From positions 1 to 64,000 of the forward strand of contig JACRCN010000071.1 of the NCBI GenBank assembly GCA_016219005.1: 64,000 nucleotides of DNA, read 5' to 3'. Origin of the DNA: Deltaproteobacteria bacterium. GTDB lineage: Bacteria; Desulfobacterota; Desulfobacteria; Desulfobacterales; SpSt-501. The position numbers and the translations under genes were made by a program. The notes under the pieces are model-generated. The model had not been told where the DNA came from. It saw only the letters and a program-made list of their open reading frames with translations, and did no database searches. Shown here in pieces: positions 1 to 64,000 of this stretch (position 1 is its first letter; every line of letters begins with the position of its first letter).

Positions 1-10
1 GAACAGCAGG

Positions 11-1627
11 ATGTCGCGTCGTTCTTTTTTGGGTGTTTCGGCGGCCGGCTTGGCGGCTACGGTCCTGGACTGGAGCAAGATCAAGGCCTTTGCGGACAAG
101 ATGGGGGAAGGCCAGGATTACCCCACCGTGGTCATTGGCGCCGGGCTGGGCGGGCTGTGCTGCGCGGCGTACCTGGCGCAGCAGGGGGTACCCGTCACCC
201 TCGTGGAGCAGCACAGCATTCCCGGCGGCTATGCCACCGCCTTCGAGCGCGGCGCAGGACGCTTCCGCTTCGAGGTGTCCCTGCACGGCACTTCGATCAA
301 CGACAACGCTTCCGCGCGGATTCTGCGGAACGTGGGGGTGTTGGATCGGCTGAAGCTGGTCGAGCTGCCGGAGGTCTACCGTCTCAAGACGCCTGAGGTG
401 GACATCGCCGTTCCCCAGAGGGACCCCGAGGCCTACATCCAACTGCTGAGCAGGACCTTTCCCGGCCGGGAGGCGGGCATCCGGTCCTTCGTGAACGAGA
501 TGGTGGAGCTCTCCGAGGAGGTCGGCCGGCTGGATCGGAACAGGGGAAAGTTCTTCAAGCTCTTCTTCCCCCTTCAATACCGCAGGATGTGGAAAATCCG
601 CAACAAGACCCTGTTGGAGTTCATGAACGAGCACGTCACCGATCCGGCGGTCCAGAACGTGCTCGGCTCCCTCTGGGGTTATTACGGCCTGCCCCCCTCC
701 CGGCTTTCGGCGTTCTACTATGCCAATGCCACGGGCGACTACCTGCGCAAGGGTTCTTTCTATATCAAGGAGCGCTCCCAGAACCTGAGCGATGCCCTGG
801 CGGAGGCTGTCGAGGCCCGCGGCGGCCGCATCCTTTACAATACCCCTGCTGAAAAAATCGAGATTCAAAACGGCGCCGTCAAAGGCGTGGTCCTGGCCGG
901 CGGGAACGTCCTGCCCGCCCGCGCGGTGGTGAGCAACGCCAGCGCCCTCACCACCTTCCGGCAGATGGTCCCGCAAAAGGCCGTTCCCGCGGACTATCTC
1001 AAGCGGCTGGAAAGCCTGAAGCCGAGCATTTCTTCCTTCATCGTCTGGCTGGGTCTGAACCGGGAACTGCGGGGCCGGGTTAAGGGGTGCGGGATTCACG
1101 TCGGCACGGGCCGCGGGCCGGAAGCGGATTACCTGGCCTGCATGCAGGGCGACGTGGAAAAAGGCTCGTTCAGCGTCAGCGTCTACGATAATCTTTACGA
1201 AGGGTATTCCCGGCCGGGGACCTCCAGCCTGATGCTTCTTTTCCTTTGCGGTTTCGAACCCTGGCGGCGTTTCGAGGACGACTACCGCGCAGGCCGCAAG
1301 AGCGACTACAGAAGCGAGAAGGAGCGCTGGGCGGACATCCTCGTCCGCAGGGCTGAAGAAGTGGTACCAGGGCTGTCCTCCATGATCGAGGTGCGTGAGG
1401 CGGCGAGTCCTCTCACCAACCAGCGCTACACCGGGAACCCCGAAGGGGCCATCTACGGCTTCGAGCAATCCATGGACAATGCCTTCATGAACCGCATCGA
1501 AAACCGGACGCCCGTCAGGGGGCTTTACCTGGCCGGCGCGTGGGCAAACCCGGGAGGCGGGTACACCGGGGTGCTGAGGGCCGGCGAGCGGACTTTCGAA
1601 CAAATGATGGAGGACTGGGCCGGCTGA
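11..1627 (+). CDS. FAD-dependent phytoene desaturase / retinol saturase-like oxidoreductase
   Basis: A 538-residue flavoprotein of the CrtI/RetSat amine-oxidase-like superfamily, expected to oxidise or reduce polyene or lipid double bonds; the substrate is unknown. The N-terminus has a twin-arginine motif (SRRSFLG) and a hydrophobic stretch, suggesting Tat export or membrane anchoring. It is followed at about residues 39-67 by the dinucleotide-binding fold VVIGAGLGGL...VTLVEQ. The C-terminus has the family FAD-contact segment (LYLAGAWANPGGGYTGV). The start is uncertain: an AGG lies directly against this ATG and the frame stays open to the window edge, so the true start may lie upstream. A histidine kinase/response regulator pair follows 44 bp downstream on the same strand. 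Confident on superfamily, not on substrate. Confidence 0.8.
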   Translation: MSRRSFLGVSAAGLAATVLDWSKIKAFADKMGEGQDYPTVVIGAGLGGLCCAAYLAQQGVPVTLVEQHSIPGGYATAFERGAGRFRFEVSLHGTSINDNASARILRNVGVLDRLKLVELPEVYRLKTPEVDIAVPQRDPEAYIQLLSRTFPGREAGIRSFVNEMVELSEEVGRLDRNRGKFFKLFFPLQYRRMWKIRNKTLLEFMNEHVTDPAVQNVLGSLWGYYGLPPSRLSAFYYANATGDYLRKGSFYIKERSQNLSDALAEAVEARGGRILYNTPAEKIEIQNGAVKGVVLAGGNVLPARAVVSNASALTTFRQMVPQKAVPADYLKRLESLKPSISSFIVWLGLNRELRGRVKGCGIHVGTGRGPEADYLACMQGDVEKGSFSVSVYDNLYEGYSRPGTSSLMLLFLCGFEPWRRFEDDYRAGRKSDYRSEKERWADILVRRAEEVVPGLSSMIEVREAASPLTNQRYTGNPEGAIYGFEQSMDNAFMNRIENRTPVRGLYLAGAWANPGGGYTGVLRAGERTFEQMMEDWAG

Positions 1628-1671
1628 CGCCCCGGCGTTCGGCCTTTGATTTTTCGGCCTGAAAGGGGATA

Positions 1672-2718
1672 ATGAAGACGATGGAATTCAACCTGAGCCG
1701 CAAGGACGTTCTAAGCTGCTTTCTTCTGACGGCGGTCTTCAACGCCGCCATCGCCCTGTTTTTGACCCACATGGATTTCGGTTCCGGGTTCCGCAAAACG
1801 TTCATCCTGTCCCAGGCGATCGGCCTGTCCATCTGTGCCGCGGTTCTCGCCGGGCACCGGTTCGTCAGGAACGCGACGGTCTCCGTACGGGCGGTCACGG
1901 TTCTTGGGGGCATTGCCCTGGGGACCACGGCAGGCGCCTTCCTGGGCTCATTATTGGCAGGGACCCCCTTTGCCGCGGTTATCGAGGGCCGGGCCGGGCT
2001 CCTGCAGATGCTCCTGTCCGGGCTTTTCTTCGGGATCGTCGTCACTTACTTTTTCATCTCCCGCGAGAAGATCGCGCAGACCGAGGCGGCGCTGCACGCG
2101 GAGCAGATCAAAAGGCTCACCCTGGAGAAAACGGCCCTCGAAAGCCGCCTGCGGGTTCTCCAGGCCCAGATCGAACCTCACTTTCTTTTCAACAGCCTGT
2201 CGAATATCATGAGCCTGCTCGACGGCGATCCCGCTCGGGGAAAGTGCATGCTCGCCAACCTCGCCCATTATCTGAGGGCGACCCTCTCCATGACCCGCGA
2301 GGAGACCGGCACCCTGGAGCGGGAGATGGACCTGGTCCGGGCTTTCCTCGAAGTTCACAAGGTCCGGATGGGCGAGCGTTTGCACTACACCATCGAGTTC
2401 CCCGGCCGGCTCCGGGACCTGCCGCTGCCTCCCATGCTGGTTCAGCCGCTGGTGGAAAACGCCGTCAAACACGGCCTTGAACCCAAGATCGAAGGCGGCG
2501 AGATCTCCATCCGGGTCGCGGAAAAGGAGAACTGCCTAATTCTATCGATTGCCGACACCGGGACGGGTTTCCATGAGGGCCCGGGAGGAGGCGTTGGGCT
2601 CGCCAACGTCCGGGACCGGCTGGAGCTGCTTTACGACGGCCGCGGCCGCCTGGTCCTCGAGGACAACGAACCGTCGGGCCTGAAAGCGACGATCGAGATT
2701 CCCCATGCAGGACGTTAG
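1672..2718 (+). CDS. LytS/YehU-type sensor histidine kinase
   Basis: A 348-residue membrane histidine kinase. Four hydrophobic segments occupy about residues 12-130, then a charged helical linker (about 135-165) leads into the His_kinase (PF06580-type) domain. The motif LQAQIEPHFLFNSLSNI contains the phospho-accepting His. A C-terminal HATPase module shows VENAVKHGLEPK (N box) and GGGVGLANVRDRL (G box). It has no extracytoplasmic domain, so it probably senses something in or at the membrane. Its last 14 bases overlap the following LytTR response regulator, which is therefore its likely partner and translationally coupled. Confidence 0.9.
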   Translation: MKTMEFNLSRKDVLSCFLLTAVFNAAIALFLTHMDFGSGFRKTFILSQAIGLSICAAVLAGHRFVRNATVSVRAVTVLGGIALGTTAGAFLGSLLAGTPFAAVIEGRAGLLQMLLSGLFFGIVVTYFFISREKIAQTEAALHAEQIKRLTLEKTALESRLRVLQAQIEPHFLFNSLSNIMSLLDGDPARGKCMLANLAHYLRATLSMTREETGTLEREMDLVRAFLEVHKVRMGERLHYTIEFPGRLRDLPLPPMLVQPLVENAVKHGLEPKIEGGEISIRVAEKENCLILSIADTGTGFHEGPGGGVGLANVRDRLELLYDGRGRLVLEDNEPSGLKATIEIPHAGR

Positions 2719-3475
2719 AGCCGTCATCGCCGACGACGAAACCCTTTTGAGGCAGTCCCTGCGCGCCCTGCTGGCCGAAGCCTGGCCCGAGCTCGTCATC
2801 TGTGGCGAGGCCGGCAACGGGCGGGAGGCCGTCGAGCTCATCTCGGCGCACCACCCGCAGATCGCCTTTCTGGATATCCGCATGCCGGGTCTGAGCGGGA
2901 TGGAGGTGGCCGAAGCCATCGGCGACTTCTGCCATGTGGTCTTCGTAACCGCCTTCGATCATTACGCTTTGCAGGCCTTTGAAAAGGAGGCACTGGATTA
3001 CCTGCTCAAACCGGTCAGCCTTGAAAGGCTCCGCAAGACCGTTACGAGGCTCAAGGAGAAGCTCGCGGCCACCCCCCCGCGATTGCCTCCGGACACGGCC
3101 GAGGCGCTGCGGCGTTTTTTAAACGGTCTCATGGTGGAGGAGGGCCCGCAACACATCCGGTACCTGCGGGTCCAGCAGGGGGACGGCGTCCGGCTGGTCC
3201 CCGTGGATGAAGTCATTTATTTCAAGGCATCCGACAAATACACGGAGGTCATCACCCGGCAGGGCGAAGCCCTGATCCGCAAGCCGATCAAGGACCTGGC
3301 AGGCGAACTGGACCCGGCCACGTTCTGGCAGATCCACCGCGGCACCATCGTCAATGCCCGCTTCATCGCCCGCGTCAGCCGTTCCCTGACGGGCAGCGGG
3401 GTCGTCAAGCTCACCGGGCGCGACGAGGCGCTCACGGTGAGCAGCCGCTACATGCATTTGTTCAAGCAGATGTGA
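2705..3475 (+). CDS. LytTR-family response regulator
   Basis: A 256-residue LytR/AlgR-type transcription factor. An N-terminal receiver domain (about 1-120) has acidic residues near the start (IADDE), the phospho-acceptor Asp in AFLDIRMPGLSG and the conserved Lys in YLLKPV. A linker leads into a C-terminal LytTR DNA-binding domain (about 150-256), recognisable by VDEVIYFKASDKYTEV, FWQIHRGTIVNARFI and the terminal SRRY-like stretch SSRYMHLF. The gene overlaps the LytS-type kinase upstream. Targets are unknown; the preceding oxidoreductase is one candidate by proximity. Confidence 0.92.
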   Translation: MQDVRAVIADDETLLRQSLRALLAEAWPELVICGEAGNGREAVELISAHHPQIAFLDIRMPGLSGMEVAEAIGDFCHVVFVTAFDHYALQAFEKEALDYLLKPVSLERLRKTVTRLKEKLAATPPRLPPDTAEALRRFLNGLMVEEGPQHIRYLRVQQGDGVRLVPVDEVIYFKASDKYTEVITRQGEALIRKPIKDLAGELDPATFWQIHRGTIVNARFIARVSRSLTGSGVVKLTGRDEALTVSSRYMHLFKQM

Positions 3476-3540
3476 GGACTTCCGCACCGTGCGTTGATTT
3501 TCAGGAGCATGCGCCATGGAACAGGGCCGGGTCCCCATTC

Positions 3541-3574
3541 TTTGCTTGACAAGCAAAAGCAGCCCCCTATATAG
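3541..3574 (+). promoter_or_regulatory. Sigma-70-type promoter with overlapping inverted repeat, upstream of pyrD
   Basis: A consensus -35 (TTGACA, 3546-3551) is followed after 16 bp by TATATA (3568-3573). The -35 lies inside a short inverted repeat (TTGCTT-gac-AAGCAA, 3542-3556), which could be a repressor operator. The pyrD start codon lies 43 bp downstream. The promoter call rests on consensus match and position. Confidence 0.6.
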
Positions 3575-3616
3575 CTACGCGTCGATAACGAAAGCAAAGT
3601 CTTATCCAATATCCAA

Positions 3617-4630
3617 ATGTATCGATCCATTCGACCGCTTCTTTTCAAGCTCGATCCCGAGCGCGTTCACGGCCTGACGCTGCGGCTGATTCAGCTCGCC
3701 GGACTGCTGCCGCCGACGCATGCGCTGTTGCGGCGCATGTTCGCGGCCGATGATCCACGTCTTGAGGTTGAAGCGTTTGGCCTCAAGTTCAAGAATCCAA
3801 TCGGGTTGGCCGCCGGTTACGACAAGAACGGTGTCGCGGTGAAAGGGCTGAGTGCGCTCGGCTTCGGTCACATCGAAGTGGGTACGCTGACGCGGCAGAA
3901 GCAAATCGGCAATCCCAAGCCGCGCGTGCATCGCGTGGCCGAAGCCGACGGTCTTATCAACAGCATGGGCTTTCCCAACGATGGCGTCGATGCGTTGAAA
4001 CTCGCGCATGGTGCCGTACCTTGCCGCGTGGGCATCAACATCGGGAAGGGCAAAGACACGCCGATTGCGCAAGCCGCTGACGATTACTGCGCGCTGTTCA
4101 AGCAGGTGTATCGGGCTGCCGATTACGTGGCGATCAACATCAGCAGCCCAAACACATTGAATTTAAGGCAACTGCAGGCGCGCGAGCTGATCGAGGGTCT
4201 GCTCAAGCAAGTGGCCGCCGTGCGCGATTCGCTGGTGCCGCGCGTGCCGCTGCTGGTGAAGATCGCGCCCGATCTGAGCGAAAGCGAGATCGACGATGCT
4301 CTATCGGCGATCTCGAGCGCCGGGTTGGATGGCATTATTGCGACCAATACGACGATCGGGCGCGGCGGGATTCCGGATCGGTATCGCGACTTGAAGGGCG
4401 GCCTCAGCGGCGCGCCGCTGCGGGATCGATCGACGGCGGTCATTCGCTACATCGCGCAGCGGACGGAAGGCAACTTGCCGATCGTGGGTGTGGGCGGCAT
4501 TGCCAATGCACGGGATGCAATCGAGAAATTGGAAGCCGGCGCGACGCTGCTTCAAGTCTACACCGGCCTGGTTTATGCGGGGCCAAATCTGGTGAAGCAA
4601 ATCAATCGGGCGCTGCTCGGCCGCGCCTGA
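3617..4630 (+). CDS. pyrD: Dihydroorotate dehydrogenase, quinone-dependent (class 2)
   Basis: A 337-residue class 2 dihydroorotate dehydrogenase; oxidises dihydroorotate to orotate in pyrimidine synthesis and passes electrons to membrane quinone through FMN. The short N-terminal membrane-associating helix (YRSIRPLLFKLDPERVHGLTL) distinguishes class 2 from class 1. FMN/orotate residues are visible: NPIGLAAGYDKNG, NSMGFPN, NISSPNT (the class 2 catalytic Ser region), KIAPDLS, ATNTT and the phosphate loop VGVGGI. Length is normal. It stands alone behind its own promoter and is convergent with arfB. Codon choice looks different from neighbours (more GCG, TTG, GAT and CGx-A/T endings, lower GC3 by eye), which may mean transfer. 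Confidence 0.95.
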   Translation: MYRSIRPLLFKLDPERVHGLTLRLIQLAGLLPPTHALLRRMFAADDPRLEVEAFGLKFKNPIGLAAGYDKNGVAVKGLSALGFGHIEVGTLTRQKQIGNPKPRVHRVAEADGLINSMGFPNDGVDALKLAHGAVPCRVGINIGKGKDTPIAQAADDYCALFKQVYRAADYVAINISSPNTLNLRQLQARELIEGLLKQVAAVRDSLVPRVPLLVKIAPDLSESEIDDALSAISSAGLDGIIATNTTIGRGGIPDRYRDLKGGLSGAPLRDRSTAVIRYIAQRTEGNLPIVGVGGIANARDAIEKLEAGATLLQVYTGLVYAGPNLVKQINRALLGRA

Positions 4631-4663
4631 TCCATCCCGCCCATTGCGCGCAAGGAATCCGGT

Positions 4664-5086
4664 TCAATCGTCGACCCGGCCGCGCATGGCTTTCACCCGG
4701 CCGCGCTTGACTTTGCCGTCGAGTCGTTTTTCCCTGGACCCGCGGGTCGGCCGGGTGGGCCTGCGCCTGCGGCGTGACACGCTAGCGCCGGCAATGAGCT
4801 CCTGAAGCCGCCTGAACGCCTCCGCCTTGTTCTTCTCCTGGCTGCGGTACTGCTGCGCCTTGATGACGACCACGCCCTCCCGGGTGATGCGCTGGTCGTT
4901 CAGCTTCAAAAGGCGGTCCTTGATGAGATCCGGCAGCGATGAGGCGCGGATATCGAAGCGCAGGTGTACGGCGGTTGCAACCTTGTTGACGTTCTGGCCG
5001 CCGGAGCCCTGGGCGCGGATGGCACTGATCTCGATCTCGCTCAAGGGGATGCGGATCTGGTCTGAAATTAGCAGCATGGGTCTCAT
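4664..5086 (-). CDS. arfB: ArfB-type peptidyl-tRNA hydrolase (ribosome rescue)
   Basis: A 140-residue class I release-factor-like protein of the ArfB/YaeJ family, which hydrolyses peptidyl-tRNA on stalled ribosomes lacking a stop codon. The catalytic loop is plain (AQGSGGQNVNK, GGQ near residue 28). The C-terminal tail is strongly basic (RRRRRPTRPTRGSREKR...KVKRGRVK), as needed to enter the empty mRNA channel. There is no stop-codon-recognition domain, in keeping with ArfB rather than PrfA/PrfB. An upstream in-frame ATG at 5110 would add eight residues; the shorter start fits the family better. Confidence 0.9.
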   Translation of the reverse strand: MRPMLLISDQIRIPLSEIEISAIRAQGSGGQNVNKVATAVHLRFDIRASSLPDLIKDRLLKLNDQRITREGVVVIKAQQYRSQEKNKAEAFRRLQELIAGASVSRRRRRPTRPTRGSREKRLDGKVKRGRVKAMRGRVDD

Positions 5087-5137
5087 TTGCGTCGGGCCGC
5101 CGGCATGCAAGCGTGCCTGCGGCTGCCGGACATCGCT

Positions 5138-5647
5138 TCAAAGGACTTTGACGAAGAACACCTTGTCGTCGCCGGGGGCATAGAAGTCCTTAAGGTGGGT
5201 CTCCCGGAAGAAGCCCAGGCGCGCATAGAACACGCGGGTCGGCTCGTACTGGGGGCGGCCCGAGGTTTCGGCGTAGACGCGGCGGCCCCCGAAATCCCGG
5301 ATCAGCCGCTCGGTTTCCTGCATCAGCACCCGGCCCAGCCCCCGGCCCTGGTGGTCGCGGTGGTTTGCGATCCAGTACAAATCGAAGCTTCCGTCCGTGC
5401 CGGCGATGGGGCCGTAGCAGGTGTAGCCCAGGGCCTGGCCGGCCTGCTCGGCGAAGACGAAGAAATAGCCGGAGGCGGCGCCATGTTCCAGGCGCTCCTC
5501 GACCAGCTCGACGGCGATCTGCGCTTCGGCCGGGTTGAAGAAGCCCGTCGAGGCGACGATCGCCGCGACCGTCTGCATATCGGCTGGAATGACGTCGTAG
5601 CGAAACGCGATGCTCGTGCCGGTGCTCGATCCGGATCGGGTGGGCAT
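5138..5647 (-). CDS. GNAT family N-acetyltransferase
   Basis: A 169-residue GCN5-related acetyltransferase. The acetyl-CoA pyrophosphate loop is seen as HRDHQGRGLGRVLM (R/Q-x-x-G-x-G/A), preceded by the beta-4 segment SFDLYWIA and followed by the C-terminal strand RVYAETSGRPQYEPTRVFYARLGF, typical of small-molecule or amino-acid acetyltransferases. The substrate cannot be told from sequence. It lies 51 bp downstream of arfB's start on the same strand. Confidence 0.85.
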   Translation of the reverse strand: MPTRSGSSTGTSIAFRYDVIPADMQTVAAIVASTGFFNPAEAQIAVELVEERLEHGAASGYFFVFAEQAGQALGYTCYGPIAGTDGSFDLYWIANHRDHQGRGLGRVLMQETERLIRDFGGRRVYAETSGRPQYEPTRVFYARLGFFRETHLKDFYAPGDDKVFFVKVL

Positions 5648-5880
5648 GGTCGGTCAACCTTCAGGTTCTGCGTCACAGGCGCTCGTCGCGAGCGGCCCGG
5701 GCGACGGATTCGATGGCAATTATCAGAGGCGTGCAACGCCGCCATCGACTGTCAGATGCATTTTTAGGATAGCTTCATGCCACCCTTCGTGCCATGCATA
5801 GCCGAGGCCGGCACCGGGTGTCAATTCGGTTGTCGGCCGGCGCGACTTCGATCGCCCAGCAGGAGGCAAGCGGCCGGCTT

Positions 5881-7005
5881 CTATAACCTGCAGGCCGGTT
5901 GCCCGCAACCATATTTGGTCAGCACGATCTGCCACACCTGGTTGCTGCGGGCGCGAAATGCGCCGGCACATGAGAGCAGGTAGTACTCCCACATGCGCTT
6001 GAATCTTTCGTCGTAGCGGCCCTCCAGCCGGGGCCAGGCCGCCTGGAAGTTCGCATTCCAGGCCATGAGCGTCTTGTCGTAGTGAGGCCCCAGGTTGTGC
6101 CAGTCCTCTACCACGAACAGGCCTTCGATCGATCGGCTGATCTGCGCGATGCTGGGCAGCATGCCGTTCGGGAAAATGTATTTGGTGATCCAGGGGTCGC
6201 AATAGCGGGTGGATTCGTTGCCGCCGATGGTGTGCAGAAGGAAGATGCCGTCGTGCTTGAGGCTCCGGTGCACGACCCGCATGAAAGCTCGATAGTTTTT
6301 CCAGCCGACATGTTCGAACATGCCCACGGAAACGATTTTATCGAATGCGCCCCGGATATCCCGGTAATCGCATTCAAGGATGCGGACCGGCAGCTCTTTG
6401 CAGAAATCCGCGGCGTACCGGGCCTGCTCTCTGGAAATGTTGACGGCGGTGACGGTGCAGCCATATGTTTCAGCCGCATATCGCGCAAACCCGCCCCACC
6501 CGCAGCCGATGTCCAGAACGTGATCGGTTCGGCAAAGCGCCGCTTTCCGGCAGATCAGGTCAAGTTTGTTCTGCTGGGCGCAGTCCAGGTCGTCGGTGTC
6601 GCTGAAATAGGCGCAGCTATACTGATTATAGGGGTCGAGGAAAGACAGGAACAGTTCGCAGTCGAGGTTGTAATGGCGCTCGGCGACCATATGCGCGCGC
6701 GCTTTCGACTGGAGATTGAAAAGGATACCGGGCAGGAGGAGCGGCAGATATTTAAACCCTCCTTTTATGCTCACATCCAGCCGGATGTTCAACACGCGGC
6801 AGATGAACTCATCCAGTTTCCGGCAGTCCCACCAGCCGTCCATGTAGGCTTCGCCGAGCCCCAGATTTTTTTCACGCAACACCCGGGGGAAAAAGCGCTC
6901 GTCATGGACGGTGATGTCCCAGGGGTTCCGTCCGCCGATGGCTATGCCGGCCCGGGAAAGCAAGGTTTCGACAATCTGCCTTGGACTGGACACATGGCAC
7001 CTCAT
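5881..7005 (-). CDS. cfa: Cyclopropane-fatty-acyl-phospholipid synthase
   Basis: A 374-residue SAM-dependent methyltransferase that converts unsaturated acyl chains of membrane phospholipids into cyclopropane chains. The N-terminal lipid-binding part contains LLSRAGIAI and LGLGEAYMDGWWDC, both typical of Cfa. The SAM motif I is VLDIGCGWGGFARYAAE. Residues equivalent to the E. coli bicarbonate/active-site set are present: Cys in NQYSCAYF, Glu in MFEHVG, His in LLHTIGG and Tyr in HYDKTLMAW. Length matches E. coli Cfa (382). In-frame starts at 7047 (ATG) or 7050 (TTG) would add 14-15 residues; 7005 has the better upstream AGG. Confidence 0.93.
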   Translation of the reverse strand: MRCHVSSPRQIVETLLSRAGIAIGGRNPWDITVHDERFFPRVLREKNLGLGEAYMDGWWDCRKLDEFICRVLNIRLDVSIKGGFKYLPLLLPGILFNLQSKARAHMVAERHYNLDCELFLSFLDPYNQYSCAYFSDTDDLDCAQQNKLDLICRKAALCRTDHVLDIGCGWGGFARYAAETYGCTVTAVNISREQARYAADFCKELPVRILECDYRDIRGAFDKIVSVGMFEHVGWKNYRAFMRVVHRSLKHDGIFLLHTIGGNESTRYCDPWITKYIFPNGMLPSIAQISRSIEGLFVVEDWHNLGPHYDKTLMAWNANFQAAWPRLEGRYDERFKRMWEYYLLSCAGAFRARSNQVWQIVLTKYGCGQPACRL

Positions 7006-7332
7006 TTTACCTGTTCCGGGGGACAAGATGAGGTTTTTTCCAGGCATCAAGAGGATATGGCCCCGTTCCTACGGCCACGTCTCCCGGAGCCTGGCCGCTT
7101 TGTTTCAAGCGATGCCTTGGAAACGATGGCATTCTAACAAATAACCGGCGGAAAAAACAAATCGGTGACGGCATCCTGGGTTGTCTCGCGGTTATTTCCA
7201 GGCGAGTTGCTTGAGTTCATTCGCATGAAAGTGTATGAACGCCGCTATCCCGAACATTCCATGAAAATTTTTCAGTATCGACTTGAAGGCGGGGAACATG
7301 CTTATTTCAGCCGGCATCATCGTGGTGAGCCG

Positions 7333-7722
7333 ATGATCGACGTCACCGCGGCCATATTGACCCAAGCGGGCAGGGTGCTGATCGCGCGCCGCAAGCCCGG
7401 GGCCAGCCAGGCGGGGATGTGGGAGTTCCCCGGCGGCAAGATCCGGCCGGGCGAGGCCCCGGAAGAATGCCTGAAGCGCGAGATCCGGGAAGAGCTCGGC
7501 CTCGACATCGCCGTGGGCCGGTTCCTGGGCGAAAGCCGGCATGCCTATGCGGACCAAAGCATCCGGCTGCTCGCATATTGCGCCCGCATCGAGGCCGGTA
7601 CACCCGTCCTGAACGATCACGCCGAGGTGGAATGGGTCCGCTTCGATGAGTTGGGCCGGTTTACATTTTGCGCGGCCGATATGCCCTTTGTCCGAATGCT
7701 CAAGGAAGGTTTTGAGTGTTAA
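7333..7722 (+). CDS. Nudix hydrolase, MutT-like
   Basis: A 129-residue Nudix protein likely to hydrolyse oxidised nucleoside triphosphates such as 8-oxo-dGTP. The complete Nudix box is present: G-x5-E-x7-REIREELGL in GGKIRPGEAPEECLKREIREE. MWEFPGGK and the C-terminal WVRFDELGRFTFCAAD are typical of the MutT subgroup. The ATG at 7333 has a GGTGAG ribosome-binding site a few bases upstream and begins where the domain begins. An open frame reaches upstream to 7165, but the extra 56 residues do not resemble a Nudix extension. The 7006-7332 stretch shows no other gene. Confidence 0.85.
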   Translation: MIDVTAAILTQAGRVLIARRKPGASQAGMWEFPGGKIRPGEAPEECLKREIREELGLDIAVGRFLGESRHAYADQSIRLLAYCARIEAGTPVLNDHAEVEWVRFDELGRFTFCAADMPFVRMLKEGFEC

Positions 7723-7809
7723 GCGTTACGTGTTAAGCTGGGGATTACAGAAGTCGATGGCGGGGCGATCATCTTTCGCCGGACGCATGGACCTGAAACC
7801 TGAAATGCG

Positions 7810-8295
7810 ATGAGCCTGAACAGACAACTTATCCTCAGCGCGGGCATGACCGTGGCGACCCTGCTATCCCTTGTGGTTGCACCGGAGGCGTTCTGCCAGG
7901 CCAGCCCTCTCCAGTCCCAGGCCCAAATGGACGCCCGGCAGAAGGAGCTCGAGCGCGATGCCGCCGTCAACCTTTCACTGGCGAAAAAGTCCATTCAGGA
8001 CGATGCCTTTTACAACGCGCGGGTGGCGCTCAACGTCTGGAAGAGCAGCGCCATCGCGGCCGGCAGCTTCGACAAGAAGCTTTACGAGGACCTTCGCAAA
8101 CAGCTCTACGACAAATCCATAAAAGACAACCTGCGCTGCATCGAATCCTCGATCTCCCAGCGCGCCATCCCCGATGCCAACCAGTGCCTGAAGATCTACC
8201 GTCTCCACGCCCAGGAGATCGGCGCGTTCGACCCCCGCCGCTACGAAGAGCTCAAAAAGCGTGTGGCCGCCATCCCGCCCCGGAAGAAACCATAG
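7810..8295 (+). CDS. Secreted/periplasmic protein of unknown function
   Basis: A 161-residue protein with a clear signal peptide (about residues 1-30, hydrophobic core LILSAGMTVATLLSLVV, possible cleavage after FCQA). The mature part is charged and mostly helical, with two similar halves: FYNARVALNVWKSSAIAAGSFDKKLYEDLRK and DANQCLKIYRLHAQEIGAFDPRRYEELKK. These read like two degenerate TPR-like repeats, each ending in -GxFDxxxYExLKK/RK. Two cysteines (in LRCIES and NQCLK) could pair. No family recognised. Confidence 0.6.
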   Translation: MSLNRQLILSAGMTVATLLSLVVAPEAFCQASPLQSQAQMDARQKELERDAAVNLSLAKKSIQDDAFYNARVALNVWKSSAIAAGSFDKKLYEDLRKQLYDKSIKDNLRCIESSISQRAIPDANQCLKIYRLHAQEIGAFDPRRYEELKKRVAAIPPRKKP

Positions 8296-8353
8296 TGCCC
8301 AAAGCTGGAAGCTCAACGTCATGCGGCCGGTCCCGGAACGGATCTGAATCGCT

Positions 8354-9142
8354 TCAACCAGTGATAAGCCGCTGGATCACGCGTTTCATCATGGCGGCAT
8401 CCCGGTACGGTGCGGGCGACTCGCTGATGAGGGTGAGGTCGATCTTGCGCCGGGCAAGCTCCTGCGCCAGGGGTGCGAAAAACTTCGGACTTGTGCGGAC
8501 GTGTCGTTTTTCGCCCTTGGGGCCGTATTCGATACCGGAGAAATGGGCGTGGAATTTGGGCGGCAGGCGGTCCAGGACCTTGCCGTAGTCGAGGCGCCCG
8601 CCCGCGCGAGCCAGCAGGTGCGAAAAATCCACCGTGAATTCGCAGCCGGTTTCCCCCGCCAGCAGGAGACATTCATCCAACGATCCGAACTGCGACGGTT
8701 TGCCGGTGGTCTCGGGGCAGAGGGCGACGGCCCAGCGGTTTTTCCGCACGACCGCCTGAAGCTTTTCGATCGCCTTGGCGATCCGCGCGAAGGTCTTCTC
8801 GGCCGAGTGACCCTGGTAGAAGCCGGCATGAAACACCACGTTGCGGGCGCCCATTATCGCCGCCATCCGGCAGGAGGCCTGAATGCGCTCATTGCTCGCG
8901 GCGAGCTTCGCGGGGTCGTTCGAAGCCAGATTGACGTAGTAGGGGGCGTGGATGGAGAGCGTGATGTTTTTTTGCCGGGCGAGCGCCCCTACCGCCTCGG
9001 CCTGCTCCGGTTTCATTCGCACGCCGTAGGTGAAGGCGACCTCCACGCAGCCGAGCCCCATCCGCGCGACCTTTTTCAGAGCCTGCACGTATCCCAGTCC
9101 GCCGGAGCCGGCTGGGCCGATTTTTATGATTGCCTTGCCCAT
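8354..9142 (-). CDS. Endonuclease IV-like TIM-barrel protein (AP endonuclease 2 family)
   Basis: A 262-residue member of the AP_endonuc_2 TIM-barrel superfamily, closest in motif pattern to deoxyribonuclease IV (Nfo), which cuts DNA at abasic sites. Metal ligands corresponding to E. coli Nfo can be traced: His65 (SIHAPY), His105 (VFHAGF), Glu144 (CPETTGK), Asp172 and His175 (VDFSHLLA), His200 (HAHFSG), His214 and Glu241 (ISESP). The position matching Nfo Asp229 appears to be Lys212 (GEKRHV), so one zinc site may be altered. It follows PolX by 22 bp on the same strand, which supports a DNA-repair role. A sugar isomerase/epimerase is the alternative. Confidence 0.75.
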   Translation of the reverse strand: MGKAIIKIGPAGSGGLGYVQALKKVARMGLGCVEVAFTYGVRMKPEQAEAVGALARQKNITLSIHAPYYVNLASNDPAKLAASNERIQASCRMAAIMGARNVVFHAGFYQGHSAEKTFARIAKAIEKLQAVVRKNRWAVALCPETTGKPSQFGSLDECLLLAGETGCEFTVDFSHLLARAGGRLDYGKVLDRLPPKFHAHFSGIEYGPKGEKRHVRTSPKFFAPLAQELARRKIDLTLISESPAPYRDAAMMKRVIQRLITG

Positions 9143-9164
9143 TTTCTTCGAGCTTTAAGCCGAT

Positions 9165-10892
9165 TCACCCCATCGTTTGCTTCAACAGCTTTGACAGTTC
9201 GTTGAGCGGCCGCGTGTTCAGAACATCCTTTTTCTCCAGCCACCCCCTGCGCGCCTGTCCGATGCCGTAGCGCAGCTGGCCGAACTCGGCCAGACCGTGG
9301 GCATCCGTGTTGATGGCGACGAGAACCCCGGCCTCTTTGGCCATCTGACAGTGCGTATCGGTGAGGTCAAGCCGCTGAGGGTTGGCGTTCAGCTCCAGAA
9401 AGCACCCGCGTTCCTTGGCCTTTTGGACCACGGCCGCCATGTCGACCTCATAGGGATCGCGCTCGTCGATCAACCGGCCGCTCGGGTGCCCCAGGATCGA
9501 AAAGAAACGTTGGTCCATGGCCCGCAGGATGCGCTCGGTCTGCTGCCGCGCCGGCAGCCGGAAGCGGCTGTGGACGGAGCCGATCACGAGGTCGAGTTGC
9601 CGCAGGACGCGGTCGGGGAGGTCCAGCCTGCCGTCCTCGAGAATCTCCACCTCGATGCCCTTCAGCAGACGGATGCCTTTGAGCTTCGCGTTCAGCCGGT
9701 CGATCTGCTCGAGCTGCGCCAGCAGCAGGCGCTCGTCGAGTCCGTGCACCATCTTCAGGTACTGGGAGTGGTCGGTCACCGCCAGGTACTTCAGGCCGCA
9801 GCGCTTGGCCGCGAGGGCCATCTCCTCCACGCTGTTGCGGCCGTCGGTGGCCGTGGTGTGGGAGTGCAGTTCGCCCTTGATGTCGGCCGCCTCGATCAGC
9901 TCCGGGAGCCGGCCCTCGCGGGCGGCATCGATTTCGCCCCGATCCTCGCGCAGCTCGGGCGGGACCCAGGTGAGATCGAGCGCCCGGTAGACCGATTCCT
10001 CGGTATCTCCGGCCACTTTTCCGTCCGCACGGAACACCCCGTATTCGTTGATCTTGAGCCCGCGTTGGCGGCCGATGCGTCGGATGGCGATGTTGTGGGC
10101 CTGGCTGCCGGTGAAATACTGCAGGGCCGCGCCGAAGCACTCCTGAGCCACCAGGCGCAGGTCCACCTGCAGACCGGAGCGCAGGCGGATGCTCGATTTC
10201 GTCGGCCCCTGGGCCAGCACCTGCTCCACATCCGCAAAGTCGGTGAATCGCCCCATGACCGGGCTGTCTGTCCCGGCCGTCACCAGGATGTCGATGTCGC
10301 CCACCGTTTCCTTGCAGCGCCGGAAGCTGCCGGCTACGGCCACTTCTAGCACGCCGGGAACTTGTTGCAGGTAGCGTGTAAGAGCTTCCACCGACGGCCC
10401 GGCGAGGGCGATGCTCACCCGCGCCGGACGCTGCGAGAGCGCTTCCAGCGCATCCCGAATGTGTTGCTCGGTCTTGGTTCCGAAACCCGGCAGCGCCTGA
10501 ACACGACCGGCCTCCGCCGCTTGCTTCAACGCGGCCAGGCTTTCAATCTTAAGCTCGTGGTAGAGTGCCTTCACCCGCTTGGGGCCGAGACCGGCGATTT
10601 TAAGCATCTCGATTACACCCGCAGGCACTTTCTTCTTCAGTTTCTCCAGGGTCTGGACCGTGCCTGTCTCAAGGACCTCGACGATTTTCGCGGCGAGCTC
10701 CTTGCCGATACCGGGCAGCCCGGTCAGTTCCTCGCCGCGGGCGACAATTTCCCTGAGCTCCGGCCCCAGACCGCGGATGGTGCGGCTGGCATTGCGATAG
10801 GCCCGGATCTTGAAGGGGTTATCCCCCTCCACCTCGAGGTAGTCGGCAATGGCATCAAATATGTCGGCGATGTCGGTGTTGCGGACAGGCAT
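9165..10892 (-). CDS. polX: DNA polymerase/3'-5' exonuclease PolX
   Basis: A 575-residue bacterial family X DNA polymerase with a PHP nuclease domain, expected to fill short gaps and process 3' ends in base-excision repair. The N-terminal helix-hairpin-helix part (about 1-140) has LTGLPGIGKELAAKI and IAGLGPKRVKALY. The nucleotidyltransferase core carries AGSFRRCKETVGDIDILV (GS motif plus two catalytic Asp). The C-terminal PHP domain (about 335-575) has ELHSHTTATDG, VTDHSQ, IGSVHSRF, LGHPSGR and NTDAHG, which supply the metal-binding histidines and aspartates. The length is the family norm. It is probably co-transcribed with the downstream endonuclease IV-like gene. Confidence 0.95.
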   Translation of the reverse strand: MPVRNTDIADIFDAIADYLEVEGDNPFKIRAYRNASRTIRGLGPELREIVARGEELTGLPGIGKELAAKIVEVLETGTVQTLEKLKKKVPAGVIEMLKIAGLGPKRVKALYHELKIESLAALKQAAEAGRVQALPGFGTKTEQHIRDALEALSQRPARVSIALAGPSVEALTRYLQQVPGVLEVAVAGSFRRCKETVGDIDILVTAGTDSPVMGRFTDFADVEQVLAQGPTKSSIRLRSGLQVDLRLVAQECFGAALQYFTGSQAHNIAIRRIGRQRGLKINEYGVFRADGKVAGDTEESVYRALDLTWVPPELREDRGEIDAAREGRLPELIEAADIKGELHSHTTATDGRNSVEEMALAAKRCGLKYLAVTDHSQYLKMVHGLDERLLLAQLEQIDRLNAKLKGIRLLKGIEVEILEDGRLDLPDRVLRQLDLVIGSVHSRFRLPARQQTERILRAMDQRFFSILGHPSGRLIDERDPYEVDMAAVVQKAKERGCFLELNANPQRLDLTDTHCQMAKEAGVLVAINTDAHGLAEFGQLRYGIGQARRGWLEKKDVLNTRPLNELSKLLKQTMG

Positions 10893-11001
10893 GGAATCAG
10901 GCTTTCTTTCAGGCTGAAGATGGATGACGCCATCAGGAACAATTTCACTATATGTTCCGGCTCCAGATCCAACTCTAATCCTTACTGCCGCAAATATAAA
11001 C

Positions 11002-11034
11002 TTTTTTCAGGCGGGTGCCACCCATCTGAAAAAA
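11002..11034. repeat. Inverted repeat in pcc leader/promoter region
   Basis: A 9-bp perfect inverted repeat (TTTTTTCAG / CTGAAAAAA) encloses an inner GGG-tgcca-CCC hairpin. It is followed by a near-duplicate of its right arm (CTGAAAAAAGGC, CTGAAAAAGG). The T-run is on the 5' arm, so it is not a standard intrinsic terminator; a regulator operator just upstream of the pcc promoter is more likely. Confidence 0.45.
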
Positions 11035-11049
11035 GGCCTGAAAAAGGAT

Positions 11050-11078
11050 TTGACCCCCGATTTGATTTCAGCTTAGAT
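11050..11078 (+). promoter_or_regulatory. Candidate promoter of pccBA
   Basis: TTGACC (11050-11055) and TTAGAT (11073-11078) are separated by 17 bp. A strong ribosome-binding site (GAGGAGG, ending about 5 bases before the ATG) follows. The -10 is only a partial match. Confidence 0.4.
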
Positions 11079-11102
11079 GATAGCCCAAATCGAGGAGGCG
11101 CC

Positions 11103-12731
11103 ATGGAACACAAAAACGCTTTGCAGGGCGATCCGAGACTGGCGCAGCCGCTGCAGCAGGCGCAGGCCGGTGCGCCGGCCGGCGGGGCGCTCCAAAGCAA
11201 CGTCAGCGACCTGGAGTCCATGAAGAACGAGGCGTTTCAGGCCGGCGGCGCTGCGCGGATCGAAGACCAGCACCGTCGCGGCAAGCTCACGGCCCGCGAG
11301 CGCATCGAGCTTCTGCTGGACGAGGGCTCCTTCGAAGAGTTCGACATCCTGAAGACCGGTCGGGGCGACTACACCGACCAGGAGCGCCGCTATCCCGGCG
11401 ACGGGGTGATCACCGGTCACGGCACCATCGACGGCCGCGAGGTGTTCGTCTTCAGCCAGGATTTCACCGTCATCGGCGGCTCCCTGGGCGAAGCCCACTC
11501 CCAGAAGATCAGCAAGGTCATGGACCACGCCGTGCGCGTGGGTTCCCCCATCATCGGCCTGAACGATTCCGGGGGCGCGCGCATCCAGGAAGGGGTCGAC
11601 GCCCTGGCCGCCTACGGCGAGATCTTCAACCGCAACGTTCAGGCAAGCGGGGTGGTGCCTCAGATCTCCTGCATCATGGGCCCGTGTGCCGGTGGCGCGG
11701 TCTACAGCCCGGCCATCACGGATTTCGTCTTCATGGTCGCAAGCTCTTCCTTCATGTTCGTGACCGGCCCCAACGTGGTGAGGACGGTCACGCACCAGGA
11801 GATCTCCTCGGCCGATTTAGGCGGCGCGCGCATCCACGGCGAGAAGAGCGGGGTGGCCCACTTCGTGCTGCCCAACGACATCCTGTGCCTGCGGGAGGTG
11901 CGGCGGCTGATCAACTACCTGCCCTCCAACAACCGGCAGAAGCCGCCGATCCTCGACTTGAGAGACCCCCTGGAGCGCACCGACCCGGCCCTGGACTTCC
12001 TGGTGCCGGCCAACACCAACCAGACCTACGACATGAAGGTCCTTATTCACAGCATCATGGACGGCGCCGAGTTCATGGAGATCCAGGCGCATTTTGCCCG
12101 CAACATCATCTGCGGGCTCGGGCGCATGGGCGGCCAGACCGTGGGGCTGATCGCGAACCAACCGGCCGTGCTGGCCGGTGTGCTCGACATCAATGCATCG
12201 GCCAAGGCCGCGCGCTTCGTGCGCTTCTGCGACGCCTTCAACATCCCGCTCGTCTGTTTCGTTGACGTCCCCGGCTTCATGCCCGGCCCGGAGCAGGAGT
12301 CCGGCGGCATCATCCGCCACGGTGCGAAGCTGCTCTATGCCTTCGTCGAGGCCACCGTGCCGCGCATCACCGTCATCCTGCGCAAGGCCTATGGCGGGGC
12401 CTACATCGTGATGAATTCCAAGCACATCGGCGGGGACATCAACTATGCCTGGCCCACGGCCGAAATCGCCGTGCTGGGACCCAAGGGGGCGGCGGAGGTG
12501 ATCTACCGGCAGGAGATCGCGGCCGCTGCCGATTCGGAAGCCCTCCTCGCCCAGAAGACCGATCACTACCGCAAGACCTTCGCCAATCCGTTTTTAGCCG
12601 CCAAGCGGGGCTACATCGACGACGTAATCTTTCCGCGCCACACCCGCCAGCGGCTGATCCGCAGCCTGCAGTTCCTTGAAAGCAAGCGGGCGGCACGACC
12701 GAATCGCAAACACGGAAACATTCCGTTGTGA
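11103..12731 (+). CDS. pccB: Propionyl-CoA (acyl-CoA) carboxylase, carboxyltransferase (beta) subunit
   Basis: A 542-residue carboxyltransferase that moves CO2 from carboxybiotin to an acyl-CoA, most likely propionyl-CoA giving methylmalonyl-CoA. Both crotonase-like halves are complete: DSGGARIQEGVDALAAYGEIF and GPCAGGAVYSPAI in the N half, and DVPGFMPGPEQE, KAYGGAYIVM and PTAEIAVLGPKGAAEVIYR in the C half. These give the two oxyanion-hole glycine-rich loops. The N-terminus has about 45 extra residues rich in Ala/Gln before the conserved start, slightly longer than usual. The ATG is fixed by a GAGGAGG ribosome-binding site; the open frame to 10362 is an artefact. The stop lies within the ribosome-binding region of pccA. 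Confidence 0.92.
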   Translation: MEHKNALQGDPRLAQPLQQAQAGAPAGGALQSNVSDLESMKNEAFQAGGAARIEDQHRRGKLTARERIELLLDEGSFEEFDILKTGRGDYTDQERRYPGDGVITGHGTIDGREVFVFSQDFTVIGGSLGEAHSQKISKVMDHAVRVGSPIIGLNDSGGARIQEGVDALAAYGEIFNRNVQASGVVPQISCIMGPCAGGAVYSPAITDFVFMVASSSFMFVTGPNVVRTVTHQEISSADLGGARIHGEKSGVAHFVLPNDILCLREVRRLINYLPSNNRQKPPILDLRDPLERTDPALDFLVPANTNQTYDMKVLIHSIMDGAEFMEIQAHFARNIICGLGRMGGQTVGLIANQPAVLAGVLDINASAKAARFVRFCDAFNIPLVCFVDVPGFMPGPEQESGGIIRHGAKLLYAFVEATVPRITVILRKAYGGAYIVMNSKHIGGDINYAWPTAEIAVLGPKGAAEVIYRQEIAAAADSEALLAQKTDHYRKTFANPFLAAKRGYIDDVIFPRHTRQRLIRSLQFLESKRAARPNRKHGNIPL

Positions 12732-12742
12732 GGAGGAGCGCC

Positions 12743-14752
12743 GTGTTCGAAAAAATCCTGATTGCCAACCGCGGCGAGATCGCCGTGCGCATCGCCCGGA
12801 CCTGCAAGCGCCTGGGGATCCGCACCGTGGCGGTGCACTCCGAAATCGACGCCCGCTCCCAGCATGTGCAGGCCGCGGACGAGGCCGTTTTCATCGGCCC
12901 TTCGCGTTCGGACCAGTCCTACCTGGTCAAGGAAAAGGTGCTGGACGCCGCGCTCGCCCGCGGGTGCAAGGCCATCCATCCCGGCTACGGCTTTCTTTCG
13001 GAGAACCCCGATTTCGCGGAAATGGTCGCCCGCGCGGGGCTCGCCTTCATTGGGCCTCCGGCCGCCGCCATCGCCGCCCTCGGGGACAAGGTGGCCTCGA
13101 AGGCGCTGGCGGTGAAAGCCGGCGTGCCGGTGGTGCCGGGAATTCTCAAATCGGTCGACGATCTGGATGAGGCGCTGGCGGCCGCCGAGGGGATCGGCTA
13201 CCCGATGCTGTTGAAGCCCGCCGCCGGCGGCGGCGGCAAAGGCATGCGCATCGTTGCCTCAAGGGATGAGCTGGCGGCCGCCATGAAGGCGGGCCGCGCG
13301 GAAACCCGCAAGGCCTTCGGCGACGATCGCGTCTTCGTGGAGAAATACATTGCGGTGGCGCGCCACGTGGAAATCCAGATCATGGCCGATCAACACGGAG
13401 CGGTTATTCACCTGGGCGAGCGCGAATGCTCGGTGCAGCGGCGCTACCAGAAGGTCATCGAGGAAAGCCCCTCGGTGGCGGTCGACGCGGACCTTCGGCG
13501 CCGGATGGGCGAGTGCGCCTGCCGCCTGGCCCGGCAGGCGAGCTACGCCAACGCCGGCACGGTTGAGTTCATTCTGGACGCGGCGGCCAACTTCTACTTC
13601 CTTGAGATGAACACGCGCCTGCAGGTGGAGCATCCCGTAACCGAGATGGTGACCGGCTTGGATCTCGTGGAGCTCCAGCTGCGTGTCGCCGCCGGTGAGC
13701 CCCTGCCGCTTCGCCAGGAGGACGTCGCCTGGAAGGGATGGGCGGTCGAGGCGCGGGTTTGCGCCGAGGACCCGGTCCGCGGGTTTCTCCCTTCCACGGG
13801 CATGATTACTCGCTATTCTCCGGCCCGCGGGCCGAACATCCGTCTCGACAGCGGTGTTGAAGCCGGCAGCTTCGTCAGCGTCTTCTACGACTCGCTGCTC
13901 GCCAAGGTCATCGCCTGGGGTGAAACACGGCAAACCGCGATCGACTCCCTGGTGCGGGCCCTGAACGGCTATCACATCGAGGGGCTTTCCACCAATGTGG
14001 ATTTTGTCAATGCTGTCCTGACCCATCCGGCCTTCAGCGCGGGCCGATTGTCCACGGGCTTTATCGACGCCCATTTCGAAAAGGGCCTGCCGAAGCTCAC
14101 CCCGCCCGCAGAGCGGCTGCATTACATGGCCATGGCCGCGACGATCGTCTACCACAACCGTCAGAACCTGACCCGCGAATCCCTCAAGCCCATGGCGGCC
14201 CAGGTCGGTTCGGCCCACGAGCTAGCAGACTGCCACCCTTACAAAGTCCGTTGCGGCCGGGACCTCTTCGAAATCTGCCTGCGCAAAGACCCGCGGCCGC
14301 ACGCGTGGACCGTCAGCGTCGAAGGGCAATCCTACGCGGTGACGACCCCCGAGTTCGAGTTCTACCGCCGCCGGCTCAGACTCAAGATCAACGACCAATC
14401 CCACATGTTCCGCCTGTATTACCAATACAGCTTCTTCGGGGTCGCCTTCTGCGGTACGGCCCGTATCTTCGAGGTCTTCTCCCCCAGGGAATGGGAACTA
14501 TCGCGGCACATGCCCGCCGCGCGTGATGAGGCCCTGCTAAATGTGCTGCTCTGCCCGATGCCGGGGCTGGTCGTGGACGTGCGCGTCAAGCAAGGCGAGC
14601 GCGTCCACCGCGGGCAGGACCTGGTGTGCATCGAGTCCATGAAGATGGAAAGTTACGTCGCCTCCCCCTGCGACGGCGAAGTGGCGGAGGTGCGGGTGAG
14701 CCCGGGGCAGGCCGTGGAGTCCGATGAGGTGCTGATCCGGTTCAACGTCTGA
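12743..14752 (+). CDS. pccA: Acyl-CoA carboxylase alpha subunit (biotin carboxylase + biotin carrier)
   Basis: A 669-residue alpha subunit partnering pccB: ATP-dependent carboxylation of its own biotin. Order: biotin carboxylase (about 1-450; KILIANRGEIAVRIARTC, HPGYGFLSEN, PAAGGGGKGMRIV ATP-grasp loop, EMNTRLQVEHPVTEM), a linker domain with the PCC-type BT region (about 480-590), and a C-terminal biotinyl domain with the biotinylated Lys in ESMKMES (Ser for the usual Ala in the motif). The start used is GTG at 12743, seven to eight bases after the AGGAGGAG ribosome-binding site; a GTG at 12728 would lie upstream of that site. Tight spacing to pccB shows one operon. Confidence 0.92.
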   Translation: MFEKILIANRGEIAVRIARTCKRLGIRTVAVHSEIDARSQHVQAADEAVFIGPSRSDQSYLVKEKVLDAALARGCKAIHPGYGFLSENPDFAEMVARAGLAFIGPPAAAIAALGDKVASKALAVKAGVPVVPGILKSVDDLDEALAAAEGIGYPMLLKPAAGGGGKGMRIVASRDELAAAMKAGRAETRKAFGDDRVFVEKYIAVARHVEIQIMADQHGAVIHLGERECSVQRRYQKVIEESPSVAVDADLRRRMGECACRLARQASYANAGTVEFILDAAANFYFLEMNTRLQVEHPVTEMVTGLDLVELQLRVAAGEPLPLRQEDVAWKGWAVEARVCAEDPVRGFLPSTGMITRYSPARGPNIRLDSGVEAGSFVSVFYDSLLAKVIAWGETRQTAIDSLVRALNGYHIEGLSTNVDFVNAVLTHPAFSAGRLSTGFIDAHFEKGLPKLTPPAERLHYMAMAATIVYHNRQNLTRESLKPMAAQVGSAHELADCHPYKVRCGRDLFEICLRKDPRPHAWTVSVEGQSYAVTTPEFEFYRRRLRLKINDQSHMFRLYYQYSFFGVAFCGTARIFEVFSPREWELSRHMPAARDEALLNVLLCPMPGLVVDVRVKQGERVHRGQDLVCIESMKMESYVASPCDGEVAEVRVSPGQAVESDEVLIRFNV

Positions 14753-14804
14753 CGGTTTCTGTCCACCTTCATTGTCCGAGAACCGATCCATCACCCGGCG
14801 GCCA

Positions 14805-16157
14805 TCAGGTCCCTCTTCCGTGTCGCGCCAAATGCTGCTCGGCCTGGTACATGAAGGTGCGGATGGCGGCCTCCCGGTTCGGCTGACAGCTCCCGTCGTA
14901 GGGGGTGTCCAGGTAGGGGAAGCGCCATTCGTGCATGAGCGGCCGCACCACCGCGGAGGTGGTGGTGCTGGGCATGCACGCGAACGGGTAGACATTCACG
15001 ACCCCGTTGTAGCCGCCGCAGGCGCAGTGCATGATGCCGGGAATGCTCAGGCAGGCCTCGGTGGGAATGTCGAAGGAGAAGACGCCCGACTGTTTCAGGA
15101 TTTTTTCCAGGTTGCCGATTTTGTGATCCGCGGCGATGTCGATGCGGCGTCGGGCGCGCTTGAAAACCTGCTTCTGAAGCCGCTCCTGATAGAGCAGGGG
15201 GATCCCGAAGGAAAGAATCTCCTTGATGGCGCTCTTGACCTGGGGCGGGCGGAGCAGCTTCAGGCCCAGCCGCAGCTTTCTTCGCGCCTGCCGCAGGCCG
15301 TCGTAGCTAACGTAGTTCAGCCACTCTCCCATGGAGGCGTTGACCACTTCGGCGCCGTATCTTTCCAGGACCCGGATCAGGTCCTGGTTGGAATCCTGAT
15401 GCATCCTCAGAAAAATTTCACCCACGATCCCGATGCGGGGTTTCGGCGCAACCCGGGAATCAATGATTGCCCGGCCTTCGGCCAGGATTTCGTCCAATTC
15501 CCGCAGCACGCGGTCCAGCGGGCTATCGGCGCCGTGTTGTTCCAGCACCCCGGCCAACCGGTGCAGGGCCTGCCCGGCCAACGCATCCGTTCGCCCGGGC
15601 GCCTTTTCGTACGGCCGGACTCTCCAGATGAACCGATCCATGACATCGCCCAGCACCATTGCGAGGCAGGCGGCTTTCTTGGAACTCCGGACGTGTTCAG
15701 CGTCGAAGATGCCTTCAGGCGAGTAGCCGTCCGTGGTGGTCGCGGCGGTGATCCTGAGCTCTCTCAGCTCCGGAAAGGAATCCAGCACTAGCCTCTGGTA
15801 CTTGTTGTACATGCCGAACCGGCAGGGTCCCTCGGATTCCGGCATGAAGAAGACATAGCGGCCGGACTGAAACGCCTTGCCCAGCCGCTGCTTTTCCTCC
15901 TCGATGAAATAGAGCAGGTCCCCCAGGGTAACCAGGCACGGGTAGCACTCCTTGCCGGAGGTGAATTTTTTCCCGAAATCAAGCCCTTTGTAGGTCGGCA
16001 GAACATGGGCGTCGATGTCAAAGGACCGCAGCGTGGCGGCGAGCAGATGCGTGGTGGCCCGGTTCATGTCGGGAATCAGGAACTTGCTGTGGCCCAGGCG
16101 GATCCTGCCGATGGTCTTCGACGAGAACTGGCGGTCGGTCGCTTGAATGGCTTCCAT
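14805..16157 (-). CDS. HgdB/BcrC-like acyl-CoA dehydratase-related protein
   Basis: A 450-residue protein resembling the C-terminal (COG3581-type) part of the large CoA-enzyme activase-related proteins. It has the conserved segments GHSKFLIPDMN and FTSGKECYPCLVTLGDLL, then RIGIVGEIFLRMHQDSNQ, FDIPTEACLSIPGIMHCACGGYNGVVNVYPFACMPSTTTSAV. The Cys residues (KECYPC, HCACGG, FACMP) are positioned to bind an iron-sulfur cluster as in 2-hydroxyacyl-CoA dehydratase or benzoyl-CoA reductase subunits. The ATG at 16157 lies 7 bp after the double-activase gene's stop, so the two are one operon. In many relatives these parts are one polypeptide; here they are split. Electron donor/activator or dehydratase role is inferred. 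Confidence 0.8.
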   Translation of the reverse strand: MEAIQATDRQFSSKTIGRIRLGHSKFLIPDMNRATTHLLAATLRSFDIDAHVLPTYKGLDFGKKFTSGKECYPCLVTLGDLLYFIEEEKQRLGKAFQSGRYVFFMPESEGPCRFGMYNKYQRLVLDSFPELRELRITAATTTDGYSPEGIFDAEHVRSSKKAACLAMVLGDVMDRFIWRVRPYEKAPGRTDALAGQALHRLAGVLEQHGADSPLDRVLRELDEILAEGRAIIDSRVAPKPRIGIVGEIFLRMHQDSNQDLIRVLERYGAEVVNASMGEWLNYVSYDGLRQARRKLRLGLKLLRPPQVKSAIKEILSFGIPLLYQERLQKQVFKRARRRIDIAADHKIGNLEKILKQSGVFSFDIPTEACLSIPGIMHCACGGYNGVVNVYPFACMPSTTTSAVVRPLMHEWRFPYLDTPYDGSCQPNREAAIRTFMYQAEQHLARHGRGT

Positions 16158-16164
16158 GGTTTCC

Positions 16165-19100
16165 TCACGCGCGGGTGGCGGTTGTTTCAGGTTGTTGAGT
16201 AACCGGCATCGGGTCGTCATCCAAGGCAAGCTCGCATGGTTCGGTCTTCTGCAGAGTGTTGCGGATGACATTCTGATAGGCCTCCAGGCGGGTCATCACG
16301 CCGGCTGCGGCGCTGTGCTCATCGAGTTCCAGGATCAGGCTGGATTTGTCGTCCATGATGTGCTTGTAGAAATGCTCGATGAAGGAATCCGCGCCGCAGC
16401 TGAAATTGGTCAGGTGCAGGCCGAAGGCGCTGGGTCTATCCCTGATCCAGCGGGCCGTTCTCAGGATCTGGGCGCCCAGGCCCCAGTACATCGAGGGGAA
16501 ATCCGCGAGATCCACCCCGGCGACATCTATGAAATCCATGGGCAGGGCGGTCATCCCGATCTTGGCCAGGCTCTGTCCGAGCCTGAGGTTCAGGCGTTCA
16601 TCGTAGAGGTTGTAGGGGCGGCCCGTCACGACCACGATGGGCGCATGGGGATCGAGGCGGCTTATGATCTCCTCCCCTTTCCGGTGCAACTCATCCTGGA
16701 ACTCTGCCTGCTTTGCGAGCGCATACCGAAGCGCCCGGCCGATTTGGGCTTTTCGCAGTCCCAACCGATCACCGATCTGTTCGTGGATGTCCAGGGCCAG
16801 CGTGTCGGGGTCCGACTTGAGATAAAGGGCAGGACTCAGTACGACCCGCTCCGGCACCCCCAGGGCGGCGCGGACCATGTGGGCATTGCTCTGCACCATA
16901 GGGCAGTAGTAGCCCCGCTCCGCGGGCTGCGGTGTGGGCATGTCGATGGGGATGGGGAGGAACATGAAGCGCGTTTTTCCCATCAACAGCCTGGCGTGGC
17001 CGTGGGCGACCTTCACCGGATAGCACGTTTCGGCTGCCATGCTCTCGATGCCCCGCTTGGAAATCTCTTCGTTGGTGGGCGGCGTGAGCACCAGCCGGAA
17101 CCCGAGGCGATCGAAAAAGTGCGCCCACAGCAGGCTGCCGTGGACCCCGTAGAGAGAGCGCTGCATTCCCACCGTGGGCTGGCCGTCCACTTGCATCAGC
17201 GGTGCATCCGTCAGCGGTTCATAAACGCCCGTCATGTGGCGCTCCCAGATTTCCTGCCGCAGGGCAAAAAGGTTTTCACGCCGCGCGCCGTTGCGGCGTG
17301 CGATTTCGTAGCGGCCGCACTCCCCGCCCCAGATGCTTTTGTGGCCGTCGAAACTGTAGATCTTGAGTTTGCACTGGTTGTGACAGCGGGGGTCGGCCTG
17401 GCAGGTCTTTTCAACGCACGACATCCGGTCCGCGATGGCGCGGTCGAGGCCCCGGAAGGTGCTCGGCGGCTTTGCGGCCGAGCACATCCGCTCCTGCAGG
17501 CACACCGCGGCACCGTAGGCGCCCAGCACTTCCCGGTGCCGGGGCACCAGGAGGCCGCGGCCGAGCACAATTTCGAAGGCGGCGACGACTCCCCGGTTGA
17601 GCGAGGGCCCTCCCAGGAACATCACCCGTCGGCCGATTTTGCGTTTTCCGACCACCCGGTTCAGGTAGTTGTGGACGATGGCGTAGCAGAGCCCGGCGAT
17701 GAGATTCTCCCGCGCGGCGCCTTTCTGATGGTAGGCCGTGAGGTCCGACTCCATGAACACGGTGCAGCGTTCGGTCAGCTTCACCGGCGCTCCGGCGGCC
17801 ATGGCCATTTCCTGGAATTCGCCCACGATGTCGATCCCGTGCTTGTTGGCCAGTTCATGCAGGAAGCTGCCCGTCCCGGCGGCGCAGACCTTGTTCATGT
17901 CGAAGTCGAGCGGGTGGGTATTGGTGATGGAGACGTATTTCGAGTCCTGACCGCCGATCTCGATGATCGTGTCCACGGCCGGGTCGATTTCTACGGCACC
18001 GCGTGCGTGAGCCGTGATCTCGTCGATGATGAGATCGGCCCGCAAGAAATCCCCCACTACGTTCCGCCCGGACCCGGTGGTGGCCACCCCGGCGATCTCG
18101 ACCCTCCGGCCGATTTGCTCCCGCAGATGCTGCAGGATCTCCTGGGTGACCTCGACGGGTTTTCCCTGGGTGGGGACATAGCGTTTGTGCAGGATTTTCC
18201 GCTCGGGGTTGATGAGTGCGTACTTGGTGGTCGTGGAGCCGATGTCGATGCCTAAAAAGCAGCGGGTCCCCACGCCGAAAACGCGGCGGGTGACCTCGTT
18301 AGTTTCCGGGAACAGCGTTTTCTTCAGCACCAGGCGTGCGCCGACGGGCACGGCCATAGCCGGCCGCCGTTCGGGGTCGAAGAGTTTTCCGGGTTCCAGC
18401 GGGCGCCGGATGCCGGATTCCAGCGCCTGAAGGGCAACCCCCAGGGCACCGATGGACGTGCTGAGCGGAGGTACGACCAGACCCGGAAAATGCTCCCGGA
18501 ACGCCTTCACTTGCAGGGCATTGAGGGACAAGCCGCCCACCAACAGGATGGGTTCGTGCAGGCTGCGGTTCATCACGATGGTGCTGAGGTAGTTTCGCGC
18601 ATTGCCGACGTGCAGTCCGTAGATGATATCCTCCAGCCGCTCGCCCTTGTTCTGGAGGTGGATCATGTCCGACTTGGTGAACACGGTGCAGCGGCAGGCG
18701 ACATTGGCCGGCTGCCGACTCTTCAGGCCCAGGGCAATGAAATCCGCGAGAATCCGGTCAATCGGCGGGTCGCACCGGTCCCCCCGCCGCTCGTAGATGC
18801 GAGTGGCCAACCGCTCCGCCTGCTGGTCGATGAAGGAACCCGTGCCGGAGGCGCAGGGGCCGTTGGTGTTGAAATACTCCAGCTCCCAGCCGGAGGAGCG
18901 GTGGGCGATCTGCACCAGGGCCGTGTCCTGGCCGCCCATGCAGATGAGAGTCCGCACGTCCGGCCGCACGTGGGCCGCCCCCAGCGCCTGGCTGATGATC
19001 TCGAATTCGTAATGGGCCCCGAGCTGCTCGCTGACCTTCTTCCCGTGGCTGCCCGTGAACGCGATGCCCATCATCCGGTCCCGCCCGAATTTCTCGTTGA

Positions 19101-19281
19101 GCTCGACGATGAGCGCGGCGACCGTATCTTCCACCTTTCCGAAGTGACGCCGGTAAGGGGACTCGAAGATGACCTGCCTTTGCGCGTTGATCACGACACT
19201 GTTGATGCTGACGGAGCCAACATCGATTCCGGCATGCAGCTCGCCGGCGGACGGGTCCTCACTGTCTTGAGATGTTTGCAT
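16165..19281 (-). CDS. Double BadF/BcrAD-type activase with DUF2229 domain
   Basis: A 1038-residue CoA-substrate-specific enzyme activase-related protein. Two ASKHA ATPase modules lie in tandem (first about 15-310: AGIDVGSVSINSV, CMGGQDTALVQI, GPCASGTGSFIDQQ, LLVGGLS; second about 330-595: LGIDIGSTTTKYALI, IEIGGQDSKYVSI, KVCAAGTGSFLHE, MFLGGPS). The Cys in CASGTGSF and CAAGTGSF matches a ligand of the subunit-bridging [4Fe-4S] cluster in HgdC-type activases. The rest (about 620-1038) is the DUF2229-type part with Cys-rich RMSCVEKTC...DPRCHNQC and ETCYPVKVAHGH, NFSCGADSF. These proteins drive ATP-dependent electron transfer to low-potential acyl-CoA enzymes. The start follows AAGGAGAG; a sigma-54 promoter lies about 45 bp upstream. 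Confidence 0.85.
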   Translation of the reverse strand: MQTSQDSEDPSAGELHAGIDVGSVSINSVVINAQRQVIFESPYRRHFGKVEDTVAALIVELNEKFGRDRMMGIAFTGSHGKKVSEQLGAHYEFEIISQALGAAHVRPDVRTLICMGGQDTALVQIAHRSSGWELEYFNTNGPCASGTGSFIDQQAERLATRIYERRGDRCDPPIDRILADFIALGLKSRQPANVACRCTVFTKSDMIHLQNKGERLEDIIYGLHVGNARNYLSTIVMNRSLHEPILLVGGLSLNALQVKAFREHFPGLVVPPLSTSIGALGVALQALESGIRRPLEPGKLFDPERRPAMAVPVGARLVLKKTLFPETNEVTRRVFGVGTRCFLGIDIGSTTTKYALINPERKILHKRYVPTQGKPVEVTQEILQHLREQIGRRVEIAGVATTGSGRNVVGDFLRADLIIDEITAHARGAVEIDPAVDTIIEIGGQDSKYVSITNTHPLDFDMNKVCAAGTGSFLHELANKHGIDIVGEFQEMAMAAGAPVKLTERCTVFMESDLTAYHQKGAARENLIAGLCYAIVHNYLNRVVGKRKIGRRVMFLGGPSLNRGVVAAFEIVLGRGLLVPRHREVLGAYGAAVCLQERMCSAAKPPSTFRGLDRAIADRMSCVEKTCQADPRCHNQCKLKIYSFDGHKSIWGGECGRYEIARRNGARRENLFALRQEIWERHMTGVYEPLTDAPLMQVDGQPTVGMQRSLYGVHGSLLWAHFFDRLGFRLVLTPPTNEEISKRGIESMAAETCYPVKVAHGHARLLMGKTRFMFLPIPIDMPTPQPAERGYYCPMVQSNAHMVRAALGVPERVVLSPALYLKSDPDTLALDIHEQIGDRLGLRKAQIGRALRYALAKQAEFQDELHRKGEEIISRLDPHAPIVVVTGRPYNLYDERLNLRLGQSLAKIGMTALPMDFIDVAGVDLADFPSMYWGLGAQILRTARWIRDRPSAFGLHLTNFSCGADSFIEHFYKHIMDDKSSLILELDEHSAAAGVMTRLEAYQNVIRNTLQKTEPCELALDDDPMPVTQQPETTATRA

Positions 19282-19325
19282 GGCCGCTCTCCTTTGCAAT
19301 CGCAATTGGATCTGCAAACCTCAAG

Positions 19326-19342
19326 AGCAAACGGCGTACCAG
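19326..19342 (-). promoter_or_regulatory. Sigma-54 (-24/-12) promoter of the activase operon
   Basis: On the minus strand the sequence reads CTGGTACG-CCGT-TTGCT, one mismatch from YTGGCACG-N4-TTGCW. The invariant GG and GC dinucleotides are 10 bp apart (plus strand cc at 19339-19340 and gc at 19327-19328). Transcription would begin near 19315, about 35 bases before the ATG at 19281 with its AAGGAGAG site. The next gene upstream is a sigma-54-dependent response regulator, which strongly supports the call. Confidence 0.82.
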
Positions 19343-19370
19343 GCAGCAGTGGCGGTTAAACGTGCTGGTG

Positions 19371-19460
19371 CGGGACCGGGCCCCCGTGGGCGTCTAAGCG
19401 CCCATGATCATGAGAAAAGGTGAGCTGCCGGAGAGACAAAGTTTAATATCGGGACCGGGC
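19371..19460. repeat. Direct repeat pair in activase upstream region
   Basis: The 11-mer CGGGACCGGGC occurs at 19371-19381 and again at 19450-19460, 79 bp apart, between the sigma-54 promoter and the regulator gene. They are possible binding sites for the activator; the spacing is not far from a whole number of helical turns. Confidence 0.35.
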
Positions 19461-19574
19461 GAACCCGCCAAACCAGCCGGCGGGCAGGCCGTGGGAAGGC
19501 TGCAACCGCCATTGACGTAAGACAGCCGGCGAGACCGAACTCATCAGGTTGCTTCTATATTGATAGGACTCGAC

Positions 19575-19594
19575 CCGGTTGACCGGTCAACCGG
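19575..19594. promoter_or_regulatory. Perfect 20-bp palindrome upstream of activase operon (candidate enhancer/UAS)
   Basis: CCGGTTGACC followed by its exact reverse complement. It lies about 235-250 bp upstream of the sigma-54 promoter and 13 bp beyond the response regulator stop. There is no T-run on either side, so a terminator is unlikely; position and symmetry suit an upstream activator site for the adjacent NtrC-family regulator. Confidence 0.55.
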
Positions 19595-19607
19595 AAGAGC
19601 ACCCTTC

Positions 19608-21032
19608 TCAGTCGGCCGGCGCGGCTTTTTTCAGCCGTTTGTTCAGCGCCTGGCGCGTGATCCCCAGCATCATGGCGGCCACCGACTGGGTGCCGCCGGC
19701 GCGGCGCAGGGCCTCATCGACCAGCAGCTGTTCAGCCTGTTTGAGGGTCGGCAGCGGGTCCGGGAAGGCCAGCACGCCGGCTGCCTCTTCCGGAGCGTCT
19801 GCGGGGTCCCCCGCCAGCGCCGGCTGTTTTTTGAATATCTCCGATTTGAACGCGTCCATCGAAAGCTTGCCGGAGGCGTGGAGGCTGACCGCGTTGTACA
19901 CCATGGATTCCAGCTCCCGGACGTTGCCGGGGAAATGATACGACGCGAGCAGTTTGACGAGCTCATCGGGCGGCGTCGGTTTTTTTTTCCCTAAACTCGC
20001 GGCGGCCTTTTCCAGGAAGTGACCGAGCAGCACCGGCAGATCCTCGCGGCGTTCGCGCAGCGGCAGGATGTGGATGTGGTGGCCGCAGAGCCGGTAGTAG
20101 AGATCCTTGCGGAACCGGGCAGAGTTGCGGGCGGCCTCGAGGTTCTGGTTGGTGGCCACCACGATGCGGGCATCCGAGCGCTTGACGAGGTCCGAGCCGA
20201 GGGGCAAATACTCCCCCTCCTGAAGCAGCCGCAGGAGTTTCACCTGGGACACGGCGCTCAGGTCTCCGATCTCGTCCAGGAAAATGGTCCCGCCGGCGGC
20301 CTGTTCCAGCAGGCCTGCCCGCGCTTCCATGGCTCCGGTGAAGGCACCCCTCTTGTGGCCGAAGAGGGTGTCCGCGAACACGTGGTCGTCCAGCCCGGCC
20401 ACGTTGACGGGCACGAAGGCGCCCTTGCGGTTGCTCAGGGTGTGCACGGCCCGGGCCACCAGCTCCTTGCCCACGCCGGTATCGCCGGTGATGAGCAGCG
20501 GGCGCGGGCTCGGCGCGACCGCCTCGACATACTGGAAGATCGACCGCATCCCCGGGCTGACGGTGACAATGGCCTCGAAAGCCTCGGGCCGGTTCAGCCG
20601 GTCCGACAGCACGCGCGCCTTGAGCGACTGGTTTTCGCGGTGCAGCTCGCGCAGCTCGACGGCCCGTCGGACGCTGCTGACCAGCCGGCTCTTCTCGACG
20701 GGTTTGACGATGTAGTCGAAGGCCCCCTGCCGCATGCACCGGACAGCGGTCTCCACATCGTCCGCCCCCGTGATGATGATGACGGGCACATCGGGATAGT
20801 CGACCGTGATCTTCTGCAGCAACTCCTCCCCGGACACGTGGGGCATCCACAGGTCCAGCAGCATGACCTCGATCTCCTCACGTGCGAGCACGGGCAGGAC
20901 ATCGCGGCTGTCGTGGCAGGAGATGAAGTGGCTCATGCGGGCGGAGCGCAGCGTCATTTCAAAGCTGGTCAGGGCCTGGGCCTCGTCGTCGACCAGCAGG
21001 ATGGGCCGTTGGGGGGGTGTCGCTTGGTTCAT
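19608..21032 (-). CDS. NtrC-family sigma-54-dependent response regulator
   Basis: A 474-residue activator. Receiver domain about 10-125 (LLVDDEAQALTSF, phospho-acceptor in VMLLDLWMP, Lys in DYIVKPVEKS). AAA+ sigma-54 interaction domain about 150-380: Walker A GDTGVGKE, the RNA-polymerase-contacting loop GAFTGA (intact), Walker B TIFLDEIGDL, and the arginine-finger region FRKDLYYRL. A C-terminal Fis-type HTH ends the protein (GGTQSVAAMMLGITRQALNKRLKK). The ATG at 21032 is 13 bp downstream of the kinase stop, so the two form a pair. Its likely target is the sigma-54 promoter of the activase operon 0.3 kb downstream. Confidence 0.94.
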   Translation of the reverse strand: MNQATPPQRPILLVDDEAQALTSFEMTLRSARMSHFISCHDSRDVLPVLAREEIEVMLLDLWMPHVSGEELLQKITVDYPDVPVIIITGADDVETAVRCMRQGAFDYIVKPVEKSRLVSSVRRAVELRELHRENQSLKARVLSDRLNRPEAFEAIVTVSPGMRSIFQYVEAVAPSPRPLLITGDTGVGKELVARAVHTLSNRKGAFVPVNVAGLDDHVFADTLFGHKRGAFTGAMEARAGLLEQAAGGTIFLDEIGDLSAVSQVKLLRLLQEGEYLPLGSDLVKRSDARIVVATNQNLEAARNSARFRKDLYYRLCGHHIHILPLRERREDLPVLLGHFLEKAAASLGKKKPTPPDELVKLLASYHFPGNVRELESMVYNAVSLHASGKLSMDAFKSEIFKKQPALAGDPADAPEEAAGVLAFPDPLPTLKQAEQLLVDEALRRAGGTQSVAAMMLGITRQALNKRLKKAAPAD

Positions 21033-21045
21033 GGGTGTTTGCCTC

Positions 21046-23547
21046 TCACGACGCAGTGCCGGCATCGGCCGGAAGTGTGATCGTTGCCGTGGTGCCGGCG
21101 CCCGGCGCTGAAGCAATGTGCAGACGGCCCCGGTGCTCTTCGACGATTTTGGAAGAGATGGAAAGGCCGAGGCCGATGCCGCCGGAGTCCTGCTTGGTGG
21201 TGAAGAACGGCTCCCGGATGCGGGGCAGGGCCTCGGGGTGAATACCGGCACCCTCGTCCCGGATGACGATCAGGACGTTCGACCCCTGGCCATCGCGCTC
21301 GGTGGTGACGAAAATGCCCCTTTCCCTGTCCGGCAGTGCTTGGCAGGCATTTTGGATCAGGTTGAGGATCACCTGTTCGAGGCGCTGAAAGCTGCCCCGG
21401 ACCCGCGGAAGGCCGGGGCCGTAATCCACTTCGAAATGATCGGTGGCGTTCCGGATGACGTTGGAAACGAGCGAGATGGAGGACCGGATGACCGCGTTGA
21501 CGTCCACCGGCTGGGTCAGGTCGTTGGGGTTGCCGCGCACGTAGGTCTTGAGGTTGGCGACGATCTGTTTGATGCGCTCGGCCCCCTGCGATACCCCGGC
21601 CAGGAGTTGCGGCATGTGCTGCCGCATCTCCGAGTACTTCATGCCGGCCATCAGGAAGTCGCCGTTCTCCTTGTAATATTCCTCGAGGATCGGCAGCGCG
21701 CTCTGCCAGGCTTCGCGCAGGATGGGGGCGTTCAGCATGATGAAGTTGTTGGGGTTGTTGATCTCGTGGGCTACCCCCGAGACCAGTACGCCGAGGGCGG
21801 CCATCTTGCTCGCCTGCATCATCTGCTGCTGATGCAGCTTGGTCTGCTCCTCCGCCCGCTTGCGTTCGGTGATGTCGCGGACGACACCCCGGAACCCGGT
21901 GGGGACGCCCTTTACGTCGCGCATCAACGTCAGCGAGGCCTCCACGGTTTTTCGGGTTCCATCCTTGGTGATGACCTCCCAGTCAAACGCCTCGGTGGCC
22001 TCCCCGGTGTTGTACACGCGCAGGAACATTTCATAGGCCCGTTTGCCGGCCTCCGCGGACATGTACTGCCGGTTGCTCATCCCGATCAGCTCGTCCCGGG
22101 CATATCCGATGATCCGGCACAGGGAATCGTTGCAAAACATCATGTCGCCGCGCAGGGTGATCTCGTAATAGCCCTCCTGGATGCTGTTCAGGATGGTTCG
22201 GTATTTCTCCTCGCCTTCGCGCAGGGCCTCTTCGACGCGGATCCGGTCGTGCATTTCCTGCTTCAGGGATTTGAGGGCCTGGCGCAGTTCGACGCCCCGG
22301 CTCTCCACGAGAGTGAATGCCTTGATCAGCCGGAAGGACAGAAGGAATGCTTGGGAGAAAATGAAGACCAGCAGGCCGAAGGGGGCGAGGAATGCGGTGC
22401 GGATGACGCGTTCGACGTGCAGCATGTCGTTGAGCACCGTGAGACCAAAGACCAGCATGCCCGCGATCAGCAAAAAGGCTTCGAACTGCTGTCGGGCCGG
22501 TTTCGAGAGCAGCAGGCCGAACGTGTACACGAAGAGAATCAGGGTGAATACTTCGTAGTATGGCAGGGTATGGGTGAAGATGGCGGGCGGTGTCACGAGC
22601 ACTCCGGCGGAAGACGCCAGGCCGATGGCCAGAACCGCCCGGAGCAGCCACCGGTTCAGCTGGGGGAAGAGGGACCGCAGGAACAGGCCGAACGCCGGAA
22701 CCGCCAGGTAGAACGTCAAATACTCCAGCTTGATCAGCAGACTCCAGTCGAGGTTCGGCACCAACTGAACGAGATAGCGCTCGTCGGTCGTGAGCAGCCG
22801 CAGGGCCATCAGGAAGCAGCCGATGCCGAAATAGAGCGTCGGCCGGAACTTCCTGCGGACGATGAAAAGGCTCAGGTGATAGACGGCCATGATCGCGATG
22901 CCGCCGAGGATGAAGAAGTCAAACTGATGTTTCAACGCCTGTTCCCGGCGGATTTGCGATTCCGTTCCCAGGCGGAGGCGGTCCCACAACCCGCCCCGGC
23001 GGTGATGGAAATTGGATACCTGCAGCAGAATGGCGACGCGATCGGACTCCGGCCGGAAAGGCACCACCGCCGGGAACTGGCCGGGGACCGTCGTGTCGGA
23101 CGTTGCGCCGGCAGCCCCGGCCATAATCACAGGCGTCTGATCGAGGAAGCACACATAGGCGGTGGAGATTTCCCGTATTTCCAGCGCCAGTGGTTCCCTG
23201 GGTTTGGTCAACAGCACGGTCAGGCGATAGGTGGCAAACCCCTGCCCGGGCAGTTTCAGGCCGTCCAGTCGGTAGCCGTTCCAGAATTCCGGGACGGGGA
23301 TGTACCCTGACCTGTCCGGGGCGGGCGCGTGCGAAAAAGCCGCCGGCAGCAGGTGCCGCTGCCAGTAGAACTCGTATTCTCCGGTGAGGTCCACCGGTCC
23401 GTCCGACTCGAAATTCCAGCCTCGGAGGTCGAGAACGCCTTGGATCGCTTCGGGGGGTCTGGGCCCGGACAATTCGCATCCGGCCGCGCCGCAGAGCGCG
23501 ATGCCGATAACAATCGGCAGGAGAATCTTGGGGAACAGGTGCTTCAT
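21046..23547 (-). CDS. 7TMR-DISM sensor histidine kinase with PAS domain
   Basis: An 833-residue membrane kinase. The N-terminus is a signal peptide that ends in a lipobox-like LCGAAGC (Cys24), then an extracytoplasmic jelly-roll-type 7TMR-DISM region (about 35-195), seven hydrophobic helices (about 205-410), a PAS/PAC module (EKYRTILNSIQEGYYEI...GFRGVVRDITERKRAEE), a HisKA helix with the phospho-His in GVAHEINNPNN, and HATPase boxes (NLIQNACQAL, IRDEGAGI, GGIGLGLSISSKIVEEHRG). The DISM family is thought to sense small molecules such as carbohydrates or acyl compounds. It is paired with the sigma-54 activator 13 bp downstream. The longer frame to 23598 is not needed. Confidence 0.92.
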   Translation of the reverse strand: MKHLFPKILLPIVIGIALCGAAGCELSGPRPPEAIQGVLDLRGWNFESDGPVDLTGEYEFYWQRHLLPAAFSHAPAPDRSGYIPVPEFWNGYRLDGLKLPGQGFATYRLTVLLTKPREPLALEIREISTAYVCFLDQTPVIMAGAAGATSDTTVPGQFPAVVPFRPESDRVAILLQVSNFHHRRGGLWDRLRLGTESQIRREQALKHQFDFFILGGIAIMAVYHLSLFIVRRKFRPTLYFGIGCFLMALRLLTTDERYLVQLVPNLDWSLLIKLEYLTFYLAVPAFGLFLRSLFPQLNRWLLRAVLAIGLASSAGVLVTPPAIFTHTLPYYEVFTLILFVYTFGLLLSKPARQQFEAFLLIAGMLVFGLTVLNDMLHVERVIRTAFLAPFGLLVFIFSQAFLLSFRLIKAFTLVESRGVELRQALKSLKQEMHDRIRVEEALREGEEKYRTILNSIQEGYYEITLRGDMMFCNDSLCRIIGYARDELIGMSNRQYMSAEAGKRAYEMFLRVYNTGEATEAFDWEVITKDGTRKTVEASLTLMRDVKGVPTGFRGVVRDITERKRAEEQTKLHQQQMMQASKMAALGVLVSGVAHEINNPNNFIMLNAPILREAWQSALPILEEYYKENGDFLMAGMKYSEMRQHMPQLLAGVSQGAERIKQIVANLKTYVRGNPNDLTQPVDVNAVIRSSISLVSNVIRNATDHFEVDYGPGLPRVRGSFQRLEQVILNLIQNACQALPDRERGIFVTTERDGQGSNVLIVIRDEGAGIHPEALPRIREPFFTTKQDSGGIGLGLSISSKIVEEHRGRLHIASAPGAGTTATITLPADAGTAS

Positions 23548-23685
23548 GTCCGGCGGCCACGATCTGTTTGATGTCGGCGCGGCTCGGAAAAACGGCACCG
23601 CGGGGCCTGCGGGTCGAAGCGCTGGCCGTGCCGAGGATTGGAAGAGGCCCGGCGTGAAAAAATCGACTGCAACACCCTGATTAAA

Positions 23686-23720
23686 AAAGTATTATAACGC
23701 AACTGGACTGTCAACACGAA
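23686..23720 (-). promoter_or_regulatory. Candidate -10 element for the 7TMR-DISM kinase
   Basis: The minus strand has a perfect TATAAT in GCGTTATAATAC about 140 bases upstream of the kinase ATG. TTGACA lies only 12 bp upstream of it, too close for a normal -35, so the call rests mostly on the -10. Confidence 0.3.
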
Positions 23721-23840
23721 TACGCTGAAACCGAAGCGGCACCTTTATCTTCCGGGGCCAGGAGAATGCCGGGAGCATCCGCGCATCATAAAACATTGGT
23801 TGACCAAGCCATGCGAGTTCGGTAAATGAGTGCATCGACA

Positions 23841-23981
23841 AGGGTGTTGAAAAAGGGCGCCTCAGGCCGTCATCCGGCGTTGCGCGACTCTTGCAAAAGC
23901 TCACATATCAGTCAAAATGCTGCGCTTTCCAAATCGCCCCGCGCCCTGGCTGACAGCCTGATGCTTGTTTTTAAGCACCCT
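23841..23981. repeat. Dispersed palindromic repeat, family 1, copy A
   Basis: A 141-bp element with imperfect terminal inverted repeats starting AGGGTGTTGAAAAA on the left and ending TTTTTAAGCACCCT on the right. Its interior, read on the minus strand (GCGCAACGCCGGATGACGGCCTGAG), matches copies at 31231-31382 and 58869-58969. No coding content; MITE-like. It and a promoter account for most of the 465-bp gap 23548-24012. Confidence 0.7.
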
Positions 23982-24012
23982 GATAACCCCTGAACCTGGA
24001 AGGATTCGCCAC

Positions 24013-25146
24013 ATGCCCAAACACACTCAGTGCGTGCACAGCGGCGCCCGCAAAGACAAGGCCACCCGCGGGTTGAACACACCGATCTACCCGTCGTCGG
24101 CCTACGAGTATCTGGAAGCCCCGGAGAACATCTACCCGCGCTATTTCAACACTCCCAACGAGCGCGCGGTGGTCGAAAAACTCTGCGCCCTGGAAGCAGC
24201 CGAGGACGGCCTCCTGTTCAGTTCTGGGATGGCCGCCATCAGCACGGTGATGCTCGCCTTCCTGAGCAGCGGCGACCACGCGGTCATCCAGCGGGACATT
24301 TACGGCGGCACCCATCACCTGATCACGGCCGACTTCGACCGCTTTCGGATCGATTACACCTTCGTGTCGAACCGGCCCGAGGCCATCACGGCCGCCCTCC
24401 GCAAGAACACCCGGCTGATCTACATCGAGTCACCCTCCAACCCGCTTCTGATGATCACCGACATCGCGGCCGCGGCCGCCATCGGCCGGGACCACCACAT
24501 CGTCACCGCCATCGACAACACCTTCGCCAGCCCGATCAACCAAAACCCGCTGGCCCTCGGCATCGACATCGTGATGCACAGCGCCACCAAGTACTTGGGC
24601 GGCCACAGCGACTTGTGCTGCGGGGCGGTGCTCGGCAGTACGGCGCGGATCCATCAGGTGAGGAAGGCCGCGGTCAATCTCGGCGGGAGCCTGAACGCGC
24701 TCACCTGCTATCTGCTGGAGCGCAGCATCAAGACTCTGGCCGTGCGGGTGCAACGCCACAACGCGAACGCGCGGCAGGTGGCCGACTTCCTCGTGCGGCA
24801 GCCGGCCGTGCGACAGGTGAACTACCCCGGCCTCGAAACCCACCCCGGCCACGACATCGCCCGGCGGCAGATGAAGGGCTTCGGCGGCATGCTCTCCTTC
24901 GAGCTCGACGAGGGCAAATGCACGGCGGACCAATTCCTGCGCCGCCTGAAGCTGATCACGCCGGCGTTGAGCCTGGGAGGAGTGGAAACCATCATCTGCG
25001 CCTCCGCCAAGACATCCCATGTGAAGCTCACGCCGGCCGAACGCCAAGAGTTGGGGATCTCGGACGGCCTGCTGCGGTTGTCGGTCGGCATCGAGGACCC
25101 GGAGGACCTGATCGCCGACATCACGCAGGCACTGTCCCCGCGGTAA
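24013..25146 (+). CDS. Cystathionine gamma-synthase/beta-lyase family PLP enzyme
   Basis: A 377-residue Cys/Met-metabolism PLP enzyme. Visible features: HSGARKDKATRGLNTPIYPSSAY, YPRYFNTPNERAVVEKLCALE (cofactor phosphate contacts from the neighbouring subunit), LFSSGMAAI, IESPSNPLL, DNTFASP and the PLP-binding Lys in MHSATKYLGGHSD. The family includes MetB, MetC, O-acetylhomoserine sulfhydrylase and methionine gamma-lyase; sequence alone does not settle which, though LGGVETIICASAKTSH near the C-terminus is typical of MetB/MetC. Start at 24013 follows GGAAGGA; an upstream ATG at 23965 lies within the repeat. Confidence 0.88.
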   Translation: MPKHTQCVHSGARKDKATRGLNTPIYPSSAYEYLEAPENIYPRYFNTPNERAVVEKLCALEAAEDGLLFSSGMAAISTVMLAFLSSGDHAVIQRDIYGGTHHLITADFDRFRIDYTFVSNRPEAITAALRKNTRLIYIESPSNPLLMITDIAAAAAIGRDHHIVTAIDNTFASPINQNPLALGIDIVMHSATKYLGGHSDLCCGAVLGSTARIHQVRKAAVNLGGSLNALTCYLLERSIKTLAVRVQRHNANARQVADFLVRQPAVRQVNYPGLETHPGHDIARRQMKGFGGMLSFELDEGKCTADQFLRRLKLITPALSLGGVETIICASAKTSHVKLTPAERQELGISDGLLRLSVGIEDPEDLIADITQALSPR

Positions 25147-25310
25147 CGGTGCGGAAGAGAAAGCAAGGCCCTGTGCCGATTGACGCTCAACCGGAATTGG
25201 CGTATGCATGAGGGAGTTCCGTGACCCGGATCGTCACTGCCATGGCCGGTGATTCGCACCGGGCCGGTCTTCATGCATGCCAAACCCAACTGCGCATGAA
25301 AGGAAGGAAA

Positions 25311-25838
25311 ATGGCCACCCCGAGCAAATCTATGACCACCAGTGAGTTTGCCAAGGCAACCGGGATCTCCGCCGCCAGCATCTCTAAGCTTATTCGGGAA
25401 GGGAAGCTCAAAGCCAAGAAGGAGGGCCAGAGCTGGATGATCCCCCTGAGCCAGCTCGAGGCGAAGGTTGTTCGGGAGTTGGGAAAACCGTTCAAGCCTC
25501 CCAAGACCAAAAAGCATTCCACGCGTGCAGCCGCCCCTGCACCGGCAAAAGCCGCTAAACCGGTTCGGAGGGCACCCGTGCCCTCCCCCGCGCCGCCGGT
25601 GCCGGCGGCTCCTGTCCCTCCGCCTGAACCGGCGGTCGAAACCAGGCCCGAAGATCCGCCGGCCGAGAAGAGCTATTCCGTGTCCGAATTCGAGGCCGTG
25701 ACCTACCTGACCCAGAAAGGCGTCAGCGAATGGCTCAAGAGCGGCAAACTGAAGGGAGTCAAGACCGAAAGTGGCGAGTGGCGGGTCCTGGCGAGCAACC
25801 TGCAGGTTCCCTACGTCAGCCGCCTGGTTAGAAAATAG
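25311..25838 (+). CDS. Two-headed excisionase/MerR-type helix-turn-helix protein
   Basis: A 175-residue protein with two similar small DNA-binding modules joined by a Pro/Ala linker. Module 1 (about 8-55): MTTSEFAKATGISAASISKLIREGKLKAKKEG. Module 2 (about 125-175): YSVSEFEAVTYLTQKGVSEWLKSGKLKGVKTESG. Both follow the excisionase-type pattern in which a recognition helix precedes a wing containing GKLKxxK. The linker (about 60-122) is basic, then PxPAPP-rich. A start at 25311 has AAGGAAGG just upstream; ATGs at 25221 and 25296 are less likely. The targets are unknown; a nucleoid-associated or local regulator is possible. Confidence 0.75.
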   Translation: MATPSKSMTTSEFAKATGISAASISKLIREGKLKAKKEGQSWMIPLSQLEAKVVRELGKPFKPPKTKKHSTRAAAPAPAKAAKPVRRAPVPSPAPPVPAAPVPPPEPAVETRPEDPPAEKSYSVSEFEAVTYLTQKGVSEWLKSGKLKGVKTESGEWRVLASNLQVPYVSRLVRK

Positions 25839-25845
25839 GCTCGGG

Positions 25846-25880
25846 AATAAACGGCCCTGCCAGCGGCGGGGTCGTTTATT
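25846..25880. terminator. Bidirectional intrinsic terminator
   Basis: A 16-bp stem with two G-U pairs (AATAAACGGCCCTGCC / GGCGGGGTCGTTTATT) and a 3-base AGC loop lies between convergent genes. A/T tracts at the stem base serve both directions. Confidence 0.8.
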
Positions 25881-25895
25881 TCAATTCCCTTTATG

Positions 25896-27329
25896 TCACT
25901 GTGGTTTGCTGCGCGTGATGGTATCCAGCCGTTCTTGGAGCGTCCTGGCCTTTTGCAGGTTCCTGCTTACGTCCTTGTAAGCCGGATCAAGAGCGTTCAC
26001 GAGTTCCCACTCCCGAATGGCATCCGTCAGTTTTTCATTCTGGAAAGATGTCAGGCCCTTGTTGTAGTGCTCCTCCTTGAAGGAGTCTTCGCTCTTTCGG
26101 ATATAGTCCGAGCACTTGTCGCAGCTTCGATTGTAAGCGAGAGAAGACTTGAAGTTCTCGACGGCCTGCAAATAGGATTTCTGCTCGAAGGACTTCACCC
26201 CCAGCTCGAAGTGGGCCTGGGAGATGTACTGCAGGGAAACCGGGTCCTTGGGCTCGACGTTCAGGACCTTCTTGAATTCGGCAATGGCCGCGGGGTAGTT
26301 CTGGTGCTTGTGGAACTCGATTCCCTGCTGGCGGTACCCTCCGACCTGGTTCACCGGTGCGGCCGGGACTGCGACCGGAGCCGGCGCAGGTTTGGCGGGT
26401 TCGGGTTTCATTTCCGGGGCGGGTTCTTTAATTTCGGCCGGCGGCCCCTTGGGCACTTCCGGCGTCGGGGTTTCTGTGCTCACGCTGCCCAGGAACGGGG
26501 CCCCCGGCAGCTGCGGAACCAACAGTTTCCTGCCCGTTTTGAAACCTGCCGTTTCTTTAAGGTTATTGTACTTGGCGATGAGATCTCCCTTGTCCTTGAC
26601 CCCGTAATATTGCTCCGAAAGTTTTGCAAGGGTGTCGCCCGGGCGCGTCGTGTGGGTGGCGTAGCCTTTGACGACCATCACCTCGGGCGGCAGAGGGCCG
26701 CTGCGCTGTTTGGAAAGGGCGGCGGCCTCATCGGGAGTCACAAAGCAGGTGAGGCCTTCGATCACGGGAACCTTGATCGTCTGACCGGCGGTGATCTTGG
26801 TGGCGTCGTCCACTTCATTGTATGCGCCGATCAGATAATGCTTCTGGTAATCCCGGTAATAGCGCTCGGCCACGTGTGACAGCTGCTCCGCGGGCTTGAT
26901 GACATATAGAAAGTATAGCCGCACGCGTTGCGAGTCCAGACGATCTGCTTTCAGCATCTCAACGGCTTCCGGATAATCGGGCTTGTACCGGACGGCGGTC
27001 AAAAATTTCTGCCGTGCCTGAGAGTAGCGGCCCATGCGCTGAAGATCGAGGCCGGCCTTGTAGTTTTCTTCGGCCAGATCGCTCAGCTTTTTCTCGATCT
27101 CGGAGCGTTTGCCCTGGGCGATCTGGTTTTCCGGGTCCACCGTGAGCGCGAGTTTGTAGTTCTCCAGCGCCTCCACCAGCTCGCCCTTTGATTCCTGCTG
27201 CTGGGCTGTGGCCAGATAGCCCGCGGTCATCTTGACTTTGTCAGCGACGGAGTCCTCTTTCTTGACCTCCGACCCTGTACACCCGGCGATCACCAGGAAA
27301 ACAGCGAAGAATACGGCTTGGCTCTTCAT
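25896..27329 (-). CDS. LysM- and TPR-containing lipoprotein
   Basis: A 477-residue probable lipoprotein (signal peptide MKSQAVFFAVFLVIAGC; lipobox VIAGC, Cys17). N-terminal TPR-like repeats (about 40-120) lead to two LysM-type peptidoglycan-binding modules: about 145-195 (YVIKPAEQLSHVAERYYRDYQ...GQTIKVP) and about 225-275 (HTTRPGDTLAKLSEQYYG...GRKLLVPQ). A Pro-rich linker (about 290-325) is followed by further TPRs (YRQQGIEFHKHQNYPAAIAEFKKVL and onward). It would tether an envelope complex to peptidoglycan. It lies 7 bp downstream of a LysM-deacetylase gene, so the two work together. It is convergent with the HTH gene. Confidence 0.85.
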   Translation of the reverse strand: MKSQAVFFAVFLVIAGCTGSEVKKEDSVADKVKMTAGYLATAQQQESKGELVEALENYKLALTVDPENQIAQGKRSEIEKKLSDLAEENYKAGLDLQRMGRYSQARQKFLTAVRYKPDYPEAVEMLKADRLDSQRVRLYFLYVIKPAEQLSHVAERYYRDYQKHYLIGAYNEVDDATKITAGQTIKVPVIEGLTCFVTPDEAAALSKQRSGPLPPEVMVVKGYATHTTRPGDTLAKLSEQYYGVKDKGDLIAKYNNLKETAGFKTGRKLLVPQLPGAPFLGSVSTETPTPEVPKGPPAEIKEPAPEMKPEPAKPAPAPVAVPAAPVNQVGGYRQQGIEFHKHQNYPAAIAEFKKVLNVEPKDPVSLQYISQAHFELGVKSFEQKSYLQAVENFKSSLAYNRSCDKCSDYIRKSEDSFKEEHYNKGLTSFQNEKLTDAIREWELVNALDPAYKDVSRNLQKARTLQERLDTITRSKPQ

Positions 27330-27336
27330 AGCGCAC

Positions 27337-28377
27337 TCATTTCAGCGGAATGGGGTTAAATGTCTTCAGGCGTTTGGTAAAAGTTGCCATGTCCCGCTCC
27401 AGGATCTGATCTCTCTTCAAGGTGAGCGCGTTGGCAAAAAAAGGATTCCCCCCTCTTTTCACCGACATCGCCAGTTTATATCCGGTCTGTTTTGACGCGG
27501 CAACTATTTTTTGGTCGTAGTTGCCGTAAGGATAGGCGAGCATCCAGGTGTCTTGCCCCAACCTGCGATCGATGATTTGCTTTGAGCCGGTCAGCTCCTT
27601 TTCGACGCGTGCGGCGTAATCGGCTTTGGATTCTCCCTCCCTGGGCAGGGTCAGGTCACTGTGGGTTATCGTATGGGAGCCGATCGCAAACCCGCCCTGC
27701 TTCATTTCCATGAGCTGATTCCATGTCAGGGCTATCGGTGCCACATCGATCAGCTCGGTGTAGATGAACAGGGTTGCCGTAAAACCGTTTTCGCGCAAAA
27801 TCGGATAGGCAATGTCGTAGACCGAACGGTAGCCGTCGTCTATCGTGATCAACACGGATTGCTTCGGCAGGGGCTGCCGGTATTCCAAGAAAGCCAGCAG
27901 CTCTTCCGGCGTGAGGGCGTGGTAGCCGTTTTCTTTGAGATAGCGCATCTGCTGTTTGAAGGCAGCGGTGGGCGTGCACAAGGGAGACTGACAGTCATCG
28001 GAGAACCGGTGGTAAGTGAGTATCGGCACGGTCTGATATCCGTCCGCATAAACCCCTGCCTTGTTGGGCCGCTTCAGCGGAATCACCACCTGCTCGCCCC
28101 CGCGGAAGCGGGCGCCCGGGTTGGCCTCCGCGATCATCCAGGCCTTCCCGCTGTCCCCCAGAAATCGTCCGGCCAGATGGGAGGCAGATTCGTCTGCATC
28201 GAGGCGCAGAACGATGTAATCACTGGACGTGTAAACCGGGGGTGCGGCCGGCTGTGTAACGGCAATAGGCCTGACACACCCTGAAACCGCCACAAGCATC
28301 GCTGCGACAGCAACCCAGGTCGGGGAGATGGATCTCGGAGTGGTGCGGAGCCGGGAAATGCGGGAGAGAATCAACAT
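27337..28377 (-). CDS. LysM-polysaccharide deacetylase lipoprotein
   Basis: A 346-residue envelope NodB-type carbohydrate esterase. A hydrophobic stretch ends in the lipobox VAVSGC, then a LysM-like module (YIVLRLDADESASHLAGRFLGD...EQVVIPLKRPN), then the deacetylase domain: VPILTYHRFSDD, VLITIDDGYRSVYDIAYPIL (motif TxDDG, metal/catalytic Asp) and SHTITHSDLT (metal-binding H-x3-H). LAYPYGNYD is the usual later motif. Expected to remove acetyl groups from peptidoglycan or a surface polysaccharide. The start is uncertain (28377 gives a long n-region; the frame is open to 28485). It overlaps no neighbour and precedes the LysM/TPR lipoprotein by 7 bp. Confidence 0.85.
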   Translation of the reverse strand: MLILSRISRLRTTPRSISPTWVAVAAMLVAVSGCVRPIAVTQPAAPPVYTSSDYIVLRLDADESASHLAGRFLGDSGKAWMIAEANPGARFRGGEQVVIPLKRPNKAGVYADGYQTVPILTYHRFSDDCQSPLCTPTAAFKQQMRYLKENGYHALTPEELLAFLEYRQPLPKQSVLITIDDGYRSVYDIAYPILRENGFTATLFIYTELIDVAPIALTWNQLMEMKQGGFAIGSHTITHSDLTLPREGESKADYAARVEKELTGSKQIIDRRLGQDTWMLAYPYGNYDQKIVAASKQTGYKLAMSVKRGGNPFFANALTLKRDQILERDMATFTKRLKTFNPIPLK

Positions 28378-28558
28378 CTGTTTGCCCTGCGCTGATGCTG
28401 CATGGGGAACTCCGGACGTTGCTGCTTGTCGGATACGGGAAGCCGCTTTTCCGTTTGTCATCCTGCCCGAGCCAAACGTGCGCAAAACAAAATTCGCTTT
28501 ACAGACGTGAAAACCCTAAACTCAGCATGGCCCTTGAAATCAGCCGCAAAGGCAGTGC

Positions 28559-28587
28559 TTGACAAGGATCATCGCAAATCATAGGGT
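28559..28587 (+). promoter_or_regulatory. Candidate promoter for the sensor/Ser-Thr kinase pair
   Basis: A consensus TTGACA (28559-28564) and a weak TAGGGT (28582-28587) are 17 bp apart, about 80 bases before the ATG at 28668. It lies in the 290-bp divergent gap 28378-28667, which shows no other feature. Confidence 0.4.
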
Positions 28588-28667
28588 TAACCGGCGCAAC
28601 GGACCATCAACTCTTCCTTTATCAGCTTTTTCAAGCCTCTGAAAGGCCGTTTTTCGGGGGTCGGCTC

Positions 28668-29558
28668 ATGAAAGTGGGTGCCGGTATGAGTCATCTGCAG
28701 AAGATCAAGGCAACGTTTGCGTCCTACCCTTTTGTGGCGGTGTTTTTCACTTGGGGGCTCATCCTGGCGGTGGCCTACGGTTTGCTGTCTCTGCATCTGG
28801 CCTATCAAACCGACCAAGCCAGGAAGGGCGGCATCGAAATGATCCAGGTGCTTTCGAGGAAGATCGGCCTTCCGTTGCTCGAAAAAAACACCGATCTTCT
28901 TCAATCGGCCGTGACCGAGGTCGGGCAAAAACCGGGGGTTCTTTTGACCTGGGTGGTTGATCACCAGAATAAGGTGGTCGCCTTTGCCGGAAACAACCAG
29001 ATCCTGCCGCTTGCCAGGGACGCGGATAGCAGGGCCGGGGACGTGGACATCTGGCAGGCGGAATCCGCCGTTCCACCTACCTATTTCAACCTGGTGTCGG
29101 CCGTCACCTACTCGGGTATCCGCATCGGCAGAATCTTTCTGACGATCGCGCCGGAGGTAAGAAGCGACCCCCAGGCACAATTCATGCGGCTCGTTGTGCT
29201 GAGCGGGCTTTTCATGCTGGTTCTGGTTGCGGCGTTCTATCACCGGCAGCTGGCCACGGTCGCTTCACGGGTTTCCGGCATTTTGCACCCGCGCGATCCG
29301 GAAACGCTGGATCTGTCCGGATCGGAGGTGACCTGTCCCTTGTGCGGCATGCCGCAGCCTCTGTCCCAGGGTGTTTTTGAGCATGGCGAGACCGATACGC
29401 TTGTGCTTCGAACCCCGCCCGGCGCGGATTCCAGCGGCAAGCGAACCGGGACAGGGAAAATTTTCCTCCATGAAATGGGAGACCGAAAGGACCTGGCATG
29501 GATCCGGCAGCGCATCATCCTGCGCTGCACCGACATCATCCGTCTGCTTTCCAAGTGA
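28668..29558 (+). CDS. Membrane sensor-domain protein with CxxC motif, partner of Ser/Thr kinase
   Basis: A 296-residue protein with two membrane helices (about 21-45 and 172-191) flanking an extracytoplasmic domain of about 125 residues, then a cytoplasmic tail with a single knuckle-like CPLCGMP (Cys223, Cys226). The extracytoplasmic domain is homologous to that of the next gene's kinase: WVVDHQNKVVAFAG versus AIVDHQNQVLTRTG, and AVTYSGIRIGRIFLTI versus PVTYSNIGIGKVMLVF. The fold looks like a small single-Cache-type sensor (inference). It lacks any catalytic domain. Located 28 bp before the kinase; the two may form a hetero-oligomeric receptor. Confidence 0.65.
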   Translation: MKVGAGMSHLQKIKATFASYPFVAVFFTWGLILAVAYGLLSLHLAYQTDQARKGGIEMIQVLSRKIGLPLLEKNTDLLQSAVTEVGQKPGVLLTWVVDHQNKVVAFAGNNQILPLARDADSRAGDVDIWQAESAVPPTYFNLVSAVTYSGIRIGRIFLTIAPEVRSDPQAQFMRLVVLSGLFMLVLVAAFYHRQLATVASRVSGILHPRDPETLDLSGSEVTCPLCGMPQPLSQGVFEHGETDTLVLRTPPGADSSGKRTGTGKIFLHEMGDRKDLAWIRQRIILRCTDIIRLLSK

Positions 29559-29586
29559 ACCTACCCTTTAGGAAAGAGGTGCCACC

Positions 29587-31215
29587 ATGTCTGCTGTGGA
29601 TATGGCGACGATGACGCTGGTGAAGCTGAAAGAATACACCAGTACGACATTCGTGAAGGCGACGCGAGGTATCATACGATCCGAGTTCATGCGGCGCAGC
29701 CGGAAGGCTTTTCTGGTGTGCCTTATGATCGGTGTCGCCGCGCATGCCGCCGGCTTTTTGTTTTATCGATCCACAGCGATCCGAGCCCGCGATGCCTTCT
29801 ACCAGCGGGGGGCGGCCGCCACGCGCAACCTTGCGAATGAATGCCGTCCGTTTGTGTTGGAGAAGGATGTCTTGATGCTGAATGTGGCGCTGCGTTCGGC
29901 AGAAAAAGCCGACGGTTTAGTCTATGCCGCGATAGTGGATCATCAAAACCAGGTGCTGACACGGACCGGCCCGGAGGAATTGACCCGCACATTGCTGCCG
30001 CTGTACGACCAGGCCGCGACCGGATCGCTGGACGGGACCGGGTTCACAGATCTCATCACTCCGGGTGCACAACCGCTCACGCTTTTTTCCCGGCCCGTTA
30101 CGTATTCGAATATCGGCATCGGCAAGGTAATGCTGGTGTTTTCGGCCGAGCCGCTGCAGCAGGCGTTGTCGGGCTTGCGCGCCACCTATTTGACCGTCAC
30201 CACGGCGGTCACCTTGCTGCTGGTCGGCGTGCTGCTGGGGCTAGACCGCCGCCAGAAGAAGAAATCCCTGGACCTGATCCAGCGGCTGGGGACACTCGAT
30301 ACGATCGGCCCGTATCACCTGATTTCAAAGGCCGCTGCCGGTGGGATGGCGGAGCTGTATCTGGCCGACTATGTCCGCGAGGACGGCTTCCGGCGGCGGG
30401 TTGCGGTCAAGAGAATTCTCCCGCATTTTGCCGCGCACGAGGACTTCGCGCACATGTTCATCCGGGAGGCCCGACTGGCGGCCTTGTTGCAGCACCCCAA
30501 CATTGTCCAGGTCATTGATTACGGGAAAATTTCGGATGTCTCATTCATCGCCATGGAGTACATCGACGGCAAGAACCTCGGCGAGATCATATCCGGGATG
30601 AGGGCGGGGGTGCCCATCGAACCGGCCGTGTTTATTTTTTCGGAAATCTGCAAGGGGCTGGAGCATTCGCACACGAAAGCCGACGACCAGACCGGGGCAA
30701 GCCTGAACATCGTTCACCGGGACATCAGCCCGCAGAACATCCTGGTGTCCTACCAGGGGGAAGTCAAAATCAGCGATTTCGGAATTTCCAAGGCGCGGTC
30801 CGAACCCAGCCTCACGCAGGCCGGTGTGCTCAAGGGCAAGCTGATGTATCTGGCGCCGGAGCAACTGACCGGGGAGGATGTCGACCACCGGCTGGACATC
30901 TATGCGCTAGGGCTCGTCTTCTATGAAGTGCTCACGGGGCAGGCGGCCTATCGGTTCGATAACGAGATCGAAGCCTTTCGGAGCATTCCGTCGGTGCGCG
31001 TCGAGCCATTGAAAATCAGGAATCCCAGAGTTCCGGACGAGCTCGATCGCATCGTAATGAAGTGCCTCGACAAGAACGTGGCGACGCGTTATCAGAGTGC
31101 CGGCGACGTTTACGCGGATCTGGCGGCCTTCAAAAGGGCGCACCAGATTGCGTTTGATGCCGCCGACCTGGCCGCCGTGATGAAGCAGCATTTCAGATCA
31201 GCGGCCCGGGGATGA
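29587..31215 (+). CDS. Receptor Ser/Thr protein kinase with N-terminal sensor
   Basis: A 542-residue membrane kinase of unusual order: membrane helix (about 41-60), extracytoplasmic sensor (about 61-198), second helix (about 200-219), then a C-terminal Hanks-type kinase (about 238-520). Catalytic residues are all present: glycine loop region ISKAAAGGMAELYLA, VAVKR Lys275, alpha-C Glu294, HRD (VHRDISPQNIL, Asp379, Asn384), DFG (SDFGISKA, Asp397) and MYLAPEQL. Most bacterial kinases of this class carry the sensor on the C side of the kinase; here it is N-terminal, like a histidine kinase. The start follows GAAAGAGGTG. Co-transcribed with the sensor paralogue; counteracting phosphatase is probably the convergent FHA-PP2C gene. 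Confidence 0.92.
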   Translation: MSAVDMATMTLVKLKEYTSTTFVKATRGIIRSEFMRRSRKAFLVCLMIGVAAHAAGFLFYRSTAIRARDAFYQRGAAATRNLANECRPFVLEKDVLMLNVALRSAEKADGLVYAAIVDHQNQVLTRTGPEELTRTLLPLYDQAATGSLDGTGFTDLITPGAQPLTLFSRPVTYSNIGIGKVMLVFSAEPLQQALSGLRATYLTVTTAVTLLLVGVLLGLDRRQKKKSLDLIQRLGTLDTIGPYHLISKAAAGGMAELYLADYVREDGFRRRVAVKRILPHFAAHEDFAHMFIREARLAALLQHPNIVQVIDYGKISDVSFIAMEYIDGKNLGEIISGMRAGVPIEPAVFIFSEICKGLEHSHTKADDQTGASLNIVHRDISPQNILVSYQGEVKISDFGISKARSEPSLTQAGVLKGKLMYLAPEQLTGEDVDHRLDIYALGLVFYEVLTGQAAYRFDNEIEAFRSIPSVRVEPLKIRNPRVPDELDRIVMKCLDKNVATRYQSAGDVYADLAAFKRAHQIAFDAADLAAVMKQHFRSAARG

Positions 31216-31230
31216 AAGGGCATTCACGGA

Positions 31231-31382
31231 TTTAGCAGGCTTTTGAAAAACAAGCGTCAGGCCGTCAGCCAAGGCGCACGGCGTTTTGGAAAGCGCGGCA
31301 ACTTCATAATATGTGAGCATTTACAAAAGCCGTGCAACGCCGGATCACGGCGTGAGGCGCTGTTTTTCAAAAGCCTGCTAAA
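31231..31382. repeat. Dispersed palindromic repeat, family 1, copy B (152 bp, perfect 22-bp ends)
   Basis: Begins TTTAGCAGGCTTTTGAAAAA and ends with the exact reverse complement. The interior contains AATATGTGAGCATTTACAAAA followed by GCAACGCCGGATCACGGC, shared almost exactly with copy C at 58.9 kb and, inverted, with copy A at 23.9 kb. It fills the gap between convergent genes and supplies the stop codon of the FHA-PP2C gene (stop at 31378-31380). Confidence 0.75.
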
Positions 31383-33054
31383 TGCCGGGTGCATGATCCA
31401 CCGATAGGCACACCATGGCCACGTCGTCGCTTTGGGGAAAACCGGCGGTATGCTCCGAAATCGCCCGGCTGACCGCCGATAGGAGCGCCTCGGGTCCGCC
31501 TTCGCAGCTTGAAGCGATCACGCGTTTCAGTTGCTCTGCGCCGAACAGGGTGCCATCCTTGTTCATGGCCTCCGTGACCCCATCGGTGTAAAGGATGACG
31601 CTGTCCCCGGCTTGCACTATGTGCTCCGTCTCGCCGTATGGGGTGTCTGGGTAGGCTCCCAGGGGAATGTTGCGCTTGATCTGGAGTTCGGAGACCGTAC
31701 CGTTGCTTGAGCGCCGCAAGGGCGGCGGGTGGCCGGCCGAGGAGATCGTCAGCCTTCGCTTTTCCGGCTCGAGGACCATCAGGGCCAGGGTGACGAACAT
31801 GCCGCTCTCCATTTCTTCGGACAGGGAGCGGTTCAACTCGGTCAGGACAGCCCCGGGCGACAGGCATCCACGGGCATGGAACCGCATTTCACTGCTCAAC
31901 TTGGCCATGTAGAGCGCCGCGGAAACCCCCTTGCCCGCGACATCCCCGACGGTGATTCCGATCGCGCTGTCCGAGATCTGGACGAAATCGTAGTAATCCC
32001 CCCCGATATGCCGGGCCGCCAAATAGCTTTGGGCAAAGCGGTAGCCGATCATCTTCGGCGATGCTTTCGGCAGGAAGCTGTGCTGGATTTTTTCGGCCAA
32101 CTGTAAATCTTTTTGGAAAAGTATCTGGGCCATCAGCTGAGCATGCAGTCGGGCTTTGCCGAAAGCCAGGGCCGTATGCCCGGCAATCCCCAGAAAAAGG
32201 GCCATGTCGGCCTTTGAAAACTGGTTCTTGGGGTTTGAGCTGTCCAACTGGATCAGGCCCAGGACGGTGTCTTCACAGATCATGGGCGCGCACATCACGG
32301 TGCGCAGCCCGAAACGCACGACCGTGTGCTGGGAATCGAAGCGCTGGTCGCCGCTGACATCGGCGCTGAGCACAGCGCTGCGGGTGCCGACGACCTCTTT
32401 GGCCAGGGAACGGCTGATGGACATTTGGTGCTGAGCCCCCGGGCGGGCCAGGGCCGCCACCGGGTGCAGGTTGGAGCCGTCCGGTTCGCACACCATGATG
32501 CAGCCGCGTTCGGCCTCCGGGAATACATCCAACAGTTTTTCCATGACCTTTGGGAAAAGCTTCTCGGCCTCAATCACATTGCCGAGTATCTCAGCCACTT
32601 CCGATAGAAGCCGCAAGCGCTTGATCATCAGTTCGCTAGCGTCTTTTTCAAGCCCCTTCGGTAGCAATTGTTCGATGTGATCGTCCACCGACACGTTCTC
32701 GATGATCGGCGCACGCTTGTCACCGGTGTCCCAGGTGACATTCACTTGAGATGCCATCGCCTCTGCGGGCTCAACGCTGAAGGTAACCCTCAGGTCGCCC
32801 AGGCGGATGGCATCGCCGTCCTGGATGGATGCACTCGCTCGGACCGGCGTGTCGTTGACAAAGGTGCCGTTTGAGCTGCCGAGATCAGTGATCCTCCAAT
32901 GGCCATCGGAAAGTTCTATCTTGGCGTGTTGCCGTGATAACGTCTTTTCTTCAAACTGCAGGTCCGCGCTTCGGCTGCGGCCGATAACGGCTTCGCCTTT
33001 CAATGAAATGGTCGCACCGGACTGCAGACCCGTCAGGATCTTGAGAGTAGGCAT
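31378..33054 (-). CDS. FHA-GAF-SpoIIE (PP2C-type) protein phosphatase
   Basis: A 558-residue signalling protein. FHA domain about 1-95 (VIGRSRSADLQF, LSRQHAKI, LGSSNGTFVND), which binds phosphothreonine. GAF domain about 150-315 (ADVSGDQRFDSQ, RTVMCAPMICEDTVLGLIQLD). SpoIIE/PP2C-like phosphatase about 340-555: GGDYYDFVQISDSAIGITVGDVAGKGVSAAL, LTISSAGHPPPL, VILYTDGVTEAMN and DDVAMVCL give the metal-binding aspartates. FHA plus phosphatase suggests it docks on a phosphorylated kinase such as the convergent Ser/Thr kinase and resets it or a substrate. The ATG at 33054 begins the FHA fold directly; the frame extends to 33153 without matching content. Confidence 0.92.
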   Translation of the reverse strand: MPTLKILTGLQSGATISLKGEAVIGRSRSADLQFEEKTLSRQHAKIELSDGHWRITDLGSSNGTFVNDTPVRASASIQDGDAIRLGDLRVTFSVEPAEAMASQVNVTWDTGDKRAPIIENVSVDDHIEQLLPKGLEKDASELMIKRLRLLSEVAEILGNVIEAEKLFPKVMEKLLDVFPEAERGCIMVCEPDGSNLHPVAALARPGAQHQMSISRSLAKEVVGTRSAVLSADVSGDQRFDSQHTVVRFGLRTVMCAPMICEDTVLGLIQLDSSNPKNQFSKADMALFLGIAGHTALAFGKARLHAQLMAQILFQKDLQLAEKIQHSFLPKASPKMIGYRFAQSYLAARHIGGDYYDFVQISDSAIGITVGDVAGKGVSAALYMAKLSSEMRFHARGCLSPGAVLTELNRSLSEEMESGMFVTLALMVLEPEKRRLTISSAGHPPPLRRSSNGTVSELQIKRNIPLGAYPDTPYGETEHIVQAGDSVILYTDGVTEAMNKDGTLFGAEQLKRVIASSCEGGPEALLSAVSRAISEHTAGFPQSDDVAMVCLSVDHAPGI

Positions 33055-33130
33055 CCGAACACCGAGCCCGTTTTTGGGTGGTTGACTATGGTGATTTATA
33101 TTGTCGTACCGTAAGGCACCTGAAACGAGA

Positions 33131-33190
33131 TGACAAATTTGGCGGCTTCGCAAAAAATCCGACTTCGGCGTTGCGCTTCATTCTGATGAG
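33131..33190. repeat. Dispersed repeat, family 2, copy A
   Basis: Read on the minus strand: GATGAAGCGCAACGCCGAAG then TCGGATTTTTTGCGAAG. It matches two plus-strand copies at about 47.0 and 50.7 kb. It overlaps the final codons and stop of the pseudokinase-protease gene. Confidence 0.6.
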
Positions 33191-36100
33191 CGCTTCAGGC
33201 GCTTGATCCGCTCCCGGACGAAGCCGTACTCGACCCAGTTGTCCAGGAAGGAGGCCAGGGCATCGCGGTAGAAGCGCAGGGCGGTTTTCTTGTCCTTGGC
33301 TCCCTCGGCCCAGAAGCCTGCAGCGGTGAAGCCGCTGATGGCCATCTCCGGGCTTTCTCCGGCCTGCGTGCGCAGCGCTTCCTCGGCCTTCTGCCCGAGG
33401 AGGTATTCGGCAACGGACACAAACCAGGCGTCGCGGGTGCTGCGGCTGTACTCGGTCAGCCGGTCCCGGCTCTCTGCTTCGCGTCCCTGGTGGCGCAGGA
33501 CGCCCGCCGCCAACAGGCCCAGGCTCATCCGCAAGGCATTCGGGCGGCCGCCGGCGTCGAGGAATGCCTGGATGTGCCGCAGGGCCTCCGGGAAGTCTTC
33601 CGCGGCGGCTTCGGTGAAGGCCAGGGTGCCGAGGGCGGCACGATGGTCGGGTTCGAGCTGGAGGATGTTCTGCAGTGCGGCGCGCTTTTCTTCCAGCGAC
33701 AATTCGCCTCCCGCCAGTTTGGCCTCGATCGTCGATAGCTCCTCCTGGCGCTTCCTCTTCGTTTCCAGGGACGCCTGCACGGCCGTATCGAACCGCTGCA
33801 TCCGCAAGCTGTCAGCGGTCCGCTGATCGTGCGCCGGCATGGCGTTGCGGCGCAGTTTGCGGACCTCATCGAGCTTTGCGCGCGTGAGGAAGATTTCCCA
33901 CCCGTCGGGATCGGCGGCGAGGATGGCCTGTTCGAGAAGGGATTCGGCGGCCTCGGGCCTTGCCTGGCGCAGGCGCACGAGCCCGGCGATATAGTGAAGC
34001 CAGCTTTTTTCCGACGGGCTGTACCAGCCGTTCACGGCCGTTTCCACCCCCACCCGCCCTTCCAGCAGCTGGAGCAGGTAGCCCTGGAACTCAGCCGGGC
34101 TTCTCCAGTCGGCGTCGGCCAGCTCTTTGTGGTAGACCTCCCCAGCCTGGCTGCCCGTGAGCCAGTCGATCAGGACCAGCATCAGCCGGGCCTGGTTGTC
34201 CTCGGCATTCATGGACAGGGACTGGGCAAAGCGCTGGCGGGCGCCGCGGAAGTCGTTATTGCAGAAGTGCATCATACCGGCCGCGACGATCATGGAGGGT
34301 TGGAGGCTGCGGCCGAGGTTGTCGTCCGCTGCCGCCATGGCCTCGGCCCAGCGTCCCTGCATGGCGATCTCACGGATTTTGCCCACGGCGGCCTCCATGG
34401 AAAAATCGATCACCCCGTTCCACTTGGCCTGTCCGGCTTTCAGATCGACGAGCAGCTTCACGGCATCCGTGATGGGCAGGGCCAGCCCGATGTCCCACAC
34501 CGGCATGGCGATCGGCACCAGCCCCTGGCTGTAGTCCATGGCCACGGCCGAGACGATCCCGATCACCTTGCCCCGGGTGTCGATCACGGGACCGCCGCTG
34601 TTGCCGCCGTGCAGCGAGGCGTCGATCTGAAACACGTTCTCGAAGGCCCGGCGCACATTGCCGCGCACGACGCTGGCGTTGACTGCGTCCTCCTGGGTGC
34701 GGCTTCCCAGAGGGAAACCCAGGGCGATCACCCGGGTGAGCTTGGGCAGTCGGCGCGGGTCCATGTCGAGGTCCAGCGGCAGCGGGATCAGCCCCTCCGG
34801 CACCCGCGCCACCTTGATCACGGCAAAATCGTCCCGCAGGGGGGAGGTGATGAGCTGCCGTGCGCGCACGGGCGCGTTGGCCACTCCAGAGATTTCGACC
34901 CGCGGGGAGCCATCCGAGCTGTAAGCGGTTTCGGTGAAATAGACATCGGCGAGATCCGCGCCCTCGATCATTCGCCCGGCGCGGTTGAAGGCTTTTGCGC
35001 CCTCGAACCACAGATAAAGGCGGTACCCGAATTTGGCCGCGATGCTGCGGCTCCTCACATATTGCATGGCCCCCGCAAACTGGGGGTCCTCGAGCCAGGG
35101 ACAGACGACATGCCGGCTGGTGAGCAGGTAGCCGTCCCTGTCCACCAGGAAGGCCGTGCCCTCCGCCACGTTGCGGAAGATCGTGGTGCCGCCGGACTCG
35201 ATCCAGTAGTCCACCAGGGTGAACCCGACGGAGCGCGCGTACTGGTTGGCGTAGCCCTCCAGTGCCCCCTCGGCGTCCCGGCGCGGGCGGTCGAGGTAAA
35301 GCCAGGCCGACAGGCCCGCCAGGACAATCACGGCCACGACGGCCGCCAGCACCCGCACGCGTTTCTGAAGGCTTTGGACCAGCCGGGCCGATGTTGCGAC
35401 CGCCTGTGGCGGTTGCGCTTTGATCCGCGCGAGCGAGGAAACGACCTCCGCCATGGACTGCGGCCGCAGGTCCGGGTCATCGGCCAGCATCACGCGCAGC
35501 AGGACGGCCAGCTCATCCGGCACATCGAGATCCTCGATCCGGCCTTCCAGGTTGCCGATCTCGAGGTCGCCCGAGAGCAACTCGACGAAGACCTTGCCGA
35601 GAGACCAGATGTCACTTCGAAAATCGAGCGGCCGCTGGTTGACGATGTCCGGGTGGCAGCCCAGAAGCTGCTTCAACATCGGGGCGGGCCGGTCGAGTTT
35701 GGGGTCGATGAAGCGCGAGAGCTTGTAGTCGATCTTGACCTTGAACTCCCCGTTCGCGCCCCGGACCGCCATGATGTCGTTCAGGATCAGGTGCGGGATG
35801 AAATGCCCGTGCTGGTGCAACACGGTGAGGATTTCGGCCATCTGGCGAAACAGGTCGATCAGCAGCCGTCGATCGGTCAGCCGGCCCGAGGCGAGCAGGG
35901 AACCCCAACTCTCGGTGTCGATCCATTCGCTGATGCGGTACCACAGGCCGTCCTGGGAGCGACGGATAGCGTGGTGGCGGACAAAGCCCTCGTCCGGAAG
36001 CTTTTTCAGTTCCTCGAGCTCGCGCTGCAGCCGGGCGGCCACCTTCTCGTTCACGCCGGAGCGGGGAGTGAACAGGCGGATCATGACGTGCTCGTGGGTG

Positions 36101-36267
36101 CGTGCGCGGATGGCGCGGCACAGGAAGGTGGAGTAGCCTTCGTGGAGGACATCGACGATGCGGTAGTCGTCGATGGTGCTGCGGCCTGCGGCGATTCGAC
36201 CGCCGCAGGCGGGGCAGGTGGCGATTCCCTCAGCTACCGATTGTCCACAGACCGGGCAGGATTTCAT
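33178..36267 (-). CDS. Zinc-ribbon / pseudokinase / membrane helix / trypsin-like protease / TPR fusion
   Basis: A 1029-residue protein of unusual composition. Order: zinc ribbon (C4-x2-C7, C18-x2-C21); Hanks-type kinase fold (about 35-285) lacking catalytic residues (VMIR has Arg64 for the VAIK Lys, HRD is replaced by Ile-Pro-His159, DFG reads DYK); one membrane helix (about 304-325); trypsin-like serine protease (about 340-610) with intact triad His386 (LTSRHVV), Asp480 (RDDFAVIKV) and Ser557 (HGGNSGGPV); then TPR-like repeats to the end. The protease would be extracytoplasmic and the pseudokinase cytoplasmic, suggesting inside-out or outside-in control of proteolysis. The start follows GGAAGGGC at the right spacing. 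Same strand as the FHA-PP2C gene 123 bp downstream. Confidence 0.88.
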   Translation of the reverse strand: MKSCPVCGQSVAEGIATCPACGGRIAAGRSTIDDYRIVDVLHEGYSTFLCRAIRARTHEHVMIRLFTPRSGVNEKVAARLQRELEELKKLPDEGFVRHHAIRRSQDGLWYRISEWIDTESWGSLLASGRLTDRRLLIDLFRQMAEILTVLHQHGHFIPHLILNDIMAVRGANGEFKVKIDYKLSRFIDPKLDRPAPMLKQLLGCHPDIVNQRPLDFRSDIWSLGKVFVELLSGDLEIGNLEGRIEDLDVPDELAVLLRVMLADDPDLRPQSMAEVVSSLARIKAQPPQAVATSARLVQSLQKRVRVLAAVVAVIVLAGLSAWLYLDRPRRDAEGALEGYANQYARSVGFTLVDYWIESGGTTIFRNVAEGTAFLVDRDGYLLTSRHVVCPWLEDPQFAGAMQYVRSRSIAAKFGYRLYLWFEGAKAFNRAGRMIEGADLADVYFTETAYSSDGSPRVEISGVANAPVRARQLITSPLRDDFAVIKVARVPEGLIPLPLDLDMDPRRLPKLTRVIALGFPLGSRTQEDAVNASVVRGNVRRAFENVFQIDASLHGGNSGGPVIDTRGKVIGIVSAVAMDYSQGLVPIAMPVWDIGLALPITDAVKLLVDLKAGQAKWNGVIDFSMEAAVGKIREIAMQGRWAEAMAAADDNLGRSLQPSMIVAAGMMHFCNNDFRGARQRFAQSLSMNAEDNQARLMLVLIDWLTGSQAGEVYHKELADADWRSPAEFQGYLLQLLEGRVGVETAVNGWYSPSEKSWLHYIAGLVRLRQARPEAAESLLEQAILAADPDGWEIFLTRAKLDEVRKLRRNAMPAHDQRTADSLRMQRFDTAVQASLETKRKRQEELSTIEAKLAGGELSLEEKRAALQNILQLEPDHRAALGTLAFTEAAAEDFPEALRHIQAFLDAGGRPNALRMSLGLLAAGVLRHQGREAESRDRLTEYSRSTRDAWFVSVAEYLLGQKAEEALRTQAGESPEMAISGFTAAGFWAEGAKDKKTALRFYRDALASFLDNWVEYGFVRERIKRLKRSSE

Positions 36268-36349
36268 GGCAGCCCTTCCGCCGAATCGGGTGAGAAGCTG
36301 TGAATCATCTACCAGCAATACCGAAAAACAGCAAGAAAGCGGCCAAAGT

Positions 36350-36355
36350 ATTATA
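36350..36355 (-). promoter_or_regulatory. Candidate -10 box for the pseudokinase-protease gene
   Basis: A perfect TATAAT on the minus strand, 83 bases upstream of the ATG and just downstream (in the direction of transcription) of a strong terminator, so the gene needs its own promoter here. No good -35 is visible. Confidence 0.35.
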
Positions 36356-36365
36356 ATGCTTCCCA

Positions 36366-36401
36366 ATGAAAAAAGGCAGGGATAGCGTGATCCCTGCCTT
36401 T
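36366..36401 (-). terminator. Strong intrinsic terminator (leftward)
   Basis: A perfect 12-bp stem (AAAGGCAGGGAT / ATCCCTGCCTTT) with a 6-base loop. On the minus strand it is followed by a T-run (CCTTTTTTCATT). It ends transcripts coming from corA or from the 325-bp gene-free stretch 36402-36726. Confidence 0.85.
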
Positions 36402-36726
36402 CCGGCCTGGCTTCCCCAGATGCCGTTGGTTTCTTGAGGTGAACTTCCTGCTTTTGGTTGCGAAAGCACCCCACGAAAGATGCACGCGCATCCGAGAAGC
36501 CAACCACAGCCTCGTATCATCCGGCACCGGCGGCTGATCCGGGCCAGAATCTATCCAATGCCACGGCCTTCTTTAGTAGCTAAAGCAAAGCAAAAAGCAT
36601 GCACATTGTGGTTGGTTTAGGATTAGCCTTGATATCAACAGGTTGTCAGATCTCCGGTTATTGGTACCAGCTCTTGTGTGACGCTGCTTCCTCAGAACTG
36701 GGAATTTCAGTTCACAGTCGGCAGGA
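36402..36726. other. Gene-free stretch, possible structured small RNA on minus strand
   Basis: There is no supported reading frame. On the minus strand, just before the terminator, GGTTG and CAACC can pair around a perfect GATGC-gcgt-GCATC hairpin. The combination of local pairing and a strong terminator would suit a small RNA or a long corA 3' end. No known RNA family recognised. Confidence 0.25.
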
Positions 36727-37698
36727 TCAGAGCCAGCCTTTGCGCTTGAAGTAGAGATAGGGCATCACGGCGGACACCACCATCATGCCGAGGGCCAGCG
36801 GATACCCGACCTCCCAAGACAATTCCGGGATGAAGCGGAAATTCATCCCGTAAATGCTGGCGATGAGAGTGGGCGGCAGGAAGACAACAGCGGCAACGGA
36901 AAATATCTTGATGATGCTGTTCTGCTGGATGCTGATCATGCCGAGGGTGGCGTCCAGCAGGAAGTTCACCTTGTTGGTGATGAATGAGGCGTGGTCGGCG
37001 AGCGAGGCCACGTCGCGGCCGACCACCTTCAACACGTCCCTGATCTCGACGGCCTTCGGATTGGCGTAGACCGCCTGGTTCAGAAATATGGTCATCCGCC
37101 CGAGGGACATCAGGCTTTCCCGGAGGATGGAGATGTGATTGCCCTCCCGGCCGATGTCCTTGATGAGGTCGTTCAGGTTGATGGGCTTGGACCCCTTTTT
37201 GGTGTCCGCAAAGATCAGCCGGGATATTGTCTCGATTTCAGAGCTGTGGATTTCCAGGATGTCGGCCATGCGGTCGATGATGGCTTCCAGAAGGCCGATG
37301 AACACATCCAGGATGTTCGTGCAGTTGCCGCCGGGCTTCTGTAGCCGGGAGGCGAAGGCTTCGAAAGGCCGGGGCTCGAGGTAGCGCACGGTGACCAGGC
37401 AGGTCTCGGTCAGGATGAAGGTGATGGCCGAGGATTCCACGTTGTCGGTATTGGGGCTGGTGACCAGGTTCGCCGTCATGAAGAAGGCGCCGTTCTCCTG
37501 ATAAAGTCGGCTCGAAATCTCGATCTCCTCCATCTCCGCCCGGCTGGGAATGGCAATCGAAAGTGCTTCGCCGACCTGTTTGAGTTCCTCCGGTTGGGGG
37601 AACACGAGGTCGATCCAGCAGGGGGTCAACGTGTCCCGGAAGTCTTCCCAATCGCTGAATTGCCACACAGCGTTTTGGCGGGTGAGGACTTTGATCAT
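36727..37698 (-). CDS. corA: CorA-family magnesium/divalent cation transporter
   Basis: A 323-residue CorA transporter. A large cytoplasmic N-terminal part (about 1-255) is mainly helical. Two C-terminal membrane helices flank the signature YGMNF (IFSVAAVVFLPPTLIASIYGMNF; then YPLALGMMVVSAVMPYLYF). The protein ends in the usual short basic tail (KRKGWL). Homopentameric inner-membrane Mg2+ channel by family. The start at 37698 precedes the first conserved strand; the frame to 37812 adds unrelated residues. Confidence 0.93.
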   Translation of the reverse strand: MIKVLTRQNAVWQFSDWEDFRDTLTPCWIDLVFPQPEELKQVGEALSIAIPSRAEMEEIEISSRLYQENGAFFMTANLVTSPNTDNVESSAITFILTETCLVTVRYLEPRPFEAFASRLQKPGGNCTNILDVFIGLLEAIIDRMADILEIHSSEIETISRLIFADTKKGSKPINLNDLIKDIGREGNHISILRESLMSLGRMTIFLNQAVYANPKAVEIRDVLKVVGRDVASLADHASFITNKVNFLLDATLGMISIQQNSIIKIFSVAAVVFLPPTLIASIYGMNFRFIPELSWEVGYPLALGMMVVSAVMPYLYFKRKGWL

Positions 37699-38042
37699 GA
37701 CAATTACAGAATACACCAGTTTTGGACTGAATTCAAAGAGTTTTAAGATGAGCGGCCGGCTCTGACGGCTGCCTGGAGATAGGCAAAAACCCAATCTAAA
37801 CCGCTTTGACATTTTTCAGGCTTCATTCGTCTGGATTAGTCTCGTGGATACCTCTCAGGCGGGTGTTTGTCTCCAAGTCGGAGGTCTGTTAGTAACTGCT
37901 GCTATAAATCGCATTTTTTTTATTTTAGGTAGTGATTTTTTAAAGGTTGTTGAAAAAAATAGTCAATTAATTCTTGCATTAAATTTATCTCTATATTAAA
38001 GCTCACGCTGCGCATTTTTAATAACTTCACAAGGGAGCCGTC

Positions 38043-38213
38043 ATGACGCTCGTGACTTGGCCAAGCGCTATTTCTCGCAGCAAGTCAGCGACAGACTTCT
38101 TCGCCTGCTCCCGACTGGGGCGTTTAACCCCACAGCGGTTCCAATCCATTTTTCTATCCCTCACCGGTTCACTTTTTGCGCTCCATCAGCCGATGCACCT
38201 TGCCATGGGTTAG
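38043..38213 (+). CDS. Possible 56-residue small protein upstream of the porin
   Basis: ATG at 38043 follows a good ribosome-binding site (AAGGGAG, 5-bp gap). The product has a moderately hydrophobic C-terminal half (FQSIFLSLTGSLFALHQPMHLAMG). No family recognised; could be chance. It lies in the otherwise gene-free 37699-38269 region, whose part 37900-38000 is AT-rich and probably contains the porin promoter. Confidence 0.25.
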   Translation: MTLVTWPSAISRSKSATDFFACSRLGRLTPQRFQSIFLSLTGSLFALHQPMHLAMG

Positions 38214-38269
38214 GATTTGTATGAGGTCAGTACTGCACGCGCATAGTCGCGAAAAAGGAAGGAGGAGAG

Positions 38270-39589
38270 ATGCGAAAAGGGCTTGTCGGTTTCATGGTCT
38301 TGGTTGTCTTAGTGGTGATTGTGGGGTTGTCGTCGTCTATTTACGCCGGCGCCATCATCAACAAATCCAACCTCAGCGCCGATTACATCCGCACGCTGAA
38401 CCGTAATGCCGCCACCGATATGGCCGACGCCGCCGCCTATAACCCGGCCGGCACCGCCATGATGGAAAGCGGCCTCTATGTGAAGGCCGATGCCATTTAT
38501 TTTTGGAAAGAATACGAAAACCAGATGCCATCCACCCCCGCCATCTTCAACCTTGGGACGCTTGATTCGCATGAGCCGTCCATCATCCCCGGCTTTTTCG
38601 CAGTCTACAAGCAGAACCGCTGGTCCGGGTTTTTCGCCGTCACGGTCCCCGGCGGCGGCGGACAGGTGAGGTATCAAGACGGCGATGCGCGAACGGTCAT
38701 GTTATCTGCCCCCGGCGCCGTCGGAGGCCTGGGCACTTTCCTGGGCGGTGCCGCCGGTAATCCCACCAACATAAACCAATATATAGAAGCCGACTCCTAT
38801 TATGTGGGTTACAGCCTGGGCGCCGCCTATAAAATCTTCGATTCACTGTCGCTTTCAGGCGGCGTGCGCTATGTCGATGCCTACCAGAAGTTCAAAGGCA
38901 GCGCGTCCGGGACGACAGGGCCTGCCAACACCGTCAACGTCAAGATCGAACGGACGGATGAAGCGTACAATTATTTTCTGGGTCTCGACTACGCCCCGAT
39001 CAAGGACCTCAACTTCGCGCTGACATACATGTCCAACACGGCTCTCAATTTCAAAGCCGACACCAAGGACAACTCCCCCGGCCAGGCCATCTCCACAAAC
39101 GTCGGATGGACGGATGGCACCCACGAGCGCGAAGACCTGCCCGGCTACCTCGCCGCCGGTGTATCCTACTTCATCCTCCCGGGCAAGCTGCGGATCGAGC
39201 CGAACTTCACATACTATCTCGAGAAACAGGCAAAATTTGAGGGGGCCCGCTTTCAAGATTCCAACCCCGGCAACAGCTACGACATCGGAGTCGCGCTGGA
39301 GTACATTTTAAATCCACAGTGGCGGTTCAGCGTGGGTTATCTGCACACCGAAATCAAAGGCATGCAATCGCAGGACCTGCTGCCCGAGGCGCCGGAGCTG
39401 GATGCCAACAGCCTGGCCGTGGGCCTGGTCTTTAGTCCGATCGAGCGCCTGGACCTGACCTTGGGCGGCGAGAGGTCGTGGTACGAATCGGTGAAAACGG
39501 ATACGACTTCCTCCCGGGCGCCGGCCGGCACCCATTACGACAAGGATGTCTATGGGTTGTCTTTCGGTATCCAGTACCGTTTCTTCTAA
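38270..39589 (+). CDS. FadL/TodX-type outer-membrane transporter
   Basis: A 439-residue outer-membrane beta-barrel protein for hydrophobic compounds such as fatty acids or aromatics. A signal peptide (about 1-26, ending SIYA) precedes a FadL-like hatch region with the hallmark AAAYNPAGTAMM. Alternating strands run through the rest, ending in a C-terminal aromatic (YGLSFGIQYRFF), the signal for outer-membrane insertion. The ribosome-binding site is excellent (GGAAGGAGGAG). Stand-alone; a GC-rich hairpin follows. Confidence 0.9.
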   Translation: MRKGLVGFMVLVVLVVIVGLSSSIYAGAIINKSNLSADYIRTLNRNAATDMADAAAYNPAGTAMMESGLYVKADAIYFWKEYENQMPSTPAIFNLGTLDSHEPSIIPGFFAVYKQNRWSGFFAVTVPGGGGQVRYQDGDARTVMLSAPGAVGGLGTFLGGAAGNPTNINQYIEADSYYVGYSLGAAYKIFDSLSLSGGVRYVDAYQKFKGSASGTTGPANTVNVKIERTDEAYNYFLGLDYAPIKDLNFALTYMSNTALNFKADTKDNSPGQAISTNVGWTDGTHEREDLPGYLAAGVSYFILPGKLRIEPNFTYYLEKQAKFEGARFQDSNPGNSYDIGVALEYILNPQWRFSVGYLHTEIKGMQSQDLLPEAPELDANSLAVGLVFSPIERLDLTLGGERSWYESVKTDTTSSRAPAGTHYDKDVYGLSFGIQYRFF

Positions 39590-39596
39590 GATTTTA

Positions 39597-39626
39597 CCCG
39601 GGGGCGGCGGCACGCGCCGCCCCCGG
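39597..39626 (+). terminator. GC-rich hairpin after the FadL-like gene
   Basis: A perfect 12-bp stem (CCGGGGGCGGCG / CGCCGCCCCCGG) with a 5-base loop, starting 8 bp past the stop. No T-run follows, so termination may be Rho-assisted or weak. Confidence 0.55.
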
Positions 39627-39847
39627 ACCCGCCCCGCTTTCGTCCCGGCCGAAGGCGGCCGCTCTTCGCGCCACAATTATCCGCTTCGGCCAGCCGCCTG
39701 AGCGCTTTGGCTCAGATAAAAAAAAATCGGTTCCAAAGTGCCCTCGCCATCTGCTACAATTCCTGGTAAGTACATCGCGGCGGCCTCGCCTCATCAGCAC
39801 CCAGCCGGACGAGGTCAGCCCTTCATCCGGAGCTCGGAGGAGATGCC

Positions 39848-40618
39848 ATGCTGCTCGTCATGAACGTCAACAACACCAACACCATGCTCGGACTGCACCG
39901 CGAAGGCCAGTGGACGGCCAGCTGGCGCATCGCCACGGACCGGGCCAAACAGCCGGATGAGTATGCCATGGTGCTGCGCAACCTGTTCGACTACAGCCAT
40001 CTGAACTGGTCCGAGGTATCGGGTGTTGCGCTGGCGAGTGTAGTGCCGCCGCTGACCTCCTGTTTCGTCGACATGAGCCGCCGCTACCTCGGGCATGACC
40101 CGCTGATCGTGTCGAATGAAATCAAGACCGGTGTGCGCATTCTCATCGACTACCCGGCCGAGATCGGGGCCGACCGCATACTCAACGCACTGGGGGCCAA
40201 GGCGCGTCATGGCTGCCCGGCCATCGTCGTCGACATCGGCACCGCCACGACTTTCGACGCCATCTCCAAGGACGGCGACTACCTCGGGGGGGCCATTGCC
40301 CCCGGCCTGGGCATCGCCGCGGAGGCGCTTTACAGCCGTACGGCCAAGCTGCCGCGCATCGAGCTTGCGGCGCCGCCGGCGGCCATTGGGAAAAACACGG
40401 TGCACGCCATGCAGTCCGGGCTCGTCCTGGGGTACGTGGGGCTGGTCGAGGGCCTGGTGGCGCGCATCCGGACCGAGTTGGGCGGGCAGGCCAAGGTGGT
40501 CGCCACCGGCGGCATGGCGCATATCCTGGCGCAGATGACCGATGCGATCGAGGTGGTCGACCCGATGCTGACGCTGGAGGGTCTGCGCTTGATCTATCAC
40601 CTGAATCGTCAGGAGTAG
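39848..40618 (+). CDS. coaX: Type III pantothenate kinase (CoaX) with altered motif I
   Basis: A 256-residue type III pantothenate kinase: ATP-dependent phosphorylation of pantothenate, first step of CoA synthesis. Length and the ASKHA motifs fit: VVDIGTATTFDAI (motif with catalytic Asp), GGAIAPGLGIAAEALYSRTAKLP and VATGGMA. However, the phosphate-binding motif usually written DVGNT reads NVNNT (MLLVMNVNNTNTMLG), so the first Asp is Asn6 and the Gly is Asn. Start follows CGGAGGAGATGCC. Three bases separate it from coaBC, so the pair covers successive CoA steps in one operon. Confidence 0.88.
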   Translation: MLLVMNVNNTNTMLGLHREGQWTASWRIATDRAKQPDEYAMVLRNLFDYSHLNWSEVSGVALASVVPPLTSCFVDMSRRYLGHDPLIVSNEIKTGVRILIDYPAEIGADRILNALGAKARHGCPAIVVDIGTATTFDAISKDGDYLGGAIAPGLGIAAEALYSRTAKLPRIELAAPPAAIGKNTVHAMQSGLVLGYVGLVEGLVARIRTELGGQAKVVATGGMAHILAQMTDAIEVVDPMLTLEGLRLIYHLNRQE

Positions 40619-40621
40619 CCG

Positions 40622-41851
40622 ATGGACAACGAGATTCCGATTCTGCAAGGCAGACACATCGTCGTCGGGGTGACCGGGGGCATCGCGGCTTACAAGGCGG
40701 CCGACCTGACGAGTCAGCTGGTCAAGGCCGGCGCGAACGTGGACGTGGTCATGACGCCGGCGGCCGCCGAGTTTGTCAGGCCCCTCACCTTCCAGGCGCT
40801 TACCCACCGGCCGGTGGCGCTGGACATGTTCTCGCTCCTGCAGGAGACCGAAATCGGTCATGTGAGCTTGGGCAAGCGCGCGGAGCTGATGATTATCGCG
40901 CCGGCGACCGCCAACACCCTGGCCAAGCTCGCGCACGGCATGGCCGACAACATGCTCACCACCACGGCCCTGGCCTGCCGGGGACCCATTCTGCTGGTCC
41001 CGGCCATGGAATCCGGCATGTGGGACAACCCTGCCACCCTCGCCAACATGGACGTCCTGCAGCAGCGGGGATATCACGCCGTGGGGCCGGAATCCGGGCG
41101 GCTGGCCTCGGGCGCCACCGGGACCGGGCGGATGGCGGAGCCCGAAACCATCCTGGACGCAGCCCGCTGGGTGCTCGGCCGCGGCGGGCCCCTATCCGGC
41201 ATGGCGGTGGTGGTCACGGCGGGCGGGACGCGCGAGGCCATCGACCCGGTGCGCTTCGTCGGCAACCACAGCAGCGGTAAAATGGGTTTTGCCCTGGCGT
41301 TTGCCGCGCGGGACCGCGGGGCCGACGTCACGCTGATCCACGGCACCACATCCCTGAGCGGTCCCTATGGCGCGAAGATAGTCGCGGTGGAGTCCGCCGA
41401 ACAGATGCAGGCGGCCGTCCTGGATTCGATCCCCGGCGCGGCGGGTCTCGTAATGGCCGCTGCCGTGGCGGACTACCGCCCGACGTCGGCGGCCGAGCAC
41501 AAAATCAAGAAACAAGCCGAGGACATGTGCCTCGAGCTGACCCGCACGCCGGACATCCTGGCGACGGTGGCCGGCCAGCGTGCCCGCAGCGGCCACCCCA
41601 CGGTGGCCATCGGTTTTGCCGCCGAAACCCAGGACGTGCTTGAAAACGCCCGCGCCAAGATTGCGCGCAAGGGGCTCGACCTGATCGTCGCCAACGACGT
41701 ATCCGCAGCCGACAGCGGGTTTGGTGTGGACACCAACCGCGTGACGATCATCGATGCCGCCGGCCGCGCGGAATCGCTGCCCTTGATGTCCAAGGCGGCG
41801 GTGGCCGAGACGATCATCGATCGCCTGGCGGAAATTCTCCGCCGACCGTAA
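40622..41851 (+). CDS. coaBC: Bifunctional phosphopantothenoylcysteine decarboxylase / phosphopantothenate-cysteine ligase
   Basis: A 409-residue CoaBC, adding cysteine to phosphopantothenate and decarboxylating the product with FMN. CoaC half about 1-185: TGGIAAYKAADLTSQL, catalytic His in IGHVSLGKRAEL, APATANTLAKLAHGMADN. Two positions differ from the E. coli pattern: PAMN reads PAME, and the clamp Cys (ACGxxGxGRM) is Ser in LASGATGTGRM. The CoaB half about 190-409 looks complete: TAGGTREAIDPVRFVGNHSSGKMG, AAAVADYRP, KIKK, TPDILA, GFAAET and NDV. Actinobacterial CoaBC proteins also lack these CoaC residues, so activity is still likely. Confidence 0.92.
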   Translation: MDNEIPILQGRHIVVGVTGGIAAYKAADLTSQLVKAGANVDVVMTPAAAEFVRPLTFQALTHRPVALDMFSLLQETEIGHVSLGKRAELMIIAPATANTLAKLAHGMADNMLTTTALACRGPILLVPAMESGMWDNPATLANMDVLQQRGYHAVGPESGRLASGATGTGRMAEPETILDAARWVLGRGGPLSGMAVVVTAGGTREAIDPVRFVGNHSSGKMGFALAFAARDRGADVTLIHGTTSLSGPYGAKIVAVESAEQMQAAVLDSIPGAAGLVMAAAVADYRPTSAAEHKIKKQAEDMCLELTRTPDILATVAGQRARSGHPTVAIGFAAETQDVLENARAKIARKGLDLIVANDVSAADSGFGVDTNRVTIIDAAGRAESLPLMSKAAVAETIIDRLAEILRRP

Positions 41852-41969
41852 CCCGGCTCGAGGCGGAGGCTGCGGCAGGGTTAGTGCCCGTCGTGAACCA
41901 GGCGGCCCGCCAGCGCCCCGACCGTCCCTTTCTCCTGCTTCCGTAAACTGGGGGCAACCTGGCAGCGGC

Positions 41970-43349
41970 ATGAAAACCATCGATGAGAACTCGAACTTCA
42001 GGGTCGCCTGGGACTTTTTCATCCTGCTGTTGATCATCGTCAGCTGCGTGCTGATCCCGTTCCAGCTCGCCTTCCGGCATGCTGCGCTATCGCTCGGCTC
42101 CTGGGTCGTCTATATCATCGACGTCGTTTTCTGGGTCGACATCGGCCTGAACTTTCTCACCTCGTTCCGGAGTCACGGGCTGAAAGTCACCGGTGCGCGG
42201 GAGACGACCCTGCATTACCTGAAATCCGTATGCATCGTGGACATCGCCGCCAATCTCCCGCTGGATGCCCTTTTTCTATACGGCCCGGACATTCGCATGG
42301 CCGGCCTGTCGCTGGTGCTGGTGCTGCGGCAGTTGCGCCTGCTCCGACTGGTGCGGCTCTTTGTCATTTTTCGCCGGTGGCAGGATCTGAGCTGGACGAA
42401 CTCGGGCTACCTGCGCATCGCCAAGTTTTTCACAACGGTGATGCTGCTCATTCACTGGATCGCCTGCGCGTGGTTTCTGGTGCCCTACATCGAAGGGTTC
42501 CCGGAGAATTGCTGGGTGGTCCAGCAAGGCATCGAGCATGCGGGCCCGGCCACCCAGTACATCCGCGCACTTTACTGGGTGATCCAGACCATGGCCACCG
42601 TGGGTTATGGCGATATCACACCGCATCGCGACTTCGAGTATGCGTTCAGCATCCTGATCATGCTGTTGGGGGCGTCAACCTATGCCTTCATCGTCGGCAA
42701 CATCGCTTCTCTGTTCAGCAATCTCGACGCGGCCCGGGCCGATTACTTCAACAAGATTGAGGCGACCAGCCAGTACCTGCACTCCCGCCAAGTGCCGCAC
42801 CAGCTCAACGAACAAGTCCGTGATTACTACGAATATATTTGGGACCGTCGCCGGGGTTTCAAGGAGGAGGCTCTTTTCGAGGACCTGCCGCCATCGTTCC
42901 GCCTGAGCCTGCTGCAGCTTCTGGCCCGGGACCTCATCGAGAGGGTACCTCTTTTCAAGCATTGCTCGCCAATTCTGAGGAACCTGCTGCTGCTGGCACT
43001 GAAACCCCAGACCTATGCGCCCGGGGTTTACATTGCCCGTGAAGGCGAGATCGGCAGGGAGATCTATTTTATCAGCCGCGGGACGGTGGAAATCATCTCG
43101 GATGCCGGGGGGGAAAACTACGGACGCCTCGGAGATGGCGATTACTTTGGCGACCTCACTCTGATTCTCAAGGAAAAGCGCTCGGCATCGGTGAAAGCCC
43201 TGACCTACTGCGACGTCTACATCCTGACGAAGAAAGACTTCAACCGCATTCGGAGCGAATATCCCGAATTTAAGAGTGTGCTCAAGAAAGTCTCTTCGGA
43301 GAAAACCGAGAAAGTGGTTAACCTGCTGTTAAAGGGAGTGACGTTGTAG
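41970..43349 (+). CDS. Voltage-gated-type K+ channel with cyclic-nucleotide-binding domain
   Basis: A 459-residue six-helix ion channel of the HCN/EAG/CNG-like class. S1-S3 at about 12-110, a basic S4 (RQLRLLRLVRLFVIFRRW), S5, a pore loop with the K+ selectivity filter TVGYGDI, and S6 (SILIMLLGASTYAFIVGNIASLF). A C-linker follows (YLHSRQVPHQLNEQVRDYYEYIWDRRRGF), then a cyclic-nucleotide-binding domain (about 325-440; GREIYFISRGTVEII, GDYFGDLTLILKEKRSASV). The phosphate-binding cassette has Asp instead of the usual Glu after FG, with the Arg kept. Such architecture is common in animals and scattered in bacteria. Confidence 0.92.
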   Translation: MKTIDENSNFRVAWDFFILLLIIVSCVLIPFQLAFRHAALSLGSWVVYIIDVVFWVDIGLNFLTSFRSHGLKVTGARETTLHYLKSVCIVDIAANLPLDALFLYGPDIRMAGLSLVLVLRQLRLLRLVRLFVIFRRWQDLSWTNSGYLRIAKFFTTVMLLIHWIACAWFLVPYIEGFPENCWVVQQGIEHAGPATQYIRALYWVIQTMATVGYGDITPHRDFEYAFSILIMLLGASTYAFIVGNIASLFSNLDAARADYFNKIEATSQYLHSRQVPHQLNEQVRDYYEYIWDRRRGFKEEALFEDLPPSFRLSLLQLLARDLIERVPLFKHCSPILRNLLLLALKPQTYAPGVYIAREGEIGREIYFISRGTVEIISDAGGENYGRLGDGDYFGDLTLILKEKRSASVKALTYCDVYILTKKDFNRIRSEYPEFKSVLKKVSSEKTEKVVNLLLKGVTL

Positions 43350-43376
43350 GCCCAGAAAACCCTGCCCGCCCGTCCG

Positions 43377-44192
43377 CTATCTCCAGGCCGACAGGTTTTT
43401 TTCAATGAAGCCCACGACGGACTGATGCGCTTCCTTGCCGGATCCCGTGACCCGCAGGGGATCGCCGAAGGCAATGTGGACCCGCTTGTCGGGCCGGATC
43501 GGCCCGAAGTCCTTGAGCCTGCGGCCGAGCCCCCAGGCATCCGTCTTCAAGGCGATCGGCACCACCGGCACGTTGCAGCGCTTGGCGAGCTTCACGCCGA
43601 GCGAATTGAACTTCTGGGGGTCGAACTCGACGCTGCGCGTGGTTTGCGGGAAAATGACCACGGAGACGTTCGCCGCCAGCCGCTTCTCGCCTTCTTCCAG
43701 GACGGTCCGGAGGTCTTCACGCGGGTGGGTGCGGCCCACCACGACCGGGTCGCGGTTTTTCATCACGTGCCCGAACAGGGGGTAGGTGATAAGACTCTGT
43801 TTGACCACGAAGGTAACGGGACGATGCGGCCGGATCAGGCAGGGCAACACGAAAGTCTCCAGGATGCTCATGTGGTTGCCGATGAAAACGCACGGGGAGT
43901 CCAGCTTTTGCGGAATATCCAGGTTCTGAAGATCGAAGTCGCCCCCGACGGACTCGAGCGCCCGCACGGTGGTAATGCTGCTTTCCACCCAGCGCTCATC
44001 GTCGTAGAGCCCCTTCCGGGCCATCCGGGCGGCATGCAACACGATCAGGAAGGCCTTGGCGTAAAAGACCGTATTGGGGCTGCTGCGGCCGATCCAGGAA
44101 CCCGCCCGGTCCGGTGTCCGGTAAGCGTCTTGGGTGGTCAAACGATTCACTGTCGGTTTCGTCCTGTTCGGGTGAAGCGCCTTTCCGGTCAT
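43377..44192 (-). CDS. Lysophospholipid acyltransferase (PlsC-like) with variant motifs
   Basis: A 271-residue membrane-associated acyltransferase of the glycerolipid LPLAT family. The catalytic motif H-x4-D appears as NHMSILE (His107, Glu112 for Asp), and motif III, usually FPEGTRS, is FPQTTRS. The motif IV region is CNVPVVPIALKTDAW. One hydrophobic stretch lies near residues 43-55. The substitutions form a coherent variant motif set rather than decay, since the reading frame and surrounding residues are intact. The acyl acceptor is unknown. Convergent with the K+ channel gene; isolated otherwise (203-bp gap to aroK). Confidence 0.82.
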   Translation of the reverse strand: MTGKALHPNRTKPTVNRLTTQDAYRTPDRAGSWIGRSSPNTVFYAKAFLIVLHAARMARKGLYDDERWVESSITTVRALESVGGDFDLQNLDIPQKLDSPCVFIGNHMSILETFVLPCLIRPHRPVTFVVKQSLITYPLFGHVMKNRDPVVVGRTHPREDLRTVLEEGEKRLAANVSVVIFPQTTRSVEFDPQKFNSLGVKLAKRCNVPVVPIALKTDAWGLGRRLKDFGPIRPDKRVHIAFGDPLRVTGSGKEAHQSVVGFIEKNLSAWR

Positions 44193-44395
44193 TGAAAAAT
44201 CCGAGCGGCAGGCTGGCGATCGATGGTTCTGCCCCGCGGCAGGATATGCTCCTGCACATCGGCCATCCTGATCGCAGGATCTATCGCATTTTCAGGACAG
44301 AGTCGAACACAATCGTTTTCGGGTCTACCTGAAAACCGCGAAACGAAAAATCAGCGACAGGCGGTCCGGATCTGACGGATGGTGACGGCCCGTGG

Positions 44396-44929
44396 TCAAC
44401 TCACTGCCAGGTAATCGCAGATGGCCGGCTTCAATTCCGCCACGACCTCCTCAACGCTTTTCCCGTCGGTGTCGAACGTGAGGTCCGCAGCGCGGCGATA
44501 TTTTTCCTCCGACTCCGACCAGATCGTTCGCAGATCCTCTTCCAGGGTGGTGCCGACGTTCACGCGCGGACGGTCCGCGGCGCGAACCCGCCGCGCCAGT
44601 TCGTCCAGGGAGGCCGTCAGCAGAATGATGCGGCCGGTGCCCCGCAGGACATCCATGTTCCACTCGTAGCGCACCGTGCCGCCCCCCAGGCAGATCAGGG
44701 ACTTCTCCCGGCGTGCGAAGCGCTTGCAGATCGCGTACTCCAGTTCCCGAAAAGCCACCCAGCCCTTCTCCTGGACCAGGCGGTGGAAGGAATACCCCAG
44801 GATGCGGTCCATTTCCTGGTCCAAATCGTAAAAGGGCAGGTCGAGTTCGAGGGCCAGGCGCGAACCGATGGTGGTCTTTCCGGAGCCGATCACCCCGCAG
44901 AAATAGATGTTTCCTGATCGTTCGGTCAT
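44396..44929 (-). CDS. aroK: Shikimate kinase
   Basis: A 177-residue shikimate kinase (shikimate to shikimate-3-phosphate). Walker A is GVIGSGKTTIG; the shikimate-binding segment DLDQEMDRILGYSFHRLVQEKGWVAFRELE supplies the Asp and Arg; the GGG motif is CLGGGTV; the lid region has RAADRPRVN. The ATG overlaps the stop of the upstream ATC-hydrolase-family gene (ATGA), so it is translationally coupled to the end of the transporter/catabolic array, an unusual place for an aromatic biosynthesis gene. Confidence 0.9.
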   Translation of the reverse strand: MTERSGNIYFCGVIGSGKTTIGSRLALELDLPFYDLDQEMDRILGYSFHRLVQEKGWVAFRELEYAICKRFARREKSLICLGGGTVRYEWNMDVLRGTGRIILLTASLDELARRVRAADRPRVNVGTTLEEDLRTIWSESEEKYRRAADLTFDTDGKSVEEVVAELKPAICDYLAVS

Positions 44930-45405
44930 CAGCGGTCGAATATTTTGAGATTGCAGTATTGGTCCCCCCGGGCGATGCGCTCCTCCAGTTCCATGCGCAC
45001 CCCGTGGGTGTCGGCTCGGCCGCGGTCGCCTTCCATGGCGATGTCGCAGAACAGATCGATCTCCTGCGGCGTGCAGCCCATGTCCTTCCAGGCCTCCACC
45101 AGCGCGCAGAATTTCATGCGCTGCACGGCGCCCTGGTCGTTGATCTCGACGTCGGAGTCGAACACCAGCGAGGATCCCTTGGTGACATGTTTCTCGACCC
45201 AGGCCTTCGGGCCGAAGTCTTTGGGGTCGTTCTTGGCCTTCATCCGGCCGAATTCGAAGATGGCCTTGCGCGCCAGGCGCTCGACTTCCTTTTCAGGAAA
45301 GGCCTCCTTGAAGGACCGATACAGCAGGGCAAACCACGTGGCGCGGTCCTTGATGGCCGCGCGCACCTTGTCGATCATCTCTTTTTGATCCACTTGTTTC
45401 GTCAT
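44929..45405 (-). CDS. L-2-amino-thiazoline-4-carboxylic acid hydrolase family protein
   Basis: A 158-residue small cytoplasmic protein that fits the ATC_hyd (PF14196-type) pattern: an N-terminal helical pair (AAIKDRATWFALLYRSFKEAF), then FCALVEAWKDMGCTPQEIDLFCDIAMEGDRGRADTHGVRMELEERIARGDQYCNLKIFD. The conserved Cys residues (FCALV, LFCDI, QYCNL) and the Asp/His near DRGRADTHG are those of the family. The founding enzyme opens 2-aminothiazoline-4-carboxylate to S-carbamoylcysteine, but most relatives are untested. Coupled to aroK and 20 bp below the FGGY kinase. Confidence 0.7.
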   Translation of the reverse strand: MTKQVDQKEMIDKVRAAIKDRATWFALLYRSFKEAFPEKEVERLARKAIFEFGRMKAKNDPKDFGPKAWVEKHVTKGSSLVFDSDVEINDQGAVQRMKFCALVEAWKDMGCTPQEIDLFCDIAMEGDRGRADTHGVRMELEERIARGDQYCNLKIFDR

Positions 45406-45425
45406 ATGGCCTCTTCAATTGCGGG

Positions 45426-46913
45426 TTAACATTTCATTTGCTGCAAGCGTTTAAACACATCCGTTGTTGAATTCAAATAATCATCGAAAAGACCGGCCAT
45501 CGCCCGATATGCTTCAGTGCAGCGGGTATCGGGCCGGTAGCGCCGGTCGAACCGCAGCCACTGCCGCGTGATGGCCCGGAGCGAAGCGCCGGGATCGATC
45601 GCTGCCCGGCAAAACATGGCTGTGCCGAGGGCGGTGGCCTCGGTCGCTATGGGTCGCAGCACCTCCAAGCCGGCCGAGTCGGCCCGGATGCGGTTCCAGG
45701 CGTCGCTGTCCGCCCAGCCGCCGACCACGTGCAGCCGCGCGGGAGCATTGCGGCAGGCCTGCATCCGCTTCAACAGGCACGCCGTTCGCAAGGCGGCACC
45801 CTCCATGGCGGACTTGAACACGTGCTCGGGACCGTGTCGCAGGGTGAGGCCAGCCATGCCGCCGGTCGCATACTCCATCCAGTACGGCGAGCGTTCACCG
45901 GTCAGCCCTGGAAGCATTAGAAGCCCATCCGCCCCCGGCGGCAGGCGCATGATCTTCTCCGCCAGCGGCCGCATGCGGACACGCATCAAGCGCTCCAAAT
46001 GCTGGACGGTACCGCCCGAAAGCCCCATGGCGCCGCCGGCCAGGTAGATCCCCGGCACCATCCCGGTGTTGACGGTGAGGGTACGCGAGCGATCCTTCAC
46101 CCACCCGGCGCAGGCGGTCATCAGCACATCGGTGGTTCCGGTGACCAGGACCCCCGCGCCTTCCGTGAGAACGCCCCCGCCGTACATGGCGGTGGTCCCA
46201 TCCGAGCTGCCGCAGATCACGGGCAGCCCCGTCGGCAGGCCGATTCTGCGCGCGGCCTCCGGCGCAAGCCGTCCGGCCACCTCCGCAGCCCGATGCGGTT
46301 CCGGGAAAACCCCGGGATCGATCCCAAGCGCGGAGGCGATATCGGCGTCGATCCTCCCCTTGCGGATGTCAAACAGCAGGGAGTAGTCGAGATGGGCGAG
46401 ATCGGTCCGAACTACCCCGGTCAGCCGCTTTACCATCTCGTCTTTCAAGCCGATGACCGCGCGGATACGTCGATAAATACCGGGCTGCTCCCGCGCCAGC
46501 CACATCAACTTGGGGGCCAGGAGCTCGGGGCTCACCCGCCGGCCGGTTCGCCGGTAGACGGTTTTCTCGGGGATGCGCCGCCGGATCTCATCGGCCTCCG
46601 CACCGGCGCGGTTGTCCATCCAGATGATGGAAGGCCCCAGGGGCCGGTTGAACCGGTCGAGAAACACGTACCCCAGAAGTGCGCTGACGCCGACCGCCTC
46701 GATGCCGCGCCGGCCGGCGGGTACCTGTCGCAGGGCGGCGCGGGCCGCGGCCAGCACCGCAGCCCAGAGCTTGTCGGAATCGACCTCGGCGCGGAAAGGG
46801 CCCGGCTGCTGCACGCGCACCGGCCGCCGGCTCCACGCCAGGATGCCGCCGTTTCCGGAAACCACCGCCGCCTTGCAGGCGGAGGTGCCGCAGTCAATCA
46901 CCAGGAAGGCCAT
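45426..46913 (-). CDS. FGGY-family carbohydrate kinase (xylulokinase-like)
   Basis: A 495-residue sugar kinase. N-terminal phosphate-1 motif LVIDCGTSACKAAVV; substrate Asp region IIWMDNRAGAEADEI; FGGY family signature-like stretches LVTGTTDVLMTA and GLSGGTVQHLERL; C-terminal LHVVGGWADSDAWNRIRADSAGLEV (adenosine motif). It resembles xylulokinase, but the family covers many polyols. The ATG at 46913 starts directly at the fold. It sits between the UroD-like and ATC-hydrolase-like genes in the leftward array. Confidence 0.87.
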   Translation of the reverse strand: MAFLVIDCGTSACKAAVVSGNGGILAWSRRPVRVQQPGPFRAEVDSDKLWAAVLAAARAALRQVPAGRRGIEAVGVSALLGYVFLDRFNRPLGPSIIWMDNRAGAEADEIRRRIPEKTVYRRTGRRVSPELLAPKLMWLAREQPGIYRRIRAVIGLKDEMVKRLTGVVRTDLAHLDYSLLFDIRKGRIDADIASALGIDPGVFPEPHRAAEVAGRLAPEAARRIGLPTGLPVICGSSDGTTAMYGGGVLTEGAGVLVTGTTDVLMTACAGWVKDRSRTLTVNTGMVPGIYLAGGAMGLSGGTVQHLERLMRVRMRPLAEKIMRLPPGADGLLMLPGLTGERSPYWMEYATGGMAGLTLRHGPEHVFKSAMEGAALRTACLLKRMQACRNAPARLHVVGGWADSDAWNRIRADSAGLEVLRPIATEATALGTAMFCRAAIDPGASLRAITRQWLRFDRRYRPDTRCTEAYRAMAGLFDDYLNSTTDVFKRLQQMKC

Positions 46914-46975
46914 AATATCGAAATTTGATAATAGCGACCCATTTCTTCTGATTTGATGACTTTGTAATAAGACCA

Positions 46976-47059
46976 ACGCGCGCGAGGCGCACCTGCACCG
47001 CGCCGCAGCGCCAGCGAGATGGATCGGAACGCAGAAATTGGGCTTATGACGAAGTCATC
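46976..47059 (+). repeat. Dispersed repeat, family 2, copy B
   Basis: Contains GCGCCGCAGCGCCAGCGAGA and, after a variable stretch, ATGACGAAGTCATC. The same order is found at 50.66-50.77 kb and, inverted, at 33.13-33.19 kb. It fills the 141-bp gap between the FGGY kinase and UroD-like genes. Confidence 0.65.
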
Positions 47060-47987
47060 CCGTTGCACGCGCGGCCGCGACGACCGCGTGCACGACGTTC
47101 GGGCTCACCCAGGTGTCGATGCTGCAGCCGTTGGCCATGAAAAACCGCCGGCCGCCTCCCAGGGCGACTCCTTCGGCCACATGGGTTTTTAGAAACGCCG
47201 TCGAGCGGCGGGTCAGCAGGGTCTGGTCGATGCCGCCCATGACACAACCGGGGACGTGCTGCTTAACGTACTCCATCGATGGGCCGTGCGGACCGCGGTC
47301 CCACCAGCTGAAAACGTTCACCGGGAAATCCAGGCAGTCGTCCATGCAGAGATCATCGCCGTGGATGTGGGCCACGTTCATCCGGCCCAGCCCGGAGATG
47401 GCTGCGAACACTTTTACGGCATAGGGCTTCACGAAGGTAAGAAAAACATCGCGGCTCACAATCTCCTTTGCGGCCGGCACGGACATGAAGATCCCGGCGG
47501 CGCCGATTTCAAGAGCCTTCTTGGAATACGCGATGAGATTCACGGTGACCGCTTCCAACGCTGCGTGCAGAGCCTCGGGTTCGTTTTGAGCAAGGCGCTC
47601 CATGTTCTCGCCGGCGGCACTGCGACGGATGCTCTGCCAGGGGTCGAACACCGTGTCGATGAAATAGGCCCGCCCCTTGAGCTCGCTGCCGAGGATGCGC
47701 AGCGCCTTGAATTGCTCGCGCCACTCGCAGCGCTCCACGTCGAAGGTCGTGAACTTCTGCAGGTCCTCCTTGGTGCGCACCGTGTCGAGGCCCTGCGGCG
47801 CCGGGTAGTAATAGTCGTTCATCACCTTGAGGAAATCAAAGTCGTAATGTCTGAAGAACTCAAGCGTGATGCGGGCAAACTGCTCTCCGCCGCCATGTTG
47901 CACCCCGAAGTGGTACCAGAGAGAAATGGGCGGGTAGTCCACCTCATCGCCTCGCAAGACACGATCTACTCTTTCGATCTTGTTCAT
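47055..47987 (-). CDS. Uroporphyrinogen decarboxylase-like / MtaA-type methyltransferase family protein
   Basis: A 310-residue member of the URO-D superfamily. The N-terminus (MNKIERVDRVLRGDEVDYPPISLWYHF) is typical of the corrinoid/methyltransferase-associated branch. A possible zinc site is His-x-His in VAHIHGDDLC plus Cys in ANGCSID, similar to MtaA/MtbA, which move methyl groups from methylcobalamin to a thiol. There is no corrinoid protein nearby, and the UroD arginines of haem synthesis are not evident. It may act on a small-molecule thiol or carboxylate. Start 47987 follows GCAGAGGCC. Confidence 0.78.
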   Translation of the reverse strand: MNKIERVDRVLRGDEVDYPPISLWYHFGVQHGGGEQFARITLEFFRHYDFDFLKVMNDYYYPAPQGLDTVRTKEDLQKFTTFDVERCEWREQFKALRILGSELKGRAYFIDTVFDPWQSIRRSAAGENMERLAQNEPEALHAALEAVTVNLIAYSKKALEIGAAGIFMSVPAAKEIVSRDVFLTFVKPYAVKVFAAISGLGRMNVAHIHGDDLCMDDCLDFPVNVFSWWDRGPHGPSMEYVKQHVPGCVMGGIDQTLLTRRSTAFLKTHVAEGVALGGGRRFFMANGCSIDTWVSPNVVHAVVAAARATG

Positions 47988-48011
47988 GTGGCCTCTGCTT
48001 TCATGCATTCC

Positions 48012-48128
48012 GAAAAGGGTTCGAGGGGTCGAGGGCGCAAGGGTTCAAGTGAAATGAAAAGAGACTCTTGCATCTTCCGCCGTTTTAGCATTCGCATTTT
48101 TTCACCTGGACCCTTGAGCCCTCTACTC
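48012..48128. repeat. Palindromic repeat, family 3, copy A
   Basis: Left arm GGTTCGAGGGGTCGAGGG then AAGGGTTCAAGTGAAA; right arm TTTTTTCACCTGGACCCTTGAG. The arms are imperfect reverse complements about 50 bp apart. A second copy lies at 51681-51784. It lies between the UroD-like gene and livF. Confidence 0.65.
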
Positions 48129-48837
48129 ACGCAACGCCTAAATAGGCTTTCTGCATCAGCGGGTTGTTTTTAAGGTTTTCGGCCGTGTCGTGCAGCACGA
48201 TTTCGCCGGTCTGCAGCACGTAGCCGCGGCAGGCGATGGAAAGCGCCATGTTGGCGTTCTGCTCCACCAGCAGGACGGCAACCCCCTCTTCCCGGTTGAT
48301 CATCTGGATGATCTCGAAAACCTTGTCCACGTAGAGCGGCGACAACCCCATGGACGGCTCGTCCATGATGAGCAGCTTGGGCCGGGCCATCAGCGCCCGC
48401 GCCATGGCCACCATCTGCTGTTCGCCGCCGCTCAAGGTCGAGGCGAGCTGCCGGTTTCTCTCCTTCACGACGGGGAAAAGGGCATACATGCGCTCCACGT
48501 CGGTACGGATGCCTTCGGTGTCGTTGCGGGTGTAGGCGCCCATGAGCAGATTCTCATGCACGGTGAGGAAAGGAAAAAGCCGCCGTGCTTCGAGCACCGG
48601 CGCGATCCCGGCCCGGACGATATCCGAGGACGGCAGGCGATCGATGCGCCGCCCGAAAAACTCGACACGCCCGTGCTTCGGCCGCACCAAGCCGAGGATG
48701 GTCTTCATCGTAGTCGACTTACCGCAGGCGTTTCCTCCAAGAAGTGAGACGATTTCCTTTGGGTTGACCGTCAGAGAGACGTTCTTAAGCGCCTGGATGG
48801 GCCCGTAGAAGGTGTTCACATCAGTCAGCTTGAGCAC
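48127..48837 (-). CDS. livF: Branched-chain amino acid-type ABC transporter ATP-binding protein LivF
   Basis: A 236-residue ABC ATPase of the LivF group. Walker A is LLGGNACGKSTT (Cys for the more usual Gly/Ala), the ABC signature LSGGEQQM, Walker B KLLIMDEPS with GLSP, and the H-loop equivalent is EQNANMAL as usual in LivF. The start is GTG at 48837, overlapping livG by 17 bases and preceded by GGGAGG; the longer frame to 48936 is out of place. Powers uptake with LivG through the LivHM channel. Confidence 0.93.
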   Translation of the reverse strand: MLKLTDVNTFYGPIQALKNVSLTVNPKEIVSLLGGNACGKSTTMKTILGLVRPKHGRVEFFGRRIDRLPSSDIVRAGIAPVLEARRLFPFLTVHENLLMGAYTRNDTEGIRTDVERMYALFPVVKERNRQLASTLSGGEQQMVAMARALMARPKLLIMDEPSMGLSPLYVDKVFEIIQMINREEGVAVLLVEQNANMALSIACRGYVLQTGEIVLHDTAENLKNNPLMQKAYLGVA

Positions 48838-49603
48838 GCTGGCGCCTCCCCATGTAAGCGTCGATGACGGTCGGGTCGGCCGCGATCGCCGAGGGCGGGC
48901 CCTCGGCGATTTTCTCGCCGTGGTCGAGGACCACAATGCGGTCGGAAACCGCCATGACCACCTTCATCTTGTGCTCGATGACCAGAACGCTGTGGCCACG
49001 GTCACGGATGAGGCGAATGAGGTCCATCAACTGCTCGGTCTCATTCGGATTCATGCCGGCCGTGGGCTCGTCGAGCAGGATGAGCTTGGGGCCGGACACC
49101 AGCGCCCGCGCGATCTCCACGCGGCGGCGGTTGGCGTAGGATAGCTCCCGGGTCGGCTGGTTCAGCCTCGGCAAGAGCCGTTCCCCAAAGAGAGCCATGA
49201 CGTCCATGCAGCTCTCGCGGTTTTCGGCTTCCTCGTTGCCGACCCGCGGCGGGCGAAGCAGCGCGCTGAAAATACCGGTGCGCCCTTTGAAGTCCCGGCC
49301 CACCATGACGTTTTCGAGCACCGACATCTGGCCGAACACCCGGATGTGCTGGAAAGTGCGGCTGATGCCCCGGCGGGCCACCTCGTGCGGCGGCAGTCCG
49401 ACGATCTCTTCGTCCCTGAACCGGACCGACCCCCGGTTGGGAGGCATGGTGCCCGTGATGCAGTTGAAAAGCGTGGTCTTGCCGGCGCCGTTAGGGCCGA
49501 TGAGGCTTACGATCTCGCCCTCGTCCACCTGCATGGACACGTCCCGCAGGGCCTTCAGCCCGCCGAACCCCTTGGTGACTTCCGCGATCTGCAGCAGCGG
49601 CAT
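48821..49603 (-). CDS. livG: ABC transporter ATP-binding protein LivG
   Basis: A 260-residue LivG-type ATPase. Walker A IGPNGAGKTTLFNCITG, LivG-specific RRGISRTFQHIRVFGQMSVLENVMVG, ABC signature region ELSYANRRRVEIARAL (LSY instead of LSGG, normal for this family), Walker B KLILLDEPTAGMNP, H-loop VIEHKM. It follows livM by 3 bases and overlaps livF. Confidence 0.94.
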   Translation of the reverse strand: MPLLQIAEVTKGFGGLKALRDVSMQVDEGEIVSLIGPNGAGKTTLFNCITGTMPPNRGSVRFRDEEIVGLPPHEVARRGISRTFQHIRVFGQMSVLENVMVGRDFKGRTGIFSALLRPPRVGNEEAENRESCMDVMALFGERLLPRLNQPTRELSYANRRRVEIARALVSGPKLILLDEPTAGMNPNETEQLMDLIRLIRDRGHSVLVIEHKMKVVMAVSDRIVVLDHGEKIAEGPPSAIAADPTVIDAYMGRRQRAQAD

Positions 49604-49606
49604 GCG

Positions 49607-50626
49607 TCAGCCCTCCGGCAGGAACTTGTCCCCGCGTTCGTAGATCCTGGCAGGAGCAGAGTCGAATCGGGTCCACCGCAGGCTGTAGGATCGGCCCCCG
49701 AGGAGCCCCTGGCGCCGCACCAGCATCATGACGATGAGAACCCCTCCGTAGACGAACATGCGGTATTCCTGCAGCGGCCGGAAGGCCTCCGGAATCAAAA
49801 TGAGAGCCGCCGCTCCCACTATCGGGCCGATCAGGTTGCCCTGGCCGCCGAAGGCGAGCATCGCGAGTAAAATGAAAGACTCGTTGATGGTGAAGCTGTC
49901 CGGGCTGATGTATTTCACGAAGTGGGCGTAGAAGCTGCCGGCGATGCCGGCATAAAAGGCCGCCAGCACGAAGGCCTGGATCTTGTAGCGTGTGGTGTCC
50001 ACCCCCGTGGCTTCGGCGGCGAGCTCGTTTTCGCGGATGGCGGTGAGCGCCCGGCCGAAGCGACATGTCATCAGGCGGTGCATGCTCAAGACCGTCAACA
50101 GCACCAGGGCCAGGATCAGGTAATAGTACTGCAGCCGCGAGCTCAATACAAATCCGAAGATCGAGGGTGGAGGAACGTCCATGATCCCGAGCGGGCCGTT
50201 GGTGAAGCTCATCCAGTTCTGCAGCACCAAAAAGAGGATCATGTTGAAGCCGAGTGTTACGAGCGTCAGGTAAATGCCCGACAGCCGCAGCGTGGGTTTG
50301 GCAATGAGGTAGCCGAAGAAGCCGGCGATGGCCCCGGCCCCGGCCAGAGCCAGCACCCACGGCAGCCCCAGTTCCATGGACAGCTTGGCCGAGGCATACG
50401 CGCCGATCGCGTAGAAGGCGGCATGCCCGATGGACAGAAGCCCCACGTAGCCGTTGAGCAGGTTGAGACTGAGTGTTAGGATGGCGTAGATGCCGATGAA
50501 CACCAGCACCTGGACGTAGTACATGTTGGTGATAAAAGGCGGCACCGCCGCAAGGACTGCAATGATCGACAGGACCGGGGCGTTGGCCAGGAGGAATTTA
50601 GGAAAGCGTATCCGTGACGATCTCAC
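49607..50626 (-). CDS. livM: ABC transporter permease LivM
   Basis: A 339-residue inner-membrane permease with about ten hydrophobic segments. LivM signatures: LSLNLLNGYVGLLSIGHAAFYAIGAYASA, RFGRALTAIRENELAAEATGVDTTRYK (the EAA-like coupling loop) and LAMLAFGGQGNLIGPIVGAA. The C-terminal tail is about 40 residues long. Separated from livH by a 151-bp gap that holds a repeat copy, so livM may also be read from a separate promoter or by read-through. Confidence 0.93.
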   Translation of the reverse strand: MRSSRIRFPKFLLANAPVLSIIAVLAAVPPFITNMYYVQVLVFIGIYAILTLSLNLLNGYVGLLSIGHAAFYAIGAYASAKLSMELGLPWVLALAGAGAIAGFFGYLIAKPTLRLSGIYLTLVTLGFNMILFLVLQNWMSFTNGPLGIMDVPPPSIFGFVLSSRLQYYYLILALVLLTVLSMHRLMTCRFGRALTAIRENELAAEATGVDTTRYKIQAFVLAAFYAGIAGSFYAHFVKYISPDSFTINESFILLAMLAFGGQGNLIGPIVGAAALILIPEAFRPLQEYRMFVYGGVLIVMMLVRRQGLLGGRSYSLRWTRFDSAPARIYERGDKFLPEG

Positions 50627-50662
50627 AACACGTCATCCTTTTTGAGGACTTTGGTGAAAGTC

Positions 50663-50772
50663 CAACGTCAAGGCGCGCGAATCTCGTGGTTAGAGGCGTA
50701 CCGGCTGTGCGCCGCAGCGCCAGCGAGATGAAGCGCAACGCTGAGCTCGGATTTTATACGAAGTCATCATCA
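50663..50772 (+). repeat. Dispersed repeat, family 2, copy C
   Basis: Contains GCGCCGCAGCGCCAGCGAGA directly followed by TGAAGCGCAACGCTGAGC and TCGGATTTTATACGAAGTC. Lies inside the liv operon between livH and livM. Confidence 0.65.
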
Positions 50773-50777
50773 TCGCG

Positions 50778-51680
50778 TCAGTCCCCCCGCGTATGCGCCA
50801 TTTCTTTTCCGCCGAAGAGCCCGCCCGGCCGCAGCAGCAGAATCAGGATCATGAAAACGAAGGAAAAAACATGGCGGAAATTCGACGCTCCGAACTCGAC
50901 CGAAAAAGTTTCGACCAGTCCGATCAGCAGCCCGGCCACCACCGCTCCCGGCAGGCTCGTGAGCCCGCCGACCACACTGGCGCTGAAGGCCTTGAGCCCG
51001 TAGATCCCGCCCATGGTGGGGTAGAACATGTTGTAGTACACACCCACCAGCACGCCGGCAACGCCGCCGAGCATCGATCCGATGGCGAAAGCTGCCATGT
51101 AGATCACGTTGACATTGACTCCCATGGCAGAGGCTGCCTCGTAATCCTGGGCCATGGCGCGGATCACCATCCCGAGCTTGGTGCGGTTGATGACGAAATA
51201 GAGCACCAGCATGAGCAGGACGGTGACGCCCAGCACTGCGATCTGCAGAAAGGTGATGTAGACCCCGGCGATTTCAATTTCAAAATTACCGAGCTGGTCG
51301 ATCCGCCCGAAGGGAATCGACTGGGTCTCCGGTCCCCAGATCTTTTGGGCCAGGTTGACGAGCAGGATCGAGATGCCGATGGTCACCAGGAGCGACGTCG
51401 CGTGGGGAGCGTTTCGCAGGAAGTGAAACGCGAGAAGCTCCACTACGATGCCCAGCATGGCCGTGGCCACCAGCGCCGCCAGCAGGGCGAGGAGAAAACT
51501 GGGATAGAGCAGCCGGATGATCTCAAAGCCCATGTACGCCCCCATCATGTAGACCTCTCCGTGGGCGAAGGTCACCATGCGCAGGGTGCCGAAAATCATG
51601 GTGAAGCCCAGGGCCAGCAGCGCATAAACGCTGCCCTGGGTCAGGCCGTTGATGAATTGATCGAACAGAAATGATGGCAT
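50778..51680 (-). CDS. livH: ABC transporter permease LivH
   Basis: A 300-residue permease with about eight membrane helices. LivH signatures: NGLTQGSVYALLALGFTMIFGTLRMVTFAHGEVYMMGAY, TKLGMVIRAMAQDYEAASAMGVNVN (coupling loop) and LKAFSASVVGGLTSLPGAVVAGLLIGLVE. Downstream of the binding protein, with a family 3 repeat in the gap between them. Confidence 0.94.
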   Translation of the reverse strand: MPSFLFDQFINGLTQGSVYALLALGFTMIFGTLRMVTFAHGEVYMMGAYMGFEIIRLLYPSFLLALLAALVATAMLGIVVELLAFHFLRNAPHATSLLVTIGISILLVNLAQKIWGPETQSIPFGRIDQLGNFEIEIAGVYITFLQIAVLGVTVLLMLVLYFVINRTKLGMVIRAMAQDYEAASAMGVNVNVIYMAAFAIGSMLGGVAGVLVGVYYNMFYPTMGGIYGLKAFSASVVGGLTSLPGAVVAGLLIGLVETFSVEFGASNFRHVFSFVFMILILLLRPGGLFGGKEMAHTRGD

Positions 51681-51784
51681 AGAGGCTCAAGGGTCCCAGG
51701 GGTCAAGGGGTCGAGGGGTCAAGCGGAAAGGCGAACTCCTTTTTCACTTGAGCCCTTGGACCTCGAACCCTTGACCCCTTTCGG
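51681..51784. repeat. Palindromic repeat, family 3, copy B
   Basis: Left arm GGCTCAAGGGTCCCAGGGGT then CAAGGGGTCGAGGGGTCAAG; right arm CTTTTTCACTTGAGCCCTTG then GACCTCGAACCCTTGACCCC. Near-palindrome lying between the binding-protein gene and livH; related to copy A at 48.0 kb. Confidence 0.65.
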
Positions 51785-51845
51785 AAAAATCCCGGCTGAG
51801 ATCATATCACCACGATCCGACAGCCGCAGCGCCGGGAGGGTTGGC

Positions 51846-52976
51846 TTAAGGCTTATAGAGCACCCACTGCCCATTTTTGATCATGATCCGCACCAGCAGC
51901 TTGGCCGGGTCCCGGCCCTCGGCATAGGAGATGGGGCCGGTGGCGCCTTCGTAGCCCTTCAGGCCGATCAGACCCTCGCGCACCCTGGCGCGGCTGTCGG
52001 TGCCCACCGCTTTGAGGGCCGCGACCAGCACCCCGGCCGCATCATAGGCCAGGGCCGCGAACTGGTTGGGGTCTGTGCCGTAAAGCGCCTTGTATTCCTT
52101 GGTGAAATTCTGGGCCGCCGGCCGCGGATCGCTGCCGAAGTAGTTCACGGGGATCATGGTCCCCTCAACGGCCCTGCCGCCCATTTCCAGGGTCTTCACG
52201 GAGAAAAGCGAACTGTTGGCCAGCACGGTCGGCTTAAAGCGCGCGCGCTCGGCCTGGTTCAGGATGGCCGTGAAATCGGCATAGAAGGTCGGCATGTACA
52301 CCAGGTCCGGCTCCAGGCGCTTCAGCTTGGAGATGACGGCGTTGAAGTCCTTCTCGCCCGGGGTGAACGCTTCCTCGGCGACGATCTCTGCGCCGAGTCT
52401 CCGGGCTTCGCCGACGAAATATTTGTTGGCGTCCACGCCCCAGTCGTTGTTGATGTAGATCGTGGCGATCTTTTTCTTCTTCAGGTCGTTGACCGCCCAG
52501 CGGGCATTGTAGGGCCCTTCATAGCCCTGGGTGGCCACGACGCGGAACATGAACTCGCCTTTCTTGGTCCAGTCCTGATGCGAGGCGGTGGGAGAGATCT
52601 GGACCATTTTGGCCTGCTCATAGACCGGAGCGGCCGCCATGGTGCTGGAGCTGCTGAAGTCGCCGACTTGGGCGATGATCGCTGGATCGGCCACGAACTT
52701 CTCGGCAATCAGGACCGACTCCTTGGCGTCGCCGCGGCTGTCGGCGATGACCAGTTCAAGCTTCTTGCCGTTGATGCCGCCTTCCTTGTTGACCTTGTCG
52801 ATCACCATGCTGACCGCGCGCTTGAAGTCGTTGCCGTATTCGGCCCAGTCGCCGGTCAGCGGGGCTGAAAGTCCGATCTTCACCTCGCCGGCCGCCAGTG
52901 CCGGCTCCAAACCGGCGATTCCGCCGGCCAGGATCAATCCCACCATCATGCCTGTCACTGCCATCTTCTTGATCAT
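51846..52976 (-). CDS. livK: Periplasmic Leu/Ile/Val-type substrate-binding protein
   Basis: A 376-residue type I periplasmic binding protein. Signal peptide about 1-29 (MIKKMAVTGMMVGLILAGGIAGLEPALA). The mature protein has the family opening VKIGLSAPLTGDWAEYGNDFKRAVSM, GKKLELVIADSRGDAKESVLIAEKFV, and FSSSSTMAAAPVYEQAKMVQISPTASHQDWTKKG at the ligand cleft (Ser-rich, as in amino-acid binders). Ribosome-binding site AGAAGGAGG fixes the start. The ligand is unknown; the neighbouring M20 hydrolase and ATC-hydrolase family gene hint at an N-acyl or carbamoyl amino-acid-like compound (inference). Confidence 0.9.
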   Translation of the reverse strand: MIKKMAVTGMMVGLILAGGIAGLEPALAAGEVKIGLSAPLTGDWAEYGNDFKRAVSMVIDKVNKEGGINGKKLELVIADSRGDAKESVLIAEKFVADPAIIAQVGDFSSSSTMAAAPVYEQAKMVQISPTASHQDWTKKGEFMFRVVATQGYEGPYNARWAVNDLKKKKIATIYINNDWGVDANKYFVGEARRLGAEIVAEEAFTPGEKDFNAVISKLKRLEPDLVYMPTFYADFTAILNQAERARFKPTVLANSSLFSVKTLEMGGRAVEGTMIPVNYFGSDPRPAAQNFTKEYKALYGTDPNQFAALAYDAAGVLVAALKAVGTDSRARVREGLIGLKGYEGATGPISYAEGRDPAKLLVRIMIKNGQWVLYKP

Positions 52977-53047
52977 CGCAGCCTCCTTCTTTGCGTGCTC
53001 ATGGATGGAAAACAAACCCCAGTGTCCTCCTGATTGTGAATATGGTT

Positions 53048-54211
53048 TCAGCCGAGCAGATCCAGCGCCACGCGGCAGTGGGTCTCGACGCCCAGCAGCA
53101 TGAGGTCTTCCTTGAAATCGAACTTCGAGTTGTGCAGCGGCGCTGCGCCCTCGCGCCCGACGCCGATGCAGTAGTAACACCCCGGACAGTGCTTCAAAAA
53201 AAACGACATATCCTCGCCGCCCATGCTGAGCTCGGGCTTGACCACCCGTTCTGCACCGACTACCTGGACCGCGCAGCGCCGCACGACTTCGGCCATGCGG
53301 TCGTCGTTGACCGTCGGGGGGTAGCCGGGAGTGTATGTCAGCTCATAGCCGGCGCCCATGGACGCGCAGACGCCGTGCACCACTTTGTCGATGCGCGCCT
53401 CCCAGGACTTCCAGGTCTCTTCGTTGAAGGTGCGGGTGGTGCCGCTCAGCACCGCCTCGGCGGGGGTGATATTGAAGGCGGTGCCGGCATGGAAGGTGCC
53501 CACCGTAACCACCGCCGGCTCGATGGGGTTCGTGTGCCGGCTGACGATGCGTTGAAGTGCCGCCACCACCTGCGCGCCGACTTCCAAAGCGTCTACGCAC
53601 AGGTGCGGCTGGGCGCCGTGCCCGCCCTTGCCGATGATTTTGAGGTCAAACCGGTCCATGGCGGCCATGAACGCCCCTGTTCTGACTCCGATGCAGCCCT
53701 CCGGCCGCTCAGCCCACAAGTGGCAGCCGATCGCATAGTCTACCTTGGGGTTTTCCATGACGCCCGCTGCGATCATCGGCTTGGCCCCGCCTGGACCTTC
53801 CTCGGCCGGCTGAAAGATGAATTTGACGTTGCCTTTGAACCGGGTCTTCAGCTGCGTCAATACGGCTGCCGCACCCAGCGCCATGGACATGTTGGCGTCG
53901 TGGCCGCAGGCGTGCATGGCGCCGGGATGGGTGGACGCGAAAGCAAGCCCGGTTTCCTCGGCGATCGGAAGTGCATCCATATCGGCCCGTATCATCAGGG
54001 TGGGGCCGGGCTGGCCGGTCCGGAGGAGCCCGACCACTCCATGCTTGGCGATGCCGGTTTGCACCTCGAGACCGAAGCTTTTCAGGCATTCGGCCACGTA
54101 CATAGAAGTCTTGGCTTCATTGAAGCCCGTTTCGGGGATCCGGTGCAGATCCCGGCGGGTGGCAAGCACCTGCTCTCTTAAATTTTTCACCAGCTCGCTA
54201 ACAGCATCCAT
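53048..54211 (-). CDS. M20-family amidohydrolase (IAA-amino acid/hippurate hydrolase-like)
   Basis: A 387-residue metallo-amidohydrolase that splits N-acyl amino acids. Metal/catalytic motifs: MIRADMDALP, GAMHACGHDANMSMALGAA, FIFQPAEEGPGGAKPMI (two adjacent Glu), YAIGCHLWAERPEG and MGGEDMSFFLKHCPGCYYCIG near the end. The dimerisation/lid domain lies at about 180-300. The start at 54211 has GAAGAGGA upstream. First gene of the leftward liv array, so it probably processes the imported ligand. Confidence 0.92.
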   Translation of the reverse strand: MDAVSELVKNLREQVLATRRDLHRIPETGFNEAKTSMYVAECLKSFGLEVQTGIAKHGVVGLLRTGQPGPTLMIRADMDALPIAEETGLAFASTHPGAMHACGHDANMSMALGAAAVLTQLKTRFKGNVKFIFQPAEEGPGGAKPMIAAGVMENPKVDYAIGCHLWAERPEGCIGVRTGAFMAAMDRFDLKIIGKGGHGAQPHLCVDALEVGAQVVAALQRIVSRHTNPIEPAVVTVGTFHAGTAFNITPAEAVLSGTTRTFNEETWKSWEARIDKVVHGVCASMGAGYELTYTPGYPPTVNDDRMAEVVRRCAVQVVGAERVVKPELSMGGEDMSFFLKHCPGCYYCIGVGREGAAPLHNSKFDFKEDLMLLGVETHCRVALDLLG

Positions 54212-54911
54212 GGTATCCTCTTCGGGTGAGGTCATCGTCGATGGAGATTGAAATGTCCACGAAATGGACCCTTCCTCCGCTGCGTTTCGGCGGACTATGG
54301 CACATTTGCCTTGCCGCGATCAACGTTTAACTTTCTGGTATGAGTCCGCCGACGCCTCCCGTGAGCATGCTTCAGTGATCGACAGTGCTTGGCTTTTCTG
54401 CCGGTGAATCATTGCATGGCAGTGGGGATTATATCGGGAGGGGTCGTGCTTGGCAAGATTTCATAAAGGGTAGATTGGATGGAGGTGAGGATAGATCAAG
54501 AGTCATATTCTCTCGGCATTTCGTAGGACGCGGCTACTCTGAAAAGCAGATTAGGCAGCCGGCACGTCCTATTTCCGTTCCCGGCACTCAGGCTGAGGAC
54601 TGAAATGGCGCTTGCGGTCGAGAGATCCGATCCGTCTTCCTTGACTCCGCCTTGCGCGATTGATAGAAGGCTTACACGGGCTACCTGTTCCATCTCCTCT
54701 CCAGCACTGGCGATAATTCTTTCAGTCGTCGCAGCCATGGGCTGCTATGGCGAAGTCGTCGTACCCAGGGCATAAGCTGAAACCTTCGCTCGCTCCGCAA
54801 GCATAAACCGGGTTTTCATCATCGCAGCGAGGTTATTCTGCTTTTCGTAATTTGTCACTTGTCGTTCCCACTCATCGATACATCGGGCCATCCGACAACA
54901 CGGAGTCGGCG
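54212..54911. other. Gene-free, lower-GC stretch
   Basis: About 700 bp between the M20 gene and the divergent dehydrogenase gene. It holds only short frames without recognisable content (for example 54496-54738 and 54745-54948, minus). The composition is visibly lower in GC than its flanks. It may hold the promoters for both directions, or decayed DNA. Confidence 0.4.
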
Positions 54912-56030
54912 ATGCAAACCAAGGATGCAATGCGACCTGCGTTGGCATTTTCTACCCTGCTGTTGAGTCTCGTATTCTGTTCCGGATGCAAAGCAGGCGA
55001 GCTTTCTCTCGACAGCATAAAGCTCCCGCCCGGCTTTCATGTTTCCATCTTTGCCGAGGTCCCGAATGCGCGTTCAATGACGCTTAGTCCGAAGGGAACC
55101 GTTTTTGTCGGCAACCGAGGCGGGGACAAGGTGTATGCCGTTGTCGACGCCGACCAGGACGGCAAGGCCGACAAGGTTTATACGATTGCCTCCGGATTGG
55201 ACTCTCCCAACGGCGTCGCTTTCCGGGAGGGCGCACTCTACGTTGCCGAGAACAGCCGCATCCTCCGCTTCGATGACATCGAAAAGGCGCTCACTCATCC
55301 GCCGAAGCCTGTGGTTGTGAATGCTGAGTATCCAAAGGACAGGTCCCACGGATGGAAGTTTATCGCGTTCGGTCCCGATGGCAAGCTGTACGTGCCGGTT
55401 GGAGCACCGTGCAACATCTGTGAACGAAGCGAGCCGATTTATGCATCCATTACCCGCATCAACCCCGACGGCACCGGCCGGGAGATTTTCGCCGGCGGTA
55501 TTCGCAATACCGTCGGCTTCGATTGGCATCCCCAGACGAGAGAGCTATGGTTTACCGACAACGGCCGCGACTGGATGGGGGACGATATGCCGGCCGACGA
55601 ACTCAATCGCGCTCCTCGGAAGGATATGCACTTCGGCTTCCCCTACATTCATCAAGGCGATATGCCGGATCCCGAATACGGTCAGGGAAGGAAGATGGCG
55701 GAATTTACGCCGCCGGTTCGCAAGCTGGGTGCGCATGTGGCGGCCTTGGGAATGAGGTTCTACAACGGCAAGATGTTTCCCGAGAAATACCGTGGACACA
55801 TCTTCATCGCCGAGCACGGCTCCTGGAATCGCAGCTCCCCGATCGGCTATCGTGTGACCTTTATAAAGCTGAGCGGCAGCCAGGCCGTCAGCTACGAGCC
55901 GTTTGCCGAAGGCTGGCTGCAGGGTGGCCGGGCCTGGGGAAGACCGGTGGATGTCCTCGTTATGCCGGATGGCGCGTTGCTTGTTTCGGATGACATGGCG
56001 GGGGTGATATATCGAATCACGTATCGGTGA
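54912..56030 (+). CDS. PQQ-dependent-type sugar (sorbosone/aldose) dehydrogenase, lipoprotein
   Basis: A 372-residue six-bladed beta-propeller of the glucose/sorbosone dehydrogenase family. A signal peptide with lipobox (LVFCSGC) predicts export and lipid anchoring. Propeller motifs: LPPGFHVSIFAEVPNARSM, DSPNGVAF, DRSHGWKFIAFGPDGKLYVPVGAPCN, GGIRNTVGFDWHP, DNGRDWMGDDMPADELN, FIAEHGSWNRSSPIGYRV, RPVDVLVMPDGALLVSDD. The family oxidises aldoses with PQQ, although many members are untested. Start taken at 54912; 54930 or 54852 are also possible. No partner cytochrome nearby. Confidence 0.87.
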   Translation: MQTKDAMRPALAFSTLLLSLVFCSGCKAGELSLDSIKLPPGFHVSIFAEVPNARSMTLSPKGTVFVGNRGGDKVYAVVDADQDGKADKVYTIASGLDSPNGVAFREGALYVAENSRILRFDDIEKALTHPPKPVVVNAEYPKDRSHGWKFIAFGPDGKLYVPVGAPCNICERSEPIYASITRINPDGTGREIFAGGIRNTVGFDWHPQTRELWFTDNGRDWMGDDMPADELNRAPRKDMHFGFPYIHQGDMPDPEYGQGRKMAEFTPPVRKLGAHVAALGMRFYNGKMFPEKYRGHIFIAEHGSWNRSSPIGYRVTFIKLSGSQAVSYEPFAEGWLQGGRAWGRPVDVLVMPDGALLVSDDMAGVIYRITYR

Positions 56031-56050
56031 CCGGCTGAGCTAATTCCGAT

Positions 56051-56566
56051 TCATGCGCACGATTTCGTAGTCGTCGAATTCGCGCCTTTTTCGCAGGCGG
56101 TGGCCTTAAGGTCGAGCTCCCAGTACGACGCCCCGGGCAACGGGTTGTGATAGTATGGAGCTGTTTTCCGAAAACCCAGCCGTTCATAAAGCCGGATGGC
56201 CTCAGCGAGTTGGGCGAGGGTGTCCAACCGCATGGCGGCATACTCCTTCACCTGCGCCTCCGCGATGATCCTCTTGGCCAGATCCCCGCCGAGGCCTATG
56301 CCGCGGTACTTTGGCCGAACAAAGAGCCGCTTCATCTCGCAGACAGCGGGTTCAAGCTCGCGCAGGGCGACGCAGCCGCAGATATCCGTGCCCTTCACCG
56401 CCAGCAGCAGGGCCCCTTGGGGCGGGGCGTATTTCCCCGGAAGCCCGGCCAGCTCGTTTTCAAAGTCCTGGAAGCACAGGTCCAGGTTGAGAAAGCTTTC
56501 GTATTCGCGGAACAGGATGCGCACCGCTGCGATGTGTTCCGGCGAATCGGCGTGGATGATGTTCAT
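56051..56566 (-). CDS. GNAT family N-acetyltransferase
   Basis: A 171-residue acetyltransferase: CGCVALRELEPAVCEMKRLFVRPKYRGIGLGGDLAKRII is the beta-4/acetyl-CoA loop (R-G-x-G-x-G), followed by MRLDTLAQLAEAIRLYERLGFRKTAPYYHNPLPGASYWELDL. This C-terminal pattern is typical of small GNATs related to amino-acid or phosphinothricin-type acetyltransferases. Its ATG overlaps the stop of the PLP-decarboxylase gene (ATGA), so the two are translationally coupled; an amine product of the decarboxylase could be its substrate (inference). Confidence 0.87.
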   Translation of the reverse strand: MNIIHADSPEHIAAVRILFREYESFLNLDLCFQDFENELAGLPGKYAPPQGALLLAVKGTDICGCVALRELEPAVCEMKRLFVRPKYRGIGLGGDLAKRIIAEAQVKEYAAMRLDTLAQLAEAIRLYERLGFRKTAPYYHNPLPGASYWELDLKATACEKGANSTTTKSCA

Positions 56567-57909
56567 CGGTCGGATGCCAGCCGGATCATCGCCCGCAGAC
56601 TGCGCTCGACATCTTCCCCAGTCGTCGCCCACGAGGAAACGCTGATGCGCATGGCGGCGTGCCCTTGCCACTCCGTGCCGCCGCACCAGCAGGTGCCGTC
56701 TTCCTGAACCCTCCGGACGACTTGACGGGTGCGGTCGGGGGTTCCGAAGGAGACCAGAACCTGATTCAGCACCACTTCGTTGAGCACATCGTAACCGGCA
56801 AGCTTCAGCCCTTCGGCGAAGCGCCGGGCATATCGGCAGTTGCGCTCGATCAGGTCGGCCAGGCCTAAGCGGCCGAGGGATCTCAGGGCCGCCCAGATCT
56901 CCACCCCGCGTGCCCGGCGGGACAGCTCCGGCGTGTAGTGGCTGGGCTCCCGGGCATCGCCGGCGATAAAATAGGCCGCGCTGGCCGACATCGAGGCCTG
57001 CAGGTGACGCGGATCGGCCACCAACACGATCCCGCTGTCGTAGGGTACGTTCAGCCATTTGTGGGCGTCGGTTGCCCACGAGTGCGCCTCCGGGATCCCC
57101 GCCGCCAGGAAACGCCGGTCAGGGCATGCCGCCGCCCACAGGCCGAAGGCGCCGTCGACATGCACCCACGAATCCGATGCCTTGGCAAGCTCGCAGATGT
57201 CTGCAGCCGGATCGAAGGCTCCCGTGTTCACGTTGCCGGCCTGAATGCAGATGATAGCCGGCTCGGTCAGGGGCGGGACGGCCTCTGGCCTCATCCGCCC
57301 CTGGCCGTCTGTCGCCACCCGGATCACACGCTCCCGGCCGAGCCCCAGCAGGCTCAGGGCCTTCAGCACGCTGACGTGCACTTCTGCCCCGACGATCACC
57401 GTTATCGGCGGTGCGCCGAACAAGCCGCGGGCCTCGACATCCCACCCCAGGCGGCCGAGCAAGGCATGCCGTGCGGCAGCCAGGGCGCTGAAGTTGGCCA
57501 TGGTCGCCCCGGTCACAAACCCGATGCCCGCGCCCGGCGGCAGCCCGAACAGCGCAACGAGCCACCGCCGGCAGATCTCCTCGAGGAAGGCGGTCGTGGG
57601 CGACGCGACATGAAATGCAGCATTCTGGTCCCAGGCACCGGCCAGGTAACTGGCGGCCAGGGCGGCCGGGAGCGTACCCCCGGTGACGAAACCGAAATAT
57701 CGCGGTCCGGCGCTTGCCACGGTGGCGGCCGAGCCGATGTCATCGAGATCGGCGAGAACCCTCATCGGCGCGGTCGGTTCATCCTGCAAGGGCGCATCGA
57801 AACCGCCGAGGCGCTTGACGGCTTCGGGCGGCGGCGCAACGCTGCGCTGTTCCAGGCCCTTGAGATAGCGCGCTGATCGCCGCACGGCCTCTTGAATCAG
57901 ATCCTCCAT
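56563..57909 (-). CDS. Group II PLP-dependent decarboxylase
   Basis: A 448-residue PLP enzyme like aromatic-amino-acid or diaminobutyrate decarboxylases. PLP site: WATDAHKWLNVPYDSG (Lys in HKW). Other motifs: GPRYFGFVTGG, GFVTGATMANFSALAAAR, AEVHVSVLKALSLLG, AGNVNTGAFDPAADICELA, WVHVDGAFGLWAA. The substrate is not predictable. It is flanked by two acetyltransferase genes on the same strand (12 bp downstream of one and overlapping the other). Confidence 0.9.
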   Translation of the reverse strand: MEDLIQEAVRRSARYLKGLEQRSVAPPPEAVKRLGGFDAPLQDEPTAPMRVLADLDDIGSAATVASAGPRYFGFVTGGTLPAALAASYLAGAWDQNAAFHVASPTTAFLEEICRRWLVALFGLPPGAGIGFVTGATMANFSALAAARHALLGRLGWDVEARGLFGAPPITVIVGAEVHVSVLKALSLLGLGRERVIRVATDGQGRMRPEAVPPLTEPAIICIQAGNVNTGAFDPAADICELAKASDSWVHVDGAFGLWAAACPDRRFLAAGIPEAHSWATDAHKWLNVPYDSGIVLVADPRHLQASMSASAAYFIAGDAREPSHYTPELSRRARGVEIWAALRSLGRLGLADLIERNCRYARRFAEGLKLAGYDVLNEVVLNQVLVSFGTPDRTRQVVRRVQEDGTCWCGGTEWQGHAAMRISVSSWATTGEDVERSLRAMIRLASDR

Positions 57910-57921
57910 GAAGGCCTCCTC

Positions 57922-58416
57922 TCACACCCCCACGGCCCGGCTGCGACGCTCGGTGATGACCGTGTCGCGCCAGACGCCGTGGTGCTGGGCGATCCGCTCC
58001 CGCCGGCCTACCACCCGGAAGCCGCAGGATAGCTGCATTTTAATGCTGGCTTCGTTTTCAGGAAAGGTGCTGCCGTACAGAGCCCAGACGCCACAGCGTT
58101 CGGAAGAAGCGACCAGTTCGCTTAAGAGCCGCTTGCCGATGCCCCGGCCGGAATAGGCCGTGGACACGTAAAGGCTTAGCTCGGCCACCCCGTCGTAGCA
58201 GCGTCGCCGGGACATCGGCGCCAGGGCGCCCCAGGCGACCACCCGGTCGCTGTCGCGGGCGACCAGACGGCTGTGTCTGGAGTGCGCAGCATCCCACTGC
58301 TCCCAGCTCGGCGCCTCGGTCTCGAAGCTGGCCTGGCCGGTGGCCAGACCCTCGAGATAGATTTCCCGGACGCGTTCCCAATCGCTATCCTGCATCGGGT
58401 CGATGATGATATCCAT
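57922..58416 (-). CDS. Phosphinothricin-type GNAT N-acetyltransferase
   Basis: A 164-residue GNAT: MQDSDWERVREIYLEGLATGQASFETEAPSWEQWD is the typical N-terminus of the PAT/MddA group; AELSLYVSTAYSGRGIGKRLLSELV is the acetyl-CoA loop; ALYGSTFPENEASIKMQLSCGFRVVGRRERIAQHHGVWRDTV is the family C-terminus. By family it acetylates methionine sulfone/sulfoximine-like amino acids. The frame is open to 58500, but the start at 58416 matches the family. Confidence 0.88.
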   Translation of the reverse strand: MDIIIDPMQDSDWERVREIYLEGLATGQASFETEAPSWEQWDAAHSRHSRLVARDSDRVVAWGALAPMSRRRCYDGVAELSLYVSTAYSGRGIGKRLLSELVASSERCGVWALYGSTFPENEASIKMQLSCGFRVVGRRERIAQHHGVWRDTVITERRSRAVGV

Positions 58417-58526
58417 TCTATCGGCATGCCTTGACCAGGCGCTTGGCCTGTCTGTCCATCGCAACCGGGCCGGCCGTCCGTTCGACACGTACGGCGGCAT
58501 GGCCCCATAATCATAAGATCCAGTCT

Positions 58527-58847
58527 TTATTTTGCCGGCAGCGTCTTCACAAACGTTCGCGCTTTTTCGATCCAGCCTGCGATCTCCGCATCCGTTAACG
58601 CGGATTCGGCCATCATCGCCCAGCCTTTCATGGGCTTGCCGGTGATGTCAAACGGCCTCACGCCCGGCTGCTTCAACGCCTCGGCCGCCCGTTTTTCGCC
58701 AAGCCGCAGAATCAGAAAATTCTTGTAAACCCCGCAGACCATGTTGCCCTTCAGCAGGTAGCAGGTTCCCCCAAACATCTTCCTGCGAACGGCCCCTTGC
58801 GAAAGCATTCGCGCGAGTTTCGCATCGAGTTCTTCGCTGTATGGCAT
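58527..58847 (-). CDS. TfoX N-terminal-domain protein
   Basis: A 106-residue stand-alone TfoX_N protein (RRKMFGGTCYLLKGNMVCGVYKNFLILRLG, PFDITGKPMKGWAMM). The N-terminal domain is found in competence regulator TfoX/Sxy, but small single-domain versions are common outside competent species and have no known role. It lies 123 bp past the selenoprotein gene's stop on the same strand, with a repeat between them. Confidence 0.88.
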   Translation of the reverse strand: MPYSEELDAKLARMLSQGAVRRKMFGGTCYLLKGNMVCGVYKNFLILRLGEKRAAEALKQPGVRPFDITGKPMKGWAMMAESALTDAEIAGWIEKARTFVKTLPAK

Positions 58848-58868
58848 TTCAGGTTCCTCATTCTCCGG

Positions 58869-58969
58869 GCCGCATCACCGGCGAGCGCAGCATATTCGAG
58901 AATATGTGAGCATTTACAAAAGGCGCGCAACGCCGGATCACGGCCTGAGCCGCGGGTTTTCGACACCCT
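58869..58969. repeat. Dispersed repeat, family 1, copy C
   Basis: Contains AATATGTGAGCATTTACAAAA then GCAACGCCGGATCACGGCC, shared with copy B (31.3 kb), and ends TTTTCGACACCCT like the end of copy A (23.8 kb). The left end is diverged. It fills the gap between the TfoX-N gene and the selenoprotein gene. Confidence 0.65.
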
Positions 58970-58970
58970 G

Positions 58971-59369
58971 TCAATCCGGATTCGGGGTGACATCCGGCTC
59001 GACCTGATAGGCGTTCGCAATGCGGTTGGTGCCGTTGAATACGTCCACCACGGCAACGATCTCACCGATGGCCTCGTTGTCCAATCCGAGCCGCTTCACG
59101 GCGGCGCTGTGGGAGTGGATTCAGTACTCGCAGTTGTTGGTGGCGGACACCGCCAGGGCGATGATCTCTTTGGTCAAAAGATCGAGCTTGCCCGGTTTCA
59201 TGACGGCTTTGAGCTTCTGCCAGGTCGCTTCCAGGTGGTCCGGATTGATCGAAAGCGCCTTCCAGAAATTGGGCACGAAGTCGATCTTCTTGGTGGTCAT
59301 GATGTCCTTGTAAACTTTTTTAACTTTGCCGGTGGCCTCCTTTTCCGAGACCGTTCGATAGAGAGCCAT
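58971..59369 (-). CDS. Carboxymuconolactone decarboxylase/AhpD-like selenoprotein (Sec83, TGA)
   Basis: A 132-residue AhpD/CMD-family protein read through an in-frame TGA at 59121-59123. Before it: FVPNFWKALSINPDHLE and KEIIALAVSATNNCEY; after it: IHSHSAAVKRLGLDNEAIGEIVAVVDVFNGTNRIANAYQVEPD. Together these are the usual family sequence in which the redox motif CxxC appears as CEY-U, and the downstream histidine (IHSH) is kept. A hairpin of bacterial SECIS geometry follows the TGA. The start has AAAGGAG at the right distance. Expected to be a peroxide- or thiol-handling redox protein. The alternative is a nonsense-mutated gene. Confidence 0.82.
59090..59105 (-). promoter_or_regulatory. Candidate bacterial SECIS hairpin
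   Basis: On the minus strand: GCCGC-CGTGAA-GCGGC, a perfect 5-bp upper stem with a 6-base loop that has G at its second position. Twenty bases separate the TGA from the loop. Lower pairing (TCC with GGA) can extend the stem. These values fit the usual bacterial SECIS pattern (about 16-37 bases from UGA to loop, G in the first two loop positions). Confidence 0.65.
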
Positions 59370-59622
59370 TGCGAAAACTCCTTTCGTTGTTCAACCCAAG
59401 CCGGTAACTAGTTGTGTCGACCCGGAGCAAGCCCGTAAAATGAGTTTACCAGAGAGGATCGGGGATGATCAATAGCGGGCCAATATAAAGATGCACAATT
59501 TTCAACTCCGTGCCAATCGCAAGGTGGGAAGGATGTCTCTTTCTAACGCACGTCGGTATTGATTGGAGGGCCGCCGGGTCGAAGGCCTCCTCAAGCTGCC
59601 GGCTCCGTTGGGCGAATAATGC

Positions 59623-59649
59623 TTGACATTCTTTGGCCCGGAGGATACT
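59623..59649 (+). promoter_or_regulatory. Candidate promoter of the trp leader
   Basis: Perfect TTGACA (59623-59628), then GATACT (59644-59649) after 15 bp. It would start RNA very close to the leader ATG at 59662. The 59370-59622 stretch before it shows nothing else. Confidence 0.5.
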
Positions 59650-59661
59650 TAAAAATCTATC

Positions 59662-59727
59662 ATGGAATGCGATCGGCCGTTGGATCACGCTTTTTCATCG
59701 GGCAACTGGTGGTGGCACATCGCCTGA
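59662..59727 (+). CDS. trpL: trp operon leader peptide (three consecutive Trp codons)
   Basis: A 21-codon frame (ATG to TGA) whose product contains SSGNWWWHIA: tgg-tgg-tgg at 59707-59715, five codons before the stop. It lies 35 bp upstream of an intrinsic terminator hairpin and 135 bp before trpD. This is the layout of transcription attenuation: ribosome stalling at Trp codons when Trp-tRNA is scarce would favour read-through into trpD. No clear ribosome-binding site is visible, so it may be translated from a very short leader. Confidence 0.8.
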   Translation: MECDRPLDHAFSSGNWWWHIA

Positions 59728-59761
59728 GAGGGGATGCGCCTGCCGTGAACAACTGAAATCC

Positions 59762-59803
59762 AAAACCGCGAGGCCCTCTCCCAAGGCTCTGCGGTTTTTT
59801 TAT
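59762..59803 (+). terminator. trp attenuator terminator
   Basis: Stem of 8 bp (AAAACCGC / GCGGTTTT) extended by inner pairs (GAG/CTC, CC/GG), closely followed by a T-tract. Within it, CCCTCTC (59774-59780) is exactly complementary to GAGAGGG at the leader stop codon (59726-59732), a candidate antiterminator pairing. Confidence 0.78.
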
Positions 59804-59805
59804 TT

Positions 59806-59845
59806 GAGGCCGCGGGGCGTAAAGCCTGCGGCCTCATTGTTTTTA
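59806..59845 (+). terminator. Second hairpin in trp leader
   Basis: Perfect 8-bp stem GAGGCCGC / GCGGCCTC with an inner GGC/GCC pair in the loop, followed by ATTGTTTTTA. It lies 20 bp before the trpD ribosome-binding site (AGGAGGAG). It may be a second terminator or a structure that gates translation. Confidence 0.6.
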
Positions 59846-59864
59846 GGATCGACCCCAGGAGGAG

Positions 59865-60956
59865 ATGACCATGATTAAACAAGCCACGATCAAAGCGATC
59901 AACCGCGAGAATCTCACCGCGCCCGAAATGAAAGCGACGATGGAAGAGATTTTAACCGGCAAAACCACATCGGCCCAGGTTGGGGCGTTTCTCGCCGCGA
60001 TGCGCATGAAAGGCGAGACCGTTGAGGAGATCACGGCCGCCGCCCGTGTCATGCGCGAAAAGGCCCGCAAGATCGATGTGAGCAACCACATGGTCAACAT
60101 CGACCGGGAAGAGATCAATGCGGACGATGAGACCATCCTGGACACCTGCGGAACCGGCGGCGACGGCACCCACACCTTCAACATCTCCACCGCCACCGCG
60201 TTTGTGGCCGCCGGGGCCGGCATCCGGGTAGCCAAACACGGCAGCCACTGCGTATCCAGCGCCTGCGGCAGCGCCGATGTCCTGGTGCAGCTGGGAGTCA
60301 ATCTGGATGTGCCGCCGACCGCCGTGGAGAGCTGCATCCGGGAGATCGGGATCGGCTTTCTCTACGAGCCCATGTTCAACACGGCGCTGGCCCATGTCGC
60401 CCGAGCGCGGCAGGAACTCGGGCTCCGGACCCTGTTCAACCTGCTGGGCCCGCTCACCAACCCGGCGGGGGCGACCATCCAGGTCCTGGGGGTCTACGAC
60501 CCGGGCCTGACGGAGAAGATGGCGCTGGTTCTGAAGAACCTCGGCACGCGGGAGGCCTTTGTCGTTCACGGGGAGGGGACGTTTGACGAGATCAGCATCT
60601 GCGGGCCGACCCGAATATCACACCTGAAGCACGGGGCGATAACCACCTTCGACCTGGCCCCCGAAGATCTCGGTCTGCACCGGGCTGCAAAGGAGGATAT
60701 CCGCGGCGGCAATGCCCGGGAAAACGCCCGCATCGTTCGCAGTCTTCTGGGGGGGGAGACAGGGCCGCGCCGGGATGTCGTGCTGTTGAATGCCGCGGCC
60801 TCCTTCGTGGCGGCGGGGCTGGATGGCGATTTCCGGGCGGGAATTGACCGGGCGGCCGCCTCCATCGACTCGGGAAAGGCGGGTCAGAAACTGGATGCCC
60901 TCATCCGTTTCAGCACATCGTGCGTTCAGTCGGTGAGGTCGTTGGCAGGCGTTTGA
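59865..60956 (+). CDS. trpD: Anthranilate phosphoribosyltransferase
   Basis: A 363-residue TrpD: joins anthranilate and PRPP in tryptophan synthesis. Motifs: the PRPP-binding LDTCGTGGDGTHTFNIST, VAKHGSHCVSSACGSADVLVQLG (KHGN-like, with Ser for Asn in KHGNRS), FLYEPMFNTALAHVARARQELGLRTLFNLLGPLTNPAG, HGEGTFDEISICGPT, NARENARIV. KHGS instead of KHGN and VSSACGSAD in place of the usual RSxSSxSGSAD are small departures. It is the only trp gene here and stands behind a Trp-codon leader. Start at 59865 or ATG 59871, both downstream of AGGAGGAG. Confidence 0.9.
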   Translation: MTMIKQATIKAINRENLTAPEMKATMEEILTGKTTSAQVGAFLAAMRMKGETVEEITAAARVMREKARKIDVSNHMVNIDREEINADDETILDTCGTGGDGTHTFNISTATAFVAAGAGIRVAKHGSHCVSSACGSADVLVQLGVNLDVPPTAVESCIREIGIGFLYEPMFNTALAHVARARQELGLRTLFNLLGPLTNPAGATIQVLGVYDPGLTEKMALVLKNLGTREAFVVHGEGTFDEISICGPTRISHLKHGAITTFDLAPEDLGLHRAAKEDIRGGNARENARIVRSLLGGETGPRRDVVLLNAAASFVAAGLDGDFRAGIDRAAASIDSGKAGQKLDALIRFSTSCVQSVRSLAGV

Positions 60957-61118
60957 GGGCGGCGCAGTCCGTTCGGTTTGACGTCGGCGATAACCGGTCG
61001 CATACTTGACCCATTCGAGTGCGCCATGATTGCGGGTGGTCCTCTAACAAGACCGGCAGCATAGGGTCAAACACAAACGCTGCGCCCGTGACCGATGCCC
61101 GATCGGAGGGTTTGAGAC

Positions 61119-61826
61119 ATGAACCGCAACCTCGCAGGCGATGTGAATAGACTGTCGCTTTCAGTTCGCGTTCTCGCGATCCTGCTGGCAACCTCCCTTG
61201 CGGCGGGTGCCGCCGAGATCACCGGCCGCGTCACCGTGTTGAACAAGGACGGAGAGCGGCCGCTCAAGCGCTTCGATCATGCGGTGGTTTTCATCGAGGG
61301 ATTGGAGACGCCTCCACCCGGCGAGCCGGCCGTCATGGATCAGACGAACAAGGAGTTCGTCCCGCGGCTGCTGCCCGTGGTCAAGGGGCAGGAAATCCGG
61401 ATCTTAAACTCCGACAAGGTCCAGCACAACGCCTTCTCCCCCCACGAACAGGAACCGTTCGACCTGGGACTATACGCGGCCGGCGAAACGAAATCCGTGC
61501 GCCTGCAGGCGCTGAAGCGCCACAAGGTCTACTGCCAGATCCACAAGAGCATGGTGGCTGACATTTTCGTCCTGCCCAACCGGTATTTTGGCGTGACCGA
61601 CGGCAACGGCCGCTACCGCATCGATGCGCCTCCAGAGGGAGGTTACATCCTGCGGGTCTGGCACATCTTCGGCGGCGCGGACCAGATCCCGATCCGCATC
61701 GGGCAGCAGACGCTGACGGTTGATTTCACGATCCGCAGTTCCCAGACCATCGAGGAGGTCCTGGACCATCCGGGCATGCCCGGGCAAGGCCAGCCGCACG
61801 CCTCACCCCATGGAGATGCCTACTGA
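61119..61826 (+). CDS. Exported cupredoxin-like (methylamine utilization-type) protein
   Basis: A 235-residue periplasmic protein. Signal peptide about 1-33 (VRVLAILLATSLAAGAAE). A plastocyanin-like domain (about 35-150) has a candidate type 1 copper site: His in VQHNAFSP, Cys and His in VYCQIHKSMVADIFV and the following Met. A C-terminal carboxypeptidase-regulatory-like beta domain follows (FGVTDGNGRYRIDAPPEGGYILRVWH). Such proteins are annotated as MauL-type or plastocyanin family. Its stop is one base before the ATG of the PP2C phosphatase, so the two are coupled. Confidence 0.82.
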   Translation: MNRNLAGDVNRLSLSVRVLAILLATSLAAGAAEITGRVTVLNKDGERPLKRFDHAVVFIEGLETPPPGEPAVMDQTNKEFVPRLLPVVKGQEIRILNSDKVQHNAFSPHEQEPFDLGLYAAGETKSVRLQALKRHKVYCQIHKSMVADIFVLPNRYFGVTDGNGRYRIDAPPEGGYILRVWHIFGGADQIPIRIGQQTLTVDFTIRSSQTIEEVLDHPGMPGQGQPHASPHGDAY

Positions 61827-61827
61827 C

Positions 61828-63654
61828 ATGTCGGGCTGGCGGTTTCCTTTTAAATACAAGCTGTCTCTGTGCATTGCGATGATCGTCCTCGGCCTGTTGG
61901 GCGGGACCTTCCTGCTGATCCAGAATCTAATCGAACGCAATGTCGCGGCCGAGATTGAGCGAGATCTTGCCAGCGCCCGGCAGCTGGTTGCGCGCCTGAT
62001 CGAGGAGCGGCGCCTGCACCTGGGCGAGCTCGCCCAGGGGCTGGCCGGCGATTCCCTGACCCGCACCCTGCTGACCGACAAGAGCTTGGACGGCCTGACC
62101 CGCGACGATGTCGTCGAAGCCGAAATCCTACCCAACTTCCCCCAGCTGAAGTTTTTGGCCGTGCTGGACGCGAACGGCGAAGCTCGCGGCCTGAGCGATT
62201 CGGCCAAGCGCCTCGGGCCGCGCCTGTCCGGGTACCCGGCGGTGCGAAGCAGCCTCCAAGGCCGGTCGGCGCGCGGGTTCATCCGGCACGAGGGTTCCTT
62301 TCTGCAGCTGTCGGCGATCCCGCTGCGCATAGGCCCGCTCAACGCGCGGGAGGTCATCGGCGCGGTGGTGGTGGGCGCGCCCTGGCTGATGCAGGACCTT
62401 CAAAGCATCCGGGAGTTGAGCCAGGCGGATATTGCTTTTTTCGATGACCGGGGTATTTTCCTGTCCAGCGGGTTCCCGTTTGAAACGGAGGTCGGGAAAA
62501 GCAATGCGACCCCCGCCGCCTGGGAGAGCTTGGCGAGCCTTTCGGCCACTCAGCCGGCCACGGTGCAAGCCGGCACGGAGCGGTTCATCATGATCAAGAT
62601 CGTTGAACCGCCAACCGTTTCACCCTCCTACGTGGTGGCGCGCTCCCTGGATCGTCAGCTCGAATTCCTCAACCAGGTGCGGCTCTGGCTGGTGCGGTTG
62701 GGGATCGGGGGCATTCTGCTCGGTTTTGCCGTAAGCTATGCGCTGGCCCTGGGAATCTCACGGCCCATCCGTGCTCTTCAAGCAGCGCTGCGGCGGGTGG
62801 AGTCGATCGATTTCAGCCAGGCCGTCCGCGTGAAGAGCCGGGACGAGTTCGCCCAGCTCGCCGTGGCGTTCAACCGCATGCAGGACGGGTTGATCGAACG
62901 GGAAAGGATGCGCCGGGCGCTGTTGATGGCCGAGGAGGTCCAACGCAACCTGCTCCCGGCCGGCCCGCCGCAGGTCAGGCACCTGGACGTTGCCGGGGCG
63001 AGCATTTACTGCGATGCGATCGGCGGAGACTATTACGATTTTCTCGACGGACCCGACGGCGTCGTGGGGGGCCTGCGCGTTGTCGTGGGGGACGTGTGCG
63101 GGCACGGGACGGCGGCCGCTCTGCTCATGGCGACCGTCCGGGCGCTTCTGCGCAGCCGCTCGCTCCAAACCGGGGCGATCGAACGGGTCGTCTCCGACGT
63201 GAACCGTGAACTGACGCGGGACGTTAAGGATTCAGGCCGGTTCATGACGCTTATCGTCCTGGAAATAGACACCGGGGCGCGGCAGCTGCGGTGGGTGCGG
63301 GCCGGCCATGAGCCGGCGATCGTCTATCGCCCGGATCAGGATCGGTTCGAGGATCTGACCGGGCCGGGTCTGGCCATTGGTGTCGATGCGAACCACGTCT
63401 ATCAGCAGCAGGTTAAAAGCGTCATGGATGGTGAGATCATCGTGCTTGCCACCGATGGCCTGTGGGAGGCGCGCAGCCCGTCCGGCGGGATGTACGGCAA
63501 GGCCCGCGTGTTGGACCTCATCCGCCGCCATGCGGCCATGCCGGCTGAGGGCATTATGCAAGCCGTTTTCACCGACCTGAAGGGTTTTCAGGAAGTCGGC
63601 GAATTCGAGGATGATGCGACCCTGGTCGTCGTCAAGGTCGATCTGGCGGGCTGA
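61828..63654 (+). CDS. Membrane sensor with HAMP and SpoIIE (PP2C-type) phosphatase domain
   Basis: A 608-residue membrane-bound phosphatase. Helix 1 about 11-33 (LSLCIAMIVLGLLGGTFLLI), large extracytoplasmic sensor (about 34-280), helix 2 about 285-312, HAMP (about 312-365; SRPIRALQAALRRVESIDFSQAV), then SpoIIE/PP2C domain (about 375-608): GGDYYDFLDG, VVGDVCGHGTAAALLMATVRALLR, RWVRAGHEPAIVY, IIVLATDGLWEARSP and DDATLVVVKVD. It dephosphorylates a partner protein, probably an anti-sigma-antagonist-like STAS protein (family knowledge), but none is nearby. The frame reaches back to 61720 inside the cupredoxin gene; 61828 is the first ATG after that gene. Confidence 0.9.
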   Translation: MSGWRFPFKYKLSLCIAMIVLGLLGGTFLLIQNLIERNVAAEIERDLASARQLVARLIEERRLHLGELAQGLAGDSLTRTLLTDKSLDGLTRDDVVEAEILPNFPQLKFLAVLDANGEARGLSDSAKRLGPRLSGYPAVRSSLQGRSARGFIRHEGSFLQLSAIPLRIGPLNAREVIGAVVVGAPWLMQDLQSIRELSQADIAFFDDRGIFLSSGFPFETEVGKSNATPAAWESLASLSATQPATVQAGTERFIMIKIVEPPTVSPSYVVARSLDRQLEFLNQVRLWLVRLGIGGILLGFAVSYALALGISRPIRALQAALRRVESIDFSQAVRVKSRDEFAQLAVAFNRMQDGLIERERMRRALLMAEEVQRNLLPAGPPQVRHLDVAGASIYCDAIGGDYYDFLDGPDGVVGGLRVVVGDVCGHGTAAALLMATVRALLRSRSLQTGAIERVVSDVNRELTRDVKDSGRFMTLIVLEIDTGARQLRWVRAGHEPAIVYRPDQDRFEDLTGPGLAIGVDANHVYQQQVKSVMDGEIIVLATDGLWEARSPSGGMYGKARVLDLIRRHAAMPAEGIMQAVFTDLKGFQEVGEFEDDATLVVVKVDLAG

Positions 63655-63736
63655 GCGCAGGCGCCCGGCCGCGCGCCCCGGGGCCGGTGATCCGCGGGTT
63701 TGCGGCAGGCATAACATCTTACGGGATCATCAGCCG

Positions 63737-64000
63737 TCAGCTCGTCTCCTGCGTGCGCAGAAGCTGCGTCAGGTAGCGTTGGGCCAGAAGATCCGAGTTG
63801 ACCATGCCCAACACCCGGCCCGCCTCCACCACCGGCATGGCCGAAATGCGGTTCTGCTCGAGCTCGCGCAGGATGTCCAGAATGCGTGATGCGGGGGAGG
63901 CCGAGATCACCTTGCGCGTCATGATCTTGTCCAGGCTGCCCTCGCAGATCCCTTCGGCGATGGCCCGGGTGATGTCCCAGGTGGTCACCACCCCCGCGAT
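63737..64000 (-). CDS. CBS-domain protein (partial, cut by window edge)
   Basis: The C-terminal 87 residues of a CBS-domain protein. One CBS motif is complete (IMTRKVISASPASRILDILRELEQNRISAMPVVEAGRVLGMVNSDLLAQ). The sequence before it (IAGVVTTWDITRAIAEG) is the end of a previous CBS motif and stays open to the window edge, so the gene continues to the right. A Bateman module that binds adenosyl ligands or acts as a regulatory switch. Confidence 0.85.
   Translation of the reverse strand: MAGVVTTWDITRAIAEGICEGSLDKIMTRKVISASPASRILDILRELEQNRISAMPVVEAGRVLGMVNSDLLAQRYLTQLLRTQETS

Follow-up and report, generated by a model that had tools for sequence, protein, structure and literature searches.

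Zhang et al. (2005; PMC1088965) described selenoproteins carrying a CxxU motif, both CMD-domain and AhpD-like, from the Sargasso Sea, and both types reappear in review tables of 2022 and 2026 (PMC9312934, PMC13188914), the latter of which lists one Sec each for the CMD-like and the AhpD-like selenoproteins (PMC13188914). The gene considered here lies in the window, i.e. the whole stretch of 64,000 nucleotides that was analysed, and shares with the CMD-like selenoprotein (PF02627; PMC1088965, PMC13188914) the CMD domain, the CxxU motif, a single predicted Sec and a SECIS-like hairpin just after the UGA. No difference of substance from that type, of which MBW1767730.1 is a public example, was apparent. 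With the AhpD-like selenoprotein (TIGR01926; PMC1088965, PMC13188914) the gene has the CxxU motif in common, but it is shorter and scores below the curated cut-off of that model. Because CxxU selenoproteins of the CMD/AhpD-like kind have been known since 2005 (PMC1088965), the gene would represent another member of a known selenoprotein type, and the statement in the original prediction that Sec occurs in some AhpD-like proteins agrees with this literature. Its interest lies in the correction of a gene that automatic annotation truncates ahead of the active-site residue, and in a natural series of Sec/Cys swaps inside one genus, in which the same enzyme can be compared with two chalcogens.

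The gene and its elements are located as follows:
59378..59384, minus strand: Shine-Dalgarno-like AAAGGAG, 8 nt upstream of the ATG, recognised from the sequence
58971..59369, minus strand: predicted CMD/AhpD-core selenoprotein gene, 132 codons plus a TGA stop, ATG at 59369-59367
59130..59132, minus strand: codon of C80, invariant in the alignment, putative resolving thiol partner
59121..59123, minus strand: in-frame TGA, codon 83, putative Sec codon (C80-E-Y-U83)
59109..59111, minus strand: codon of H87, within the motif E68-x11-C80-x-Y-U83-xxx-H87
59090..59105, minus strand: SECIS-like hairpin GCCGC-CGUGAA-GCGGC, 5-bp stem, 15-30 nt after the UGA
58971..58973, minus strand: terminating TGA, replaced in part of the relatives by TAA or TAG, with neither a conserved codon nor a conserved hairpin downstream in relatives

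The strand had not been named in the original prediction. Both the ORF listing and ordinary gene calling end the gene at 82 aa, leaving out U83 and H87, so the anticipated loss of the active site from an 82-residue annotation did occur. The read-through product (...NNCEY-U-IHSHSAAVKRLGLDNEAIGEI...) extends for 49 codons past the TGA. The downstream genes encode TfoX_N, GNAT and PLP decarboxylase proteins according to Pfam and suggest no pathway, the PLP-decarboxylase-like gene being the sole recurring neighbour, present also at the locus of the close relative G004 (L060) as judged by its opening residues. An Rfam search of the whole window gave no match.

The assignment to the CMD/AhpD family, made previously from the bare sequence, was upheld by a Pfam CMD match that spans the TGA (PF02627; residues 43-122, E 2.2e-19, 69.7 bits against a cut-off of 23) and by a match to the AhpD family core domain (TIGR00778) of 51.1 bits, above the curated cut-off of 27.8. 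The best NCBIfam match was the peroxidase-related model TIGR01926, which at 74.6 bits remained below its curated cut-off of 81.8 and covered the N-terminal half and the CxxU motif in a protein of 132 aa compared to 178 model positions; the AhpD subfamily model TIGR00777 scored 31.2 bits, below its curated cut-off of 191.95. The alignment with CMD-family proteins that had been proposed as a check placed the TGA, in 34 aligned sequences, at the active-site Cys of the family, namely the second Cys of the motif E-x11-CxYC-xxxH of the CMD/AhpD-core relatives, and Cys homologues exist, as the claim of a TGA at the redox Cys implied. E68, C80, Y82, position 83 and H87 are invariant in this alignment. 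The motif of mycobacterial AhpD, E-x11-C-x-H-C-x3-H, has the same spacing as that of this gene's family. An AlphaFold2 model (mean pLDDT 96) had its best PDB match in 2ouw (TM 0.89, 40% identity), an AhpD-core protein of Rhodospirillum rubrum that has the same CxYC-xxxH site, with Cys where this gene would have Sec.

We consider it very likely, from comparison of sequences, that codon 83 (UGA) is translated as Sec and that the gene encodes a CMD/AhpD-core selenoprotein of 132 residues. The earlier designation as a probable selenoprotein thus gains support from the alternation of TGA and TGC among relatives, from selection on the frame past the TGA, from the hairpin and from the presence of selA, selB and selD, the canonical selC being missing from the assembly. 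In the proposed mechanism the canonical SelB encoded on contig C89 would bind the hairpin just 3' of codon 83 and deliver a Sec-tRNA made by SelA and SelD. In the predicted all-helical AhpD-core fold, C80 and U83 would form a redox pair beside H87 and E68, with Sec replacing the Cys that adjoins the conserved His and is taken as the peroxide-attacking Cys. U83 might then attack a peroxide or disulfide, and C80 would resolve the selenenic acid as a selenenylsulfide, so that thiol/selenol-dependent peroxide reduction or a related thiol-disulfide exchange appears to be the likely function.

The hairpin had been predicted 20 bases past the TGA, and indeed its loop begins 20 nt and its stem 15 nt after this codon. 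It is a stem-loop shortly after the UGA with a G within the first two loop bases (loop CGUGAA), like bacterial SECIS elements. Among ten TGA orthologues the element is identical save for two G-U closing pairs (100% of cells paired), and it is disrupted in the TGC/Cys orthologues. The codons that it fixes, GCC for Ala, AAG or CAG for Lys/Gln and CGG for Arg, are found in all ten orthologues, and CGG makes up just 8-14% of the Arg codons in several of the hairpin-bearing genomes; the joint chance of this codon choice would be about 1e-12 if nine lineages were independent, a figure that kinship makes larger. On its own, the fold of this sequence stands out only modestly (z -1.9), and conservation provides the stronger evidence for the putative element. 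Covariation is uninformative in this gene's clade because four of the five pairs never vary.

The assembly containing the window (G000; 106 contigs, 98.5% complete) harbors selA (609 bits), a canonical selB on contig C89 (SelB1, 378 bits; 82% identity to that of the same-genus genome G001) and two selD genes, both with a TGA at their own active-site Cys. A second selB gene is 32% identical to SelB1; its origin from contamination is unlikely, as the same selB pair occurs in G004, and a literature search on genomes with two SelB gave no match. ARAGORN and Rfam both reported one tRNA-Sec in G000, on contig C100, which was rejected as a canonical tRNA-Sec because its structure and its neighbors identify it as a selC* tRNA-Cys. 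Therefore, of the machinery whose presence had been proposed as a check on the selenoprotein, selA, selB and selD were recovered, whereas the canonical selC was not found in the G000 assembly with the Rfam covariance model, with the G004 gene as query or with the G004 flanking DNA. Canonical tRNA-Sec genes were found in four genomes of the same genus (G001, G002, G003 and G004), two of which (G002 and the close relative G004) have both this tRNA and selC*. Since the copy of G001 sits right at a contig end, loss of selC from G000 through an assembly gap is plausible.

With the canonical selC not found in the G000 assembly and a selC* set present, translation of codon 83 as Cys is a live alternative to Sec, in which selC* tRNA-Cys(UCA), charged by the CysRS* and delivered by SelB*, would read the UGA. 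According to PMC7609411, which reviews Mukai et al. (2017), selC*/selB*/cysS* operons of Desulfobacterales encode a tRNA-Cys reading UGA. The corresponding region of G000 is:
C100:12719-14739, continuing to 19884 (L058): selC*, selB*, cysS*, HgdB-like gene, BadF-like ATPase gene, TGA-containing selD

The tRNA has the pair A1:U72, U73 as discriminator, a UCA anticodon and 8/4 stems, with 8 bp in the acceptor and 4 bp in the T-stem, from which an A bulges. The selB* gene (C100:12853-14739), directly downstream of selC*, has no detectable SelB-wing_2, and the CysRS (436 aa), which in such operons lacks the anticodon-binding domain, has a catalytic domain of 415 bits, matches DALR_2 over 33/57 positions and is truncated on its C-terminal/anticodon side. 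By these sequence features the set is assigned to the selC*/selB*/cysS* operons, with a predicted UGA-reading tRNA-Cys, sharing tRNA features and gene order with those described in Desulfobacterales (PMC7609411). Unlike the operon outlined there, that of C100 continues with the HgdB-like, BadF-like and selD genes, and no evidence ties it to the CMD gene. The fit of this set to the described features, the canonical selC missing from the G000 assembly and the Cys that relatives bear at the position of codon 83 favor translation as Cys. Against Sec stand also the presence of canonical selC in the relative G004 and the genomes of a distant TGA carrier outside the genus (L065; neither tRNA-Sec nor selC* found) and of a carrier of two TGA codons (L110; no tRNA-Sec found). 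However, selA and SelB1 are intact in G000, and G001 (87% complete) combines the TGA gene with SelB1 and a canonical tRNA-Sec, while neither selC* nor selB* was found there. Moreover, eight TGA carriers from outside the genus were tested, and seven of them (L061, L062, L066-L068, L076 and L083) come from genomes with a canonical tRNA-Sec and no selC* match, L065 being the eighth, and all eight have the same hairpin. That this hairpin is shared by genomes which have a canonical tRNA-Sec but gave no match to selC* marks it as a target of the canonical system, and we therefore regard Cys at codon 83, the main alternative, as improbable. As standard tools name selC* a tRNA-Sec and selB* a SelB, selenoprotein predictions for this genome should state which SelB reads which UGA.

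A second CMD paralogue was observed in G000 (L056; C33:35110-35385, minus strand) and G004 (L053; C148), with a TGA at CQYU and a hairpin of its own. Its orthologues in G001, G002, G003 and G005 have Cys; TGA was confined to G000 and G004, the two genomes in which a second selB over the cut-off was detected. It is conceivable, with a small probability, that a single cell of this lineage reads UGA in three ways, as stop, as Sec (SelB1) and as Cys (SelB* with selC*), and that the CMD gene or the C33 paralogue would be a site of Sec/Cys competition, perhaps set by selenium supply.

Returning to Sec at codon 83, evidence that the TGA is translated at all comes from the relatives. Within the genus, intact frames have TGA in G004 and G001 and TGC in G002 and G003, and nesting of the two TGC genes within the TGA clade suggests Sec-to-Cys reversion. 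In a wider scan with one genome per species (80 loci kept), TGA orthologues were found in MAGs labelled Desulfobacterales, Desulfohalobiaceae, Deltaproteobacteria, Bacillota, Planctomycetales and Methylomirabilota, and TGC or TGT occupied the codon in many more; a tree of 51 relatives, built with the site masked, required at least 4 changes of the Sec/Cys state. Compared to G004, 12 synonymous and 3 non-synonymous codons were counted past the TGA, and since changes are mostly synonymous after the TGA as they are before it, the frame is, on this codon evidence, under purifying selection beyond the TGA, in agreement with the conservation over 49 codons that had been noted earlier. That the TGA is instead a true stop or a decayed codon, leaving a pseudogene or an 82-residue protein, is in keeping with the end of ordinary gene calling at 82 aa and with the same-genus orthologue in G006 (L030/L051; G006:C325:2091-2415), in which the TGA is kept but the frame breaks right after it, the hairpin being lost together with some 24 codons, through either decay or an assembly error. 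However, TGA with an intact frame and mostly synonymous changes has been retained in at least 9 distinct lineages, and a truncated protein would be without U83 and H87, which makes this explanation very improbable. That a TGC or TGT turned into TGA through faulty sequencing or assembly, for which the TGC of G002 and G003 might speak, has a negligible chance and is refuted by separately assembled genomes from several phyla with the same TGA codon and the same hairpin. For practical purposes, the TGA/TGC alternation, the at least 4 Sec/Cys changes and the synonymous bias therefore rule out that the TGA is a simple stop or a sequencing error or that the gene is a pseudogene.

A second Sec at the end of the gene (TGA at 58971) was rejected for this gene's clade, since its relatives have TAG or TAA there, or a TGA followed by neither a conserved codon nor a conserved hairpin. 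A sister clade differs in this respect. Besides L154 (G270), which was left out as it has the same sequence as L122, 14 related loci carry the CxxU TGA and come from Gemmatimonadota, Zixiibacteriota, Chloroflexota, Deltaproteobacteria, a Loosdrechtia MAG and G117, a genome of the window's class. All sister-clade loci with an intact 3' end have a second TGA, preceded by KPWYG or a closely similar sequence:
L103, L104, L105, L110, L114, L120, L121, L122, L124, L128, L133, L134, L150: double-TGA CMD gene with its 3' flank

A Gly codon follows the second TGA in 12 of the 13 distinct ends and an in-frame stop comes next in 11, and a hairpin of the type GAATGC-CGTGA-GCATTC comes just after in all 13 (98.7% of cells paired; three of six pairs changed on both sides; no shuffle equally high). 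The internal hairpin of the sister clade covaries as well, a C-G to U-A exchange coupling a synonymous Ser change to Arg/Gln. The simplest reading of these sequences is a double-Sec CMD form with a C-terminal -G-U-G (KPWYG-U-G-stop) and a SECIS beyond the stop codon, which is apparently undescribed, the review table (PMC13188914) listing none. A sample of 395 genomes of the window's phylum yielded no new double-TGA member. If true, the double-Sec clade, with its G-U-G tail and the hairpin beyond the stop, would be a bacterial counterpart for comparison with C-terminal-Sec enzymes.

As separate observations, G117 (C1:59802-59889; L196) combines a double-TGA CMD gene with selC* and selB*, and no canonical tRNA-Sec was found in this 99% complete assembly. 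A conserved protein of about 170 aa with a CRFCPA-type CxxC motif, which gave no Pfam match above the cut-off in two members tested, is encoded near five double-TGA CMD loci:
L104, 5520-6041: CRFCPA-type protein
L110, 5561-6064: CRFCPA-type protein
L114, 4445-4987: CRFCPA-type protein
L122, 3109-3684: CRFCPA-type protein
L128, 6091-6609: CRFCPA-type protein
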